Below the pieces are notes generated by a model. The model was not told the DNA's origin and searched no databases. It saw only the letters and a list, made by a program, of their open reading frames with translations. DNA of 64,000 nt, taken from positions 12,244 through 76,243 of the forward strand of contig JAJYRG010000001.1 in the NCBI GenBank assembly GCA_021794195.1, given 5' to 3'. Shown here piece by piece: positions 1 through 64,000 of the stretch. The position numbers and the translations under genes were made by a program. How positions within the stretch are numbered: the stretch's first letter is position 1; each line of letters opens with the position of its first letter. This DNA is from Bacteroidota bacterium. GTDB lineage: Bacteria > Bacteroidota > Bacteroidia > Sphingobacteriales > Sphingobacteriaceae.

Positions 1-153
1 GGAGCGCTCTGTTAATAGAGGGAGGGAGCGGTCATGTCTCCGAGCTCCAGCGGAGCGGAATTATTATTATTTGGAAAGACTATTATCTTTAAAGCATAAA
101 GCTGAGAATATGCTTGCTACACCAAGTATATAATAGAATAGGGAAGCCTTATT

Positions 154-1173
154 TTAAAAGGCTATACTTTTTAAATGTAAACCTGCTTTTTCATTTAAAC
201 CAAACATCAAGTTCATATTCTGTACTGCTTGTCCGGAAGCCCCTTTTATCAAGTTATCTTCTGCTGCCGCAATCAGTAAAGTATTCTCTTGTTTTTCTAA
301 ATGTAAAAGTACTTTATTCGTATTTACTACTTGTTTCAAGTAAATATTTTGCCGGCTGATATGTGTAAAAGGATGTTCTGCATAATAGTTTTCAAAAAGT
401 GTATACGCTTCTTCCAGGCTGAGATCGGAGGTTAAGTACGTCGTAGAAAAAATGCCTCTGGGAAAATCTCCGCGCTGAGGGATGATGAAGATTTTTTCTG
501 CCGCTGCTTCTATTAGGTTGCCTTGTCCGGCAGAGATAAAACCAGCTTGTAAATGATTCAAACTTTCCGAAATTTCCTGCAGATGTTGATGTTCAAAAAC
601 TTTATATGCTGAGAGGTTATTCGCTCTCCAACTAAAATGGGTAGTGGGTGTAGGGCGTTGGCCCGCACCTGTAGAACCTGTAGTGGCGTTTATATGTATA
701 GAGCTTTTTAGTAATTTTTCAGCGGCTAAGGGCAACAATGAAAGGGTAAGTCCGGTAGCAAAACAGCCGGGATTAGCAATATAATCCGCTTGCTTGATTT
801 TATCTCTATTGAGTTCAGGCAAACCATATACGAAAGACTTGTTTTTATACGTATTGTCGGCAGATAAGCGGTAGTCCTGTGCTAAATCGATGATTTTTAT
901 GTCTTTGGGAATATCGTGGCTTTCCAGAAATTTGCGGGAATTTCCATGCCCTAAACATAAAAACAATACATCTATTTCCCAGTTAAATGTGTCAGAAAAG
1001 CTTAATTCTGTATCCCCAAACAGATCTTGGTGCACATGGTGTACTTTGTTTCCTGCATTTGATGCGCTGTGAGCGAATACAATTTCAGCCTGCGGGTGAA
1101 AGATCAATAATCTGATTAATTCTCCACCTGTATAGCCTGCGGAACCCACTATTCCTACTTTGATCCTCTTCAT
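154..1173 (-). CDS. argC: N-acetyl-gamma-glutamyl-phosphate reductase
   Basis: GSAGYTGGELIRLL N-terminal Rossmann motif, NPGCFATG active-site Cys, adjacent to argG. Confidence 0.95.
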   Translation of the reverse strand: MKRIKVGIVGSAGYTGGELIRLLIFHPQAEIVFAHSASNAGNKVHHVHQDLFGDTELSFSDTFNWEIDVLFLCLGHGNSRKFLESHDIPKDIKIIDLAQDYRLSADNTYKNKSFVYGLPELNRDKIKQADYIANPGCFATGLTLSLLPLAAEKLLKSSIHINATTGSTGAGQRPTPTTHFSWRANNLSAYKVFEHQHLQEISESLNHLQAGFISAGQGNLIEAAAEKIFIIPQRGDFPRGIFSTTYLTSDLSLEEAYTLFENYYAEHPFTHISRQNIYLKQVVNTNKVLLHLEKQENTLLIAAAEDNLIKGASGQAVQNMNLMFGLNEKAGLHLKSIAF

Positions 1174-1232
1174 TTTAACTGATTTTTTATTGAAAAAGTA
1201 AAAACTTATTAAATTCCTGATGAATATCGTCT

Positions 1233-2426
1233 TTATTTTTCATTACTTTTATTGACTTTATGCCAGATGTTGGTTTGATTCGCGAAGATCTTTGAAAAAC
1301 CTTTCACATCGTCTCCACTCCAGGCTTTATTTAACTCTCCATATGCTCCAAAACGGCTTGCCATAAGGTCGTTTGGTGATTCTATCCCGAGGATAACGAA
1401 ACGGTAAGGATGTAATTCAACAAACACTTTTCCATTCACGGTAGCCTGGGTACTGCTCAAAAAAGCTTCCATATCCCGCATTATAGGGTCGTGCAGCTGT
1501 CCTTCATGCAAATAGTTTCCATAAAAAGAAGCTAACTGATCTTTCCAAGACAGTTGCCATTTTGTAAGCGTATGCTTTTCTAATAAGTGATGGGCTTTGA
1601 TTAGGATAATCGGAGCTGCAGCTTCAAAACCTACTCTTCCTTTGATGCCGATTATGGTGTCACCGACATGGATATCCCTTCCTATGCCATAAGGTTGTGC
1701 AATTTCCTGAAGTTGTTGAATCACTTCTACGGGAGACATTTTCTTGTCATTCAGAGCTATGGGTTCTCCTTTTTTAAACTCAATATTTATTTTTTGTGGC
1801 TCGGTGGATGTAATAGGCGTAGGCCAGGCCTCTTCAGGGAGGTATTGATGAGAAGTCAATGTTTCTGCTCCTCCTACAGAAGTTCCCCATATTCCTTTGT
1901 TAATAGAATAAACCGCTTTTTCGGCATTGTATTCTACACCATGTTTGTGCAGATAACTGATTTCTTCTTCGCGGCTCAACGTCTGATCCCGAATGGGAGT
2001 AATGATTTCAACGTCAGGTATTAAAGTATTGAAAACCATGTCAAAGCGTACTTGGTCGTTGCCAGCGCCTGTGGAACCATGGGCAACATATCCAGCGCCT
2101 ATTTTTTTAACATAATTAGCAATAGCCGTCGCTTGGCATACACGCTCAGCAGAGACAGAAAGAGGGTATGTGCCGTTTTTTAAAATATTGCCATAGATTA
2201 AATATTTGATATTATCACGGTAAAAGTTTTCAGTTTCATCAATGGTAATATGAGATTTTACACCTAGTGCATAAGCACGCTTTTCAGTTTCAGCAAGTTC
2301 TTCTTCGCTAAACCCACCCGTATTAACTAAAACAGAGTGAATTTCCATACCGAGTTCTCTCGATAAATATAGGCAACAATAAGTGGTGTCAAGTCCGCCA
2401 CTAAAAGCTAAAACTACTTTTTTCAT
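1233..2426 (-). CDS. argG: Argininosuccinate synthase
   Basis: N-terminal AFSGGLDTTYC PP-loop, HGSTGAGNDQVRFD motif, operon context. Confidence 0.95.
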   Translation of the reverse strand: MKKVVLAFSGGLDTTYCCLYLSRELGMEIHSVLVNTGGFSEEELAETEKRAYALGVKSHITIDETENFYRDNIKYLIYGNILKNGTYPLSVSAERVCQATAIANYVKKIGAGYVAHGSTGAGNDQVRFDMVFNTLIPDVEIITPIRDQTLSREEEISYLHKHGVEYNAEKAVYSINKGIWGTSVGGAETLTSHQYLPEEAWPTPITSTEPQKINIEFKKGEPIALNDKKMSPVEVIQQLQEIAQPYGIGRDIHVGDTIIGIKGRVGFEAAAPIILIKAHHLLEKHTLTKWQLSWKDQLASFYGNYLHEGQLHDPIMRDMEAFLSSTQATVNGKVFVELHPYRFVILGIESPNDLMASRFGAYGELNKAWSGDDVKGFSKIFANQTNIWHKVNKSNEK

Positions 2427-2504
2427 GAATTTTATATCTTTTATTTGAGTGTTGTTATTAAATAAATATAGTAAATACTTTGTTATCCTTTGTAAAATAT
2501 AAAG

Positions 2505-3188
2505 CTATACAGTTTCAATAATTTTACGGATAGGTTTAAATATTTTCTTACTGATCCGCTTTAAAAGGGATTGTTTTTTTGTCATTCTTTCTAAGCGTTT
2601 TTTTGCTTCTATTTTACGATTTATTTTTTCTTTCCGTTCCTTTTCTTTTTCTACAGGATCCCATAGCATGGCTGTACATAAACAATTTTGGCGGCCTTTG
2701 CTCATTAATATATCGTAATTTACACAGCTTTTGCAGCCATCCCAAAAGGCATCGTCTTCGGTAAGTTCGGAATAGGTTACGGGTTCATACCCCAGATCCG
2801 AATTGATTTTCATGACAGCTCTTCCCGTAGTAAGCCCGAATAGCTTGGCCTTTGGATACCTTTCACGGGAAAGCTCAAAAGCACGTTTTTTAATCGCTTT
2901 TGCAAGACCTGCTTTTCTAAATTCCGGAGCAACGATTAAGCCTGAGTTAGCTACATATTCTCCATGTCCCCATGTTTCTATATAGCAAAATCCTGCCCAC
3001 CGCCCATCTTTATGCAAAGCAATAACCGCTTTACCTTCTTCCATTTTCCGCGCTACGTACGCCGGTTTACGTCTGGCGATACCTGTGCCTCTTACCTTGG
3101 CAGATTCAAACATTTCATCACAAATCTGTGTGGCGAATATTATATGTTCGCTGTTTGCAGGCTGTATAAGAAAATCTGTTAAATACAT
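2505..3188 (-). CDS. GNAT-family N-acetyltransferase, first gene of the arginine operon (putative N-acetylglutamate-synthase-like role)
   Basis: GNAT-like core (SGLIVAPEFRKAGLAKAIKKRAFEL), same strand and directly upstream of argG-argC; lysine/arginine-rich C-terminal tail. Confidence 0.75.
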   Translation of the reverse strand: MYLTDFLIQPANSEHIIFATQICDEMFESAKVRGTGIARRKPAYVARKMEEGKAVIALHKDGRWAGFCYIETWGHGEYVANSGLIVAPEFRKAGLAKAIKKRAFELSRERYPKAKLFGLTTGRAVMKINSDLGYEPVTYSELTEDDAFWDGCKSCVNYDILMSKGRQNCLCTAMLWDPVEKEKERKEKINRKIEAKKRLERMTKKQSLLKRISKKIFKPIRKIIETV

Positions 3189-3284
3189 TTTATTGACAAA
3201 TCATTGAATGTGGAAACCCTAATTTAATTACTTTAAAAACATCAAGCTATCATGTTTTTTTGCGAGAGATACACTGCCTCTTTC

Positions 3285-3419
3285 TTAAGCTCGGGGCAGA
3301 TAGGGTCGTCGAAATCTGAGGGTAGGTAAGATTTTAATCATAAAATGAGACATAACATGCCGGATATGCATTTTTCTTACATTCAACGTAATGGACGATA
3401 TATCACTTGTTGTACTCAT
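3285..3419 (-). CDS. Putative 44-aa leader ORF MSTTSDISSITLNVRKMHIRHVMSHFMIKILPTLRFRRPYLPRA (below the ORF-track cutoff)
   Basis: Read by hand: ATG at 3419, TAA at 3287-3285; lies about 20 nt downstream of a perfect TAAATTTG -7 box and 96 nt upstream of the GNAT start; Arg codons AGA..CGA CGA..CGA near its end. Confidence 0.3.
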   Translation of the reverse strand: MSTTSDISSITLNVRKMHIRHVMSHFMIKILPTLRFRRPYLPRA

Positions 3420-3438
3420 TTATTTCGTTCAATTAATA

Positions 3439-3446
3439 CAAATTTA
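3439..3446 (-). promoter_or_regulatory. Bacteroidota-type -7 box TAAATTTG for the arginine operon
   Basis: Exact match to TAnnTTTG on the minus strand; -33 element weak (CTTTATG about 20 nt upstream). Confidence 0.45.
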
Positions 3447-3622
3447 CTAAAGTTTTGTGCGAATACATAAAGTTTTGATAAAATTAAAAGCAATTTGCTT
3501 TTTGTTAGAAAAGTAAAAGTGTTGGATATCCCAATAAAATAAACCCCCGGATTTTAAGTTTTCGCCTAAGGTAAACGCGGCCTTTGTTTGAGCTGCATAT
3601 TTTAGATGTGAGAAAAATAAAC

Positions 3623-3630
3623 TAATTTTG
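3623..3630 (+). promoter_or_regulatory. Bacteroidota-type -7 box TAATTTTG
   Basis: Exact TAnnTTTG match 16 nt upstream of the ORF at 3647. Confidence 0.4.
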
Positions 3631-3646
3631 CATAAACTTTAAGACA

Positions 3647-3928
3647 ATGGTAGGACCCAGTATTATATTTTATGTGATTTTTGCCCTCCCGTTTTTATAT
3701 GCTATTTATTGGATCTTGAAACAAGAGAAAAATAAAAGCAAATACATTTGGGGGATGATTATCTTTGTCATTCTTGTTATAGCAGGGGTTATTTTTTCTT
3801 TCAAAGGAAGCCGGATGGCAATCCAGAACTATAAGCAGAGGCAAGAAGATGCGCGGAGAATAGAGCGGGAAGAGCTTTCTATCCCTTCGACAGATACTAT
3901 AGATTCATTGGAAGGTGATGAGAAGTAA
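3647..3928 (+). CDS. Small hypothetical membrane protein (93 aa)
   Basis: Two hydrophobic segments, charged C-terminus, promoter-like box upstream. Confidence 0.6.
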   Translation: MVGPSIIFYVIFALPFLYAIYWILKQEKNKSKYIWGMIIFVILVIAGVIFSFKGSRMAIQNYKQRQEDARRIEREELSIPSTDTIDSLEGDEK

Positions 3929-4080
3929 CCAAAGCGATCTCTTTTCTGCGATCAAAATAAAAGGATGTCTAAAGCCGTTATTACCTTTCGGACAGACGTA
4001 GTTTTATCAGTTCGGATGGCTTGCTATTTGTTATAGCATAAAGAATATTAAGAAGTTGATGAAATTATATAATTGAACAC

Positions 4081-5718
4081 ATGACCATACATTTGAAAAT
4101 GAAAGTAAAAAGCTTATTCCTTATATTTTTCCTGGTTGGAGCGCATATTTTTAGCTATGCGCAATCGTATAAAGATAATCCTCCTCCGAATTGGTATAAT
4201 TTGGATTATAACGAAGACGGTGTGATGGGGATAAGTACGGAGAAAGCCTATAAGTATCTGGAAGGCCGTAAATCCGAAAAGGTAATAGTAGCGGTTTTGG
4301 ACGGAGGGACGGATATAGAGCATGAGGATCTGAAGGAAGTAGTGTGGGTAAACGAAAAAGAAAATGCGGATAACGGGAAAGATAATGATGGGAATGGATA
4401 TGCGGGAGATGTATACGGTTGGAACTTTATAGGGGGAGCAGATGGAGAAAATGTGCAGTACGATAATTTGGAAGTCACCCGGTTAATTAAAAAGTATGAG
4501 CCAAAGTATATGTCTGTGCTTCCCAGTACGCCTTTGTCAGCAAAGGAAAAAAAGGAATTTATCGCGTACCAAAAAATGGTGAGGGATTATACCGATAAAC
4601 TAGATGAAGCGAATTTTGGTCATTTAAATTATTCGAGATTAAAAGGCGAGCTGGATACGATTTTGCATGTTCTGGAGAAGGATACCAGTAACTTGACACA
4701 AGAAGATCTCAAAAGGTATCAAACTAAAAACGATAGGACGAAGATGGCTCTTAAGATAGCCCGGCAGGGTATAGATGAGGAAGGTTCTTTTGGAAAGTTT
4801 TATGAACAGATTACGGATGCCGAGAAATATTATAATACGCAACTTGAATATCATCTTAATAAAGATTACGAGTCCAGAGGAATTGTGGGCGATGACTATG
4901 AGGATGTCTCTGAGAAGTATTACGGTAATAATGACGTTATTGGCCCGGATGCGGAGCATGGAACTCATGTAGCCGGAATCGTAGGGGCAAAGCGGGGTAA
5001 TGGAATAGGGATAGATGGGGTAGCAGATAATGTAGAGATCATGGCCGTAAGGGTAGTTCCGGATGGTGATGAAAGAGATAAAGATGTAGCGAATGCCATT
5101 CGTTATGCTGTAGATAATGGGGCGAAGGTGATCAACATGAGCTTTGGAAAAGGGTATGCATACAATAAAGAAACTTTGGACGAAGCGATACGGTATGCGG
5201 AAGAAAAAGATGTCCTTTTAGTACATGCCGCAGGGAACGACAATAAAGATACAGATATCCACTCCAATTATCCTACAAAATACTATACAGACAGCTTGGA
5301 TGCAGTAACAGGAGAAGCAGCTAACTACATTACCGTAGGCGCTACAAAATGGCTGAAAGATAAGGAACTTGTTGCCCCATTTTCCAACTATGGATATAAA
5401 AGTGTGGATGTATTTGCTCCGGGTGTAAAAATAAACTCTACTATGCCGGGTTCGACTTATAAAGAAATGCAGGGAACAAGCATGGCAGCGCCCGTAGTTA
5501 CAGGCTTAGCCGCAATATTGCGTTCGTATTTCCCTTCTATGACCGCTCCTGAGGTTAAAAATATCATACTTGAATCTGTAACGAAAGTCGATCAAAAAAT
5601 AAACCTGAAAACTCCGGAAGGCAACAGGAAAGTTTTTTTGGATGAGATAAGTGTAGCAGGTGGCGTTGCAAACGCTTACGAAGCAGTAGTATTAGCGGAT
5701 ATAAAAGGAAATAAATAA
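4081..5718 (+). CDS. Secreted S8 (subtilisin-like) serine peptidase
   Basis: Signal peptide; catalytic motifs VIVAVLDGG (Asp), HGTHVAGI (His), GTSMAAPVVTG (Ser). Confidence 0.93.
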   Translation: MTIHLKMKVKSLFLIFFLVGAHIFSYAQSYKDNPPPNWYNLDYNEDGVMGISTEKAYKYLEGRKSEKVIVAVLDGGTDIEHEDLKEVVWVNEKENADNGKDNDGNGYAGDVYGWNFIGGADGENVQYDNLEVTRLIKKYEPKYMSVLPSTPLSAKEKKEFIAYQKMVRDYTDKLDEANFGHLNYSRLKGELDTILHVLEKDTSNLTQEDLKRYQTKNDRTKMALKIARQGIDEEGSFGKFYEQITDAEKYYNTQLEYHLNKDYESRGIVGDDYEDVSEKYYGNNDVIGPDAEHGTHVAGIVGAKRGNGIGIDGVADNVEIMAVRVVPDGDERDKDVANAIRYAVDNGAKVINMSFGKGYAYNKETLDEAIRYAEEKDVLLVHAAGNDNKDTDIHSNYPTKYYTDSLDAVTGEAANYITVGATKWLKDKELVAPFSNYGYKSVDVFAPGVKINSTMPGSTYKEMQGTSMAAPVVTGLAAILRSYFPSMTAPEVKNIILESVTKVDQKINLKTPEGNRKVFLDEISVAGGVANAYEAVVLADIKGNK

Positions 5719-5783
5719 AAAATAAGAATCTTATATACTATTTATATGTTTCTGAACGTTATAATTGCAAAACGATCAAATAA

Positions 5784-5972
5784 ATGCTTATGGTTCAAAA
5801 CTCTACTAAACAAGATGTGATTTTTCAAGTTGAAAAAAATGATATGGCGGTACAGACAGAGGATCATTGTTTTGAAAAAAAGTTGAAAGTAAAATTACAA
5901 CAAATGACAATAAGCCCTTCAGAGTCTGTAATTCATAACATTTTAAATTACTCGAAAAACTTACTCAAATGA
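5784..5972 (+). CDS. Small hypothetical protein (62 aa)
   Basis: ORF followed within 10 nt by a strong terminator hairpin. Confidence 0.5.
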   Translation: MLMVQNSTKQDVIFQVEKNDMAVQTEDHCFEKKLKVKLQQMTISPSESVIHNILNYSKNLLK

Positions 5973-5978
5973 TTGAAA

Positions 5979-6007
5979 GCCTCCGACACTGTTAGGAGGC
6001 TTTTTTG
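5979..6007 (+). terminator. Rho-independent terminator
   Basis: GCCTCC-N10-GGAGGC followed by TTTTTT. Confidence 0.8.
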
Positions 6008-6161
6008 TGAGATCTACGTTTCTTGTGAAATTTAGTGACGGCTTTTTCTTTGAAATTTATGACGGGTCCTTGTTTTACGGGGGAATTAGATCTGCACTTA
6101 CTGTATGGGTTTTAGGAATCAGGCTTAAATCATACGCTTTTGGGCTGAATTTACTATCTTT

Positions 6162-6836
6162 ATGCCTATGTTGAAAAAAGAGAGGTATAAAGAATTTGTA
6201 GACTATTTTTCCAAGCATAATCCGGAAGCAAAAACGGAATTACATTACTCCAATTCTTTTGAACTTTTAGTTGCCGTCATACTTTCTGCCCAATGTACTG
6301 ATAAGCGTATAAATCAGGTAACACCGGCTTTATTTGAAAGATTTCCAGATGCACCAACTTTATCAGAGGCATCTGTAGAAGAGGTGTTTACTTATATACG
6401 ATCTGTCAGTTACCCCAATAATAAAGCCAAGCATCTGGTAGGTATGGCAAGAATGTTAGTTACAGATTTTGAGAATGAAATTCCGGAAAAAGTTTCTGAT
6501 CTGATGAAACTGCCGGGCGTAGGGAGAAAAACTGCCAACGTTATTTCTTCAGTTGTTTTTAACCAACCCGCAATGGCTGTAGATACCCATGTATTCCGTG
6601 TAGCCGATCGCATAGGGCTGACTACACGCGCTAAAACTCCTCTCGCTGCTGAAAAGCAATTGGTGAAACACCTTCCGAAAGATACTATCGCTGTAGCTCA
6701 CCATTGGTTGATTTTACATGGTAGGTATATTTGTGTTGCTCGGACTCCGAAATGTGATGTTTGTCCTATTACTTACTTTTGCCGGTATTTTGAGAAGGAA
6801 TATAAAGCGAAAGTTGTAAAGAGAACAGAGAAATAA
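6162..6836 (+). CDS. nth: Endonuclease III
   Basis: HhH motif LPGVGRKTANVI, catalytic AVDTHVFRVADRIG, C-terminal Fe-S cysteines CVARTPKCDVCPITYFC. Confidence 0.95.
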   Translation: MPMLKKERYKEFVDYFSKHNPEAKTELHYSNSFELLVAVILSAQCTDKRINQVTPALFERFPDAPTLSEASVEEVFTYIRSVSYPNNKAKHLVGMARMLVTDFENEIPEKVSDLMKLPGVGRKTANVISSVVFNQPAMAVDTHVFRVADRIGLTTRAKTPLAAEKQLVKHLPKDTIAVAHHWLILHGRYICVARTPKCDVCPITYFCRYFEKEYKAKVVKRTEK

Positions 6837-6891
6837 TAAAATTAAAACTAATATATTTAGCAATATATTTTTATAAGTTCATATAAATGGA

Positions 6892-6899
6892 TAGATTTG
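6892..6899 (+). promoter_or_regulatory. Bacteroidota-type -7 box TAGATTTG upstream of recA
   Basis: Exact TAnnTTTG match 20 nt upstream of the recA start. Confidence 0.4.
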
Positions 6900-6918
6900 A
6901 CTACTTAAAACTAATAAA

Positions 6919-7941
6919 ATGAGTAATAAAGATAAATTGAAAGCATTGCAATTGACTTTGGACAAGTTGGAAAAGTCGTACGGTAAAGGTGCTATTATGA
7001 AGTTGGGAGACTCGGCTGTAGAGCCCATAGAATCCATCTCTACCGGATCTTTGGGGCTGGATATAGCACTGGGCATAGGAGGCGTGCCCAAAGGAAGGGT
7101 AACTGAAATTTACGGCCCTGAGTCGTCTGGAAAAACTACTTTAGCTACGCACATCATTGCTGAAGCCCAAAAAAAAGGAGGAATTGCGGCAATTATCGAT
7201 GCGGAACACGCGTTCGATAAATACTATGCTCAGAAACTGGGGGTTGATGTAGAGAATTTATTAATCGCCCAACCGGATAATGGAGAGCAAGCACTGGAAA
7301 TCACAGATAACTTAATTCGTTCAGGAGCAGTGGATGTAGTGGTGATAGACTCTGTGGCAGCACTTGTCCCAAAAGGTGAAATAGAAGGGGAGATGGGAGA
7401 CTCGAAAATGGGTTTACAGGCCCGACTGATGTCGCAAGCTTTACGAAAACTGACCGGAACGATTTCAAAAACAAACTGTAGCTGTATTTTTATCAACCAA
7501 TTGCGTGAAAAAATAGGGGTGATGTTTGGTAATCCAGAAACTACAACAGGAGGGAATGCTTTGAAGTTTTACTCTTCTGTACGGTTGGATATCCGAAGAA
7601 TGGGCCAGATCAAAGATACGGATGAAGTATCGGGGAATAGGGTGAAGGTACGTGTAGTGAAAAATAAAGTAGCTCCGCCATTCCGTATTGCAGAGTTTGA
7701 TATTATGTTTGGCGAAGGAATTTCCAAAGTAGGAGAAATATTAGATTTAGGTGTGGATTATAATATTATCAAAAAGGCGGGTTCTTGGTTCAGTTATGGA
7801 GATACCCGATTGGGGCAAGGCCGCGAAGCCGTAAAAAAACTCTTATTGGATAACCCGGATTTGATGGAAGAATTGGAAAATAAAATACGGACGGAAGTTA
7901 CCGGAGAGGATTTGGATAAAAAAGAATTGGAAGAAAAATAA
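6919..7941 (+). CDS. recA: Recombinase RecA
   Basis: [13 protein letters not shown] Walker [58 protein letters not shown]. Confidence 0.98.
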
Positions 7942-7946
7942 ACAAT

Positions 7947-8726
7947 ATGCTGAGAATTGTAATTTCTGTATGGACAATTTGTGTGTTCTCTATTTTTACT
8001 GTTTCGGCTCAAGAAACGATAAAAATTCTCTCGTATAATATCCATCACGGTAATCCGCCAAGCGAAAAAGCTGGGTATATAGATCTACCCGCAATTGCGA
8101 ACGTGATCAACGAATCTAAAGCAGACATTATTGGATTGCAGGAGGTAGATGTCAATGTGGAACGTTCTGGTGATGTAGATCAAATAAAAGAGCTTGCTAA
8201 GCTTACAGACACCGAGTACTACTTTGCAAAAGGAATTGATCTGCAAGGTGGAGAATATGGTGTCGCTGTTTTATCAAAGCTTCCGATTACGCATGCTGAG
8301 AATTTTTTATTGCCTATGCCGAAAGACGGAGAGCAAAGAGTGTTGGCTTCCGTGACGGTAGAATCTAACAGCGGAAGGGAAGTTGTATTTATGACTACTC
8401 ATCTGGATTTATATGAAGAAAATAGGAATGCACAGGCAGAATTTATCAGGGATTACGCACATCAAAATAGAAATAAGGTGGTTATTCTAACGGGTGACTT
8501 GAATGATAAGCCCAATTCGGAAACAATACAAACATTAGATAAAGCGTTTGTTCGTAGCAAAATTGCAAACGGTCCTACTTTTCCACAGGTCAATCCTAAA
8601 AGAGAAATTGATTACGTCATGATAAATAAGGAGACTGTTCATGAGGTCAAGTCTCATATAGTATGGGAAGAGGAATATGCATCCGATCACCGGCCTTTAT
8701 ATGTAGAGTTTTTATTAGAGGACTAA
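7947..8726 (+). CDS. Secreted endonuclease/exonuclease/phosphatase-family protein
   Basis: Signal peptide; LSYNIHHG, LQEVD, TTHLD, LTGDLND, SDHRPLYVEF motifs. Confidence 0.88.
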   Translation: MLRIVISVWTICVFSIFTVSAQETIKILSYNIHHGNPPSEKAGYIDLPAIANVINESKADIIGLQEVDVNVERSGDVDQIKELAKLTDTEYYFAKGIDLQGGEYGVAVLSKLPITHAENFLLPMPKDGEQRVLASVTVESNSGREVVFMTTHLDLYEENRNAQAEFIRDYAHQNRNKVVILTGDLNDKPNSETIQTLDKAFVRSKIANGPTFPQVNPKREIDYVMINKETVHEVKSHIVWEEEYASDHRPLYVEFLLED

Positions 8727-8863
8727 CTCAGCCCGTTATATAATACATAACCCTGTTTAATGGTGATGGGAAATAAGTATAAGTATAAGTATAGTTTGAA
8801 GCTAGGTGCGTAAATAAATTTCTATCTTCCGCGTTGAATAGAACTTTATTTTATTGAGCAAAT

Positions 8864-9967
8864 ATGAGAAAAACTCTTTTCTTTATTCTGTTATTCAATC
8901 TAGGGCTTTGGGTAGATAGTCCGGCTCAAGTTTTACAGCCTGGTTTTAAGCCTGATGAATACCGTGAAATACTGAAGATTTTATCAGTAACAGCAAGGGA
9001 TAGCTTGAAGAATCGGGATATGTACCCCCGGACGTATAGCCGTATTTACAGATCTCAACCTATGGGGCTGGATAATTTATGGGAACTTTGGCAAAAGGAT
9101 AGAGTGGCAGTGGTCAGCATTCGGGGTACGACAAAGTCGGAAGTAAGTTGGCTGGCTAATTTGTATGCTGCCATGGTACCTGCTACCGGTGATCTTCAAA
9201 TCACCGACTCCATCATTTTCCAGTATAATTTAGCAGAAAACCCCAGGGCAAGTGTACACATAGGGTGGCTGATAAGTACAGCATTCCTTGCTCAGGAAAT
9301 AGTTCCTACCTTAGATAGCCTTGATAAAGCGGGAATTCGGGATGTTATTATAGCAGGACACAGCCAAGGAGGAGCAATTTCTTATCTTTTGACTTCATAC
9401 TTGTATTCACTGCAAACCAAAGGTGATTTATCTTCTGATATTCGGTTTAAAACTTATGCGAGCGCTTCGCCAAAACCCGGGAATTTATATTACGCATACG
9501 ATTATGAATTTAAAACGCAAGGCGGCTGGACGTTTAATGTAGTGAATACGGTAGATTGGGTACCGGAAGTACCATTTTCTATTCAGACTATTAACGATTT
9601 TAATGCAGTAAACCCTATTGCCGGGGCTAAAGAAGCGATAAATAAACAGAGCTTTTTCAAGCGGTTAATCATGAGAAGGGTATATAGAAAAATGGTAAGG
9701 CCCATGAATAAGGCTCAGAAGAATTTTGAAAAGTACTTGGGAGAAAAGGGAAGTAAAACAATTAAGAAGAAGCTGAAAGAATATAAAAAACCAGAATGGT
9801 CACACAATAATAATTTTGTACGTACAGGTCAGACGATAATATTGATGGCAGATGAAGAATATGCCGAGGAATTTCCGGATAGTGATTCTAATTTTTTTGT
9901 TCATCACGATGTGAAAGCTTATTTGTTTTTACTTGATAAGCAATATAAAGAACAATATGAGGAATGA
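8864..9967 (+). CDS. Secreted lipase (class 3)-like protein
   Basis: Signal peptide; IRGT and nucleophile elbow GHSQGGA. Confidence 0.8.
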   Translation: MRKTLFFILLFNLGLWVDSPAQVLQPGFKPDEYREILKILSVTARDSLKNRDMYPRTYSRIYRSQPMGLDNLWELWQKDRVAVVSIRGTTKSEVSWLANLYAAMVPATGDLQITDSIIFQYNLAENPRASVHIGWLISTAFLAQEIVPTLDSLDKAGIRDVIIAGHSQGGAISYLLTSYLYSLQTKGDLSSDIRFKTYASASPKPGNLYYAYDYEFKTQGGWTFNVVNTVDWVPEVPFSIQTINDFNAVNPIAGAKEAINKQSFFKRLIMRRVYRKMVRPMNKAQKNFEKYLGEKGSKTIKKKLKEYKKPEWSHNNNFVRTGQTIILMADEEYAEEFPDSDSNFFVHHDVKAYLFLLDKQYKEQYEE

Positions 9968-10000
9968 TTTATAGTTGGAAGTATACGGAACGAAGAAAAA

Positions 10001-10037
10001 TAAAAAAGCAGCTAACCATTTTTAGCTGCTTTTTTAT
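10001..10037. terminator. Bidirectional terminator between convergent genes
   Basis: AGCAGCTAA-N6-TTAGCTGCT flanked by A-tract and T-tract. Confidence 0.8.
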
Positions 10038-10064
10038 TTTAATTAAATTTTTAATAGGAAAACT

Positions 10065-10907
10065 TTAATCTTCTTTTAATTGACTTGTTCTTTCAATGGA
10101 AACATTGTCTCCTGTGATTGCATTTCCATCTTCATCAACCAATGTTAGTTTTACGTCCAAATCACCTAATGGTGCGCCTGTAATTTCATGGGGTTCCCAA
10201 GAATCTATGGTGAATTCTTGTCCATTGATTTCGGCAATTACCTTATTTCCATCAGGAGAAAGGTTCGTGTTTTCCAAGAAGAAATCTAAAAGAACATTTT
10301 TTGTTTCTTTTTCACCTACATATTCTCCTTTCGGACGGCTGTAAAATAGAGATTCTTCGGCAGGCTCAGGTAATTCTTCTACTTTTCCATCCTCAGTGAT
10401 TTTGAATTTTACTAATTGAGAAGCTTCTGTTGTTTTAATAGCTTCATGAAAAGATCTGGAAAGGAAAGATAATAGATAGTGCTCTGAGTCTAATGCTAAC
10501 GTCACCGTGTGTTCCGGCGCATACAAAGCCTCATAAGGCTCATTGTCCAAAATAAAATGTATATGCTGTCCTTCTGCCGAATTAGCCATATGTTCGGCAT
10601 TTTCATCGTCAGTCATTTCTGTCAGTTCAAAATTGGAAACGGAATATTTTACTGTAAGTTTTACAGAGTCGTCCCCGACTTTTTCTGTTTCCATGGATTC
10701 TATGTGTAGCTCAGCATCTGGGAAAGCTTTAGAGTGTCCGATAGGCTGCAACTGAATATCGGAATCTTCTTGAGCACCTGATTCTTCTCCAATGCCTACC
10801 TCTTCGGTATCGTTTTCACTTTCATCAGAATTGCCTTGGTTACATGACCACAAAGTGGTAGCAAAAGCACAAGCAATGAGCGCTAATTTTAAATGTTTTT
10901 TTTTCAT
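10065..10907 (-). CDS. Hypothetical lipoprotein
   Basis: Lipobox-like TTLWSC followed by an acidic Ser/Glu/Asp linker. Confidence 0.65.
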   Translation of the reverse strand: MKKKHLKLALIACAFATTLWSCNQGNSDESENDTEEVGIGEESGAQEDSDIQLQPIGHSKAFPDAELHIESMETEKVGDDSVKLTVKYSVSNFELTEMTDDENAEHMANSAEGQHIHFILDNEPYEALYAPEHTVTLALDSEHYLLSFLSRSFHEAIKTTEASQLVKFKITEDGKVEELPEPAEESLFYSRPKGEYVGEKETKNVLLDFFLENTNLSPDGNKVIAEINGQEFTIDSWEPHEITGAPLGDLDVKLTLVDEDGNAITGDNVSIERTSQLKED

Positions 10908-11135
10908 TTTTATATTTTAATTAATTATGTGAAAATCTTGAAGATGAGGGCTTTCCTCATGCAGTATATCAAAGTAAACGATTATTTCCCTTTATTTAAA
11001 AAAATATATAGATAAAACAGCTATAAAACACGTATTAATACGCGTCTTGCTACACTTTATCGGATAGAAAAGAGAGAAACCCCTATTGTTTTGCAATGCT
11101 TTTAAAATATAAAGATTGTTTTATCCTTTATATTA

Positions 11136-12509
11136 TTAATTGCTGGCCAGATCCGTATTCATGGGGTCGGCCGTCCATATTTTCAAAACATCACAATCAT
11201 CGTAATCTTCATGGACATGTATGTAAGTTCTTTTTTGACGGGATTCAAACCATTCGCTCAGTTTCCGATTAATTTTATCCTGTGTAGCAGCTTCTTTTAT
11301 CTTCGCAAAATCTTGCTCCAGATTTGCCTCATGCGGGGGAATTCTCGTTTTTAGATAATTAAATTTATACATTCTTTCTCCCCTTTGGTCTGTAAATTCA
11401 AAAGGCTCAGAATATTCTCCTTCTTCTAAAGGATCGATGGCTTTAAATGTGGTTGCGTCTAACTGATCGGTAGGAGTCATCGTAGTGCGTGTTTCCGCAT
11501 GCTCGTTGATGACCATTCCACCGTTAAACTTGGATTCTTGATTATCTGAATAAAGAGAAGCGGCTGTATGAAAGGATACTTCTCCTTCTTTGACTAGATT
11601 ATAGACGCTGTCTATTTTAGCTTTTGCTCTATCCATACTGGCTTGAGTAGGTTTGTTTTTGATTAATACATGTCTTACTTTTACCTCTTCTCCTCTTCTT
11701 TCTAAAACCTGTAAAAAGTGAAATCCAAATTGTGTTTCAAAAACTTCAGAAATTTCTCCTTGATCCAAAGTAAATGCTTGCGCGGAAAACTCTTTCACAT
11801 AAGCATCGCGAGTAGCAAAATCCAACTCCCCTCCATGGGTAGAGGATCCATCTTCAGAATATAAACGTGCAATAGTGCCAAAATCCGACCCATCCAAAAC
11901 TTGTTGTCTGTATCTTTCTGCTTTTTCCCGGAATTGGTTTTTTTCTTCTTTTGTCAGTTTAGGCTCAATAACAATTTCTCCGATTTCTATTTCTGTATCG
12001 AAGCTGGGCAAGCTGTCTTGGTTTAGACCCTCAAAGTATCTTATAACTTCTAAGGGAGTGACATCTATATTCTGTACGATGTTATGCTGCATCATCTCCG
12101 CTTTCAGCTGTTCGGCAACATTGGGCCTCATCTCTTCTTTATATTGTAATATAGAACGGTTGAGAAAAGTTTCCAACCTTTCACGCCCACCGGCTTGTTG
12201 TGTCATATAGCGCATACGTCTATTCAATTCATCGTCCACCTGACTTTCAGAGATTTCGATAGAGTCTATGGCAGCTTGTTGTGCCAATAGCTTTTGAGTG
12301 AGCAATTGTTGTAATATATAACACTTTGCTTCCGGATCTTCTTTTTCACCCTGTGCCAGATATTGTGCGTATTGCATTTCTACATCCGACTGCAAAACAA
12401 TGTTTGATCCTACCGTCGCTACCACTCTGTCAATAAGTTGGGATTGCGCGCGCGCCGAATTTATACAAACAAAAAATAATACCAGTAAACTTAAAAAGTT
12501 GTTTTTCAT
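11136..12509 (-). CDS. SurA-like periplasmic peptidylprolyl isomerase
   Basis: Signal peptide, SurA N-domain (IDRVVATVGSNIVLQSDVE), two parvulin-like segments (FGTIARLYSEDGSSTHGGELDF; VRHVLIKNKPTQ). Confidence 0.88.
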   Translation of the reverse strand: MKNNFLSLLVLFFVCINSARAQSQLIDRVVATVGSNIVLQSDVEMQYAQYLAQGEKEDPEAKCYILQQLLTQKLLAQQAAIDSIEISESQVDDELNRRMRYMTQQAGGRERLETFLNRSILQYKEEMRPNVAEQLKAEMMQHNIVQNIDVTPLEVIRYFEGLNQDSLPSFDTEIEIGEIVIEPKLTKEEKNQFREKAERYRQQVLDGSDFGTIARLYSEDGSSTHGGELDFATRDAYVKEFSAQAFTLDQGEISEVFETQFGFHFLQVLERRGEEVKVRHVLIKNKPTQASMDRAKAKIDSVYNLVKEGEVSFHTAASLYSDNQESKFNGGMVINEHAETRTTMTPTDQLDATTFKAIDPLEEGEYSEPFEFTDQRGERMYKFNYLKTRIPPHEANLEQDFAKIKEAATQDKINRKLSEWFESRQKRTYIHVHEDYDDCDVLKIWTADPMNTDLASN

Positions 12510-12740
12510 TCTATAACTATCAATTTTATTTTGTGTTTTTCGTTAAAATGTTGAGAACACATAAATAAGCTACGCAAAATTATCAGAATAATCTTTATTT
12601 TTATAATGTTTGGAAGAATATCTATTTTAAAATCGATAAAATTTATTAAATGTGTCACAAACAAGCCCTATATAATTCTATTTTTTCTAAATTAAGGCTT
12701 TGATATATTTTCTCTGATGATTTAACTAAATTTAACGTTT

Positions 12741-13847
12741 ATGAACCGTTTTTATATTTTATTGTTTATGCTTTCCGGCGCTTTTGTATTGCAAACTCAG
12801 GCTCAAAAAAACATTCCACTTTTTATTGGCGGATATACCATAGATAATGATAATGAAGGTATTTATATTTATGATTTTAATACTGAAACAGGTTCGTTAA
12901 ATGCGCGCTCAAAGTTAACTTGTGATAACCCTTCTTTTTTAGCTAAAAACAAAGCGCAGGATCGGGTGTATGCAGTGCATGAATTAGAGAAAGGAAGAAT
13001 CAGTGCTTACGCATTTGAGGAGGATTCTTTGAAGTTGATTAATGAGATGGAAATCGATGCAGCCGGGCCTTGTCATATTGCTATAGATCCTGAAGAGAAA
13101 TTTATAGCTGTTTCTAACTATGCGGAAGGAACATTGAGTACCTTTTTAATAGATGAAGAGCATAAAGGGATAGGAGAAGCTTTACAAGAGATTCGGTATG
13201 AAGGCAGAGGGATCCATCCGGAAAGACAGGAAGGGCCCCATATTCACTCTGCTTTTTTTGACGATGTGCGTGATCAAGTGCATGTTCAGGATTTAGGCAC
13301 AGATAAAATGTATGTGTATTCTATAGATTACTCGGATGAAGAAGGCCCCCGGTTGCTGTTAAAACAGGTTATTGAGAGTCAACAGGGCGGAGGGCCGAGA
13401 CATATTACTTTTAATGAAGATAAAACAGTGATGTATGCCTTGATGGAGTTATCTTCTGTTATTGAAATGTACCGTAATATTGATGATCAATGGTTGAGAG
13501 TACAGTCTATAAAGCTCAATGCTCCGGACTTTAAAGGACAGGTTGGAGCAGCAGAGATCAGGATTTCCAAGGATGGGAAGTTTCTATATGCCAGCGATCG
13601 TCTTGATTCGAATAAAATATTTTCGTTTAATATAGGTGAGAATGGCTTTTTAACGAAAGCTGGTGAATGGGAGACTTTTGGGGAGGGTCCGAGAGGTTTT
13701 ACTCTTTCTCCGGAAGGAGATTTTTTAGTAGTAGCTAACCAATTGACCAATAATGTGGTCGTGTTTAAAATAAATAAAGAAGAAGGCAGTTTGTCTCCCA
13801 CGGATCATGAAATAAATACAGAGGCACCTACTGTTGTTCTTTTTTAA
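12741..13847 (+). CDS. Lactonase family (6-phosphogluconolactonase-like beta-propeller) protein, secreted
   Basis: Signal peptide; GPHIHSAFFDD, GGGPRHITFN, GPRGFTLSPEGDFLVVANQ motifs. Confidence 0.88.
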   Translation: MNRFYILLFMLSGAFVLQTQAQKNIPLFIGGYTIDNDNEGIYIYDFNTETGSLNARSKLTCDNPSFLAKNKAQDRVYAVHELEKGRISAYAFEEDSLKLINEMEIDAAGPCHIAIDPEEKFIAVSNYAEGTLSTFLIDEEHKGIGEALQEIRYEGRGIHPERQEGPHIHSAFFDDVRDQVHVQDLGTDKMYVYSIDYSDEEGPRLLLKQVIESQQGGGPRHITFNEDKTVMYALMELSSVIEMYRNIDDQWLRVQSIKLNAPDFKGQVGAAEIRISKDGKFLYASDRLDSNKIFSFNIGENGFLTKAGEWETFGEGPRGFTLSPEGDFLVVANQLTNNVVVFKINKEEGSLSPTDHEINTEAPTVVLF

Positions 13848-14024
13848 TTTTCTCTGAAAAAATAAAAAAGAGGGTTTTAAAAAAGTAAGGCTATTGGACA
13901 TATTCAAGAGCAGTATGCTTTTTTTGTATAAAAAAAAGTTGTAATTTTAAAAAACCGGTAAGAAGGTGGAGTTCGACTTTCATTGAAATTATTATGTCCC
14001 TAGATTATATTTATTGCAAATTTA

Positions 14025-14549
14025 ATGGGTAAAAATGAATATATATTTAAAGAATATTATCAACGGCTATGCCTGTATGCCTATAAGCTCGTAGATGATA
14101 TGTTTCTTGCAGAAGATATTGTCCAAGATGCTTTTTGTTCGTTTTTAGATAAATCAGGAGATGTTTCTGAGGATGAAAAAGCAATCCGTCAATATTTGTA
14201 TTCATCTGTGAGGTTTTTAATTTATAATCACTATCGTAAAAATAAAGCAAGGCAGGTTTATTGGGAGAAAACTAGATATGTAGAAGCTGAGAACTCCTCA
14301 TTCGAAAGAGAGATAATATATGCAGAAGTAATGAATGAGGTTTTGAAAATAATAGAGACGATGCCAGAGGCATGTGCAAATATTTTCCGTAAAGGATATT
14401 TAGAAGAGCTTTCGAATAAAGAAATTGCTGAAGAATTAGATGTAAGTGTCAATACTGTAAAAACCCAAAAGCGTAGAGGAATGAAGATTTTGTTAAATAA
14501 AATCCATCCCGAATATATATCCCTATTCCTGTTGTTTCTTCAGAAATAA
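14025..14549 (+). CDS. ECF-type RNA polymerase sigma factor
   Basis: Region 2 AEDIVQDAFCSFL; region 4 NKEIAEELDVSVNTVKTQKRRGMKIL; followed by a FecR gene. Confidence 0.92.
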   Translation: MGKNEYIFKEYYQRLCLYAYKLVDDMFLAEDIVQDAFCSFLDKSGDVSEDEKAIRQYLYSSVRFLIYNHYRKNKARQVYWEKTRYVEAENSSFEREIIYAEVMNEVLKIIETMPEACANIFRKGYLEELSNKEIAEELDVSVNTVKTQKRRGMKILLNKIHPEYISLFLLFLQK

Positions 14550-14607
14550 AAGATTATTTATTTTTTTGTCACCCTTTTGTCTTCTCAATGTTACTATATA
14601 TATAGAG

Positions 14608-15783
14608 ATGACAAATAAACCAAGATATATTGCCAGTTTGATAAACCGATATTTAACGGATGATTTATCAAATGACGAATACCACGATCTGTTGGAATGG
14701 TTGGCGGAAGATCCGGCAAACAAGCAATTGTTTCAGCGATTTACCGATAGCAAACATTATCAAAAGGATATCAAATTTTTATTGGGTTTGGATTTGGAAG
14801 TGGCCTGGCAAAAAACGAAAAGCAAAAGAATAAAAACGGATCCGAAGGTATCGATCAGATCTAATTGGATGAAAATAGCAGTGGCCGTATTGCTTATTTT
14901 TGTAGGCGCTTGGTTTGTATGGCAAAATCCAGTGAGAAGTATCCAAAGTGATGATTCGACCACTTCAGAAGAACGATCTCATGATATTGACCCTGCAAAT
15001 GGAGGGGCTAATTTGGTGCGTTCGGACGGATCTATTATAAAAATAGAGTCTGAAGAATTAATAATCGATCAAGGAGGAGTTCATTTGGCCTCAGGAGAAA
15101 AAGAGAGAACGATAGAGTTTACCAAGAGCGAGCAGTTGGCCAAAACAATGAATACTTTGGAAGTTCCTAAAGCTAAATACCTCAAGATATTATTAGCAGA
15201 TGGTACAAAAGTATGGATCAATTCCATGTCTAAATTGCATTTCCCTTCTGATTTTTCTGTGGTGGAGCGTAGAGTAATTTTAGAAGGAGAAGCTTTTTTT
15301 GATGTAGCAGAAGATGGAGATCGACCTTTTATTGTTGAATCCAAGGAAACGGAAATCAAAGTGTTAGGGACAGAGTTTAATGTTAATTCTTACGGAAAGA
15401 CCGTTGAAACAGCTTTAAAGCAAGGAAGTGTTTTGGTGGAAAGAGGAGAGAAAAGTCTGGTTTTGAAACCTGGGGAATATGCGGAAGCAAATGAAAAAGG
15501 TATAAAAAAATCTATAGTAGATCTGGACTATGTACTTGCTTGGAAAAATGATGAGTTTTTATTCCATAATGATAATATTATCACAATAGCTTCTCAAATT
15601 TCCAGATGGTATGGTGTGGAGGTGAAGTTCCAAGGAGAAGTGATGTACGATAGACTTTACACAGGCTCAGTAAGCAGAAAAGCAAAATTATCCGAAACTA
15701 TGGATATGCTTGAGTTTGTAAGTGATTTATCTTTCAAGCTTGATGGCAATAAATTGATTATTAAAAAAGAGGAAAAAATATAA
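14608..15783 (+). CDS. FecR-domain anti-sigma factor (track ORF starts at 14566; the ATG at 14608 is preferred)
   Basis: Single TM segment, FecR motifs (VPKAKYLKILLADGTKVWINSMSKLHFP; VEGEAFFDV-like), pairing with ECF sigma. Confidence 0.9.
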   Translation: MTNKPRYIASLINRYLTDDLSNDEYHDLLEWLAEDPANKQLFQRFTDSKHYQKDIKFLLGLDLEVAWQKTKSKRIKTDPKVSIRSNWMKIAVAVLLIFVGAWFVWQNPVRSIQSDDSTTSEERSHDIDPANGGANLVRSDGSIIKIESEELIIDQGGVHLASGEKERTIEFTKSEQLAKTMNTLEVPKAKYLKILLADGTKVWINSMSKLHFPSDFSVVERRVILEGEAFFDVAEDGDRPFIVESKETEIKVLGTEFNVNSYGKTVETALKQGSVLVERGEKSLVLKPGEYAEANEKGIKKSIVDLDYVLAWKNDEFLFHNDNIITIASQISRWYGVEVKFQGEVMYDRLYTGSVSRKAKLSETMDMLEFVSDLSFKLDGNKLIIKKEEKI

Positions 15784-15815
15784 TCCAATGAAATAAAAGA
15801 TGCTGATTTTGATAG

Positions 15816-15847
15816 TAAAACAGGAATGTTGCCGCATTCCTGTTTTA
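15816..15847 (+). terminator. 13-bp perfect hairpin between fecR and susC-like genes
   Basis: TAAAACAGGAATG-TTGCCG-CATTCCTGTTTTA. Confidence 0.7.
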
Positions 15848-15914
15848 AATAAATTAAAAGGAAAAAATAAATACAAATTACGATAAACTTTAACCCTTTA
15901 ACACATGTAAATGT

Positions 15915-18900
15915 ATGAATAACTTATTATTTCGCAAAAAACAAAAACGGGACTGTGTATACCCTGATTTTTGCAAAATTCTTCGAATTATGAGAATAGG
16001 TATATGGTTGCTTTTTTCTTTTGTAACTGCGGTACAGGCGAATGGAATTGCCCAAAATGTGACATTAAATTTTAAGAACGCGAATATTTCTACAGTTTTT
16101 GATGAAATTTCGAAACAGACGGATATGAAGTTTCTCTATCCGAATACAGTTGTGGAGAAAGCTCAACGTGTTAATGTATCTGTGAATAATATTTCGATTG
16201 AAGAAGCCCTAAATCAGCTTCTTGCCAAAGAAGGTATGTCTTATTCGATTATCGCAAACACAGTTTCTGTGAAACTGTCTGAAAAGCAAGGTGGTGTTTC
16301 TTCTATAAACGTGTTACAACAAAAGATAACCGGAACCGTTCGCAATACCAATAATGAACTCCTAGGTGGCGCTACTGTGACAGTAAAAGGTACAACAAGG
16401 AGTGTTACTACGGAAAATAACGGAAGTTTTGAAATTTCGGCAACTTCAGAAGATGTTTTGCTTATCTCCTATGTAGGGCATAACGGCGAAGAAGTAGTAG
16501 TGGGCGACAGGACGAACATTTCAATAACTTTGACAGAATCAGCCAGTGAAATAGAAACAGTAGAAGTAGTCGCTACAGGGTATCAAAAGCTCGATAGAAA
16601 GTTTTTTACAGGCTCTACTTCGAAAGTTACGGCAGAAGATTCGGAACGGAGCGGGGTTCCTGATATTACACGTATGTTGGAAGGCCAAGCCGCCGGTGTT
16701 TCCATTCAAAACGTTTCGGGAACCTTTGGTGCTGCTCCAAAAGTAAGGGTGAGAGGTGCTACTTCCTTATCCGGAGATAATAAGCCTTTATGGGTAGTTG
16801 ATGGAATTATCCTTGAAGATGTAGTTAACATATCAAACGAAGAGTTATCAACAGGTGATGCAAATACGCTATTAGGATCATCAGTAGCTGGGATAAATCC
16901 GGACGATATTGAGTCTTTTACCATATTGAAAGATGCTGCTGCAACAGCAATGTATGGTGCGAGAGCCATGAATGGAGTAATAGTGGTAACGACTAAATCA
17001 GGCAAAAACACAGAAGGCCAGGCAAATTTAAATTATTCTGGAACATTCACTACTTATCTAAAGCCCAATTACAGTCAATTTGATATCATGAATTCTGCAG
17101 AGCAGATGTCCGTGTTAATGGAGATGGAAAATAAAGGGTATTTCAGCCACGCAGGTATGTCCAACGTTTCAAATGGTGGGGTTTTTACGAAAATGTATGA
17201 CTTAATGTATGATTATGACGAAGAGACCGATTCATTTGCCTTAAAAAACACTTTGGATGAAAGATTAAATTTTTTAGGAAGATATGCAGAAGCCAATACA
17301 GATTGGTTTGATGTTTTATTTAGGAACTCTTTACTTCAGGAGCACTCAATAAATGCGACAGTGGGAACAGAAAAGGCCCAAACGTATGTTTCTACAAGCT
17401 TTACTTCTGATAATGGACAAACATTAGGAGACAATGTTAAGAGGTTCACTGGTAATTTACGGGAAAACATTAACATTTCAGATAAAGTAAAGTTCGAAAT
17501 GTTAATTAATGGGTCTATTAGAGACCAAAGAGCACCGGGGACTTTGACCAGACAATCGGATCCTGTTTATGGCTCTTATTCAAGGGATTTTGATATTAAT
17601 CCATATTCATATGCTTTGAATACGAGTAGATTAATGACTCCGTATAATGAAAATGGAGATCTGGAATATTTTACACGCTCTTACGCCCCATTTAATATTA
17701 TAAATGAATTAAATACAAATTACATGGATCTTAAATCTATTGATTTGAAAGTGCAGGGAGGTTTAACTTACCATGTTATTCCCCAACTAACTTACTCAGT
17801 AGATGCGGCTTACCGTTATGGAATGACGGAAAGAAGTCATAATATTGAATCGCAATCGAATATGGCATCGGCTTTTAGAGCAAATCCAAATGCTGTCGTC
17901 AACAAAAACAATAAGTTTTTATATGATGATCCTGACTTCCCGAACGATCCAGCGTTAATTATTCTACCCGAAGGAGGCTTTTTTAATGTGAACAACAATA
18001 GTTTGAAAAACTATTATTTCCGACAAAATTTAGAATTTAACGAATCTTTTAATAGCATCCATAAATTAAATTTCTTTGGCTCTATGGAGTTGAGGTACAC
18101 TGATAGAGATAGATCCAATTTTGAAGGCGTAGGCTATCAGTATGAGAATGGGGGACTTGTCAATCCAAATTACAGATTTTTCAAAAAAATGAGCGAAGCT
18201 GGCGATCCTTATTTCGGAATGAGCTATGGGAAAGACAGAAGTGTGGCATTCATGGGACGTGGAGCATATAATTTATTAGACCGGTATTCGTTGAATGCGA
18301 CGGTTAGATATGATGGTTCGAACAGGATGGGCTTATCCCGCTCTGTGCGTTGGCTCCCCACGTGGAATTTGTCAGGAGCATGGAATGTGGACGAAGAGTC
18401 TTTCTATCCTGACAATCCATACTTGAGTTCCGTTCGGTTAAGAGGTACATACGGTTTAGTTGCCAATATGGGGAACGCCAATAACTCTACAGCTTTGTTT
18501 TACAACCGCACTACATACAGACCCTATGAAAATGAAAAAGAAACAATGGTTTATATCTCAAGTTTAGAAAACTCAGAACTGACATGGGAAAAACTTTATG
18601 AATTTAATATCGGAGCCGATTTGGGAATCTATGATGATAAGATTGATGTGACCGTTGATTACTATAAAAGAGATATTTTTGATTTACTCGGAAATTTAAA
18701 AACTTCCGGTGTAGGAGGTGAAAAAACAAAATATGCCAATTACGGAAAAATGAAATCTCATGGAGTAGAATTAACTATTGCAGGAAACCCCATTTCAGAA
18801 CAGGATGGCTTTAAGTGGAGAACGCAGTTTAACTTCGCCATAAATAAAAATAAGGTAACCAGATTAGAAGTAAATCCAAATATATGGAGTCTGGTACGCT

Positions 18901-19622
18901 CCGAAGGAGCTCCCATGAAGGGATATGCCCAAAGAGGCCTGTTTTCTATAGCATTTGACGGTTTAGATAGTGAATATGGGTACCCTACATTTGTAGGTAC
19001 AGATGGAACAAATAAAGAACCTTATATTTACCTTCAAAATACTACAGACGTAGAGCATTTGGTGTATCATGGACCTGTTGACCCTGTTTTTACAGGAGGT
19101 TTTTATAATAGGTTTTCATATAAAGGGTTTACACTCTCTGGATTGATTACTTTTGCTCAGGGGAATGCCGTAAGATTACAGCCTACTATTTCATCCAATT
19201 ATTCAGATATGAATTCTATGACCAAAGATATGGTGAATAGATGGTTGTTCCCCGGCGATGAAAATATCACTAACATTCCAGCTATAACGGATGAATTTAC
19301 GAATTCTAATAATATCATCCGTCCGAATGGGACATCTACCAATGCTAGGTATCCTTACAATGCTTATAACTATTCTGATCAACGGGTAGCGAAAGGGGAT
19401 TTTATCCGGTTGAAAAATATATCTATTACTTATGAGCTTCCTACACGTTGGGTAAACAAAGCAAAATTATCCCATGCTCAGCTAGCATTGGTAGGTAATA
19501 ACATCGCACTTTTATATTCCGATAAAAGGCTGAATGGCGCTGACCCGGAATTTTTCAATAACGGTGGAGTGGCCATGCCTATTCCGAAGCAATACACACT
19601 ATCTTTAAAATTAGGCTTATAA
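15915..19622 (+). CDS. SusC/RagA-family TonB-dependent outer-membrane transporter with N-terminal STN domain
   Basis: STN segment (VTLNFKNANISTVFDEISKQTDMKFLYP), carboxypeptidase-like domain (ITGTVRNTNNELLGGATVTVKGT), plug (SGVPDITRMLEGQAAGV; LKDAAATAMYGARAMNGVIVVTTKSG). Confidence 0.97.
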   Translation: MNNLLFRKKQKRDCVYPDFCKILRIMRIGIWLLFSFVTAVQANGIAQNVTLNFKNANISTVFDEISKQTDMKFLYPNTVVEKAQRVNVSVNNISIEEALNQLLAKEGMSYSIIANTVSVKLSEKQGGVSSINVLQQKITGTVRNTNNELLGGATVTVKGTTRSVTTENNGSFEISATSEDVLLISYVGHNGEEVVVGDRTNISITLTESASEIETVEVVATGYQKLDRKFFTGSTSKVTAEDSERSGVPDITRMLEGQAAGVSIQNVSGTFGAAPKVRVRGATSLSGDNKPLWVVDGIILEDVVNISNEELSTGDANTLLGSSVAGINPDDIESFTILKDAAATAMYGARAMNGVIVVTTKSGKNTEGQANLNYSGTFTTYLKPNYSQFDIMNSAEQMSVLMEMENKGYFSHAGMSNVSNGGVFTKMYDLMYDYDEETDSFALKNTLDERLNFLGRYAEANTDWFDVLFRNSLLQEHSINATVGTEKAQTYVSTSFTSDNGQTLGDNVKRFTGNLRENINISDKVKFEMLINGSIRDQRAPGTLTRQSDPVYGSYSRDFDINPYSYALNTSRLMTPYNENGDLEYFTRSYAPFNIINELNTNYMDLKSIDLKVQGGLTYHVIPQLTYSVDAAYRYGMTERSHNIESQSNMASAFRANPNAVVNKNNKFLYDDPDFPNDPALIILPEGGFFNVNNNSLKNYYFRQNLEFNESFNSIHKLNFFGSMELRYTDRDRSNFEGVGYQYENGGLVNPNYRFFKKMSEAGDPYFGMSYGKDRSVAFMGRGAYNLLDRYSLNATVRYDGSNRMGLSRSVRWLPTWNLSGAWNVDEESFYPDNPYLSSVRLRGTYGLVANMGNANNSTALFYNRTTYRPYENEKETMVYISSLENSELTWEKLYEFNIGADLGIYDDKIDVTVDYYKRDIFDLLGNLKTSGVGGEKTKYANYGKMKSHGVELTIAGNPISEQDGFKWRTQFNFAINKNKVTRLEVNPNIWSLVRSEGAPMKGYAQRGLFSIAFDGLDSEYGYPTFVGTDGTNKEPYIYLQNTTDVEHLVYHGPVDPVFTGGFYNRFSYKGFTLSGLITFAQGNAVRLQPTISSNYSDMNSMTKDMVNRWLFPGDENITNIPAITDEFTNSNNIIRPNGTSTNARYPYNAYNYSDQRVAKGDFIRLKNISITYELPTRWVNKAKLSHAQLALVGNNIALLYSDKRLNGADPEFFNNGGVAMPIPKQYTLSLKLGL

Positions 19623-19635
19623 AAACAATAGAATA

Positions 19636-21126
19636 ATGAAACATCAGTTAAAATATATAAGAATAAATTTAGTATTCGTACTCTTCTTTTCTTTTGCATT
19701 TACAGGATGTGACAAGTATTTAGATGTCAATCCCGATATGCGTACTGAAATTGATGATATCGAAAAGCTATCTCAACTATTGGTGAGTGCCTATCCCAAC
19801 AGGAATTATTATACTTTCGCAGAGACAGCTTCGGACAATGCAGAAGACAAAAGTGCTGCGTTAGCAGGTCATAATGATGAACCCTTTGTGAGTTTATACC
19901 ATTGGGATGAAACACTGCAAACAGGAAATGGAACCCCTTCTGAATACTGGGATGCCTGTTATTCTGCTATTGCAGCTGCAAATCAGGCGTTGAAATCTAT
20001 AGAAGAGAATGATTATGGAGAAAGTACGGATCAATACCGAGGAGAAGCCTTAGTAGCACGGGCTTATTCAGCTTTTATGTTGTCCGTGTTCTTTTCGGAA
20101 GCCTATGATAAAAACGGGGCAAATGAAGGGTTAGGTATCCCTTACCCTTTGGAACCGGAAACTACAGCTCGCCCACAATATGAAAGAGGAACGGTAAAGG
20201 AGGTTTATGAGCAAATTGAAAAAGATTTAACAGAGGGCATACCTTTATTACAAGGAGCTACATACAAAGTTCCAAGTTATCATTTTACTGAGCAAGCTGC
20301 TCACGCATTCGCTGGCAGATTTTATTTGTTTAAAGGTGATTGGGATAAAGTTATAAAGCATATAAGTGAAATATATTCTGACGGAAACTTTAAGAATAAG
20401 ATTCGGCAATATAATGGAGAGCTTTACAATCTTTCTTACTCAGAACATAATGTGGAATATACCAAAGCTGAAAAAGCGTGGAACTTACTCTTAGCGAATA
20501 CCTATTCCGTTTACCAAAGAAGTTCCGGGGCAGGAAATGCACGATATGGTTTCGGTGAAAACGTAAAGAATTTATATACCGGTAATACTGTGTTCGGAGC
20601 TGCGTTTAGACAAAGAAATGGAGTATATACAGCTCCTAATTACACGACAAATAAGTACAATGAATATTTTCACTATACGAATGTGCAAGCAGGAACAGGT
20701 TACCCTTATATTATGGCACCTATCTTGACAGCAGATGAAGCTTTAATAAATAGAGCGGAAGCCTACATACAAAATAATGATTTTGGACAAGCGATTAGCG
20801 ATTTGGATGATTTTGCAAGTACACGAATAGTAGGTTATAGTAAAAATACACACGGCCTGACTATCGAAAAGGCAAAGACATTTTTTGAAGAAACCGACGA
20901 TAAAAAAGCCCTTTTAAAAGCTGTTTTGCACACGAAAAGAATTGCTTTTATGCAAGAAGGTATAAGATGGATGGATATTTTACGACACAAATTGACGGTT
21001 GAACATAATCATATTGCTACCGATGGCACCGAAACTTTCACTTCTTTAACACATGATGACAAACGAAGGGTGTTTCAGATACCAAAAGATGCAATCGATG
21101 CGGGAATAACACCCAACCCGAGATAA
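19636..21126 (+). CDS. RagB/SusD-family nutrient-binding lipoprotein
   Basis: Lipobox FTGCDKYLDV, SusD-like C-terminus (AFMQEGIRWMDILRHKL), adjacent to susC. Confidence 0.95.
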   Translation: MKHQLKYIRINLVFVLFFSFAFTGCDKYLDVNPDMRTEIDDIEKLSQLLVSAYPNRNYYTFAETASDNAEDKSAALAGHNDEPFVSLYHWDETLQTGNGTPSEYWDACYSAIAAANQALKSIEENDYGESTDQYRGEALVARAYSAFMLSVFFSEAYDKNGANEGLGIPYPLEPETTARPQYERGTVKEVYEQIEKDLTEGIPLLQGATYKVPSYHFTEQAAHAFAGRFYLFKGDWDKVIKHISEIYSDGNFKNKIRQYNGELYNLSYSEHNVEYTKAEKAWNLLLANTYSVYQRSSGAGNARYGFGENVKNLYTGNTVFGAAFRQRNGVYTAPNYTTNKYNEYFHYTNVQAGTGYPYIMAPILTADEALINRAEAYIQNNDFGQAISDLDDFASTRIVGYSKNTHGLTIEKAKTFFEETDDKKALLKAVLHTKRIAFMQEGIRWMDILRHKLTVEHNHIATDGTETFTSLTHDDKRRVFQIPKDAIDAGITPNPR

Positions 21127-21135
21127 TTTTAAACA

Positions 21136-22545
21136 TTGAAGAATAAGACTATGTTAAAAAAATATTTAATAGTATGCTTAAGCTTTATACTCTTTATTTC
21201 TTGCAATAAAGAAGCTGCTTTAGAAGTAGATATGACTCAATATAATTCAGATAATCCAGTGCCAAGCGAATTAGATGATTGGATCATGTCTACTTTAACT
21301 AACGTTTATAATATAGATGTTATCTATCGCTATAATAGAAACTTGACGGATGTATCCAAAGATATTGCGCCGCCTAAATTAGACAGAATAAAACCGGTGA
21401 TGGAAGCCGTTTTAAACCTTTATTTAAAACCATATGGAGAGCTTGCCGGTGAAGCTTTTATAAAAAAATATGCACCGAAACAGTATGTATTGTATGGTTC
21501 TGTTGCTTACAATTCAAATGGTTCAGTGACATTGGGAACTGCAGATGGCGGAAGGAAAGTAATTTTATATGATGTAAATAATTTTAAAACAGGAGATGTA
21601 GAAGGTTCTTCCGGGGTGAGGCGGAAGTTGAGGACGATTCATCATGAGTTTACACATATACTTAATCAGAACGTTATTATTCCTCCTGAATTTCAAGAGA
21701 TAACGAAAGCAGACTACGACTCCGACTGGACGAATTCTGCGAATACGGAAGAAATGGCTAAAGAATTAGGATTTGTGAGCCGTTATGCAAGAAGCCAATA
21801 TACCGAAGATTTCGCCGAAATGACGGCCCATTTGCTTATACATGGGCAGATATGGTTTGATAATTATGTTTTTACAGCTCCGGAAGATGCTCAGGAAAAA
21901 TTACGAAAAAAAGAAGAACAAGTAGTTCAATATTTTAAAACAGCATTTAATATTGATTTTCGGGAACTTCAGGATGAGATAAATAACCGTTTAAAAGAGA
22001 TTTATGATGCTCACGATCCGGCCGATTTGAATTCTTTTGCAGCTTGGTTGGATACAGAAAAAGTGGATAAGATCGTGGTAGATTTACGCGAAGATATATA
22101 TAATGAGTTTGGTGTTTCTGAAGTTTTTCAACAGCGTTGGCTGGATTATAAAGCTGATGTTGATGGACGGGGCAGGTTCCCTACTTTCATGCAGTTTAAC
22201 TTTGCCTCTGACGTAGATATGCGGTTAGAGATTGAATATCTTAATAGTGGGGGGAGCTCTTATTTTTATTATTACGATTTTGATATGGATGTAGAACCGG
22301 AAACGAAGGAAGTTAGGTTTACCAAAAGAATTCCGGAAGGAGATTCGGGAGCTCATAATAATGGACAGTTATCCCACGGCCTGCCTGGGTTTGAAGAGTT
22401 TTGGCTTCCATATTTAACTGAGAATATATTTATTGCAGAGTGGTTGCCTTCAGACATTGACAAAGAGCATCCTGACTTTAGAAGCTATGGAGGCTTTTAC
22501 GTAAAGGATGATCCGACAGATTATTTTTATGGAACTTTAGAATAA
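21136..22545 (+). CDS. Putative zinc-binding metallopeptidase / substrate-import-associated zinc metallohydrolase lipoprotein
   Basis: Lipobox FISCNK; HEFTH zinc motif plus downstream TEDFAEM; position after susD. Confidence 0.88.
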   Translation: MKNKTMLKKYLIVCLSFILFISCNKEAALEVDMTQYNSDNPVPSELDDWIMSTLTNVYNIDVIYRYNRNLTDVSKDIAPPKLDRIKPVMEAVLNLYLKPYGELAGEAFIKKYAPKQYVLYGSVAYNSNGSVTLGTADGGRKVILYDVNNFKTGDVEGSSGVRRKLRTIHHEFTHILNQNVIIPPEFQEITKADYDSDWTNSANTEEMAKELGFVSRYARSQYTEDFAEMTAHLLIHGQIWFDNYVFTAPEDAQEKLRKKEEQVVQYFKTAFNIDFRELQDEINNRLKEIYDAHDPADLNSFAAWLDTEKVDKIVVDLREDIYNEFGVSEVFQQRWLDYKADVDGRGRFPTFMQFNFASDVDMRLEIEYLNSGGSSYFYYYDFDMDVEPETKEVRFTKRIPEGDSGAHNNGQLSHGLPGFEEFWLPYLTENIFIAEWLPSDIDKEHPDFRSYGGFYVKDDPTDYFYGTLE

Positions 22546-22551
22546 AAGAAA

Positions 22552-23886
22552 ATGAGAAATAATATATTTTTATGGATAATAATGTTCCTTTTCACTTTGA
22601 TTTCCTGTGAAAAAAGTGGAGTTGAACATTTGTTTGAAACAGATCCGGAGACCCGAGTCTCTGATACTTTAAAATTTATCAAGAATGAATTGACGTCTGC
22701 AGAATATGGATGGAAAGTTGGCTTAGCTACTGGCGATAAAGGGGGGTATGGCTTCTATATGAAGTTTGATGAGAATGATCAAGTAAGTATGTTAAGTGAT
22801 TTTTCGGAAGAATCTGCTACAGATATGCTCACATCAACTTTTAGATTGTCTTTTAATTTTTTCGCTTCCTTAGTTTTTGATACGTATAATTATATCACGT
22901 TAATGCATGATCCTGTACCGGGAGTAGCCGGCGGATCAGCAGGGACAGGATATAAAAGCGATATAGAGTATTCATTTGTTCGGGCTCGCGGAGACAGTCT
23001 TATATTTGCTGGAAAAAAATATAAACACCCTTTGATAATGGTGAAAGCAAATAAGCAGGAGCAAGAAGCCTATTTAAATGGAGGTTTATATGATTTTGAA
23101 AAGTCTTTTAAAGATTTTTATAATGACAATTATCAATTCGCCTATTTGGGGGAAGAAGGGCAATTGCGTTATGCAATCGAATTAAATTACGATGGAAAAG
23201 AAATTCAGGTAAGCCAAATTAATGCTGACTCCGGCATTGACACAGTTTTTTCAATTCCGTATTACAATACCCCTTTTTCCATAGAGCTAATACAGGACTT
23301 GGAGTGGGAAAATGAGACAATCAAAAGTTTTAAAATAGGCTCTAAAGATGCAGTAGATGCAATTTTTGATAATCAAAATAAGACGGAATTGAAAAGTCAG
23401 CTTTTGCCATTATATGATATTACGGAAGTGTTTGCTTATAATAAAAATTTCCGCAAAATGACTTGGTCAAATATTCCGGATGTTCAAGAGCAGAATCATG
23501 TTTTTAACGAAGTCAATGATCTTTTCGCAGCGACAGGAAGAACTATTTCAGAGATGTATTTTGAGTTTACGAATAGTACTACAGCACGGGTATACGTTGC
23601 GTATGCCACGACAGCATCAAGCTTTAGTGCTGCCGTGACCTATAAGTATAGATTAGAAGAGGACAAACTGTTTATAAAATACGATGACCACAATGGAAAC
23701 TGGAATACAAGAAGTGCGCAGGTTGCGCCCGTGAATAATCTATTCGGTATAGGGGATAAAAATGATGAACGTGAATTTAGAATAGAGTGGACGTCCAGTG
23801 CTGATAAATCGGTTAAAGTACCTATTGGCGCTATCCGTTCTGTGGATAACCCTACTGATCTACTGTACGGAGAATTGGACCGCTAA
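22552..23886 (+). CDS. DUF4302-like lipoprotein
   Basis: Lipobox LISCEKS, locus position, N-terminal LTSAEYGWKVGLATGDKGGYGFYMKFD pattern recalled for this family. Confidence 0.7.
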   Translation: MRNNIFLWIIMFLFTLISCEKSGVEHLFETDPETRVSDTLKFIKNELTSAEYGWKVGLATGDKGGYGFYMKFDENDQVSMLSDFSEESATDMLTSTFRLSFNFFASLVFDTYNYITLMHDPVPGVAGGSAGTGYKSDIEYSFVRARGDSLIFAGKKYKHPLIMVKANKQEQEAYLNGGLYDFEKSFKDFYNDNYQFAYLGEEGQLRYAIELNYDGKEIQVSQINADSGIDTVFSIPYYNTPFSIELIQDLEWENETIKSFKIGSKDAVDAIFDNQNKTELKSQLLPLYDITEVFAYNKNFRKMTWSNIPDVQEQNHVFNEVNDLFAATGRTISEMYFEFTNSTTARVYVAYATTASSFSAAVTYKYRLEEDKLFIKYDDHNGNWNTRSAQVAPVNNLFGIGDKNDEREFRIEWTSSADKSVKVPIGAIRSVDNPTDLLYGELDR

Positions 23887-24254
23887 TACTTCTTATCCCA
23901 GCCCAGCACAAAGCATACACGTTTTCAGTCCGTGTTGAATGTCTGATTTATGGAACTGATTGACTATAATAAGAATGTCAATGGAAAATTTTGATATAAT
24001 CGATGATTTATGATGCTCATTTAATTTCCGATTACTAATTTGTTTTAATTGATATTAATCAATGCTTAATAAAGAATCATGACAAACGAATAAAATAAAC
24101 ATAAAAAATATCCTTATACTAAGAAAAGGAATTCACTTTGATTCTTTCCATTCAAGGGGTTTTGATTAGTGAGGTGTACGAAACCTTTGTATAGAAGGCT
24201 CTTTTTGAAAAAACTTGTAGCTACAACATTGTTACTGTTCAGAAGTATAGTCCG

Positions 24255-24272
24255 TTTTGCGATAATGCAAAA
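24255..24272. promoter_or_regulatory. Palindrome TTTTGC-N6-GCAAAA in the putative promoter of the lipoprotein/RND locus
   Basis: Perfect 6+6 inverted repeat 20 nt upstream of the ORF at 24293, with TATATTCG (one mismatch to TAnnTTTG) just downstream. Confidence 0.4.
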
Positions 24273-24292
24273 TTATATTATATTCGGCGATT

Positions 24293-24706
24293 ATGTTTCG
24301 AAGAAAAGCAAATAAAGAAACTTCCTTTACAAGACAATGGTCTCTCATTGCACTTTCTTTATTGATACTGTTCTCTTCATGTACGACGAAACGCGGTATT
24401 AAAACTTTGCTGGATATTCCAGTAAGTACCACGCAACCTATAAAGGATTCGAAGAATAATGCACTGAGAAATTTACTCAGTTATTGTTCAGATTTTGAAG
24501 AATTAAAAATCCTAACAACGAGCTCCGGGGGTAATTTGCTCTCTGATAATTTAATGCCGTATGGCATACGATCCGAAGCTTATTCGTTTATAGTAAAACA
24601 CCTTTTTACTGAGGTAAAAACAACACCCAATTATTATACTCCTAACATTTTTGGAGAAGTACCTAAATATATTTTATTACAAAAACTCGTTTTATACAAC
24701 GCCTGA
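24293..24706 (+). CDS. Hypothetical small lipoprotein
   Basis: Signal peptide ending LLILFSSCTT; directly upstream of the TolC-RND-adaptor genes. Confidence 0.55.
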   Translation: MFRRKANKETSFTRQWSLIALSLLILFSSCTTKRGIKTLLDIPVSTTQPIKDSKNNALRNLLSYCSDFEELKILTTSSGGNLLSDNLMPYGIRSEAYSFIVKHLFTEVKTTPNYYTPNIFGEVPKYILLQKLVLYNA

Positions 24707-24933
24707 TTACTCCTTTTTTTTAATTCCCTTTATTAAAGAAGGCGGCTTAGTGAAATTTCTTCTTTCTCTATATTGAGAGCCACGGGAAGTGAGGGATCGC
24801 TATACGCCTCTAGGGCTATATAGAGTTGTTACGAATAATTTAAAGATGCTTAATGCTATCCTCTTTTAAACGGAACAGCGAACTCTTTTATAGCTGGATA
24901 CAAACAGAATAAACTTTTAAACACATAACTAAT

Positions 24934-26313
24934 ATGATAAAACAGATGAAAATAGCTGCTTTATCGGGGATGGTTTTGGCCATGTCCATTCACGTGAAAG
25001 CACAGACTGAAGAGGGTCTGTTACATGATCTGTGGAATAAAATAGAAGAAACATATCCCGGATTAGCTTCAAAAGAATCGAAAATAAATGCAGCAGCATT
25101 AAATGAATATGTAACAAAAGGAGAACGTCTTCCTCAACTAAAAGGACAAGCACAAAATACTTATGGTACGTATGAAAGCACAATGGGATCTTTTTTTCCA
25201 CAAGCCGGTTTATTTAATGTAAATAGTTCAGATAATCTGTCAGGCACGGTTTTTTCACCAAATACATATGCCTCTGCCACTATAGAGTGGGAGTTGTTTT
25301 CGTTTGGGGAAAAGCAAAACAAATCGAAAGCAGCAAAATCCAAGACTTATAAAGCCCATAGCGAGAAAGATACTTATATATTAACCCTAAAAAAGGATTT
25401 GTTCAATCGTTTTTTTCAGTTGCTGTATAAAGAATCTCAATGGATATGGAATAGCAAAAATGTGGAGCGCTTACATAGTGTCCGCGGGATAACGGCAAGT
25501 TTGGCAAGTGCCGGAATAAAAAGTCAGGCGGATAGTCTTTTAGCGTCCTCTTCATATAGTCAGGCTTTAGGTGAGAATGAAAAAATAAGAGGACAGAAGG
25601 AAGCGGCGATGATCAAATTACTGGAGCTTACGGGCGATGACAGGGTTTCGGTTCAGACCGTGATGCCCAACTTTTTAGAACCTAAGCAGATATTAACAGA
25701 ACCTTCCCGGCAGATAGATTTAAATCACCCCGTTTTACAAACAATGGTGGAGGCTGAAGAATATTTGAAATACAGCAGTAAAGCCCATAAGGCGGCTGCT
25801 TTGCCATCTATACATTTAATGGGCGGATATGCCTATAGAGGTACAGGTATAGGAAGAGAGGGAACTGTGTCTGGAAGATGGAAAGACGGATTTTCTAATA
25901 CAGCGAAAAATATATTGCTGGGTATAGGGGTCACTTGGAACATCACTGATGTATATACAAAGAAGCAAAAAGGAAATAGCTTGAAGAAAGATGCTGAAAG
26001 TATCAATTTCTTAAATAAACAACAGGAATTAGCCATGCAATCCGATTTATCTGCCATTCAAAATAAAATAACACACCAGTATGTAGAGGTGCAACAGACC
26101 AAGGATGCACAAGAAGAAGCCGAAAAGGCTTATGAAATGTATTTGTCTCGTTATAAGAGTGGATTGATGGATTTAAGTACGTTGTTGCAAGTCCAACAAC
26201 TGCTGGAAACAGCTGAAAACAAACACATAGAAGCTGCCTTTGCGTATTGGACTTTATTAGCTGGTGAAGCTGCGTTAACAGGCGATTTCGACCATTTATT
26301 TAATAATTTTTAA
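24934..26313 (+). CDS. TolC-family outer-membrane efflux protein
   Basis: Signal peptide, alpha-helical repeats, C-terminal YKSGLMDLSTLLQVQQLL motif. Confidence 0.92.
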   Translation: MIKQMKIAALSGMVLAMSIHVKAQTEEGLLHDLWNKIEETYPGLASKESKINAAALNEYVTKGERLPQLKGQAQNTYGTYESTMGSFFPQAGLFNVNSSDNLSGTVFSPNTYASATIEWELFSFGEKQNKSKAAKSKTYKAHSEKDTYILTLKKDLFNRFFQLLYKESQWIWNSKNVERLHSVRGITASLASAGIKSQADSLLASSSYSQALGENEKIRGQKEAAMIKLLELTGDDRVSVQTVMPNFLEPKQILTEPSRQIDLNHPVLQTMVEAEEYLKYSSKAHKAAALPSIHLMGGYAYRGTGIGREGTVSGRWKDGFSNTAKNILLGIGVTWNITDVYTKKQKGNSLKKDAESINFLNKQQELAMQSDLSAIQNKITHQYVEVQQTKDAQEEAEKAYEMYLSRYKSGLMDLSTLLQVQQLLETAENKHIEAAFAYWTLLAGEAALTGDFDHLFNNF

Positions 26314-26325
26314 TCTCTTCTAAAT

Positions 26326-29300
26326 ATGAATAATTTAATAAAATTTGCACTGCGCAAGCCCATATCTATTATGGTAGCCGTGCTGGCCATTATTTTCTTC
26401 TCGGTATTGGCCGTGAAGAAAATAAACGTCGATATATTTCCCGAAGTAGAGTCGCCGGCAATATATATTGCGATGCCGTATGGAGGGTTAGCCCCTTCAT
26501 ATATGGATGGTTTCATGGCTAATGAGTTTCAAAAAGTCCTATTATTTGTAAGTGGTGTTCAGAATATTGACTTTAAGAGCACTCAAGGGTTAACACTCAT
26601 GAAGCTAACTTTTTATCCCGGAACAAACATGTCACAAGCCGCCGCCGAACTCTCTACTTCTGTGTCCAGGGCCATGGGTTTTTTGCCTCCCGGTGCTGTT
26701 CCTCCAATGGTCGTTAGGTTTGACGGCAGTTCTTTACCGGTAGGTAAACTGGTTTTTGAAAGTGAAGATCGATCCATAGATGAAATTCAAAACGAGGTGT
26801 TGAATAAAATCCGTCCCATGTTGGTAAACATTTCGGGGGTCACTGCGCCCGCACCTTTTGGAGGCAGTGCCCGTTCGATTGTCGTAAATGTGCAACCTGA
26901 ATTGTTGCAAGCCAATAACTTAAGTCCGGAAGAAGTAACGATCGCTATTGCCAAGAGTAATCAGCCTTCTCCTGCGGGAAATATTCAAATTGGAGAAACA
27001 AATTTTATGGCCCCTATAAATTCTTTAGCCAAAGGAACTGAGGAGTTTATGAATACGCCTATTAAAAAAGTAAATGATCGTACCGTATATGTGCGGGATG
27101 TCGCTCAAGTAACAGATGGGGCCGATATTACCTATGGTTATGCGATGGTAAATGGAAAACGCACAGTTTACTTACCGATTATTAAAAAAGCAGATGCTTC
27201 TACCCTCGATGTAGTGGAAAATGTAAAAGCCTCTCTCAGTGACTTCGAACATATCCTGCCGGAAGATATGAAGGTGCGTTATGAGTTTGACCAATCCAAG
27301 TACATTCAGCAGTCTTTGACCAATTTGCAGGTAGAAGGGCTGTTAGGTGCTGTTCTAACCGGATTAATGGTGTTATTGTTCCTCAAAGATCCGCGTGGAG
27401 CTTTGATTGTTGTATTGACTATTCCTATAGCTCTTTTATCTGCTATTACTGCTTTAAATTTAATGGGTCAGACTATCAATATAATGACCTTGAGCGGTCT
27501 GGCACTTTCTATTGGAATATTAGTGGATGAAGCTACGGTAACTATAGAAAATATTCATCAGCATTTTGAAGTAGGAAAGCAAAAACAAAAAGCAATTAAA
27601 GAGGCCTTATATGAAATATCCGTGCCTAAATTGCTGATATTATTAAGTATTCTGGCTGTATTGACTCCCACATTTATTATGACCGGAATTTCCAAAGATA
27701 TGTTTATGCCTTTATCATTGGCAGTAGCATTTGCGATGATAGCTTCTTTTTTAGCATCCCAGACTTTTGTTCCTATTCTGGCCAATTGGTTAATGAAGAA
27801 TAAAAAAGACGTAAAAATCACAAAGAGAAAGCGTGCTTTCTTTGATAAGTTTAGAGTACGGTATACTTATACCATGAGAAGATGGTTCCCGAGATCGATG
27901 CCCTTGTTTTTTCTTTATTTGATTTTAGCCGGCGGGATTGTTGCTCTCTTGATAAATAGAGTCGGAACGGATGTTATGCCTGTATCAAATAATGGGGACT
28001 TCCAATTACGGATCCAAGCCCCACAAGGCAGTCGATTAGAAAAAACAGAAGATTTATATTTAAGCGTTATCAAGGATGTTGAAAAAATGCTCCCGGAAGG
28101 CGCTGTTGCTATAACCTCGGGTTTTATTGGACAGCAGTCACCTAATAGCCCGATCAATCCTATTTTTCTTTTTACCAGTTCGTCCGATCAAGCTGTTTTA
28201 GAAATTTCAATAGATCAGAGTATTTATACAGGCGATATAGAGGACATTAGGGAGGATATAAGAGAGCTTGTTGACCAGAAATACCCGGAAGCGGAATTTA
28301 ATTTTGAGCCTATGGAACTGACAGAAAAAATAATGGGACAGGGAGCAATGACACCCATTGAAGTGAAAGTAGGCGCTCGGCAGGTGAATGCAGCGAAAGA
28401 TTTTGCAGAGCTCATTAAAGAGCAGATGATGGATATCCCTTATTTGCGTGATCTGCGGATTGCAGAGCCGGTAGATTATCCTGTTTTAGAGATTAATGTA
28501 GATAGAGACTTAGCCGGACAGTTTGGATTAAGTGTAGAGGATGTTACAAACAGTATGGTAGCCGCGACTTCTTCCACACGGTTTACGAATAAAAATTTAT
28601 GGATTGATCCAAATTCCGGATTGCCTTTTCAAACGCAAGTAGCTCTGCCTGAAGGGGACGTGACATCTGAAGACGAACTACGTTCTTTGCCCTTAAAAAA
28701 AGGCAGCATGCGCCCCATATTGGAAGATGTAGCAAGTATTGATAAAACAACAGCCCCTGCTCAAGTGAACAGAAAAGGACCAAATAGATATGTTACACTT
28801 ATAGCCAATATTCATGGAGAGGATTTAGGAACGGCATCGAAAGCAGTAAATAAAGCGATTAAAAATGTAGGAGAACCGCCACGCGGTGTTACCGTGTGGA
28901 CAGAAGGGACTATGAATTTATTGAATGAGACCCTCAGTAGTTTGGCTTTAGGCTTAGCTGTAGCGATAATAGCTATTTTCTTAATGATGGCAGCCTATTA
29001 CCAATCATTCCGTGTGCCTATCATTATTTTATCCGTAGTACCGGCAGTTTTTGCCGGCAGCCTATTGGTTTTATTCATCACCGGAAGCACCTTGAATCTA
29101 CAGTCTTATATGGGTATCATTATGGCTATTGGGGTTTCCGTATCCAATGCTATTTTATTGATAAATCAAGGGGAGTTTTACAGGAAGAGTTTGTTGCTAA
29201 AGCCGGCTAACTCCGCACGATTAGCAGCAGCGTCCCGTTTACGGCCCGTATTGATGACTGCTGCAGCCATGTTTGCTGGGATGCTTCCCATTGCGATTGG

Positions 29301-29493
29301 AATAGGAGAAGGCTCCGAACAGGTCGCACCTTTGGGAAGAGCGGTCATAGGAGGGTTGATCGCTTCTACCTTTACCATTCTACTACTAATCCCACATTTT
29401 TACTCTTCTTTAATGTCCAGAACGAAGGTGAAAAGTCCATCCTTAGATCCGGATGATGAAGAAAGTATACATTTTTTAGAAAAATCTATTTAA
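26326..29493 (+). CDS. RND-family efflux permease
   Basis: 1055 aa; IFPEVESPAIYI, GLALSIGILVDEATVTIENI, repeated TM architecture. Confidence 0.96.
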   Translation: MNNLIKFALRKPISIMVAVLAIIFFSVLAVKKINVDIFPEVESPAIYIAMPYGGLAPSYMDGFMANEFQKVLLFVSGVQNIDFKSTQGLTLMKLTFYPGTNMSQAAAELSTSVSRAMGFLPPGAVPPMVVRFDGSSLPVGKLVFESEDRSIDEIQNEVLNKIRPMLVNISGVTAPAPFGGSARSIVVNVQPELLQANNLSPEEVTIAIAKSNQPSPAGNIQIGETNFMAPINSLAKGTEEFMNTPIKKVNDRTVYVRDVAQVTDGADITYGYAMVNGKRTVYLPIIKKADASTLDVVENVKASLSDFEHILPEDMKVRYEFDQSKYIQQSLTNLQVEGLLGAVLTGLMVLLFLKDPRGALIVVLTIPIALLSAITALNLMGQTINIMTLSGLALSIGILVDEATVTIENIHQHFEVGKQKQKAIKEALYEISVPKLLILLSILAVLTPTFIMTGISKDMFMPLSLAVAFAMIASFLASQTFVPILANWLMKNKKDVKITKRKRAFFDKFRVRYTYTMRRWFPRSMPLFFLYLILAGGIVALLINRVGTDVMPVSNNGDFQLRIQAPQGSRLEKTEDLYLSVIKDVEKMLPEGAVAITSGFIGQQSPNSPINPIFLFTSSSDQAVLEISIDQSIYTGDIEDIREDIRELVDQKYPEAEFNFEPMELTEKIMGQGAMTPIEVKVGARQVNAAKDFAELIKEQMMDIPYLRDLRIAEPVDYPVLEINVDRDLAGQFGLSVEDVTNSMVAATSSTRFTNKNLWIDPNSGLPFQTQVALPEGDVTSEDELRSLPLKKGSMRPILEDVASIDKTTAPAQVNRKGPNRYVTLIANIHGEDLGTASKAVNKAIKNVGEPPRGVTVWTEGTMNLLNETLSSLALGLAVAIIAIFLMMAAYYQSFRVPIIILSVVPAVFAGSLLVLFITGSTLNLQSYMGIIMAIGVSVSNAILLINQGEFYRKSLLLKPANSARLAAASRLRPVLMTAAAMFAGMLPIAIGIGEGSEQVAPLGRAVIGGLIASTFTILLLIPHFYSSLMSRTKVKSPSLDPDDEESIHFLEKSI

Positions 29494-29511
29494 CACTCAT
29501 AAAAATTAATC

Positions 29512-30618
29512 ATGTGCAAAAGAAGTAATTTTAAAAAAAGACTATGGGCAACATTTTCCATTGTTTTTGTCAGTCTTGTTCTCTTTGTTTCTTGTAGTAA
29601 TAAAGGTACTCGGGAAGAAATAAAAACAAATGCTTTGCCGGGTAAGGCGGATTATGAAACAGAGGAACTTTCCTTGATTCAACCCGACTACAGCATCACG
29701 ATTCCCGGAGAACTAGAACCCAAAGAAGAAGTATCGCTCTATGCTAAAATAGAAGGTTTTGTGAAAACCATGCAAGTCGATATAGGAGAGTACGTAACAA
29801 AGGGACAGTTATTAGCCGTGTTAGAAGCCCCGGAATTAAATCAAAAATACGTGTCCGATAAATCTGCGGAACAAAAAGTGTATAGCGATTATCAATATGC
29901 TCAGCAAAACTATGAACGTCTGAAAGAAGCTTCAGCGACTGAAGGAGCAGTAGCAGCGCTGGAGCTTGATCGAGCTAAAAGCGCTATGAATAGTGCAAAA
30001 TCTGCCTATGAAGCATCCAAAGCTCAGACAGGGCATAGCGAGCAAATGCAGAGTTATTTGGAAATAACGGCTCCTTTTAATGGTGTGATTACAGAGAAAA
30101 ATGTTTCAGAAGGAGCTTTGGTCGGGCCGGGCTCCGGACAGCCTATTTTTAGGTTGGCACAAGGAGACAATCTCCGGTTAAAGATTGCATTACCGGAGAA
30201 GCACGCTGCTTCCATCAGAGATACTATGAGAGTTAACTTTACTGTTAACTCACAACCGGGAGAAAGTTACGAAGCTATACTTTCGCGTTCTTCTAGACTT
30301 ATTAATAGGGCAGATAGGTCCATGGCTTTGGAGTTTGATGTATCGAATACTCAACAAAAACTCAATGGAGGCGAGTATGCTCAAGTTAAATTAAACTTAC
30401 AAAGGAGGGCACCTACTTTCTGGGTTTCTGAAAACAGCATTTTAAAAACACAATCCGGCCGGTATGTATTTACGATAAATGATGAGGATAAAATACGTAG
30501 AGTTGCTATTAAAGAGGGAGTTAGACTTGATGATAAAGTAGAAGTGTTTGGGGATTTTGGAGAAGATAAACGAGTAATCCTCAAGCCTACGGAACGGATA
30601 GAAGAAGGAAATATTTAA
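29512..30618 (+). CDS. RND efflux periplasmic adaptor (membrane fusion) lipoprotein
   Basis: Lipobox LFVSCSN; GFVKTMQVDIGEYVTKGQLLAVLEAPEL; ITAPFNGVITEKNVSEGALV. Confidence 0.93.
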   Translation: MCKRSNFKKRLWATFSIVFVSLVLFVSCSNKGTREEIKTNALPGKADYETEELSLIQPDYSITIPGELEPKEEVSLYAKIEGFVKTMQVDIGEYVTKGQLLAVLEAPELNQKYVSDKSAEQKVYSDYQYAQQNYERLKEASATEGAVAALELDRAKSAMNSAKSAYEASKAQTGHSEQMQSYLEITAPFNGVITEKNVSEGALVGPGSGQPIFRLAQGDNLRLKIALPEKHAASIRDTMRVNFTVNSQPGESYEAILSRSSRLINRADRSMALEFDVSNTQQKLNGGEYAQVKLNLQRRAPTFWVSENSILKTQSGRYVFTINDEDKIRRVAIKEGVRLDDKVEVFGDFGEDKRVILKPTERIEEGNI

Positions 30619-30639
30619 GATTTCAAAAGAGGCGTGATT

Positions 30640-30683
30640 TAAAATACAAATGGGGAAGCTTCGACTTCCCCATTTGTATTTTA
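30640..30683. terminator. 19-bp perfect-stem bidirectional terminator between convergent genes
   Basis: TAAAATACAAATGGGGAAG-CTTCGA-CTTCCCCATTTGTATTTTA. Confidence 0.85.
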
Positions 30684-30695
30684 TGAGTATTCAAC

Positions 30696-32621
30696 TTATA
30701 CTTTCTCTCGATACTTTTTTGCTCCTTCTATGACATTCTCTACCACATCAGGGTTGAGTAATGTCGTGATATCCCCTAAGTTATCCAATTCATTTTCAGC
30801 GATTTTCCGAAGGATTCTTCTCATAATTTTACCCGAACGGGTTTTCGGTAAATCTTCTACAAATTGCACGATATCCGGTTTGGCAATGGGGCCGATCAAA
30901 CGGGTAACAGTGGCGAGGATGTTCTGTTTCAGCTCATCTTCATTCCGCTCTACATTATCTGCGATGATATAAGCATAAATACCTTGACCTTTGATTTTAT
31001 GAGGATACCCCACAATAGCAGATTCCACTACATCAGCATGCATATTTATGGCATCTTCCAGTTCAGCGGTGCCAATCCGATGACCAGAGACATTCAGTAC
31101 GTCATCTACCCGCCCTGTGATGCGGTAGTGTCCCTCTTTGTCTCTCAAGCACCCATCTTCTGAAAAATATTTACCGGGATATGCAGAGAAATAGGTGTCT
31201 ATACAACGTTGGTGATCGCCGTAGGTAGTACGGAGCATACCCGGCCAGGGAAATTTGATACACAGGTTTCCGGATACATCATTTCCTTCCAGTTCATTTC
31301 CGTTTTCATCCATCAATGCCGGTTGCACCCCTGGTAGAGGCAGCATGGCATAGCTGGGCTTTGTAGGGGTAATACCTGCTAAAGGCGAAATCAAAATCCC
31401 GCCATTCTCTGTCTGCCACCAAGTATCAACAATGGGGGCTTCGCTTTTCCCAATTTTTTCGTTAAACCAATTCCAGGCTTCTTCGTTGATGGGCTCGCCG
31501 ACAGAACCTAATTTGTTTATCGAGCTTAAATCTTTATCTTCTAAGTATTCATCTCCAAAAGCCATTAACGAACGAATGGCGGTCGGTGCGGTGTAAAGAA
31601 TATTCACCTTGTGTTTTTCAACCACGTCCCAAAAGCGACCAGCATCCGGATACGTAGGGATACCTTCGAACATTAATGAGGTAGCGCCTTGAGAAAGAGG
31701 TCCATATACAATATAAGAGTGTCCCGTGATCCAGCCTATATCAGCAGTACAAAAATATATTTCATCGGGTTGGTACTGAAATACATTCGAAAAAGTGTAT
31801 CCGGTATATACCATATATCCTCCGGTAGTATGAACTACTCCTTTAGGCTTCCCTGTGGACCCTGAGGTATATAAAACAAAGAGCATATCTTCTGCATCCA
31901 TTTCTTCTGCCGGACACGCGGGGCTGCCCATAGTCTCTACTTTGCGTACCTCATCTTCCCACCATACATCGCGTCCTTTGATCATGCTGACAGGAGTCCT
32001 TGTACGGGTCAGTACAATCACTTTTTCTACCGATGATGTTTGCTCTAAGGCGTCATCAACAATATTTTTAAGTTCGATAGTTTTGGTCCCACGGAACCCT
32101 CCATCTGCTGTAATTACAAGTTTGCTGTCGGTGTCGTTGATTCTGTCTGCGATAGAGCGGGCAGAAAAGCCACCGAATACTACAGTGTGAATAGCTCCGA
32201 TGCGCGCGCATGCCAACATCGCAATAGCCAGTTCAGGAACCATGGGTAAGTAAATACAGACCCGATCCCCTTTTTTAATATCATTATTTTTTAATACGTT
32301 AGCAAATTGTTCTACTTTATTTAAGAGTTGTTTGTATGTCAATACTCTATGGGCTTCTTCGGGATCATTAGGTTCCCAAATAATCGCCGGTTTATCTCCC
32401 AAAGAATAAATATGACGGTCTAAACAATTCTCTGTAATGTTCAGCTTACCGCCTTCAAACCATTTGATATCCGCTTTTTCAAAATCCCACGACAACACAT
32501 TTTGCCACTTTTTCTTCCAGAAAAAGTGATCCGCTACACCAGCCCAGAATCCTTCCGGATCTTCTACACTTTTTTTGTAAATTTCTTGATACTCTTCAAA
32601 AGATTTAATTTGTAAACTCAT
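30696..32621 (-). CDS. acs: Acetyl-CoA synthetase (AMP-forming)
   Basis: YTSGSTGKPKGVVHT, DTWWQTENGG, GRVDDVLNVSGHRIGTAELE, KTRSGKIMRRILRKI. Confidence 0.97.
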   Translation of the reverse strand: MSLQIKSFEEYQEIYKKSVEDPEGFWAGVADHFFWKKKWQNVLSWDFEKADIKWFEGGKLNITENCLDRHIYSLGDKPAIIWEPNDPEEAHRVLTYKQLLNKVEQFANVLKNNDIKKGDRVCIYLPMVPELAIAMLACARIGAIHTVVFGGFSARSIADRINDTDSKLVITADGGFRGTKTIELKNIVDDALEQTSSVEKVIVLTRTRTPVSMIKGRDVWWEDEVRKVETMGSPACPAEEMDAEDMLFVLYTSGSTGKPKGVVHTTGGYMVYTGYTFSNVFQYQPDEIYFCTADIGWITGHSYIVYGPLSQGATSLMFEGIPTYPDAGRFWDVVEKHKVNILYTAPTAIRSLMAFGDEYLEDKDLSSINKLGSVGEPINEEAWNWFNEKIGKSEAPIVDTWWQTENGGILISPLAGITPTKPSYAMLPLPGVQPALMDENGNELEGNDVSGNLCIKFPWPGMLRTTYGDHQRCIDTYFSAYPGKYFSEDGCLRDKEGHYRITGRVDDVLNVSGHRIGTAELEDAINMHADVVESAIVGYPHKIKGQGIYAYIIADNVERNEDELKQNILATVTRLIGPIAKPDIVQFVEDLPKTRSGKIMRRILRKIAENELDNLGDITTLLNPDVVENVIEGAKKYREKV

Positions 32622-32727
32622 TGTTTATTAGCTTAGATTCATTTTTATAATTTATTACGAACCGGACAGGTCATTATACTGTTATATAGGTTCATGAATT
32701 TAGTGTGACTAATTTAGAGAATATTTA

Positions 32728-33672
32728 ATGAAAAGGCAATTGTTTTTGTTAATTCATAACTTTAGCCTAATAATACAAAAAATAAGGATAATCACGGACA
32801 TGCAAGTGCCGCACCATATGAAGAATGGAATTCAATTTGTTTTGTATACAAATTTGTTAGTCGCAACGGCAGCAGCGGCTCAAATGATTTTGTCGTATAA
32901 ATTGTTTGTTTTACCACCTAACATCAAACTCGTATGGGTAGAGTTTTCTTCGACTTTATTGTTTTATAATCTTGCTTTATTTTTATCCTTACCCAAAAAA
33001 ACAACGTCTGTTTTTGCCCGTACAAATTGGGTGCTAAAGCACCCTGTTGTTTTTTATTCATTATCTGTATCAGCTCTGCTTATTTTTATATATCATACAT
33101 TGGCATTGCCTAAAGATATACAGATAGCTTTATTTATCATAGGCTTGGGTGCGGCTTTATATGTTATACCTCTTTTTCGCATTCAAGGTAAAAGAGTCAA
33201 TTTACGATCTATACCTTATGTTAAAGTGTTTTATATTTCTTTGATATGGACGGTGAGTACCTATTACCTGCCCCTGTTGGATAGCAGAGTGTCCGTTACA
33301 ATGGGCTTTGTAGATCAAGTGTTTTTAGGTATCCACAGATTTGTTTTTTTGGTATTATGTACGCTTCCGTTTGATCTACGGGACGTGAAGTCTGATACCC
33401 ATTACGGGTTAAAGACCTTGCCGGTTTTATTAGGGCGAAGAGGCATAATAAGACTGATGCATATACTGATGTTCCTGCATATTATATTTACATTTTTACT
33501 TGGAATTGAGGCTGCTCAAAAATGGGGTTTTATTCTTGTAGATGTATTGCTCCTTTTTGTATTTGATTATTGGGTGTTTAAAAAACAGGATTATATATCC
33601 GTTTTTATACTTGATTTCATTCTCGTTTTACAACTTATGATAGTTAATCTGGCGGACTATTTTTTTTCGTAA
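32728..33672 (+). CDS. UbiA prenyltransferase-like membrane protein
   Basis: Multiple TM segments; LPFDLRDVKSDTHYGLKTLPVLLG resembles the second Asp-rich motif of UbiA enzymes. Confidence 0.6.
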   Translation: MKRQLFLLIHNFSLIIQKIRIITDMQVPHHMKNGIQFVLYTNLLVATAAAAQMILSYKLFVLPPNIKLVWVEFSSTLLFYNLALFLSLPKKTTSVFARTNWVLKHPVVFYSLSVSALLIFIYHTLALPKDIQIALFIIGLGAALYVIPLFRIQGKRVNLRSIPYVKVFYISLIWTVSTYYLPLLDSRVSVTMGFVDQVFLGIHRFVFLVLCTLPFDLRDVKSDTHYGLKTLPVLLGRRGIIRLMHILMFLHIIFTFLLGIEAAQKWGFILVDVLLLFVFDYWVFKKQDYISVFILDFILVLQLMIVNLADYFFS

Positions 33673-34247
33673 ATCAAGGAATGTACACGTTCTCTTAAAT
33701 AGGGCACAACTTCGGTTTTAAACCATGGGTTTTTGCCCATCCAAATGAAGTTTCTGGGTGAAGGGTGGGGGAGAGGGAAAAAGTCCGGTAAATATTCTAA
33801 ATGGTTTCTTACCGTATGGGTTAAGTTAATATAGCCTTTTCCTTTGAGGTAATAACGTTGTGCATACTGCCCGACTAAAAGTATTAGTTTTAAATTAGGT
33901 AAATGAGAAGTGAACTTGTTTTGCCATTCGGGGGCGCATTCTCTTCGAGGAGGTAAATCTCCGGATTTAGATTTCCCCGGATAGCAAAAGCCGATAGGCA
34001 AAATAGAAAACAACTCCGTGTTGTAAAAATCTTCTTTGCTTACACCCATCCAGCTTCTCAGCTCCTGCCCACTTTTATCGTTCCAGGGGATCCCGGTGTT
34101 GTGTACTTTTATTCCGGGAGCTTGTCCTACAATTAAAATCTTGGATTGTTCTCCGGCTCTAAAAACCGGATTGGCACCAAAGGGCAGACAGGCATCGCAT
34201 ATTTTGCAAGCTCTCGCTTCTCTGGATATTTTTTCAAGTTCTGTCAT
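33657..34247 (-). CDS. Uracil-DNA glycosylase family protein
   Basis: ILIVGQAPGIKVHNTGIPWNDKSGQELRSWMG; PLPHPSPRN motif. Confidence 0.9.
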   Translation of the reverse strand: MTELEKISREARACKICDACLPFGANPVFRAGEQSKILIVGQAPGIKVHNTGIPWNDKSGQELRSWMGVSKEDFYNTELFSILPIGFCYPGKSKSGDLPPRRECAPEWQNKFTSHLPNLKLILLVGQYAQRYYLKGKGYINLTHTVRNHLEYLPDFFPLPHPSPRNFIWMGKNPWFKTEVVPYLRERVHSLIYEKK

Positions 34248-34332
34248 CTTTTTACTGTTTAACTTGAGCTACTCGTTTTATCTGTTTTTTTTAAGAGTGC
34301 TCTGACTCTGTTTTTGCATTCATTTTAAAAGT

Positions 34333-34368
34333 AAAAAAGCTGTGCTCAGTATTTGAGGACAGCTTTTT
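34333..34368 (-). terminator. Terminator downstream of dnaK
   Basis: AAAAAGCTGTgCTCA-N5-TGAGgACAGCTTTTT stem. Confidence 0.8.
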
Positions 34369-34388
34369 AGATAAAGATTTGTATGTGA

Positions 34389-36308
34389 TTATTCTTTCAC
34401 CTCTTCGTATTCTACATCCGTTACATCTCCCTCATCATTATCGTCATTTGAGGAGGATTCTTGATTTTCTCCTGCATTTTGTGCTCCTTCTGCAGCATCT
34501 CCACCTGTAGCTTTATACATCTCTTCGGAAGCAGCGTTCCAAGCATTTTGAAGCTCTGTAGATGCAGCATCAATATCGTCAAAGTTTTTGGCGTTATGTG
34601 CATTTTTCAGTTTTTCTAATCCGGCTTCAATAGCAGATTTGTTTCCTTCAGAAAGCTTATCACCGTACTCTTTCAATTGTTTTTCTGTAGAGAAAACTAA
34701 AGCGTCAGCAGTATTTAATTTATCTGCTTCTTCTTTCATTTTTTTGTCTGCATCAGCATTTGCTTCAGCTTCTTGTTTCATTTTATCTATTTCCTCTTCA
34801 GATAAACCGGATGAAGCTTCGATTCTAATGTTTTGTTCTTTTCCGGTGGCTTTATCTTTCGCAGACACTTTAATGATTCCGTTAGCATCTATGTCGAAAG
34901 TTACTTCAATTTGAGGAACTCCCCGAGGTGCCGGTGGTATTCCGTCTAAGTGAAAACGACCGATGGACCTGTTTTGGTTGGCCATAGGGCGTTCACCTTG
35001 TAATACATGAATTTCTACCGAAGGCTGGTTGTCAGAGGCCGTAGAGAAAGTTTCAGACTTTTTACTCGGAATAGTAGTGTTTGCCTCAATTAACTTAGTC
35101 ATTACGCCGCCCATGGTTTCAATACCTAAGGAAAGAGGAGTAACGTCTAATAATAAAACGTCTTTTACTTCACCGGTAAATACACCGCCTTGGATAGCGG
35201 CACCCAGCGCTACTACTTCATCAGGATTAACGCCTTTAGAAGGCTCTTTTCCAAAGAATTTTGTTACTGCTTCTACAACAGCCGGGATACGTGTTGATCC
35301 CCCTACTAAGATAACTTCATCAATATCCGATGTACTGTACCCTGCATTTTTTAAGGCAGACTCACAAGGAGTAATTGTACGCTTGACTAGATCTTCCGCT
35401 AAACTTTCAAATTTAGCTTTTGAGAGTGTCCGTACCAAGTGTTTCGGTCCGGTAGAGTCCGCTGTGATATAAGGTAAATTGATTTCGGTAGAAGTAGTAC
35501 TCGAAAGTTCGATTTTAGCTTTTTCGGCAGCTTCTTTTAATCTTTGAAGCGCCATAGGGTCTTTCTTAAGATCAAAACCGCTATGTTCATTAGCAAACTC
35601 TTCGGCCAGCCAGTTGATAATAACATTATCAAAGTCATCCCCTCCTAAGTGTGTATCTCCATCTGTAGCTTTTACTTCAAATACACCGTCACCTAACTCT
35701 AAAACGGAAACGTCGTGTGTCCCTCCACCACAGTCAAACACAACGATTTTCATGTCTTTGTTCGCTTTGTCCAATCCATAGGCTAAAGCAGCGGCTGTGG
35801 GCTCATTAATAATACGCTTTACAGTAAGGCCGGCAATCTCTCCTGCTTCTTTTGTAGCTTGGCGCTGTGAGTCGTTAAAGTAAGCTGGTACGGTAATGAC
35901 CGCTTCCGTCACCTCTTGGCTCAAAAAGTCTTCTGCCGTTTTTTTCATTTTTTGCAGAGTCATCGCAGAGATTTCCTGTGGAGTGTATTTTCTATCTCCT
36001 ATTTCTACTCTTGGCGTGTTGTTATCACCTTTGATGACTTTGTAGGGAACCTGAAGAGCTTCACTCTTGATCTCATCATATGATACTCCCATAAAACGCT
36101 TAATAGAATAAATCGTTTTGTTTGGATTGGTGATGGCTTGTCTTTTCGCCGGATCTCCTACTACACGTTCTCCGTTGTCTAAAAATGCAACGATAGAAGG
36201 AGTGGTTCTTTTTCCCTCATTATTTGCAATTACTACCGGTTCATTTCCTTCCATTACGGAGACACATGAGTTGGTAGTTCCTAAGTCGATTCCTATAATT
36301 TTTGACAT
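34389..36308 (-). CDS. dnaK: Molecular chaperone DnaK
   Basis: [46 protein letters not shown]-terminal [12 protein letters not shown]. Confidence 0.99.
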
Positions 36309-36354
36309 ATCTCGTATTTGTAATTTTTATTATTTAAATGCTATTTATAGTGTT

Positions 36355-36370
36355 CACAAGGGTTATGCCA
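36355..36370 (-). promoter_or_regulatory. Sigma-54-like -24/-12 element upstream of dnaK
   Basis: Minus strand TGGCAT-AACCC-TTGTG, close to TGGCAC-N5-TTGC; -12 GC is GT here. Confidence 0.35.
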
Positions 36371-36498
36371 AAGATTATTTTATGCCAAAAGAGAAATATT
36401 GACAAGATTTCGTGTCAATGGATGAACAAGTGGGTGTCACTTTGTCACAGCTAAAACATAATTATTTGACAGCACTTACCCTGTTTGTTTATTAATTA

Positions 36499-37839
36499 TT
36501 ATTCCTCTTTCTCTGGAAGAGAAGTAGCCGCCTTAGTTTTTTCTATCAGTACACTTCTGATATCGGCTGAAGCCGGCAATTCAAAAACCTCCAAATCAAA
36601 ATATTTGACCGTTGCTAATAAATGATCGAAAATATTAGAAGCTATTTCTTCATACTCAGCCCACGCCACAGTGCCTGTAAAGAGATATAACTCTATAGGC
36701 AATCCTTTTTCCGTAGGCTCTAACTGACGCACCATTATAGTCATGTTTTTATTCGTTCTTTCATGGTGCTTTAAGAATGCGCTTACATATTGTCTGAATA
36801 AACCAATATTTGTAAGGTTTCTCCCGTTTATTTTAAGCTCTCTGTGGGCAATGTTCTCTCTTTCGTTGTACGCCTTTATCTCTTTACGGCGCTCATCAAT
36901 AAAATCTTTTAAGAGGTGTATTTTAGATAACTCATCTAACTCCCCGTCTGTCATATGACGGATGGTGGATATTTTGATATTGATGGATCTTTTTATCCGT
37001 CTTCCGCCAGAGCTTTGCATCCCTCTCCAGTTTTTGAAGGAGTCGGTGATTAAATAATAAGTGGGTACAGTAGTAATGGTTTTGTCCCAGTTTTGTATTT
37101 TTACGGTATTGAGGTTTATTTCCAATACATCTCCATCGGCATTGTATTTAGGCATTTCAATCCAGTCTCCTATACGCACCATATCGTTTATGGATACTTG
37201 GATGCTTGCTACGAAACCTAATATAGTATCTTTAAATATTAACATTAATACAGCTGAGGCTGCTCCTAACGTACCTAAAAATGCAAGGGTGCTTTTTCCG
37301 GTCAATTGTGTGAACAAAATAACACCGGCTACGAAATACAAAAAGATATTGGCTACCTGTAAATAACTGTCCAAAGGTTTGTCTTGAAAGCTTGGTTTGG
37401 ATTGAAGGTGATCCTTGATGGTCCGGAAAATGCCTCTAATTAAGAATACCCAAACTAAAACCAGAAACATGTCAATTATTTTATTAAAAAAAGAATTGAC
37501 AATAGTATAGTTCTCAAAAAATAAGGGGATTAAATTCATCGTGACAATTAAAGGAATCAGCCGCCCCAAATTGATGAATACCTTATTCTTGACCAGTAAG
37601 TCGTCAAACTTAGTGATAGAAAATTTATTTAGCCGGTTAAGTAAGATTTTGAGTATATAAGTTACTACGAAATGTACGAGTGTGTAGATCGCAATTAAAA
37701 TAACGATCAAACTTATAAACGTAAGTAGGTGAGTGCCATTTTCCGACACTCCTAAGGTGAGATACCAGTTTGAAATAAAATCGTGAATATTCGTGAATTT
37801 AAAATCAAGAAATTTTAGCATGGGATCTTGTTTTAGCAA
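36499..37839 (-). CDS. MscS-family mechanosensitive ion channel (YbdG-like)
   Basis: LGTLGAASAVLMLIFKDTILGFVASIQVSINDMVRIGDWIEMP and large C-terminal cytosolic domain. Confidence 0.92.
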   Translation of the reverse strand: MLKQDPMLKFLDFKFTNIHDFISNWYLTLGVSENGTHLLTFISLIVILIAIYTLVHFVVTYILKILLNRLNKFSITKFDDLLVKNKVFINLGRLIPLIVTMNLIPLFFENYTIVNSFFNKIIDMFLVLVWVFLIRGIFRTIKDHLQSKPSFQDKPLDSYLQVANIFLYFVAGVILFTQLTGKSTLAFLGTLGAASAVLMLIFKDTILGFVASIQVSINDMVRIGDWIEMPKYNADGDVLEINLNTVKIQNWDKTITTVPTYYLITDSFKNWRGMQSSGGRRIKRSINIKISTIRHMTDGELDELSKIHLLKDFIDERRKEIKAYNERENIAHRELKINGRNLTNIGLFRQYVSAFLKHHERTNKNMTIMVRQLEPTEKGLPIELYLFTGTVAWAEYEEIASNIFDHLLATVKYFDLEVFELPASADIRSVLIEKTKAATSLPEKEE

Positions 37840-37968
37840 ACAATAAAATAAGTCATTCTGTTTTACTTACCTGTAAAAGAGTGATTAATTCCTAAAAAGT
37901 ACATAAACTGCTTTTAAAATACAACTATGAACCGTGTAAAGGCTCAGCAGATCTCTACATGAAGTATC

Positions 37969-38544
37969 TTATTCATTGAAAAAGCCGAGAAGTTCTTTCT
38001 GTAAACTTTCTCCTTTATCCACATTATACCACTTTTGCAGTGCTTGATTTATTTGTTCAAAATCTGCTCCTTCCTGGATTAATTTTTTCCTGATTTCAAT
38101 TGCCGGTTTAGGTCGGGGTCCCCAGATAAATAAATCATGGCCTACTTCATTCCTGATAATAAGTTTTGGAATGGATTTAGTTCCATTTGTCAGGTATTCA
38201 TCTATGAGGAAGGGCTCGCTGTCCCGAAGTTGAATTTCAAAGTCTATGTTTTTATTGTCTTTTACGATGTTATAAAGCTGGGGTACGGAATGTGCAGCAT
38301 CTCCACACCAAGGTTCAGTAATGATAATCCAGTGCTGGCTCTCACGGATTTCATCAATGACAGCTTTTAAAGCTTCGGAAGCCTCAAAACGGGACAGCCA
38401 CCTCATCGTTCTGGAATAATTTAGTTTGGTATATGTATAATAATTTTCATCCTGGTATTTTTCGTGCTTATCGGGATTTTCCAATATATCTTCAAAATAG
38501 GATAAATATTCTTCAAAACTCATTGTAAATTTGGATTTATGCAA
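37969..38544 (-). CDS. Thioredoxin-family protein
   Basis: IITEPWCGDAAHSVPQLYNI thioredoxin-like active-site region. Confidence 0.8.
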   Translation of the reverse strand: MHKSKFTMSFEEYLSYFEDILENPDKHEKYQDENYYTYTKLNYSRTMRWLSRFEASEALKAVIDEIRESQHWIIITEPWCGDAAHSVPQLYNIVKDNKNIDFEIQLRDSEPFLIDEYLTNGTKSIPKLIIRNEVGHDLFIWGPRPKPAIEIRKKLIQEGADFEQINQALQKWYNVDKGESLQKELLGFFNE

Positions 38545-38592
38545 TTTGTAAAATTAAATTTTTATTAATAATAATCTTTTACGAAAATACAT

Positions 38593-39888
38593 TTAAAGAG
38601 GTAGTCCATTCGCATGAATCAGAAAATAATTTTTCTTACCTTTTTGGATAATGAGATACTGACTGTTTACAAGATGTTTTGTATCTATTTCCATTCCCGG
38701 GTCGGTTATTTTCTCTCTATTTAAAGAAACGCCGCCCCCTTGAATCATTTTCCGCGCTTCGCTTTTTGAAGTGAAAATATGCGTTTTCACAGCCAGTAGT
38801 TCCAATATATTTATTTTATTTTCTATGGTACTTTTACTGATTTCAAATTGTGGTACTCCTTCAAAGACCTCAAGAATCTCCTCATGATCCAACGCATATA
38901 AAAAATCCAGTGAACCTTTTCCAAAAAGGAACTCAGAAGTTTTAATGGCGGTATCATAGTCTTCTTGAGAGTGCGTACGTATGGTTATATCTTCAGCTAA
39001 AGCTTTTTGTACAAGACGAAGATGAGGTGCCTTATCATGCTCTGTTATAATGTTTTCGATTTCTTCTTTCGGTTTTAGGGTGAATATTTTGATCCAATTT
39101 TTTGCGTCATCATCACTTGCGTTTAGCCAAAACTGATAATATTTATACGGTGATGTTTTTGTTCTGTCAAGCCATACGGCTCCGGATTCCGTTTTCCCAA
39201 ATTTCTGCCCATCTGTTTTCTTTATCAATTGCGTCGTCAGTGCAAATGCAGAACCTTGAGCCTGGCGGCGGATGAATTCGGCTCCTGTCAAGATGTTCCC
39301 CCATTGATCAGAGCCTCCAAGCTGAATTTTACAGTTATGGTTTTTCCAAAGATGGTAGAAATCGTATCCTTGAATCAATTGGTATGAAAATTCCGTAAAA
39401 GAAAGGCCGCTCTCTCCCTCTAAGCGGCTTTTTACAGAGTCTTTTGACATCATATAATTAACTGTGATGAGTTTGCCTACATCTCTGATGAAGTCTAAAA
39501 ACTTAAAATCTTTAAACCAATCGTAATTATTGACCATTTGGGCCTCGTTTTTTCCTTCCCCGAAGTCTAAAAACTGAGCTAATTGTTGTTTCAAGCAGGT
39601 TACATTATGCTGAAGAGTTTCTTCATCCAAAAGATTTCGTTCCGCCGATTTGAAAGAAGGATCCCCGATCATTCCGGTAGCTCCACCTACCAAGGCAATG
39701 GGTTTATGTCCTGCATTTTGAAAATGAATCAAAGTCATTATTTGGGTAAGATGGCCTACATGGAGAGAGTCTCCCGTAGGATCAAAACCTATGTAGCCGG
39801 CTACTTTCTCTTTTTCTAATAACTCTTCTGTACCGGGCATTATATCTTGCAACATGCCTCTCCACCGTAGTTCTTCTACAAAACTCAT
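38593..39888 (-). CDS. tyrS: Tyrosyl-tRNA synthetase (track ORF extends to 39969; start at 39888 preferred)
   Basis: [30 protein letters not shown]-terminal S4 domain; a TATCTTTG -7 box at 39924-39917 lies inside the longer ORF. Confidence 0.95.
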
Positions 39889-39916
39889 AGTAATTATATT
39901 TTTTTCGTAAAGACTA

Positions 39917-39924
39917 CAAAGATA
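39917..39924 (-). promoter_or_regulatory. Bacteroidota-type -7 box TATCTTTG for tyrS
   Basis: Exact TAnnTTTG match 29 nt upstream of the preferred tyrS start. Confidence 0.4.
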
Positions 39925-39967
39925 ATATATAAAGCTGTATCTTCCCTGTATTATATCAGGTAAATAC

Positions 39968-40648
39968 ATGAATTTTCTATCACATTATTATTTTGAGAGA
40001 TTTTCATGGCAGCCCGAAAGAGTAACGGGGTGCTTACTTCCTGATCTTTTGAAAAATGTAGATAAAAGCTATGCTTTTCGGCCTGAGCGTTATGCGAGAG
40101 AGCTAGAAAAGCGTAAGGATACGCTTGCCATTTTCGAAGGGTGGAAGAGGCATGTGGAAGTAGATAGATTGTTTCATAGTTCCAAATATTTCATTGATCA
40201 TTGTCATTATTTCAGGAGAAAAATTATCGTCCCGTTACAGAATACGGAAATCCGCACTACTTTTTTTGCTCATGTAGCCGTGGAGTTGTTTTTAGATCAT
40301 CTCCTGATCACAAATCAATTAGTGAATGCTGAACGGTTGTATGAAAATTTAGAGGGTACGAATTCTTATTCTTTGAAACGGTTTTTGAAAATTATCGGAT
40401 TACAGGATACTGCTCTTTTTTTTGACTTTTACCAAAAGTTTGTGGATTCCAGATATATCCATAAGTATGAAAGTGTTTCTTCATTAGTGGAAGCTATGAT
40501 TAATATCTGTAAGCGTTTATGGAGTTTTTCATTGTCGGAAGAAGAAAAAACAGAACTAACTCTTATCTTTGAAACTTATATTCAAGAGGATTTACAGGAT
40601 TATTTGGAAATATTCAAATATATACAAGACAGATTGTTTACCGAATAA
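39968..40648 (+). CDS. Acyl carrier protein phosphodiesterase (AcpH/DUF479-like)
   Basis: [43 protein letters not shown] motifs. Confidence 0.85.
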
Positions 40649-40663
40649 AAAAAACTTACGTCT

Positions 40664-42358
40664 ATGTCGAATAGGCTTTTCAGAAAGAAGAGTATAGAGA
40701 ATATCATGAAAGATTCCCGGGAGGGATCGGCTAACCTGTCAAAGGTTTTGGGAGTTAGGGATTTAGTTTCTTTTGGTATTGCAGCGATTATTGGAGCGGG
40801 GATTTTTAGCACTATAGGGTTAGCCAGTTATAATGGAGGGCCTGCCGTATCTTTACTTTTTGTATTTGTCGCTTTTGCTTGTGTTTTTACGGCATTGTCT
40901 TATGCACAGTTTGCCAGCACAGTACCTATCTCTGGTTCAGCTTATACATACGCGTATGTGGCTTTTGGAGAATTGTTTGCTTGGATTATAGGTTGGGCTT
41001 TAGTGTTGGAATATGCCGTTTCCAACATGGTGGTTGCTATTTCATGGTCCCAATATTTTGTATCTATGTTAGAGGGTTTCGGTGTGATTATCCCGAAGTG
41101 GATGACAATGGCACCGGCATATGCTTTAGAAGCGCACCAAAAAATGTTGGCCGTAGGAGTTGAAAATTTGGAAGGTATTGAACGTATTGGCATTCAAGCG
41201 TACGAATCAGCTCCCAGAATTGGCGGAGTGCCGGTTATTTTTGATTTGCCGGCAGGACTTATCACTGTTTTGGTAACAGCATTGGTGTATGTAGGTATCA
41301 AAGAATCGCAACGGGCGAGTAATCTCATGGTTATTATTAAAGTGGGGGTGATTTTAGCTGTGATTATCGGAGGCGCTTTTTTTGTGAAGCCGGAAAACTG
41401 GTCTCCTTTTGCACCAAATGGTTTGGATGGTGTGTTGGGGGGAGTAGCTGCTGTTTTCTTTGCTTTTATAGGCTTTGACTCTATTTCTACGACCGCAGAA
41501 GAGTGTAAAGAACCACAGCGCGATCTACCTAAGGCGATGATCATCTGTCTGATAATCTGTGCGGTACTGTACGTTGCTGTAACCCTTGTCTTAACCGGTA
41601 TGGTCAATTATACGGAGTTAAATGTGAAAGATCCTCTATCGTATGTGTTTTCCTTTGTGGGGTTTGATCAAATGGCGGGAATCGTTTCTATCACATCTGT
41701 AGTAGCCATTACAAGTGCCTTATTAGTTTTTCAGCTGGCTCAGCCCAGAATATGGATGACTATGAGCCGGGATGGTTTGCTCTGGAAGCGCTTTTCAAAA
41801 ATTCATCCTAAATATAAAACCCCCTCTTTTGCCACTATCGTTACCGGGATTGTGGTTTTGGTCCCGGCCTTGTTTTTCAAAATGGATTTTTTCGTCGATC
41901 TGACCAGTGTGGGAACGTTTTTCGCATTTATTTTGGTTTGTGCCGGAGTGCTCTATATGGATCACTCAGGGTTATCTGAAAAATCTAAATTCAAAGTACC
42001 TTATATCAACGGAAAGTATTTGGTAGGGCTGGGGTTTTTGATAGGCCTCCTACTTTTTTATCAATACGGCGGCTGGAATTCCGTAGATGAAAAACATAAT
42101 TTCTACAAAGTAATTCTTCACAATTCTTTGCTCACTGTTTTTTGGATAGTATGGCTCATCCTGAGTGTGTTGAGCTTTAAGTTTAACTTCTCACTTTTAC
42201 CTGTTATGGGTATCTTAGTAAATTTATACCTGATGAGCGAACTCGGCGTAAGTAATTGGTTTATTTTTATTTTATGGTTGATAGCCGGTTTGTCGATATA
42301 CTTTTTATACGGATATAAGAATTCCCGTTTGAACAAAGAAGAAAATAAAAGCCAGTAA
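40664..42358 (+). CDS. APC-family amino acid permease
   Basis: GIAAIIGAGIFSTIG, PISGSAYTYAYVAFGE, FFAFIGFDSISTTAEECKEPQRDLP. Confidence 0.93.
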   Translation: MSNRLFRKKSIENIMKDSREGSANLSKVLGVRDLVSFGIAAIIGAGIFSTIGLASYNGGPAVSLLFVFVAFACVFTALSYAQFASTVPISGSAYTYAYVAFGELFAWIIGWALVLEYAVSNMVVAISWSQYFVSMLEGFGVIIPKWMTMAPAYALEAHQKMLAVGVENLEGIERIGIQAYESAPRIGGVPVIFDLPAGLITVLVTALVYVGIKESQRASNLMVIIKVGVILAVIIGGAFFVKPENWSPFAPNGLDGVLGGVAAVFFAFIGFDSISTTAEECKEPQRDLPKAMIICLIICAVLYVAVTLVLTGMVNYTELNVKDPLSYVFSFVGFDQMAGIVSITSVVAITSALLVFQLAQPRIWMTMSRDGLLWKRFSKIHPKYKTPSFATIVTGIVVLVPALFFKMDFFVDLTSVGTFFAFILVCAGVLYMDHSGLSEKSKFKVPYINGKYLVGLGFLIGLLLFYQYGGWNSVDEKHNFYKVILHNSLLTVFWIVWLILSVLSFKFNFSLLPVMGILVNLYLMSELGVSNWFIFILWLIAGLSIYFLYGYKNSRLNKEENKSQ

Positions 42359-42464
42359 TGAGGTGGAGACATATGTATCCATAGTTATAACGCGAAAAGC
42401 GGTTAAAAATTGTTAAAGAATATTTTTTTATTAAAAAAAAAGAGATTTTTCCCAATAAAAAAGC

Positions 42465-42472
42465 TATATTTG
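42465..42472 (+). promoter_or_regulatory. Bacteroidota-type -7 box TATATTTG
   Basis: Exact TAnnTTTG match 86 nt upstream of the T9SS mini-protein. Confidence 0.4.
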
Positions 42473-42557
42473 TTTGTAAGGAAAAGAAGGAAAAAATTAC
42501 TATTTTTGACATTGAGGATAAGGAACCAATTTAAAAAATTGAAATCATAACGCCGAT

Positions 42558-42962
42558 ATGAAGATGATTAACAGATATAAAATATTTTTGCTCATATTTT
42601 TTGGGAGTATGGCAGTATCTGTGGCGTTCTCTTCGGAAGCGGTAGAGGCAAATCATACTTTTGAAGTCTCGTCACTAATAGAGGGTAAAGATGAAGATAA
42701 AGGTATTGCCGATGTGAAGGTTTTTTATAACCCGGTCTCCTCAGAAATCTCTATGACATTCAATCTTAAGGAACAAAACGATGTGGTGATTAAAGTGATG
42801 GATGCTTTAGGAAGCGAGGTCCTCGATCTAATGGATGCAAAACTGGACAAAGGAATGCAGAATGTTTCTTTCGATACTGGAGGAAAATTAGAATCGGGAA
42901 TTTATTTTGTACGTGTGAGTTCTGGTTCTGAAACTGTAGTGAAAAGAATATCCATTCGTTAG
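42558..42962 (+). CDS. Short secreted protein consisting mainly of a T9SS type A sorting domain
   Basis: Signal peptide then VFYNPVSSEISMTFNL...VVIKVMDALGSEVLDL...LESGIYFVRVSSGSETVVKRISIR. Confidence 0.8.
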   Translation: MKMINRYKIFLLIFFGSMAVSVAFSSEAVEANHTFEVSSLIEGKDEDKGIADVKVFYNPVSSEISMTFNLKEQNDVVIKVMDALGSEVLDLMDAKLDKGMQNVSFDTGGKLESGIYFVRVSSGSETVVKRISIR

Positions 42963-43243
42963 TTTAGCGTTGCTCCCCCTTGCATAGCTACAACGGCAAC
43001 CGATAAGACTAAAAACTCGCTCTAACTCAAAAACGGAATCTACCTTTCTTATACACTCCTATAAAACCAATCTTGACTTGAGATATTTAGGCAAAGTGAT
43101 CTCTAATTTTTATAAGCTCATATTTAATCTTTGTGAAAGTTTCTTTTATCTTTAACTCATGTTAGAAAACAATAAGAGTTCAAGATCGTATTATATTTTG
43201 ACTTTCTTTTGGAAAGGCCTCCTAGTTAAATAAAGTTACGCGT

Positions 43244-43978
43244 ATGTTTTTTCATTATTTTGGTGAATACCTTCTGTTGCTCAAATCGGTTTTTAAAAAA
43301 CCTGAAAAATGGTCGATATACAAGAAGGAAATAATTTTAGAGATGCAGGCCATAGGCGTGGGCTCTCTTAGTTTGATCGTTATTATATCGACTTTCATAG
43401 GCGCAGTGATGACGATGCAGATTGCATTTCAATTGGTGTCAGATTTGATTCCTACATCCGTGATTGGACAGATCAATAGGGATTCGAATATTTTAGAATT
43501 AGGGCCTACAATTTCCGCATTGGTGTTGATGGGTAAAGTGGGGTCATCAATTTCATCTCAAATAGGCAGTATGCGTGTAACTGAGCAAATTGATGCTTTG
43601 GAAATCATGGGGATAAATGCAGCTGGTTATTTGATATTACCCAAAGTGATTGCGGGAGTAATTATGGTGCCGGTTTTGGTTATAGTAGCTATTTTTTGCG
43701 CTATTGTGGGAGGTTTAATCGGTGGCGCACTTTCCGGTGCTGTTTCTCCAGGCGATTATATTATGGGGATCCGGGATGGGTTTAACGGATTTACCGTATG
43801 GGTAGCCATGGTTAAAGCTTTTATGTTTGGTTTTATCATTACTACAGTACCGGCACATAAAGGGTTTCATGTGAGGGGGGGCGCTTTAGAAGTGGGACAA
43901 GCCGGGACGAAAGCAGTTGTCATCGGCTGTATATCTATTCTGGCCATGGATTATATAATTACGGCATTAATGTTATAA
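43244..43978 (+). CDS. MlaE-type ABC transporter permease
   Basis: GVGSLSLIVIISTFIGAVMTMQIAFQL, ELGPTISALVLMGKVGSSISSQIGSMRVTEQIDALEIMG. Confidence 0.93.
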   Translation: MFFHYFGEYLLLLKSVFKKPEKWSIYKKEIILEMQAIGVGSLSLIVIISTFIGAVMTMQIAFQLVSDLIPTSVIGQINRDSNILELGPTISALVLMGKVGSSISSQIGSMRVTEQIDALEIMGINAAGYLILPKVIAGVIMVPVLVIVAIFCAIVGGLIGGALSGAVSPGDYIMGIRDGFNGFTVWVAMVKAFMFGFIITTVPAHKGFHVRGGALEVGQAGTKAVVIGCISILAMDYIITALML

Positions 43979-43990
43979 ACTTTCTGATAC

Positions 43991-44743
43991 ATGATAAAAG
44001 TTGAAAATATAAGTAAGTCATTTGGGAAAAATGAGGTGTTGAAAGGAATTGATGCAAAGTTTGATGCCGGAAAAGTGAGCATGATTATCGGAGGATCGGG
44101 TTCTGGTAAAAGTACCCTACTGAAATGTATAGTAGGCCTTCATGAGCCCGACGAAGGAGAGGTCTTTTTTGATAAACAAGAATTTACTTCTCTAGATTTT
44201 GAACAGCGTGTGCCGATTAGGAAAGAAATAGGTATGCTATTTCAAAATTCAGCTTTATTTGATTCCATGACTGTAGAACAAAATATACTCTTCGCTCTGG
44301 ATATGTTTTCGGATATGGGAAAATCCGAAAAAATAGATAGGGCAAATTATTGTTTGAAAAGAGTGAACTTAGCGGGGACAAATGAGCTTTACCCCAGTGA
44401 ATTGTCGGGTGGGATGAAAAAAAGAGTAGGTATTGCCCGCGCTATATGTATGAGTCCGAAATACTTGTTTTGTGATGAACCAAATTCAGGACTGGATCCG
44501 GCTACAGCTATTTTGATAGACGAACTTATACAAGATTTAACGGAAGAATATCAATGTACCACTATCGTCGTTACCCACGATATGAATTCGGTGATGGGAG
44601 TAGGGGATTATGTGATGTTTTTGTATAAGGGCAAGAAATATTGGGAAGGCAGTAATCAGGATATCCTTCGTTCGGAAGCCGAAGCTTTAAATGATTTTGT
44701 TTTCGCAAGTCCGTTGATGAACGCCGCTAAAAAAGTACTTTAA
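43991..44743 (+). CDS. MlaF-type ABC transporter ATP-binding protein
   Basis: GGSGSGKSTLLK, ELSGGMKKRVGIARAI, LFCDEPNSGLDP. Confidence 0.95.
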   Translation: MIKVENISKSFGKNEVLKGIDAKFDAGKVSMIIGGSGSGKSTLLKCIVGLHEPDEGEVFFDKQEFTSLDFEQRVPIRKEIGMLFQNSALFDSMTVEQNILFALDMFSDMGKSEKIDRANYCLKRVNLAGTNELYPSELSGGMKKRVGIARAICMSPKYLFCDEPNSGLDPATAILIDELIQDLTEEYQCTTIVVTHDMNSVMGVGDYVMFLYKGKKYWEGSNQDILRSEAEALNDFVFASPLMNAAKKVL

Positions 44744-44753
44744 AGTAAAAAAA

Positions 44754-45644
44754 TTGAAAGTAATAGAAAAAGATTTTTATACTAAAAATATAATAAGAGG
44801 TTACGAATTATTGGATTGTGGCGGTGGGCGTAAATTAGAGAGGTTTGGAGAAGTTGTGCTGATCCGTCCGGAACCTAATGCCTTTGGAAAAGCCGGTCTT
44901 TCTGAAAAAGAATGGGAAGATTTGGCTGACTTTGAATTTATAGAAAAAAATAAAACGAGTGGAACATGGAACCAGTTAGGTAAAAACATTCCGGAAGATT
45001 GGCATTTGATATTTACTTATAAAAATCAGCAAATAAAATTTAAACTAAAGCTTACCGCTTTCAAACATGTAGGCATATTCCCGGAGCAGGCTGTTAATTG
45101 GACATTTATTTATGATCAGATCACACAGAGTAAACTTGTACAACCGAAAATATTAAATCTTTTTGCTTATACAGGAGGAGCTAGTTTGATAGCAAAAGCT
45201 GCAGGGGCAGAGGTCACGCATGTGGACTCTATAAAGCAGGTGGTGACTTGGGCAAACGAAAATCAAAGTTTGTCAAACTTGCATGATATACGATGGATCG
45301 TGGAAGACGCCAGAAAATATGTACAGCGTGAACGCAAAAGAGGGAGAGTCTATAATGGAATCATTATGGATCCCCCTGCTTTTGGTCACGGTCCAAAAGG
45401 TCAAAAGTGGATATTGGAGAGAGATTTGCTGCCTTTATTAGAAGATACTTTTACACTATTGGATCCACAGAATAGTTTTCTTCTTTTGAATGTATATGCT
45501 GCAGGGTTCGATATGAGTTATTTAAAGCATATAACGGACACAATTGAGCTACGGCTAAACAGTATTCAGATTGGGAATCTTTATTCTTCATCTAAAAGTC
45601 AAAAACAATTCTGTACAGGTTCAATGTTGCGGTTGGTGAAATAG
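44754..45644 (+). CDS. Class I SAM-dependent rRNA methyltransferase (RlmI-like), TTG start
   Basis: KILNLFAYTGGASLIAKAAGAEVTHVDS; GIIMDPPAFGHGPKGQKWILERDL. Confidence 0.85.
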   Translation: MKVIEKDFYTKNIIRGYELLDCGGGRKLERFGEVVLIRPEPNAFGKAGLSEKEWEDLADFEFIEKNKTSGTWNQLGKNIPEDWHLIFTYKNQQIKFKLKLTAFKHVGIFPEQAVNWTFIYDQITQSKLVQPKILNLFAYTGGASLIAKAAGAEVTHVDSIKQVVTWANENQSLSNLHDIRWIVEDARKYVQRERKRGRVYNGIIMDPPAFGHGPKGQKWILERDLLPLLEDTFTLLDPQNSFLLLNVYAAGFDMSYLKHITDTIELRLNSIQIGNLYSSSKSQKQFCTGSMLRLVK

Positions 45645-45806
45645 TCAAAGTGCTGTTTTTCAGAGGTTTTATGTTGGATGTATTGCTGGAAATCAGTTAA
45701 AAAAGTGATTAATAGCATTATTTTGGGTATGCAAAACGGTAACTTAGTGGTAGTTAAAAAATTAGAAATCACTTATTTTAATTCAATAAATCAAAAACTA
45801 ATAAAA

Positions 45807-46940
45807 ATGATGGAAAACAAAATCAAAGGAATGAAAGCACTCATGCTGTTAGCTGCAGCAGCCTTTTTAGTCTCTTGTGGAGGAGGTGGGGCAGGAGGAG
45901 GAGATCCTGTAGTAGATCGGGAATACTCCGGAGATGGAGATGATTTGGAAAGAGTAAAACAAGAAATGGTCGCACCTCCAATGGTTCCGGAGCATGATCA
46001 GGTGGCTAAAGGAGGACCAAAAGTAGTCGAAGTAGAGTTTGAAATTCAGGAGAAAAAAATGGAAATTGCTCCAGGGGACTCTATCTGGGCAATGACATTT
46101 AACGGTTCAGTTCCCGGGCCCTTAATTGTAGTACACGAAGGGGATTTTGTAGAATTGACCCTTAAAAATCCGGAAACTAACTCTTTGGAGCATAATATTG
46201 ATTTTCATGCGGCTACGGGAATGATGGGAGGGGGCGACATTTCTATTGTGAGCCCAGGCGAACAGGTGACTTTCCGTTTTAGAGCACACAGAGCCGGTAC
46301 TTTTGTATACCACTGTGCACCCGGAGGAATGATGACACCCATGCACGTAGTTTCAGGTATGAATGGCGCTATCATGGTGTTGCCTCGGGAAGGACTTAAA
46401 GACGAAGTCGGAAATCTGGTTGAATATGATAAAGCGTATTACGTAGTGGAGCAAGACTATTACTTACCAAAAGATGAAGATGGGAAGTATAAAAATATTG
46501 CGACAGCAAATGAAAGTATGATAGAAATGGAAAAATCTATCCGTACCTTAATCCCTTCTCATATTGTGTTTAATGGCAGAAGAAACTCGCTGACAGGGAA
46601 AAATGCTTTGACGGCCAAAGTGGGCGAAAAAGTGCTGTTCATCAGTGCGCAAGCGAATAGAGATACACGTATGCATCTTATCGGAGGGCACGCAGATTTA
46701 TATTGGCCTCTTGGCAAATTCCATAATAAACCTTATGTAGATTTAGAAACATGGAATATACCGGGCGGTTCTGCCGGAGCAGCGTTGTATAAGTTTAGAG
46801 AGCCAGGGGACTATACATTTGTAAATCACAACTTGATTGAAGCTATTGCCTTTGGAGCATTCGCTGTTGTAAAAGTAGAAGGAGAGTGGGACGATGCGCT
46901 TATGAAGGAAGTATCAAAAGCAGGGCCTATTCAAAACTAA
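45807..46940 (+). CDS. nirK: Copper-containing nitrite reductase, predicted lipoprotein (track ORF starts at 45678)
   Basis: [66 protein letters not shown]; lipobox AFLVSCGG. Confidence 0.93.
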
Positions 46941-46969
46941 ATTAGATAAAAAACAAGTAAGATATAATG

Positions 46970-47001
46970 AAGCCGGTAAGCACTATGTTTATCGGCTTTT
47001 T
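46970..47001 (+). terminator. Terminator downstream of nirK
   Basis: AAGCCGgTAA-N9-TTAtCGGCTT followed by TTT. Confidence 0.65.
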
Positions 47002-47304
47002 GTATTAAAAAAGCCTTGAAGCCTGAGCGCGGCTCATAAAGCTTGCATCAGACTGTTTATAAGCAGAATAACCTTATCATTCGATAATGAACTGTTGGCG
47101 CCTTGTAAAACAAATCTTTACAGGAGCCGATGTGAAGTTTTAAAGCCGGGCTCTCGATACTGAAGTTTAACCCCCGCGGTTCGGTTGTCACCTACCACTG
47201 TAAAGGTATATTCTTGGTAAATGCGATCTTGTCGATGACAACACCAACAAGAAGGTGTTAATTGAACTCCTCATCCAGCAGCATCGAAGATAATTTTTTA
47301 CGGT

Positions 47305-47598
47305 TTAAGCATAGGAGATATTGACGATAACGACCCCTTCATTAAAAAAGGAAGGTTCAAAGGAAGCAATCAAGCCTTTGGCTTCACAAATGCGCAGCTC
47401 TTCATATACACGCGCTCTTAAGGTGCCTTGGCCAATACCATGGATAAATTTAATTTGTTTTTGTTTATTTTGAATAGCCTTCTTTAAAGCGGCGTGCATC
47501 CGCTCTATGCTAAGCTGCACCAAATCTTCAGCATTGAGACCTGAAGTATTGCGGATAAAAGAACGGGTGTGTAAGTCAATTTCCTGTACTTTAGACAT
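47305..47598 (-). CDS. Stand-alone Smr (MutS2 C-terminal-like) domain protein
   Basis: EIDLHTRSFI...FIHGIGQGTLRARVYEEL resembles the Smr LDLHG/HGxGxG core. Confidence 0.7.
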   Translation of the reverse strand: MSKVQEIDLHTRSFIRNTSGLNAEDLVQLSIERMHAALKKAIQNKQKQIKFIHGIGQGTLRARVYEELRICEAKGLIASFEPSFFNEGVVIVNISYA

Positions 47599-47666
47599 AG
47601 GCAGATGTAATTATCTGAAAATACTTTTAAAAATCTTGATCTAATCTGTGTGTAAACTCATTAAGC

Positions 47667-48167
47667 TTACTTCCGCTCATATACTTCAAAGGTGTAATCG
47701 TACGGATGTTTTGCATCTTTTTTGTGAGGCTCAGCAGCAGTCTTTTCCCAATCGTCAGCAGATAACTCTGGAAAATAAACGCTCCCCTCCACTGTACCGT
47801 GTACACGGGTAAGGTAAATACGATCGGCAATGGGCAGGGCCATTTTATAGATTTCCCCCCCGCCTATTATAAAAATCTCTTTTTCGTCCCGGCAATAGCC
47901 GATCGCTTCTTCCAGGGAATTTGCTACGTCTATGTTATCCGCTTTGTAGTTGTAATTTCGGGTGATAACAATATTTCGCCGTTTTACTAAAGGTTTTGTA
48001 AGGGATTCAAATGTTTTTCTCCCCATTAATATACTGTGGCCTATGGTTTTTTCTTTGAAAAATTTCAAATCATTCGGAAGGTGCCATGGCATGGATTTGC
48101 CATCTCCTATGACATTGTTTTCAGCAGCGGCTACAATAAGGGTGATATCTACAGGATATGTTTTCAT
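47667..48167 (-). CDS. folA: Dihydrofolate reductase
   Basis: IVAAAENNVIGDGKSMPWHLPNDLKFFKEKT, GRKTFESL, IIGGGEIYKMAL; directly downstream of thyA. Confidence 0.96.
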   Translation of the reverse strand: MKTYPVDITLIVAAAENNVIGDGKSMPWHLPNDLKFFKEKTIGHSILMGRKTFESLTKPLVKRRNIVITRNYNYKADNIDVANSLEEAIGYCRDEKEIFIIGGGEIYKMALPIADRIYLTRVHGTVEGSVYFPELSADDWEKTAAEPHKKDAKHPYDYTFEVYERK

Positions 48168-48172
48168 AATGA

Positions 48173-48994
48173 TTATACAGCTACAGGAGCTTTTATATGG
48201 GGGTGATGTTCATAGTTTTCAAGAGTAAAATCTTCATATTTAAAGTCGAAGATGTTTTTGACATCTTTATTTAACGACATAGTAGGCAGAGGTTTAGGCT
48301 CCCGGGACAATTGTAGTTGAGTCTGTCCAAAGTGATTGCTGTATATGTGCGCATCTCCAAACGTATGTACAAATTCATAAGCTTCCATATCACAGACCTG
48401 AGCCACCATCATCGTCAACAAAGCATAAGAAGCGATATTGAAAGGGACACCTAAAAATATATCTGCACTTCTCTGATAAAGCTGGCAGGATAAGCGCGGC
48501 TTGTAGATGTTTTTTTCGGGCTGTGCCGGCGCTACATAAAATTGAAAGAAAGTATGGCAGGGAGGCAAAGCCATATTATCTACTTCGGCGACATTCCAGG
48601 CAGAGACGATGATACGGCGGGAGTCCGGAGTAGTTTTAATCTGATCGATGATTTTTTCTATTTGGTCTATATGTTTTCCACCCGGAGTAGGCCAAGAGCG
48701 CCATTGCGAACCATAGACAGGTCCTAAGTCCCCGTTTTCATCTGCCCATTCATCCCAAATGCTGACTCCGTTATCTTTCAGGTATTTGATGTTGGTATCG
48801 CCCTTTAAAAACCAAATAAGTTCATGTATAATCGAGCGTAAGTGTAGCTTTTTAGTCGTTACCATTGGGAAGCCTTCTTGAAGATTAAACCGCATTTGAT
48901 AGCCAAAAACACTGCGGGTTCCCGTACCGGTACGATCTGTTTTCTCCACACCGGCTTCATACACATGCTTTAATAAATCTAAATATTGTCTCAT
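48173..48994 (-). CDS. thyA: Thymidylate synthase
   Basis: [51 protein letters not shown]. Confidence 0.97.
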
Positions 48995-49156
48995 ACACTT
49001 CCTGATTTAAGATAGTCAAGAACAGACTCTCCGCCTTGACCATACAAAAGTAAGGATTTATTCCATGAAAAAAATCCACCCTCATATAATGTCAAATATA
49101 AGCATAAACTATGCTGTAGAAATAATGATCTGAGATTCTGTGTGGATTCGTCAAAC

Positions 49157-49330
49157 TTACATCAGATCCCTTTCCCGGCGCCCAGTAACAGCATCAACAA
49201 AGAGGGGAGTAACCGAACGCTTCAATTTAACGCTAAAAAACTGTCTCCTGTAAACATAAAAACAGTCTTTACTTTTTTCGGCTTGTTTTATTCTGGAAGG
49301 TAAGCTAATGGGGAATCGTTGTTTTTTCAT
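49157..49330 (-). CDS. Putative 57-aa basic protein MKKQRFPISLPSRIKQAEKSKDCFYVYRRQFFSVKLKRSVTPLFVDAVTGRRERDLM (below the ORF-track cutoff)
   Basis: Read by hand on the minus strand, starting 13 nt after the stop of the porin gene. Confidence 0.3.
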   Translation of the reverse strand: MKKQRFPISLPSRIKQAEKSKDCFYVYRRQFFSVKLKRSVTPLFVDAVTGRRERDLM

Positions 49331-49343
49331 GTATAGATTTTAT

Positions 49344-50705
49344 TTACCATTTTGCTTGGAATAAAGTAGGCGTAATATTTAAGGATAACCAAGCCCACTG
49401 CTGATAGTTTTTCCCTTCAGGAGTGTTTTTTAAAAAGTTAACGGTAGGGTTATTCAGGTAAAATGAATATCCGCCTACAAGATTAGCATATTTATTTATA
49501 GTATAGCCGAAAGATAAATCCGCTTCTTGTCCCATATTTTTAGGGTATCCATGATTTTCTTTTCCTACTTTATTGGGCGTGAAAAATTGGTGAAAAGCCA
49601 GGCCAATAGAATAGCCATTACCGTGCTTGTAGTGAACGTTCAAATAATTGTCAGATAATCCGACATTCCCATGTGAATAACCTACGTGATAATAATCCAT
49701 AGCCCCATAAAATTTATGCCCTGTATGGAAATAAGGGTTAAAAGCCCTGTTTTCTTTTAAAGATTTATCTGTATCATTTCCACTTAAAAAATCACTCCCT
49801 ATACCGATCTGCCAGTTTGAGTTTACCTTATATCCCAAGGATGCCGAAAGTAAGAAAGCCTTCATTTTCAGGCCTTGTCTATCTTTTCCGCTTTGGTAAT
49901 ATCCTGAAAACTGACTGTTAAATCTGGGTCCATCATGAAAAAAATTCGCTCCGGATATTTGTGTGTAATGAATAGTGGTGTCCGAAGAACCGGAGTCTAC
50001 AGCGTAATTTTGCAAACCTAAATTTGTAGCCAGTAATGTGATTTTGAAATTTGGATGTAAAGAAAAACCTGCCCAAAAAGTTTGCATCCATTTATAGGGG
50101 AAAGCATCGTTTGTATTGTAATAGTTTCCCGAAGGGTTGTTTATATTATTTTCATAATTTGCACCGTAGTTTTGATTAAAAGCAAAGAACCCTTTCATTG
50201 TCAAGTTGCTTTTACCCATGTGGAAAGACAAGGCGTCATGCGCGCGCCCACCTTGAGCCCAATCCAATTCTCCAAAGATGCGTTCATCGTCCAGAGAAAT
50301 GACTTGTCTCCCCATTTTCAAACTCCACGAGGAAGATAAATTTAATTTTGTCCAGGCTTCAAATAAAGCAAATCGGTTTCCGCGGTTTTCTACTCCCTGT
50401 ACCATGTTTGCCTGGCCCCATACCCCTATATTTTGGGGAGAGAGCCTAATCGAAAGTCTATCATCATAAGTATAGTCAGCCGTAAGGCGAATCCGTTCAC
50501 TAATTAAAGCTGCCGGTTTTTCATTTTTGCTGAGCGGCCGAAAAGCACCATTTCTAAACTCTAAACGGGGACGGAATTGAGCTTTGATATCAAGTTTGTT
50601 TTCATCAGGATTGAGGTTTGGGGACTGCCCCTTGCAGACGATAGAAAAAAATAAAACAAGTGTTAAGCTGAAGGCTGTTTTTTGGATAAATGTAGATAAG
50701 GACAT
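49344..50705 (-). CDS. Alginate-export-family-like outer-membrane porin
   Basis: Signal peptide, beta-barrel-like alternation, RLRLTADYTYDDRLSIRLSPQNIGVWG-type start of the barrel, C-terminal aromatic-ending strands. Confidence 0.7.
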   Translation of the reverse strand: MSLSTFIQKTAFSLTLVLFFSIVCKGQSPNLNPDENKLDIKAQFRPRLEFRNGAFRPLSKNEKPAALISERIRLTADYTYDDRLSIRLSPQNIGVWGQANMVQGVENRGNRFALFEAWTKLNLSSSWSLKMGRQVISLDDERIFGELDWAQGGRAHDALSFHMGKSNLTMKGFFAFNQNYGANYENNINNPSGNYYNTNDAFPYKWMQTFWAGFSLHPNFKITLLATNLGLQNYAVDSGSSDTTIHYTQISGANFFHDGPRFNSQFSGYYQSGKDRQGLKMKAFLLSASLGYKVNSNWQIGIGSDFLSGNDTDKSLKENRAFNPYFHTGHKFYGAMDYYHVGYSHGNVGLSDNYLNVHYKHGNGYSIGLAFHQFFTPNKVGKENHGYPKNMGQEADLSFGYTINKYANLVGGYSFYLNNPTVNFLKNTPEGKNYQQWAWLSLNITPTLFQAKW

Positions 50706-50881
50706 GCGCAGGTATTTTTTGTAAAAACAAATGATCTCTCTTACAAAAGAAAGGGAAAAGAAGCAGCTTTTGCCTGACAGGCATCATAAATGAATTTGAT
50801 ATTCGTCAGTTTTATGTTTTTTTCTTTGTTTTGATGGGCAGCTAAAACAGTAGTATGTATCGCTAATAATTCATAAAAAAA

Positions 50882-50904
50882 CGGAATATTGAGAGAACAT
50901 TCCG
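50882..50904. promoter_or_regulatory. Inverted repeat CGGAAT-N11-ATTCCG upstream of mtaB
   Basis: 6-bp perfect arms; followed by TAAATTTG (50924-50931) just before the ATG. Confidence 0.3.
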
Positions 50905-50940
50905 AAATATTTGAGTATTTGTGTAAATTTGTGAACTATT

Positions 50941-52260
50941 ATGGATAAAAAAGTTGCATTGTACACGTTAGGGTGTAAACTGAATTTTTCAGAAACTTCG
51001 TCAATAGGACGTTTATTCACGGATGCCGGCTATGAAGTAGTGGACTTTACATCAAAAGCTGATGTCTATGTGATCAACACTTGTTCGGTCACCGATCATG
51101 CAGATAGGAAATGCAAAAAAGTGGTTAATCAAGCTTTAAAGTATTCCCCTTTAGCACGTGTGGTTATTGTAGGTTGTTATGCACAGCTCAAGCCGAAAGA
51201 GATAGCAGAAATACCCGGCGTAGATATGGTATTGGGAGCGGCAGAAAAATTCAATATCATCGAACACATAGACGAAATTACGAAAACAGATAAACCTCTC
51301 GTGTTAAATGCGCCTATAGATGAAACCAAAGAATTTGTTTCGGCTTTTTCCTATGGGGATCGGACACGTACCTTTTTAAAGGTACAGGACGGCTGTGATT
51401 ATTCCTGCACTTTCTGCACTATACCTTTGGCGCGGGGCAAAAGCCGTTCAGGCAAGATTACCGATATCGTGCAGCAAGCTAAAGAAATTGCTGAGAGCGG
51501 AGTGAAGGAGATTGTTTTGACAGGGGTGAATATTGGGGACTTTGGAATTCGGCAAGGAAAGAGGGAAGATAAATTTATAGATTTGGTGAGAGCATTGGAT
51601 GAGGTAGAAGGGATAGAAAGATTTCGTATTTCCTCTATTGAACCTAATTTGCTGACAGATGAAATTATAAAGTTTGTATCTCAATCCAAGCGGTTTGTCC
51701 CTCATTTTCATATGCCTTTGCAGTCTGGAAGTAATCGTTTATTAGGCTTGATGCGCAGACGTTACCGCCGGGAACTTTATGAAGAGCGGGTAGCGCTTAT
51801 CAAATCTTTGATGCCTGATTGTTGTATCGGCGTAGATGTTATTGTCGGCTTTCCGGGAGAAACAAGAGAAGATTTTCTGGAAACGTATGAGTTTTTAAAC
51901 CAGCTTGACATTTCCTACTTACATGTTTTTACATATTCGGAACGTGAGAATACCATAGCGGCACAAATGGAAGGAGCCGTACCCGGTTCTACGCGGAGCG
52001 ACCGAAGTAAAATGTTACACAGCTTATCTGAAAAGAAAAGAAGGGCTTTTTATGAAACTCAGGTGGGGAAAAAGGCCGATGTTTTATGGGAAAACAATGT
52101 GAAAGATGGGTTTATGACAGGCTTTTCAAAAAATTATGTAAAAGCCCGTACCCCCTATGATCCTATTTTGGTGAATGAAGTCACATCAGTTACTTTAGAT
52201 TTTGTACATTCGGGTACAGAAGTAGAAGTGACTTTACAGGAAGAAACTTTTGTTCATTGA
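50941..52260 (+). CDS. mtaB: tRNA (t6A37)-methylthiotransferase MtaB
   Basis: LGCKLNFSET, NTCSVTDHADRKCKK, radical-SAM CDYSCTFCTIPLARGKSRS, VIVGFPGET. Confidence 0.93.
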   Translation: MDKKVALYTLGCKLNFSETSSIGRLFTDAGYEVVDFTSKADVYVINTCSVTDHADRKCKKVVNQALKYSPLARVVIVGCYAQLKPKEIAEIPGVDMVLGAAEKFNIIEHIDEITKTDKPLVLNAPIDETKEFVSAFSYGDRTRTFLKVQDGCDYSCTFCTIPLARGKSRSGKITDIVQQAKEIAESGVKEIVLTGVNIGDFGIRQGKREDKFIDLVRALDEVEGIERFRISSIEPNLLTDEIIKFVSQSKRFVPHFHMPLQSGSNRLLGLMRRRYRRELYEERVALIKSLMPDCCIGVDVIVGFPGETREDFLETYEFLNQLDISYLHVFTYSERENTIAAQMEGAVPGSTRSDRSKMLHSLSEKKRRAFYETQVGKKADVLWENNVKDGFMTGFSKNYVKARTPYDPILVNEVTSVTLDFVHSGTEVEVTLQEETFVH

Positions 52261-52335
52261 AGGACGTAAGGGTTGCTTATACATCATTGGGTGTTTTCAT
52301 CCTCATTTTTTAAACGAAACTAAACTATAAAATAT

Positions 52336-52752
52336 ATGTCCACGATTTTTTCTCAAATTATTGCAGGAGAAATTCCTGCGTATAAAGTTGCAGAAAGCAA
52401 TGATTACTTAGCATTTTTAGATATTAGCCCGCTTACACCGGGCCATGTATTAGTCATCCCCAAAAAAGAAACGGATTATATTTTTGATATAGCGGACGAA
52501 GAATATATGGGCTTATGGGTTTTTGCTAAGATAATCGCCCAGGGAATTCAAAAAGTATTTCCATGCCCCAAAGTAGGGGTTTCAGTGGTGGGATTGGAAG
52601 TGGCGCATGCACATATTCATCTAATGCCCATACACGCTGTAGGAGATATGAATTTTGATAAACCAAAATTATCACTTTCCGAAGAAGAAATGTTAGATAT
52701 TTCCAAGAGATTGAGAGAAGCGGTCGTTGAAGTTACGAATAAAACGAAATAA
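52336..52752 (+). CDS. HIT-family protein
   Basis: FSQIIAGEIPAYKVAE, PGHVLVIPK, HAHIHLMP. Confidence 0.93.
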   Translation: MSTIFSQIIAGEIPAYKVAESNDYLAFLDISPLTPGHVLVIPKKETDYIFDIADEEYMGLWVFAKIIAQGIQKVFPCPKVGVSVVGLEVAHAHIHLMPIHAVGDMNFDKPKLSLSEEEMLDISKRLREAVVEVTNKTK

Positions 52753-52844
52753 AGCACTTTTATTTTATCTACGAAGACAAGTTGTATAGATTGCAGAATT
52801 CTCTTTTGTTTTATTTTTACTACTAAGGGGCTTAATTTTATTGT

Positions 52845-53483
52845 ATGTCGGATTTGTTATTTTCCTTTCAACAGTTTTTAGACCCTGAAACGATATTAAG
52901 CCAAGGAGGGTTCTATATAGTCTGTCTTATTGTGTTTTTGGAAACAGGCGTGTTTTTTGCTTTTTTCCTTCCGGGAGATTATCTTTTGTTTTTGGCGGGA
53001 ATGTTTTGTGCTTCCGGTCGGATCGATGTTTCCATAATTGTCATGTTTACGGGTATCTTGCTATCCGGTATATTAGGAAATGCAGTGGGGTATTGGACAG
53101 GATATCGAACCGGACCTATGCTCTTTAAGAAAAAAGACTCCTTTTTTTTTAAAAGGAAATATGTCATAATGGCGGAGGAGTTTTTCCATAAGTACGGAGG
53201 GCCGGCCTTGATTATTAGCAGATTTGTGCCTATAATTCGTACCTTTGCTCCTATATTTGCGGGGATTGTGCGTTTGGATTTGCGGAAGTATATTTCATTC
53301 AATATTTTAGGAGCGCTGATTTGGGTTTCCACGATGACACTTTCGGGGTATTTTTTGCAATTAAAATTCCCGCAACTGGACGATTATATTGAATACATCA
53401 TCATCGGGATGATAGCCATAACATCTATGCCCTTAATTGCTGCGGTATTAAAAAAATGGTGGCAAGAAAAGAAAAAGAAATAA
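52845..53483 (+). CDS. DedA-family membrane protein
   Basis: FFAFFLPGDYLLFLAG, GYWTGYRTG, RFVPIIRTFAPIFAGI. Confidence 0.93.
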   Translation: MSDLLFSFQQFLDPETILSQGGFYIVCLIVFLETGVFFAFFLPGDYLLFLAGMFCASGRIDVSIIVMFTGILLSGILGNAVGYWTGYRTGPMLFKKKDSFFFKRKYVIMAEEFFHKYGGPALIISRFVPIIRTFAPIFAGIVRLDLRKYISFNILGALIWVSTMTLSGYFLQLKFPQLDDYIEYIIIGMIAITSMPLIAAVLKKWWQEKKKK

Positions 53484-53511
53484 TAAAGATCGTAAAATAA
53501 TAAATAATTAG

Positions 53512-54054
53512 ATGAGTACTAAACATCCATGGCACGAGATTTCCCCAGGAAACGATGTGCCGAATGCAGTGAATGCAATAATCGAAATTCCGAAAAATTC
53601 AAAAACGAAATACGAGTTAGAGAAAGAAAGTGGTCTGCTTATGGTAGACAGGGTTTTGTTTTCGTCTGTAATGTACCCAGCAAATTATGGGTTTATTCCC
53701 CAAACTTATTGTGACGATAAAGATCCTTTGGATATATTAGTGATTAGTTCGGTGGATGTAGCTCCATTGACTCTTATTGAAGCCAATGTGATAGGCGTGA
53801 TGCATATGATTGACAATGGAGAACAGGATGATAAAATTATTGCGGTAGCAAAAAATGACATGTCTGTAAACTACATAAATGATATGTCTGAACTGCCGCC
53901 ACATACAATGAAAGAAATTGTGCGTTTTTTTAAAGATTACAAAACCTTAGAAGGGAAAAACGTAACTATAGAAAATTTATACGGCCGTCATTACGCTAAA
54001 GAAATAATTATGGATAGCGTTGAGCTGTATAAAAAAGACTTTGGAAGTCAATAG
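53512..54054 (+). CDS. ppa: Inorganic pyrophosphatase
   Basis: [40 protein letters not shown]. Confidence 0.95.
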
Positions 54055-54067
54055 ACGTTAAAAATAT

Positions 54068-55399
54068 ATGGAGGCAAAGCTGTTTTGGACCTTGTTTTTC
54101 GTTTTTGCTAACGGTTTCTTCGTTGCCGCTGAGTTTGCTATTGTCAAAATTAGAGCATCGCAGATTGAACTGCAAATCAAAACAGGAAGTAAGGTAGCAA
54201 AAATCGCTAAGAATATAACAGACAATTTAGATAGGTATTTAGCGGCTACTCAATTGGGTATCACCTTAGCTTCCCTGGCCTTGGGTTGGGTGGGTGAAGC
54301 GGTGATGTCTGAGCTGGTATTTGATATGCTGAGCTTTTTCGGAATCGAAGTAAGTACAGCTTTATCTAAAAACTTAGGTTTAATTTTAGCTTTTAGTACC
54401 ATCACCTTCCTCCATATTATTTTTGGAGAGCTGGCTCCGAAGTCTATAGCCATTCAGAAGCCGGTTGCTACGACTATGGGGATAGCCATCCCTTTGCATT
54501 TCTTTTTCGTCATATTCCGGCCTATAATATATGTTTTAAACGGGTTTGCTAATTTATTGCTGCGGTTAATTGGTTTTAAAATAAATCCGCAAGAGGCTTT
54601 TCACTCTTCTGAAGAACTGCAATACCTGCTGGATAAAGGGAAAGAATCCGGTGCGCTCAATAATACAGAACATGAGTTGATAAAAAATGTATTTGAGTTT
54701 AATGAGCGGGTTGTGAAAAATATTATGGTGCCCCGCACGAAAATTGAAGCTGTAGAAATTAATGATACTACCGAAGAATTCGTTGAAAAGGTACTGACAG
54801 AAGGGTATTCGCGTATCCCAATATATGTGGATAACATAGACGCCATTGTAGGGGTGGTACACACGAAAGATATTCTCCCTATTATTGCGGATGGACAGGA
54901 GGTTTTATTGAAGGACATAATGCGGAAGCCTTATTTCGTTCCCGAAACGAAAAAGATTAATGATCTGTTGACCGAATTTCAGCAAAAACGAATTCAGATT
55001 GCTTTTGTATTAGATGAGTTTGGAGGGACCTCAGGGATGGTGACTTTAGAAGATATTGTAGAAGAGCTGGTAGGAGAGATTCAAGATGAATACGACGAAG
55101 AGACTCCGGTTGTGGAGGAGTTATCCGAGGTAGAATTTATGGTCGATGCGGGGGCAAGTGTGCATGATGCGAATGAATTTTTGCCTTTGGAGCTTCCGGA
55201 AAGCTCGGATTATGATACCGTAGCAGGTTTGGTAAGCCATGTCTTTGAAAAAATACCGGATGTAGGAGACAGAAAAGAGTCTTTTGGCTATGCGTTTACG
55301 GTGATCAAAAAAACACAGCACAACATAGAGTTTGTAAAACTCGAGTTGCTTGACCTCTCTGAACAGGAAACGGATGAGGACGAAGCAGAAGAAGAGTAA
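54068..55399 (+). CDS. Hemolysin/CNNM-family (CorC-like) membrane protein with CBS domains
   Basis: FVAAEFAIVKIRASQ, VMVPRTKIEAV-like CBS start, DEFGGTSGMVTLEDIVEELVGEIQDEYD. Confidence 0.93.
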   Translation: MEAKLFWTLFFVFANGFFVAAEFAIVKIRASQIELQIKTGSKVAKIAKNITDNLDRYLAATQLGITLASLALGWVGEAVMSELVFDMLSFFGIEVSTALSKNLGLILAFSTITFLHIIFGELAPKSIAIQKPVATTMGIAIPLHFFFVIFRPIIYVLNGFANLLLRLIGFKINPQEAFHSSEELQYLLDKGKESGALNNTEHELIKNVFEFNERVVKNIMVPRTKIEAVEINDTTEEFVEKVLTEGYSRIPIYVDNIDAIVGVVHTKDILPIIADGQEVLLKDIMRKPYFVPETKKINDLLTEFQQKRIQIAFVLDEFGGTSGMVTLEDIVEELVGEIQDEYDEETPVVEELSEVEFMVDAGASVHDANEFLPLELPESSDYDTVAGLVSHVFEKIPDVGDRKESFGYAFTVIKKTQHNIEFVKLELLDLSEQETDEDEAEEE

Positions 55400-55417
55400 T
55401 CCCAAAAATATAAAGCA

Positions 55418-56134
55418 GTGCATATATTTTATACGCCGGATATTTCCATTCATGTATCGAGTTACCGATTAAGCCGAGAGGAAAGTAAGCATGCGATCCG
55501 CGTCTTGCGTTTAAAAAAAGGAGAAAAAGTAATTCTGGTCAATGGAAAAGGATTGCGGAGTGAGGCGACAGTGCAGGAAGCTGATCCTAAATCTACCTTA
55601 CTGTCGGTAGAAACATCTTCGAAGGCGGATACAAGAGACTCGTATAAGTTGCACATAGCTGTAGCTCCTACAAAAAACATAGATCGTATAGAATGGTTTC
55701 TGGAAAAAGCCATCGAAATAGGAATCGACGAATTTACCCCTTTAATCTGCCACCAATCTGAACGGAAGAAAGTGAAAATGGAAAGACTGAACCGGATAGC
55801 GGTTTCCGCTATGAAACAGTCGCAAAATTCGTTTTTGCCTGTTTTGAATGATCCGGTGGCTTATGGTGTTTTCATGAATCAAATAAAAGGTAAGACGGTA
55901 TTTAAAGGGATTGCGCATTGTATCGCGTCCTCCGAAAAAAAACACATAAAAGATGTGTTAACAGCCGGGACAGATGCTGTTTTACTCATTGGGCCGGAAG
56001 GGGACTTTTCAGAGGAAGAAGTAAGGTTGGCCTTAAGCCAAGGTTTCCAGCCCCTAAGTCTGGGAGCTTCCCGCTTGCGGACGGAAACCGCTGCATTAGC
56101 GGCTTGTATGGAAGTAGCTATTCTTAACCGTTAA
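55418..56134 (+). CDS. rsmE: 16S rRNA (uracil1498-N3)-methyltransferase, GTG start
   Basis: HAIRVLRLKKGEKVILVNGKG, LLIGPEGDFSEEEV, LGASRLRTETAALAA. Confidence 0.93.
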   Translation: MHIFYTPDISIHVSSYRLSREESKHAIRVLRLKKGEKVILVNGKGLRSEATVQEADPKSTLLSVETSSKADTRDSYKLHIAVAPTKNIDRIEWFLEKAIEIGIDEFTPLICHQSERKKVKMERLNRIAVSAMKQSQNSFLPVLNDPVAYGVFMNQIKGKTVFKGIAHCIASSEKKHIKDVLTAGTDAVLLIGPEGDFSEEEVRLALSQGFQPLSLGASRLRTETAALAACMEVAILNR

Positions 56135-56876
56135 TCTTTTTTCGGGCAATTTCGGAGCAAAAAACCGTAGTGGCGACCGCTACATTTAAAGATTCAGCGC
56201 TCCCAAAATTTGGAATGGTAACGCCGTAGTCAATTTTATTCATCAAAGAATCGTGGATTCCATTCCCTTCATTGCCCATGAGGACGATTCCTTCCGTCGC
56301 GAATTGGGTATGGTAAATAGACTCTCCATCGAGTAGAGCACCATAAATGGGTAGTTCGATTTTTTCAAAAAAAGGCAGTAAATCCTTATAGGAAATGTTT
56401 ATTCTGGCCAGCGAACCCATGCTGGCTTGCACAACTTTTGGATTGTATATATCCACACAGTCTTCAGAACAAATGATGTTTTGAATGCCAAACCATTCGG
56501 CGGTACGGATTATAGTTCCCATATTTCCCGGATCCTGGATTCTATCCAATGCTAAACTATAGCGTCCCCGAAGATTTTCGTACACCATATTTTGAGTTTC
56601 CGGAATGCGTATGAGCGCCAACATTCCCTGTGGATTTTGTAAAAACGAAATCTTTCGTATTTCTAACTCAGATACTTCACTTAATTTTATATTTTGAGGT
56701 ATTTTGTTCAATTTAGCGAAAGCAATTTCAGTGGTGTATAAAGTATCGATTTCCCAACCAGCGTGAATGAACTCTTGGATGGATTTCAAGCCTTCCACCA
56801 CAAAAAGAGCGTGAGCTTTTCTGAATTTTTTGTATTGTAAAGATTGAATGAGTCGGATTTTCGCTTTCGAAAGCAT
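56124..56876 (-). CDS. TrmH/SpoU-family RNA methyltransferase (track ORF extends to 56960; start at 56876 preferred)
   Basis: LALDRIQDPGNMGTIIRTAEWFG, VLMGNEGNGI, IPNFGSAESLNVAVA. Confidence 0.93.
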   Translation of the reverse strand: MLSKAKIRLIQSLQYKKFRKAHALFVVEGLKSIQEFIHAGWEIDTLYTTEIAFAKLNKIPQNIKLSEVSELEIRKISFLQNPQGMLALIRIPETQNMVYENLRGRYSLALDRIQDPGNMGTIIRTAEWFGIQNIICSEDCVDIYNPKVVQASMGSLARINISYKDLLPFFEKIELPIYGALLDGESIYHTQFATEGIVLMGNEGNGIHDSLMNKIDYGVTIPNFGSAESLNVAVATTVFCSEIARKKING

Positions 56877-56880
56877 AATA

Positions 56881-59226
56881 ATGAATAAAATAATAAAGCA
56901 TTTTTGTTTTACAAGTATAGCATTTTTGCTTTTCATTTCCATGTCTTGCCGTTCTGCCAAGTACTTGGAAAAGGATCAAGCCTTAGTCGTCAACAATGAA
57001 ATAAAAGGTATACCCGGAGATTTAAAAGAAGAAGCTCAAAATTATATCTCTAATGAAGTGCGTCCAAACTCCAGAATGAATTTATTTATTTACAATCTGT
57101 TTAATACAAAAAGAGGAAAATATAAAACAGAAAAAATAAGAAATGTGGGAGAGCCGCCGAATATTGTAGATACCTCGCTCGTTGAGCTATCGGGTCAGCA
57201 CATTGAAGGGTTCTTAGTAAATAAAGGTTTTTTTGATGCAAAAGTATTGCCGGATATAAAGGTGCGGAAGAAAAAAGCGACAATCCATTACAATGTACAA
57301 TCCGGGCCCTCTTATAACTTGGGGGAAATTCAACATACAATAAAAGACTCCGCACTGGAAAAAATATACACAAGAGAAGTGATCCCGGAATCAAAATTAG
57401 AATCCGGAAATAGATACGATATGTCGGACTTTATCTGGCAGCGGGAACTGGCTTACGAAAAATTTAAAAACCATGGATACTATGACTATGTAAGACAATA
57501 TATGCAAGTGGAAGTCGATACCCTGGGGCATTCAGGGCAAGCGGATATAGAAATAGAAGTGGATACACCTGAAACGGGCGAACCCCATCAAATCTATCAT
57601 CTCCGGGATATTTATATTTCAGTACATCATGCAGAGCAAAACACAGATTATACAAAAGGGAAATTAGATACGAATTTCAATATCATTTTTTCTGATCAAA
57701 CGGGTAAATTTAAATTAAAACCTCTTTCAAGGTATGTGTTTTTGAATAAAGGCGATACATATAGTTTAGAAGCGGAGAACCTAAGCTACGACCGTCTTTA
57801 TGAAATGAACGGGTTTAGAAGTGTGAAAATAGAATATGAAAAAGTTGATTCCACAAAACTGGATGTGTATTATGATTTGGTTCCGAGACAGGTGATGGGC
57901 AACCAAATAGAAGGAGAATATACTTTCAGTTCAGGGATGAGCGGTTTTAATATCGGGAACACCTTCTCACATAGGAATGTTTTTGGGGGAGCTGAGCAGC
58001 TGGATATCAAGTTGCGGTATGGAGTGTTGTTTGATCCCCGGTTAAGCGGTGGGTTAAGCCAAAAGGTGTTCAATAATGATGTACAGTTAGGGATCAACCT
58101 GACTATTCCCCGTATATGGGTGCCGTTTTATACACGAAGTGTAGGGCGTTTTGGCTTAGCTAAAACAACGTTATCTTCAAATTTTCAATTATTCAATCAG
58201 TTAAAAACATATTACAACAGATACTTCATCAATACACTCAATTATTCATGGTATGAATCTATATATAAACAGCATAGTTTGAGCCCTATTGTGTTGGAAT
58301 ATAGAAAAGGCCGGTTGAATAAGGATTTTGAAAATCAGTTAACGGAGGATGGGTATTTGCTGTATGTACGCAGCAATAACCGGGAGTACTTTGGCTTAGG
58401 TGCTCAATACTCGTTTACGTTGAATGCCCCTGAATTATTGAGAAAAGAAACCTTTAGTTTTTTTAGGGGATCTTTAGAAACCAGTGGGAATTTATTATCA
58501 ATATTAGGAAATAGTTTTAGTTTTAAGCGCAATGAGCTGGGCGAAAGAATGCTTTTTGAAGTGCCTTATTTGCAGTATGCCAAAGCAGAAGTGGATTTTC
58601 GCCGTTATCTACATTTTTCAGGACAAAGACAACTTGTACTCCGGGCCAATGCAGGGGTCGCTTTGCCCTATGGCAATAATTCAAGTTTATTGATTTTTGA
58701 AAAAAGTTTTTACGGAGGGGGGATCAATGGGATGAGGGCCTGGCAGGCACGTACATTGGGTCCCGGAAACTACAATAGGGAAGGGGTCCCGGAATATTTG
58801 CGTTTAAACCTGAGAAATCTGGATCAACTCGGAGAGCTTAAATTAGAAGCCAATGCAGAGTATAGGTTTCGTTTGTTAAATAATTTTTTTGGTGCCAAGT
58901 TAAATGGGGCTACTTTTTTAGATATGGGGAATATCTGGCGGTTGCAGGAAAATGAATTGAATCCCAAAGGAGAGTTTTTGGCCCGCGATTTTTGGAAGCA
59001 AATCGCCATCGGTACAGGAATGGGGCTGCGCTTTGATATGGATTATTTTATTGTGCGTTTAGATATGGGGTTAAAAGTAAAAGACCCACAGTTTGAAGGG
59101 AATAAGCAATGGGTTATACAAGATTTATTCCGTGCAAAAGAATTTAAGAGAGCGTACTTTCAGACACACAGCCCGGATCGGTATAATTTCATACAGTACA
59201 ACCTTGGCGTAGGATTGCCTTTCTGA
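56881..59226 (+). CDS. BamA/TamA-family outer-membrane protein, TamL-like (track ORF starts at 56848)
   Basis: Signal peptide ending SMSCRS, POTRA-like repeats, Omp85 barrel with FYGGGINGMRAW and C-terminal VGLPF. Confidence 0.85.
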   Translation: MNKIIKHFCFTSIAFLLFISMSCRSAKYLEKDQALVVNNEIKGIPGDLKEEAQNYISNEVRPNSRMNLFIYNLFNTKRGKYKTEKIRNVGEPPNIVDTSLVELSGQHIEGFLVNKGFFDAKVLPDIKVRKKKATIHYNVQSGPSYNLGEIQHTIKDSALEKIYTREVIPESKLESGNRYDMSDFIWQRELAYEKFKNHGYYDYVRQYMQVEVDTLGHSGQADIEIEVDTPETGEPHQIYHLRDIYISVHHAEQNTDYTKGKLDTNFNIIFSDQTGKFKLKPLSRYVFLNKGDTYSLEAENLSYDRLYEMNGFRSVKIEYEKVDSTKLDVYYDLVPRQVMGNQIEGEYTFSSGMSGFNIGNTFSHRNVFGGAEQLDIKLRYGVLFDPRLSGGLSQKVFNNDVQLGINLTIPRIWVPFYTRSVGRFGLAKTTLSSNFQLFNQLKTYYNRYFINTLNYSWYESIYKQHSLSPIVLEYRKGRLNKDFENQLTEDGYLLYVRSNNREYFGLGAQYSFTLNAPELLRKETFSFFRGSLETSGNLLSILGNSFSFKRNELGERMLFEVPYLQYAKAEVDFRRYLHFSGQRQLVLRANAGVALPYGNNSSLLIFEKSFYGGGINGMRAWQARTLGPGNYNREGVPEYLRLNLRNLDQLGELKLEANAEYRFRLLNNFFGAKLNGATFLDMGNIWRLQENELNPKGEFLARDFWKQIAIGTGMGLRFDMDYFIVRLDMGLKVKDPQFEGNKQWVIQDLFRAKEFKRAYFQTHSPDRYNFIQYNLGVGLPF

Positions 59227-59228
59227 TT

Positions 59229-59777
59229 TTACACCACTAACTTTTTAAGAGAGAAAAAAATGTTATCCATAAAAGGGCCTACATCCAACCCTTGTGAGAA
59301 GTAAAAGTAAAGGAAAACTATCCCCAGAAGAACGAAAACCAACAAAAATCTTTTAAAAATATAGGCTACGAACAAAATAAAAAGAGGAACTAAAAGCAAT
59401 GTAATGCCATTGAGTTCAAGGGTTTTTACGCTTTTTCCTTTTTTCATAATGTAATAGTATTTACCTATTTCCTGTCCGTCCGGATTATGTTTTAAAAAAA
59501 CAAAAGTGGAGGTACTCAAGGTTTGTGGAAATAAGGCTACGCCATCCCGAAAGTCCAGATCATTTTCAAAACCATTAATAATAAATCGAAAAGTTCCGTT
59601 CGGTTTATCGTCCGCTTCTTTGAGAGAATCCAAGGCTAAGATAGCCAAAGTTCCATTGCCCGTAATGTATTCTTTTACTTCAAAATTTCGAATATCCTGT
59701 GCGGCGGTTATATCCACAGAGAATATCGTCAAATAGATCAGAAGTGATAGTATGAATAGAGCTTTAGACCTGAGCAT
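59229..59777 (-). CDS. Hypothetical membrane protein
   Basis: Signal peptide and two C-terminal TM segments; same strand as downstream MCE/amidase genes. Confidence 0.55.
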   Translation of the reverse strand: MLRSKALFILSLLIYLTIFSVDITAAQDIRNFEVKEYITGNGTLAILALDSLKEADDKPNGTFRFIINGFENDLDFRDGVALFPQTLSTSTFVFLKHNPDGQEIGKYYYIMKKGKSVKTLELNGITLLLVPLFILFVAYIFKRFLLVFVLLGIVFLYFYFSQGLDVGPFMDNIFFSLKKLVV

Positions 59778-59820
59778 GTTTTGATTTTATCTGCACTGCA
59801 CAATCCATAAAGAAGATTTG

Positions 59821-60768
59821 TTATTTCGTATCTTTTTTCCCGAAGATAGAAAGTTTCACATACCGGCCCGGATTTTCTTTTAAATCTCTCATGAGGTTGT
59901 CCAGGTTTTGTGAAGAATTACTCAGGTTTTTGTAAAGATCCTCATCATTGATCAGCATACCTAATGAACCCTCTCCTTTATTTATTTTTTCCATAATAGA
60001 GTGGAATTCTTCTAAAGTATAGTTTGCATTTTCTATGGTTTCTTTTATTTGTACATCCTGTAGATCTTGAGATGTTTTATGGAAGTTGCTCAATATCAGG
60101 TTTACTGTATCGCTGTTATTTTTTAAATTTTGGGTAATGGATTCCACATTTGCAATGATGTTTGAGAAACGTTTATTTTCTGAACCGACTAATTTTTGGA
60201 TATCGTCACTTATATGCTCTACATGGCTGAGAGTTTTGGTCACATCGCGTAAACCAGCTTTAAACTCTTGTTGGAACTCGTTGTCCAAAGCCGTATTGAC
60301 AGCTGTCAGCACAGAGTCTAACTTGACCACCAAATTCTCAATCTTTATTTGTAAGGGTTCGACCTTCTCCATAAGGTTAGATTGTACATCGGACAACAGG
60401 GGGTCACCGCTTTGTGCGAGCGTGCTGCTATTTCCCATTTGGAACTCTATAGCTTTGCTCCCCAAAAGATCAGCACTGATAATTTTGGCTACGGTATTGG
60501 AGGGGACATCTACACTGCCTTTGATTTTAAATTCAGTCCGGATTTTATCATTATCGAGCAATGTCAACTTTGATACCCGTCCGATCTGATACCCGTTTAC
60601 CAATACAGGTTTAGATTCGGACAATCCGTCAACATCATCATAGTCTGTATAAAAAGTATTTTCGGTGGAGAATACATCATTGCCACGCAAATAGCTGTAC
60701 CCTAAAAACAAAATAGCAATAGCTATTATGGTCAGTGCTCCTACTTTAGTTTCGTTTGATATTTTCAA
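59821..60768 (-). CDS. MlaD/MCE-family protein
   Basis: Single TM then MCE domain (FYTDYDDVDGLSESKPVLVNGYQIGRVSKLTLLDNDKIRTEFKIKGSVDVPSNTVAKIISADLLGSKAIEFQ). Confidence 0.93.
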   Translation of the reverse strand: MKISNETKVGALTIIAIAILFLGYSYLRGNDVFSTENTFYTDYDDVDGLSESKPVLVNGYQIGRVSKLTLLDNDKIRTEFKIKGSVDVPSNTVAKIISADLLGSKAIEFQMGNSSTLAQSGDPLLSDVQSNLMEKVEPLQIKIENLVVKLDSVLTAVNTALDNEFQQEFKAGLRDVTKTLSHVEHISDDIQKLVGSENKRFSNIIANVESITQNLKNNSDTVNLILSNFHKTSQDLQDVQIKETIENANYTLEEFHSIMEKINKGEGSLGMLINDEDLYKNLSNSSQNLDNLMRDLKENPGRYVKLSIFGKKDTK

Positions 60769-60831
60769 AATATGGAAATATGAAAGTTTATTATCTGTAA
60801 ATATATAAATAATCCCACCTTAAGGTAACAA

Positions 60832-61677
60832 TTATTTCCTTTCTACAGAATTTTTATAATTTTTTATTGAATTGAAAATATTCTGAACGATTTCGCTTTG
60901 TCCTTTTGCCGACATCATATAATCCTCTTCGCTGGGGTTGCTGATAAAGCCAATTTCTGTTAATACGGCAGGCATTCCTGCGGTAGCTAAAACGGCCAAG
61001 GACTGTTCTTTTACACCGCGATCTACTCTTCTTGAGTTTTTTGTGTAGGCATCTTGCATTAAGGAGGCTAACTTGATACTCTGATCTCTATATTCTCTTT
61101 TCATTAAGGAGAAGACGATATAACTTGAAGGGTCGCTCGGATCAAACCCTCCATAATTTTCCTCATAGTCCTCTTCTAAAAGTATAGACGCATTTTCACG
61201 GATGGCTACATCCTGTTCATCCATTCTCCCGAAACCGCACACCAGGGTTTCCGTTCCTCTGGCCGCCTGCCGTGAAAAGGAATTGAGGTGTACAGAAATA
61301 AATAAATCAGCATTGTGTTTGTTTGCTAATGCAGGGCGCGCATATAAATCTATAAACACATCTTCTGTGCGGGTATAGATTACTTTTACGCCCGGCAATT
61401 CTTTTTCTATTTTTTTCCCCAACTTCAACACCACTTCCAAGGCGATTTGTTTCTCTGTTGATTTTCTTCCTCTGGCCCCTGCGTCCCGCCCTCCATGCCC
61501 TGCATCCAAGCAGATAGTGGTGATTTTTGCTGGTTTTTTATGTTTTGCCTTATCTGAGATTTCCGGAGGGTCATCTTTTACGGGATGAATGGAACGGCCC
61601 ATGGCGGAATAGGAAAAAAATATTATAAGGAAAGTCGTACAGAAAATTTTTGTTTGGCTCAAAGTAATACCCTTCAT
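60832..61677 (-). CDS. N-acetylmuramoyl-L-alanine amidase (Amidase_3; track ORF starts at 61692)
   Basis: ICLDAGHGGRDAGARG, DLFISVHLNSF, VLTEIGFISNPSEE. Confidence 0.95.
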   Translation of the reverse strand: MKGITLSQTKIFCTTFLIIFFSYSAMGRSIHPVKDDPPEISDKAKHKKPAKITTICLDAGHGGRDAGARGRKSTEKQIALEVVLKLGKKIEKELPGVKVIYTRTEDVFIDLYARPALANKHNADLFISVHLNSFSRQAARGTETLVCGFGRMDEQDVAIRENASILLEEDYEENYGGFDPSDPSSYIVFSLMKREYRDQSIKLASLMQDAYTKNSRRVDRGVKEQSLAVLATAGMPAVLTEIGFISNPSEEDYMMSAKGQSEIVQNIFNSIKNYKNSVERK

Positions 61678-61781
61678 TTTATTCGTACACAAAGATTATT
61701 GTTTATTTTATCGTTGAAAACTGTAAACATCTATTTTAAAATCTCTTAAGAATTTTAGCCGTTATTTCATATCTTTTTGAC

Positions 61782-61789
61782 TAATTTTG
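61782..61789 (+). promoter_or_regulatory. Bacteroidota-type -7 box TAATTTTG for the lptD-like gene
   Basis: Exact TAnnTTTG match 46 nt upstream of the proposed TTG start. Confidence 0.4.
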
Positions 61790-61835
61790 CCGCTAAGAGT
61801 TTAGTTAGCTACAAATTTAACATTCGTATTTAATT

Positions 61836-64000
61836 TTGAGGACTTTAGCTTGTAAAATATTTATTTTAATTCTCCTCGCTATGGGAACAGAGCAAGCTAA
61901 CGCGCATTTTTTGGTGCAAATAGATACGACGCAAGTAGATACGGCGCAATTACGAACCGATACTACTGCCTTATCTCAGGAAGCACAGGATTCCCTTCTT
62001 TCTGTTCAGGATACCACGGACTCGACCGGCCTTGACATAGAAAATCAAGAAGAGGCGCAGGACTCAGTAGTTATGGAGGATGAAGATGGATTGGTGACCG
62101 TCGTGACTATCGTCGCTAACGATTCGTCTGTCAATGAAGTCAGCAAGAATATTGTTCACCTTTACAATGGCGCTAAAGTCAAATATGATGAGTTTGAATT
62201 GTCAGCAGATTACATCCGGTTAGATAGAAATAAGAATCAATTATTTGCGAGCGGTGTCATAGATCACAACGATAAATATGTAGGGCGGCCGGTAATTATG
62301 TTTCCCGGCGAGGCGCCCGTCTCTGTCGATTCGGTACTTTACAATTACGAGGATAAGGAACCTAAAACATGGGGAGTAATGACGGAATCTGATGGAGCTT
62401 TTATCCAGGCAGAAGTCCTGCGGAGTAATCAATACGATGAAACGTCATTGTATCATGGGTTATACAGTACTTGTGATCTGCCTTATCCCCATACACATTT
62501 TGGTATTCAGATATCCAAAGGGTTGATCACAGAAAATAGAATCGTTGCCGGGCCTTCCTATTTAATGGTGATGAATATCCCCCTGAAATTTATCGCCATC
62601 CCGTTTGGTTTTTTTCCTAAGCAAGATAAAAAATCTTCCGGGCTCCTGTTTCCTTCGTTTGGAGAAGATGCCTCCAGAGGTTTTGCTATGCGCGATTTAG
62701 GGTGGTACCTTACTTTTAATGATTATTGGGATTCTGAAATCCGGGGAAGCCTGTATTCAAAAGGATCTTGGGAAGCCTCCATGCGTACGCAATACCTTGT
62801 CAATTATAAATACAATGGAGGGTTCAATATTCGTTACGCTTCTACCAAAGTAGGGGTGGAGGGCACAGAGAACTATGGAACAAATAAGGATTTCAATGTG
62901 ACCTGGAACCACACCCAGAGGCAGGAAGCAAATCCGGGAACTTCTTTCACGGCTTCTGTGAATTTTGGTACAGGCTCTTATTTTCAGAATACAGGAGCCA
63001 ACAGCACGTACGACTACGATCAATTGACACAGAATAACATGGCTTCGTCGATCAGTTACGGTAAAGTTTTTGCGGACGGGAAAGTGAATTTTACTGCGAA
63101 TATGAGTCATAGGCAAGATATTTCATCGGGAAAAGTAGATTTGGAATTGCCGTCTTTTAATTTAAATGTGGCCACTTTCAATCCTTTTGACTCGAAAGAC
63201 AGGGTAGGAGAGCAGAAGTGGTATGAACGCATCACAGTAGGGTACAGCCTGCAGGGACGAAATTCGATTTCAACAGGAGACTCTGTGTTGTTTAAAAAAG
63301 AATCCCTGAAACAGTTTTCAAACGGTTTCCAACATCGAATTCCCATTAGTCTGAGTCTAAATGCTTTTCAGCATTTTCAATTTAACACTTCCGTTAACTA
63401 TACGGAGCGTTGGTATTTGCAATCGGTACGTAATTATTTAGAAAATACTGTAGATGGTTTTGAAACGAAGCAAGATACGGTATCCGGTTTTCGGAGAGCC
63501 TATGATTATTCGGTGTCCTCCGGCCTTTCCACTAAAATATACGGACATTTTAAACGGGGAATAGGTAAAATCCAGGAAATGCGCCATGTCATTACGCCTT
63601 CCATTAACGTCAATTACCGGCCGGATTTTTCCGATCCCAGTTTTGGGTTTTACAAATCCTATGTCGATCATATGGGAAACCTGACCGAATATTCTATTTT
63701 CGAAAAGGGTATTTATGGTTCGCCCGGTGCTGGAAAATCCTTCGGGATCGGCTTTTCTGTGGACAATAATTTAGAAGCTAAAGTAAAGACAGATGACGAT
63801 ACAAGTGGAGGCGAAGGCGTAAAGAAAATACCTATCCTACAGGGGTTGAATTTTAGTGGAAATTACAATGCAGTAGCTGACTCCATGAAACTTTCGAATA
63901 TTAACTTTTCGGGAAGAACCTCTTTATTTGATCAAAAAATCAACTTGAATTTTAACGGTACTTTTGATCCTTACTCCTTGGACGAGGATGGGCGCCGGAT
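61836..64000 (+). CDS. lptD: LptD-family LPS assembly outer-membrane protein, 3' truncated by the window edge; proposed TTG start
   Basis: Open frame absent from the track: signal peptide (M)RTLACKIFILILLAMGTEQANAHF, OstA-like VSKNIVHLYNGAKVKYDEFELSADYIRLDRNKNQLFASG, then FIAIPFGFFPKQDKKSSGLLFPSFGEDASRGFAMRDLGWYL. Confidence 0.88.
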   Translation, partial: MRTLACKIFILILLAMGTEQANAHFLVQIDTTQVDTAQLRTDTTALSQEAQDSLLSVQDTTDSTGLDIENQEEAQDSVVMEDEDGLVTVVTIVANDSSVNEVSKNIVHLYNGAKVKYDEFELSADYIRLDRNKNQLFASGVIDHNDKYVGRPVIMFPGEAPVSVDSVLYNYEDKEPKTWGVMTESDGAFIQAEVLRSNQYDETSLYHGLYSTCDLPYPHTHFGIQISKGLITENRIVAGPSYLMVMNIPLKFIAIPFGFFPKQDKKSSGLLFPSFGEDASRGFAMRDLGWYLTFNDYWDSEIRGSLYSKGSWEASMRTQYLVNYKYNGGFNIRYASTKVGVEGTENYGTNKDFNVTWNHTQRQEANPGTSFTASVNFGTGSYFQNTGANSTYDYDQLTQNNMASSISYGKVFADGKVNFTANMSHRQDISSGKVDLELPSFNLNVATFNPFDSKDRVGEQKWYERITVGYSLQGRNSISTGDSVLFKKESLKQFSNGFQHRIPISLSLNAFQHFQFNTSVNYTERWYLQSVRNYLENTVDGFETKQDTVSGFRRAYDYSVSSGLSTKIYGHFKRGIGKIQEMRHVITPSINVNYRPDFSDPSFGFYKSYVDHMGNLTEYSIFEKGIYGSPGAGKSFGIGFSVDNNLEAKVKTDDDTSGGEGVKKIPILQGLNFSGNYNAVADSMKLSNINFSGRTSLFDQKINLNFNGTFDPYSLDEDGRR

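Follow-up and report, generated by a model that had tools for sequence, protein, structure and literature searches.

The GNAT-argG-argC operon described here is preceded by a mini-ORF (mORF) that is, by comparison with its homologues, real and strongly conserved, and we consider it moderately probable that the arginine-sensing leader peptide it would encode controls the operon in place of the repressor ArgR, by means of a leader fold linked to translation. Arginine sensing by the leader is well supported by comparison among relatives, and ribosome pausing on its Arg-Arg codons probably tells the cell when to make arginine. The response to arginine, the direction of the switch and an output through translation rather than through Rho or mRNA stability are what we infer. 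A sequence-only reading of the same DNA had proposed an Arg-codon leader peptide working by classical transcription attenuation; the conserved, apparently translated peptide in a genome without ArgR stood up, whereas the classical attenuation did not.

Genomic context of the arginine operon

The window, a stretch of 64,000 nt, comes from a genome (G000; contig 102 of 155 contigs) that falls within the Sphingobacterium genus group and is about 90% complete. The operon lies on the minus strand and begins with a gene for a GNAT-family acetyltransferase (PF00583; 2505..3188, ATG at 3188), followed by argG, encoding argininosuccinate synthase (PF00764 and PF20979; 1233..2426), and argC, encoding a protein of the N-acetyl-gamma-glutamyl-phosphate reductase type (PF01118 and PF22698; 154..1173). 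The Pfam matches agree with this gene order, which had been read from the sequence, and argG is found directly 3' of GNAT in 73 of 80 related loci. In this genome (locus L275), the next minus-strand ORF past argC is a small, REP-associated transposase-like ORF (7341-7799), so the operon here probably stops at argC. A second GNAT match, with about 45-48% identity, lies elsewhere in several of the larger Sphingobacterium genomes (G016:C1, G009:C34, G018:C36 and G026:C11), and the majority of these second matches are interrupted by internal stop codons.

Upstream of the mORF, the predicted Bacteroidota -7 promoter box TAAATTTG is present on the minus strand at 3439..3446, as previously reported. 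Its consensus TAnnTTTG, 21-52 nt 5' of the mORF start codon, occurs in 91 of 151 distinct upstream regions of the comparative set and in none of 151 reversed controls.

A conserved leader peptide with an arginine-rich end

The 44-codon mORF, MSTTSDISSITLNVRKMHIRHVMSHFMIKILPTLRFRRPYLPRA-stop, extends on the minus strand from the ATG at 3419 to the TAA at 3285 (3285..3419), with the C-terminus LRFRRPYLPRA, exactly as first described. A long ATG ORF alone is unsurprising in the window leader, given that at least 40 codons are reached in 9% of its dinucleotide shuffles. What is surprising is the cluster of four Arg within the final eleven codons, as an ORF of that length with at least four Arg among its last 11 codons arose in only 0.02% of the shuffles.

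The comparison drew on the sequences upstream of GNAT homologues in public genomes and in family members. In Sphingobacterium and Parapedobacter, a set in which some species appear twice (83 distinct sequences among 99), 98 of the 102 leaders have exactly 44 codons and end RRPILPRA-stop (RRPYLPRA in the window), and the mORF lies 86-145 nt upstream of GNAT. An Arg-ended mini-ORF is likewise located 5' of GNAT in Mucilaginibacter, Daejeonella, Pedobacter and other genera, usually with argG as the next gene. Across the leaders the mORF has a length of about 41-45 residues, and in other Sphingobacteriaceae its C-termini are RRPFMPRT, RRRPYMPRV, RRPIMPRA and the like. The mORF is thus kept throughout the family in position, length and Arg codons. 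Residue conservation is poor and selection weak in the N-terminal part of the Sphingobacterium peptide, where dN/dS is 0.34; this value, obtained outside the structured end, argues for translation of the mORF.

Almost all Sphingobacterium genomes carry the leader pattern at GNAT, and it occurs once per genome, bar a few unrelated pattern matches; these counts were made with a pattern other than CGACGACCNNTNYTNCCN, which did not match the window (CTAT there, TATT in relatives). In one Sphingobacterium genome that is 99% complete (G022), argG, GNAT and the leader are all absent, and this strain is probably an arginine auxotroph.

The Pedobacter-type leaders (L092-L094, L099, L101, L103-L106 and L108-L111) have no CGA-CGA and encode a peptide of 44 residues that ends near NRQN(Y/F)TPRI; they carry an invariant CGG codon, followed by CAA, CAG or CAT. 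With dN/dS values of 0.23 and 0.11 and few Arg codons, these peptides are under strong purifying selection, and from their sequences this type of leader looks more like an arrest peptide. A leader of this type with its GNAT was also found under a record titled as a Flavobacteriaceae bacterium (L104), which is possibly mislabelled. In Myroides and Flavobacterium-like loci (L044, L046, L049, L064 and L069), the mini-ORFs end in SRxxRxRA-stop, mostly with CGG instead of CGA. Other families of the class also have mini-ORFs 5' of the arginine GNAT (L248, L250, L251, L255, L256 and L264), with ends such as PFFPRR, PFFIRR, FFRRR, YISRR or SRRA and, in some, a common core such as LFSIPAGIVF; judged by their sequences, these may represent a wider leader family.

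An invariant CGA-CGA dicodon

The proposed sensor is the CGA-CGA dicodon (Arg37-Arg38; 3306..3311, minus strand), which is invariant across the three main groups, in all 149 leaders (102/102, 23/23 and 24/24). Elsewhere in the mORF the choice of Arg codon is free: all six codons (CGA, CGC, CGG, CGT, AGA and AGG) are used for the Arg at codon -11, and three for the penultimate Arg. In Mucilaginibacter, each CGA codon is retained in 23 of 23 leaders while the synonymous sites of the same stretch vary (pS 0.41). Pairing does not explain the conservation of CGA, since the first CGA lies largely outside the long-range helix in most Sphingobacterium leaders.

Among the genes of the window, CGA is the least used Arg codon, with 5% of all Arg codons, and none of the 25 Arg-Arg pairs is encoded by CGACGA. 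The tRNA-Arg anticodons found were ACG, UCU, CCU and CCG, in an incomplete genome in which six weaker tRNA hits were only partly typed; among the typed hits there was none with the anticodon UCG. In other bacteria, CGA is then read by inosine, and slowly. In the his leader of Salmonella, Arg-Arg pairs containing CGA give high-level de-attenuation (PMC4046918). A caution comes from Salmonella orf34, in which frequent Arg codons are as effective as rare ones (PMC6386406). Considering the rarity of CGA, the ACG tRNA as the only one found for it and the his-leader precedent, the fixed CGA-CGA is best read as a slow dicodon that would respond to tRNA-Arg(ICG).

Conserved pairing of the leader RNA

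Four conserved pairings were recognized in the leader, all given here on the minus strand. Element 1 (GACCCUA, over the Arg-Pro-Tyr codons; 3301..3307) and element 1' (UAGGGUU; 3215..3221) are the 5' and 3' strands of the long-range helix 1:1'. The P1 hairpin, CUGCC...GGCAG, carries the mORF stop codon in its loop (3274..3299), and P2, AAAAACAU...AUGUUUUU, occupies 3235..3259. The P2 loop, AGCUUG, is complementary to CGAGCU, the Arg-Ala codons at 3293-3288. Both the minimum free energy structure and the centroid of the window leader contain 1:1', P1 and P2, and a shorter fold also has 1:1' and P1, while the fold energy is ordinary (z 0.26).

In pair counts made on an element-anchored alignment, with the 3' strands of P1 and 1' partly fixed through short motifs, P1 (CUGCCUC/GAGGCAG) is paired in 97.4% of cells in relatives and in at most 67% in slid controls, with double changes in three pairs (G-C to A-U, U-A to C-G and C-G to U-A). 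Double changes affect 7 of the 10 RNAalifold consensus pairs of the P2 stem. The pairing of the P2 loop with the Arg-Ala-stop region is formed in 94.3% of cells in relatives, compared with at most 48% in slid controls, and shows A-U to G-C in 14 sequences; the count is conservative, as a one-position offset of the P2 columns leaves the window row largely unpaired. The core pairs of 1:1' form almost always. Two of the five are invariant and two nearly so; U-A changes to C-G in 14 sequences, and two compensatory changes (A-U to U-A and U-A to A-U) separate the window from its relatives. A slid-partner control of 1:1' at +2 gave a covariation score of 0.118 versus 0.101, but with just 33% of cells paired.

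With RNAalifold on the raw MAFFT alignment, P2 was recovered, and P1 and 1:1' were not, owing to a column shift of P1 in the multivorum group and a split 1'. P1 and 1:1' draw their support from a small number of varying pairs and independent events, with changes that cluster by clade. Element 1' starts 15-18 nt upstream of the GNAT start codon in relatives versus 33 nt in the window, about 16 nt further away. Single folds of leaders from Mucilaginibacter, Daejeonella and other genera did not recover a 1:1' helix, so the output may vary by genus. The pair counts with their double changes support all four pairings, and the conserved pairings point to a fold that takes in the stretch ahead of the GNAT start codon.

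Two further structures had been singled out in the sequence-only reading. The arms CAGAT (3318-3314) and ATCTG (3301-3297) are present in the window and absent from the aligned relatives, and this CAGAT-N12-ATCTG arrangement was rejected as a signal. The hairpin AAAAACAT (3259-3252)/ATGTTTTT (3242-3235), which had been taken for a weak terminator, is the species version of the conserved P2, and the consensus scan did not identify it as a terminator.

Searches for terminators, ArgR and known families

In the window leader, the consensus scan found no intrinsic terminator. Of 76 Sphingobacterium and Parapedobacter leaders, only 7 contain a hairpin and U tract that resemble a terminator. P2, or a hairpin 5' of 1', was therefore rejected as an intrinsic terminator in the sense of a general feature. 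ArgR (PF01316) was detected in none of the 60 genomes of relatives, the window's own included, while 9 of the 14 controls were positive, Bacteroides among them. Rfam covariance models, those of T-boxes, riboswitches and amino-acid leaders included, gave no match at the gathering score, and none at E<=1 over 3100-3550. Four representative leader peptides had no Pfam match at E<=1, DUF2618/PF10940 included, and NCBIfam gave no match for the leader or the peptide. In the open-access literature, we found no earlier paper that describes an arginine leader peptide for Sphingobacterium or for Bacteroidota at large.

Proposed mechanism and alternative explanations

Under the proposed mechanism, with Arg-tRNA plentiful, the ribosome would clear CGA-CGA, terminate at the mORF stop codon and depart. 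The leader could then close, with 1:1' enclosing P1 and P2 and the P2 loop resting on the Arg-Ala-stop codons, and this closed fold would hinder initiation at GNAT. When Arg-tRNA is scarce, above all tRNA-Arg(ICG), the ribosome would pause at CGA-CGA, where it would cover element 1 together with the 5' strand of P1; the fold would stay open, and GNAT-argG would be translated.

A nascent-peptide arrest is the main alternative, though an unlikely one: a peptide with the end P-R-(A/V/I/T)-stop would detect free arginine, or some metabolite related to it, in the exit tunnel and stall the ribosome at or near the stop codon. The fixed length of the mORF would fit such a mechanism, as would the Pedobacter-type peptides, with their conserved N-terminal residues, strong purifying selection, few Arg codons and lack of CGA-CGA, and the recurrence of PR-x-stop or RR-stop endings across other families of the class; SpeFL (ornithine) and TnaC offer precedents for arrest at termination (PMC8429421). 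However, invariance of CGA at the level of the codon, beyond that of Arg, is unexpected for a pure peptide sensor, and Sphingobacterium peptides show poor conservation of their N-terminal part. In the Sphingobacterium arrangement, moreover, a ribosome arrested at the stop codon by the end product would keep the fold open and give induction, not repression. A chance ORF, or an RNA or DNA element conserved alone and untranslated, is very improbable and already contradicted by the comparative sequence data: although the C-terminal codons overlap paired RNA, so that their conservation is partly structural, the 44-codon length is kept without frameshift, selection acts outside the structured part and Arg is retained even where CGN and AGR codons replace each other.

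The other alternatives differ from the proposed translational switch in how the position of the ribosome would be read out. Classical transcription attenuation, with the ribosome choosing between an antiterminator and an intrinsic terminator 5' of GNAT, would agree with the end-product codons of the leader peptide and with the hairpins followed by U-rich stretches in some leaders (e.g. L035 and L176), and leader-peptide attenuation before amino-acid operons has been inferred in Flavobacterium psychrophilum (PMC9723704). Yet the conserved element 1' sits 3' of any potentially terminating hairpin, and the rarity of terminator-like sites among the leaders, with none in the window, argues that classical attenuation is not the general output; we regard it as improbable. 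The conserved helices are possible candidates for an antiterminator, with no terminator found for them to compete with. Control through Rho or mRNA stability, coupled to translation of the leader, would fit the lack of a conserved intrinsic terminator and has a reported parallel in Salmonella orf34-speF, where RNase G sensitivity and Rho termination change with orf34 translation and with ribosome pausing at successive Arg codons (PMC6386406). Translation accounts better for the conserved pairing beside the GNAT start, and control of this kind seems quite improbable here.

More broadly, and only tentatively, a class-wide, fast-diverging family of arginine leaders may have replaced ArgR in Bacteroidia, with branch-specific readouts of a single ancestral leader: tRNA-Arg(ICG) via CGA-CGA in most Sphingobacteriaceae, and peptide arrest with PR-x-stop or RR-stop endings elsewhere, in Pedobacter and further families. 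The leader control proposed for the operon would explain how arginine synthesis is regulated in a large group of Bacteroidota without ArgR and would extend leader-peptide control to an arginine biosynthetic operon. It would also provide a natural case of selection fixing one slow codon pair, the inosine-read CGA-CGA, as a sensor. The arginine leader is directly testable in culturable species of Sphingobacterium, Mucilaginibacter and Pedobacter.

Comparison with known leader systems

Like the trpL and hisL attenuators, the leader has a short ORF, predicted to be translated, that carries end-product codons upstream of a biosynthetic operon and overlaps RNA helices. It differs from them in preceding an arginine operon, in the lack of a conserved intrinsic terminator, in its single dicodon of fixed codons, CGA-CGA, and in a conserved pairing that extends to the region before the start codon of the first gene. 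A parallel in the use of two consecutive Arg codons for sensing arginine supply is the gamma-proteobacterial leader ORF34/SpeFL (PF10940) of speF, whose translation opens a structure hiding the downstream ribosome-binding site (PMC6386406). Unlike ORF34/SpeFL, the peptide described here has no Pfam match, its Arg pair lies near the end of the ORF with the codon identity fixed, and the pathway under control would be arginine synthesis instead of ornithine decarboxylase. In the cys operons of Actinobacteria, leader ORFs with Cys runs and no obvious terminator were likewise predicted by comparison from their end-product codons (PMC1262725); no conserved hairpins were reported there, whereas hairpins and a long-range pairing are conserved here.

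The proposed mechanism also resembles the translational attenuators of ermC and ermB, in which the position of the ribosome on the leader ORF sets the pairing of the next initiation region, although the trigger proposed here is the lack of Arg-tRNA and not an antibiotic. As an upstream ORF that would respond to arginine supply, the leader can finally be compared with the fungal arginine attenuator peptide, a eukaryotic arrest peptide that acts at high arginine.
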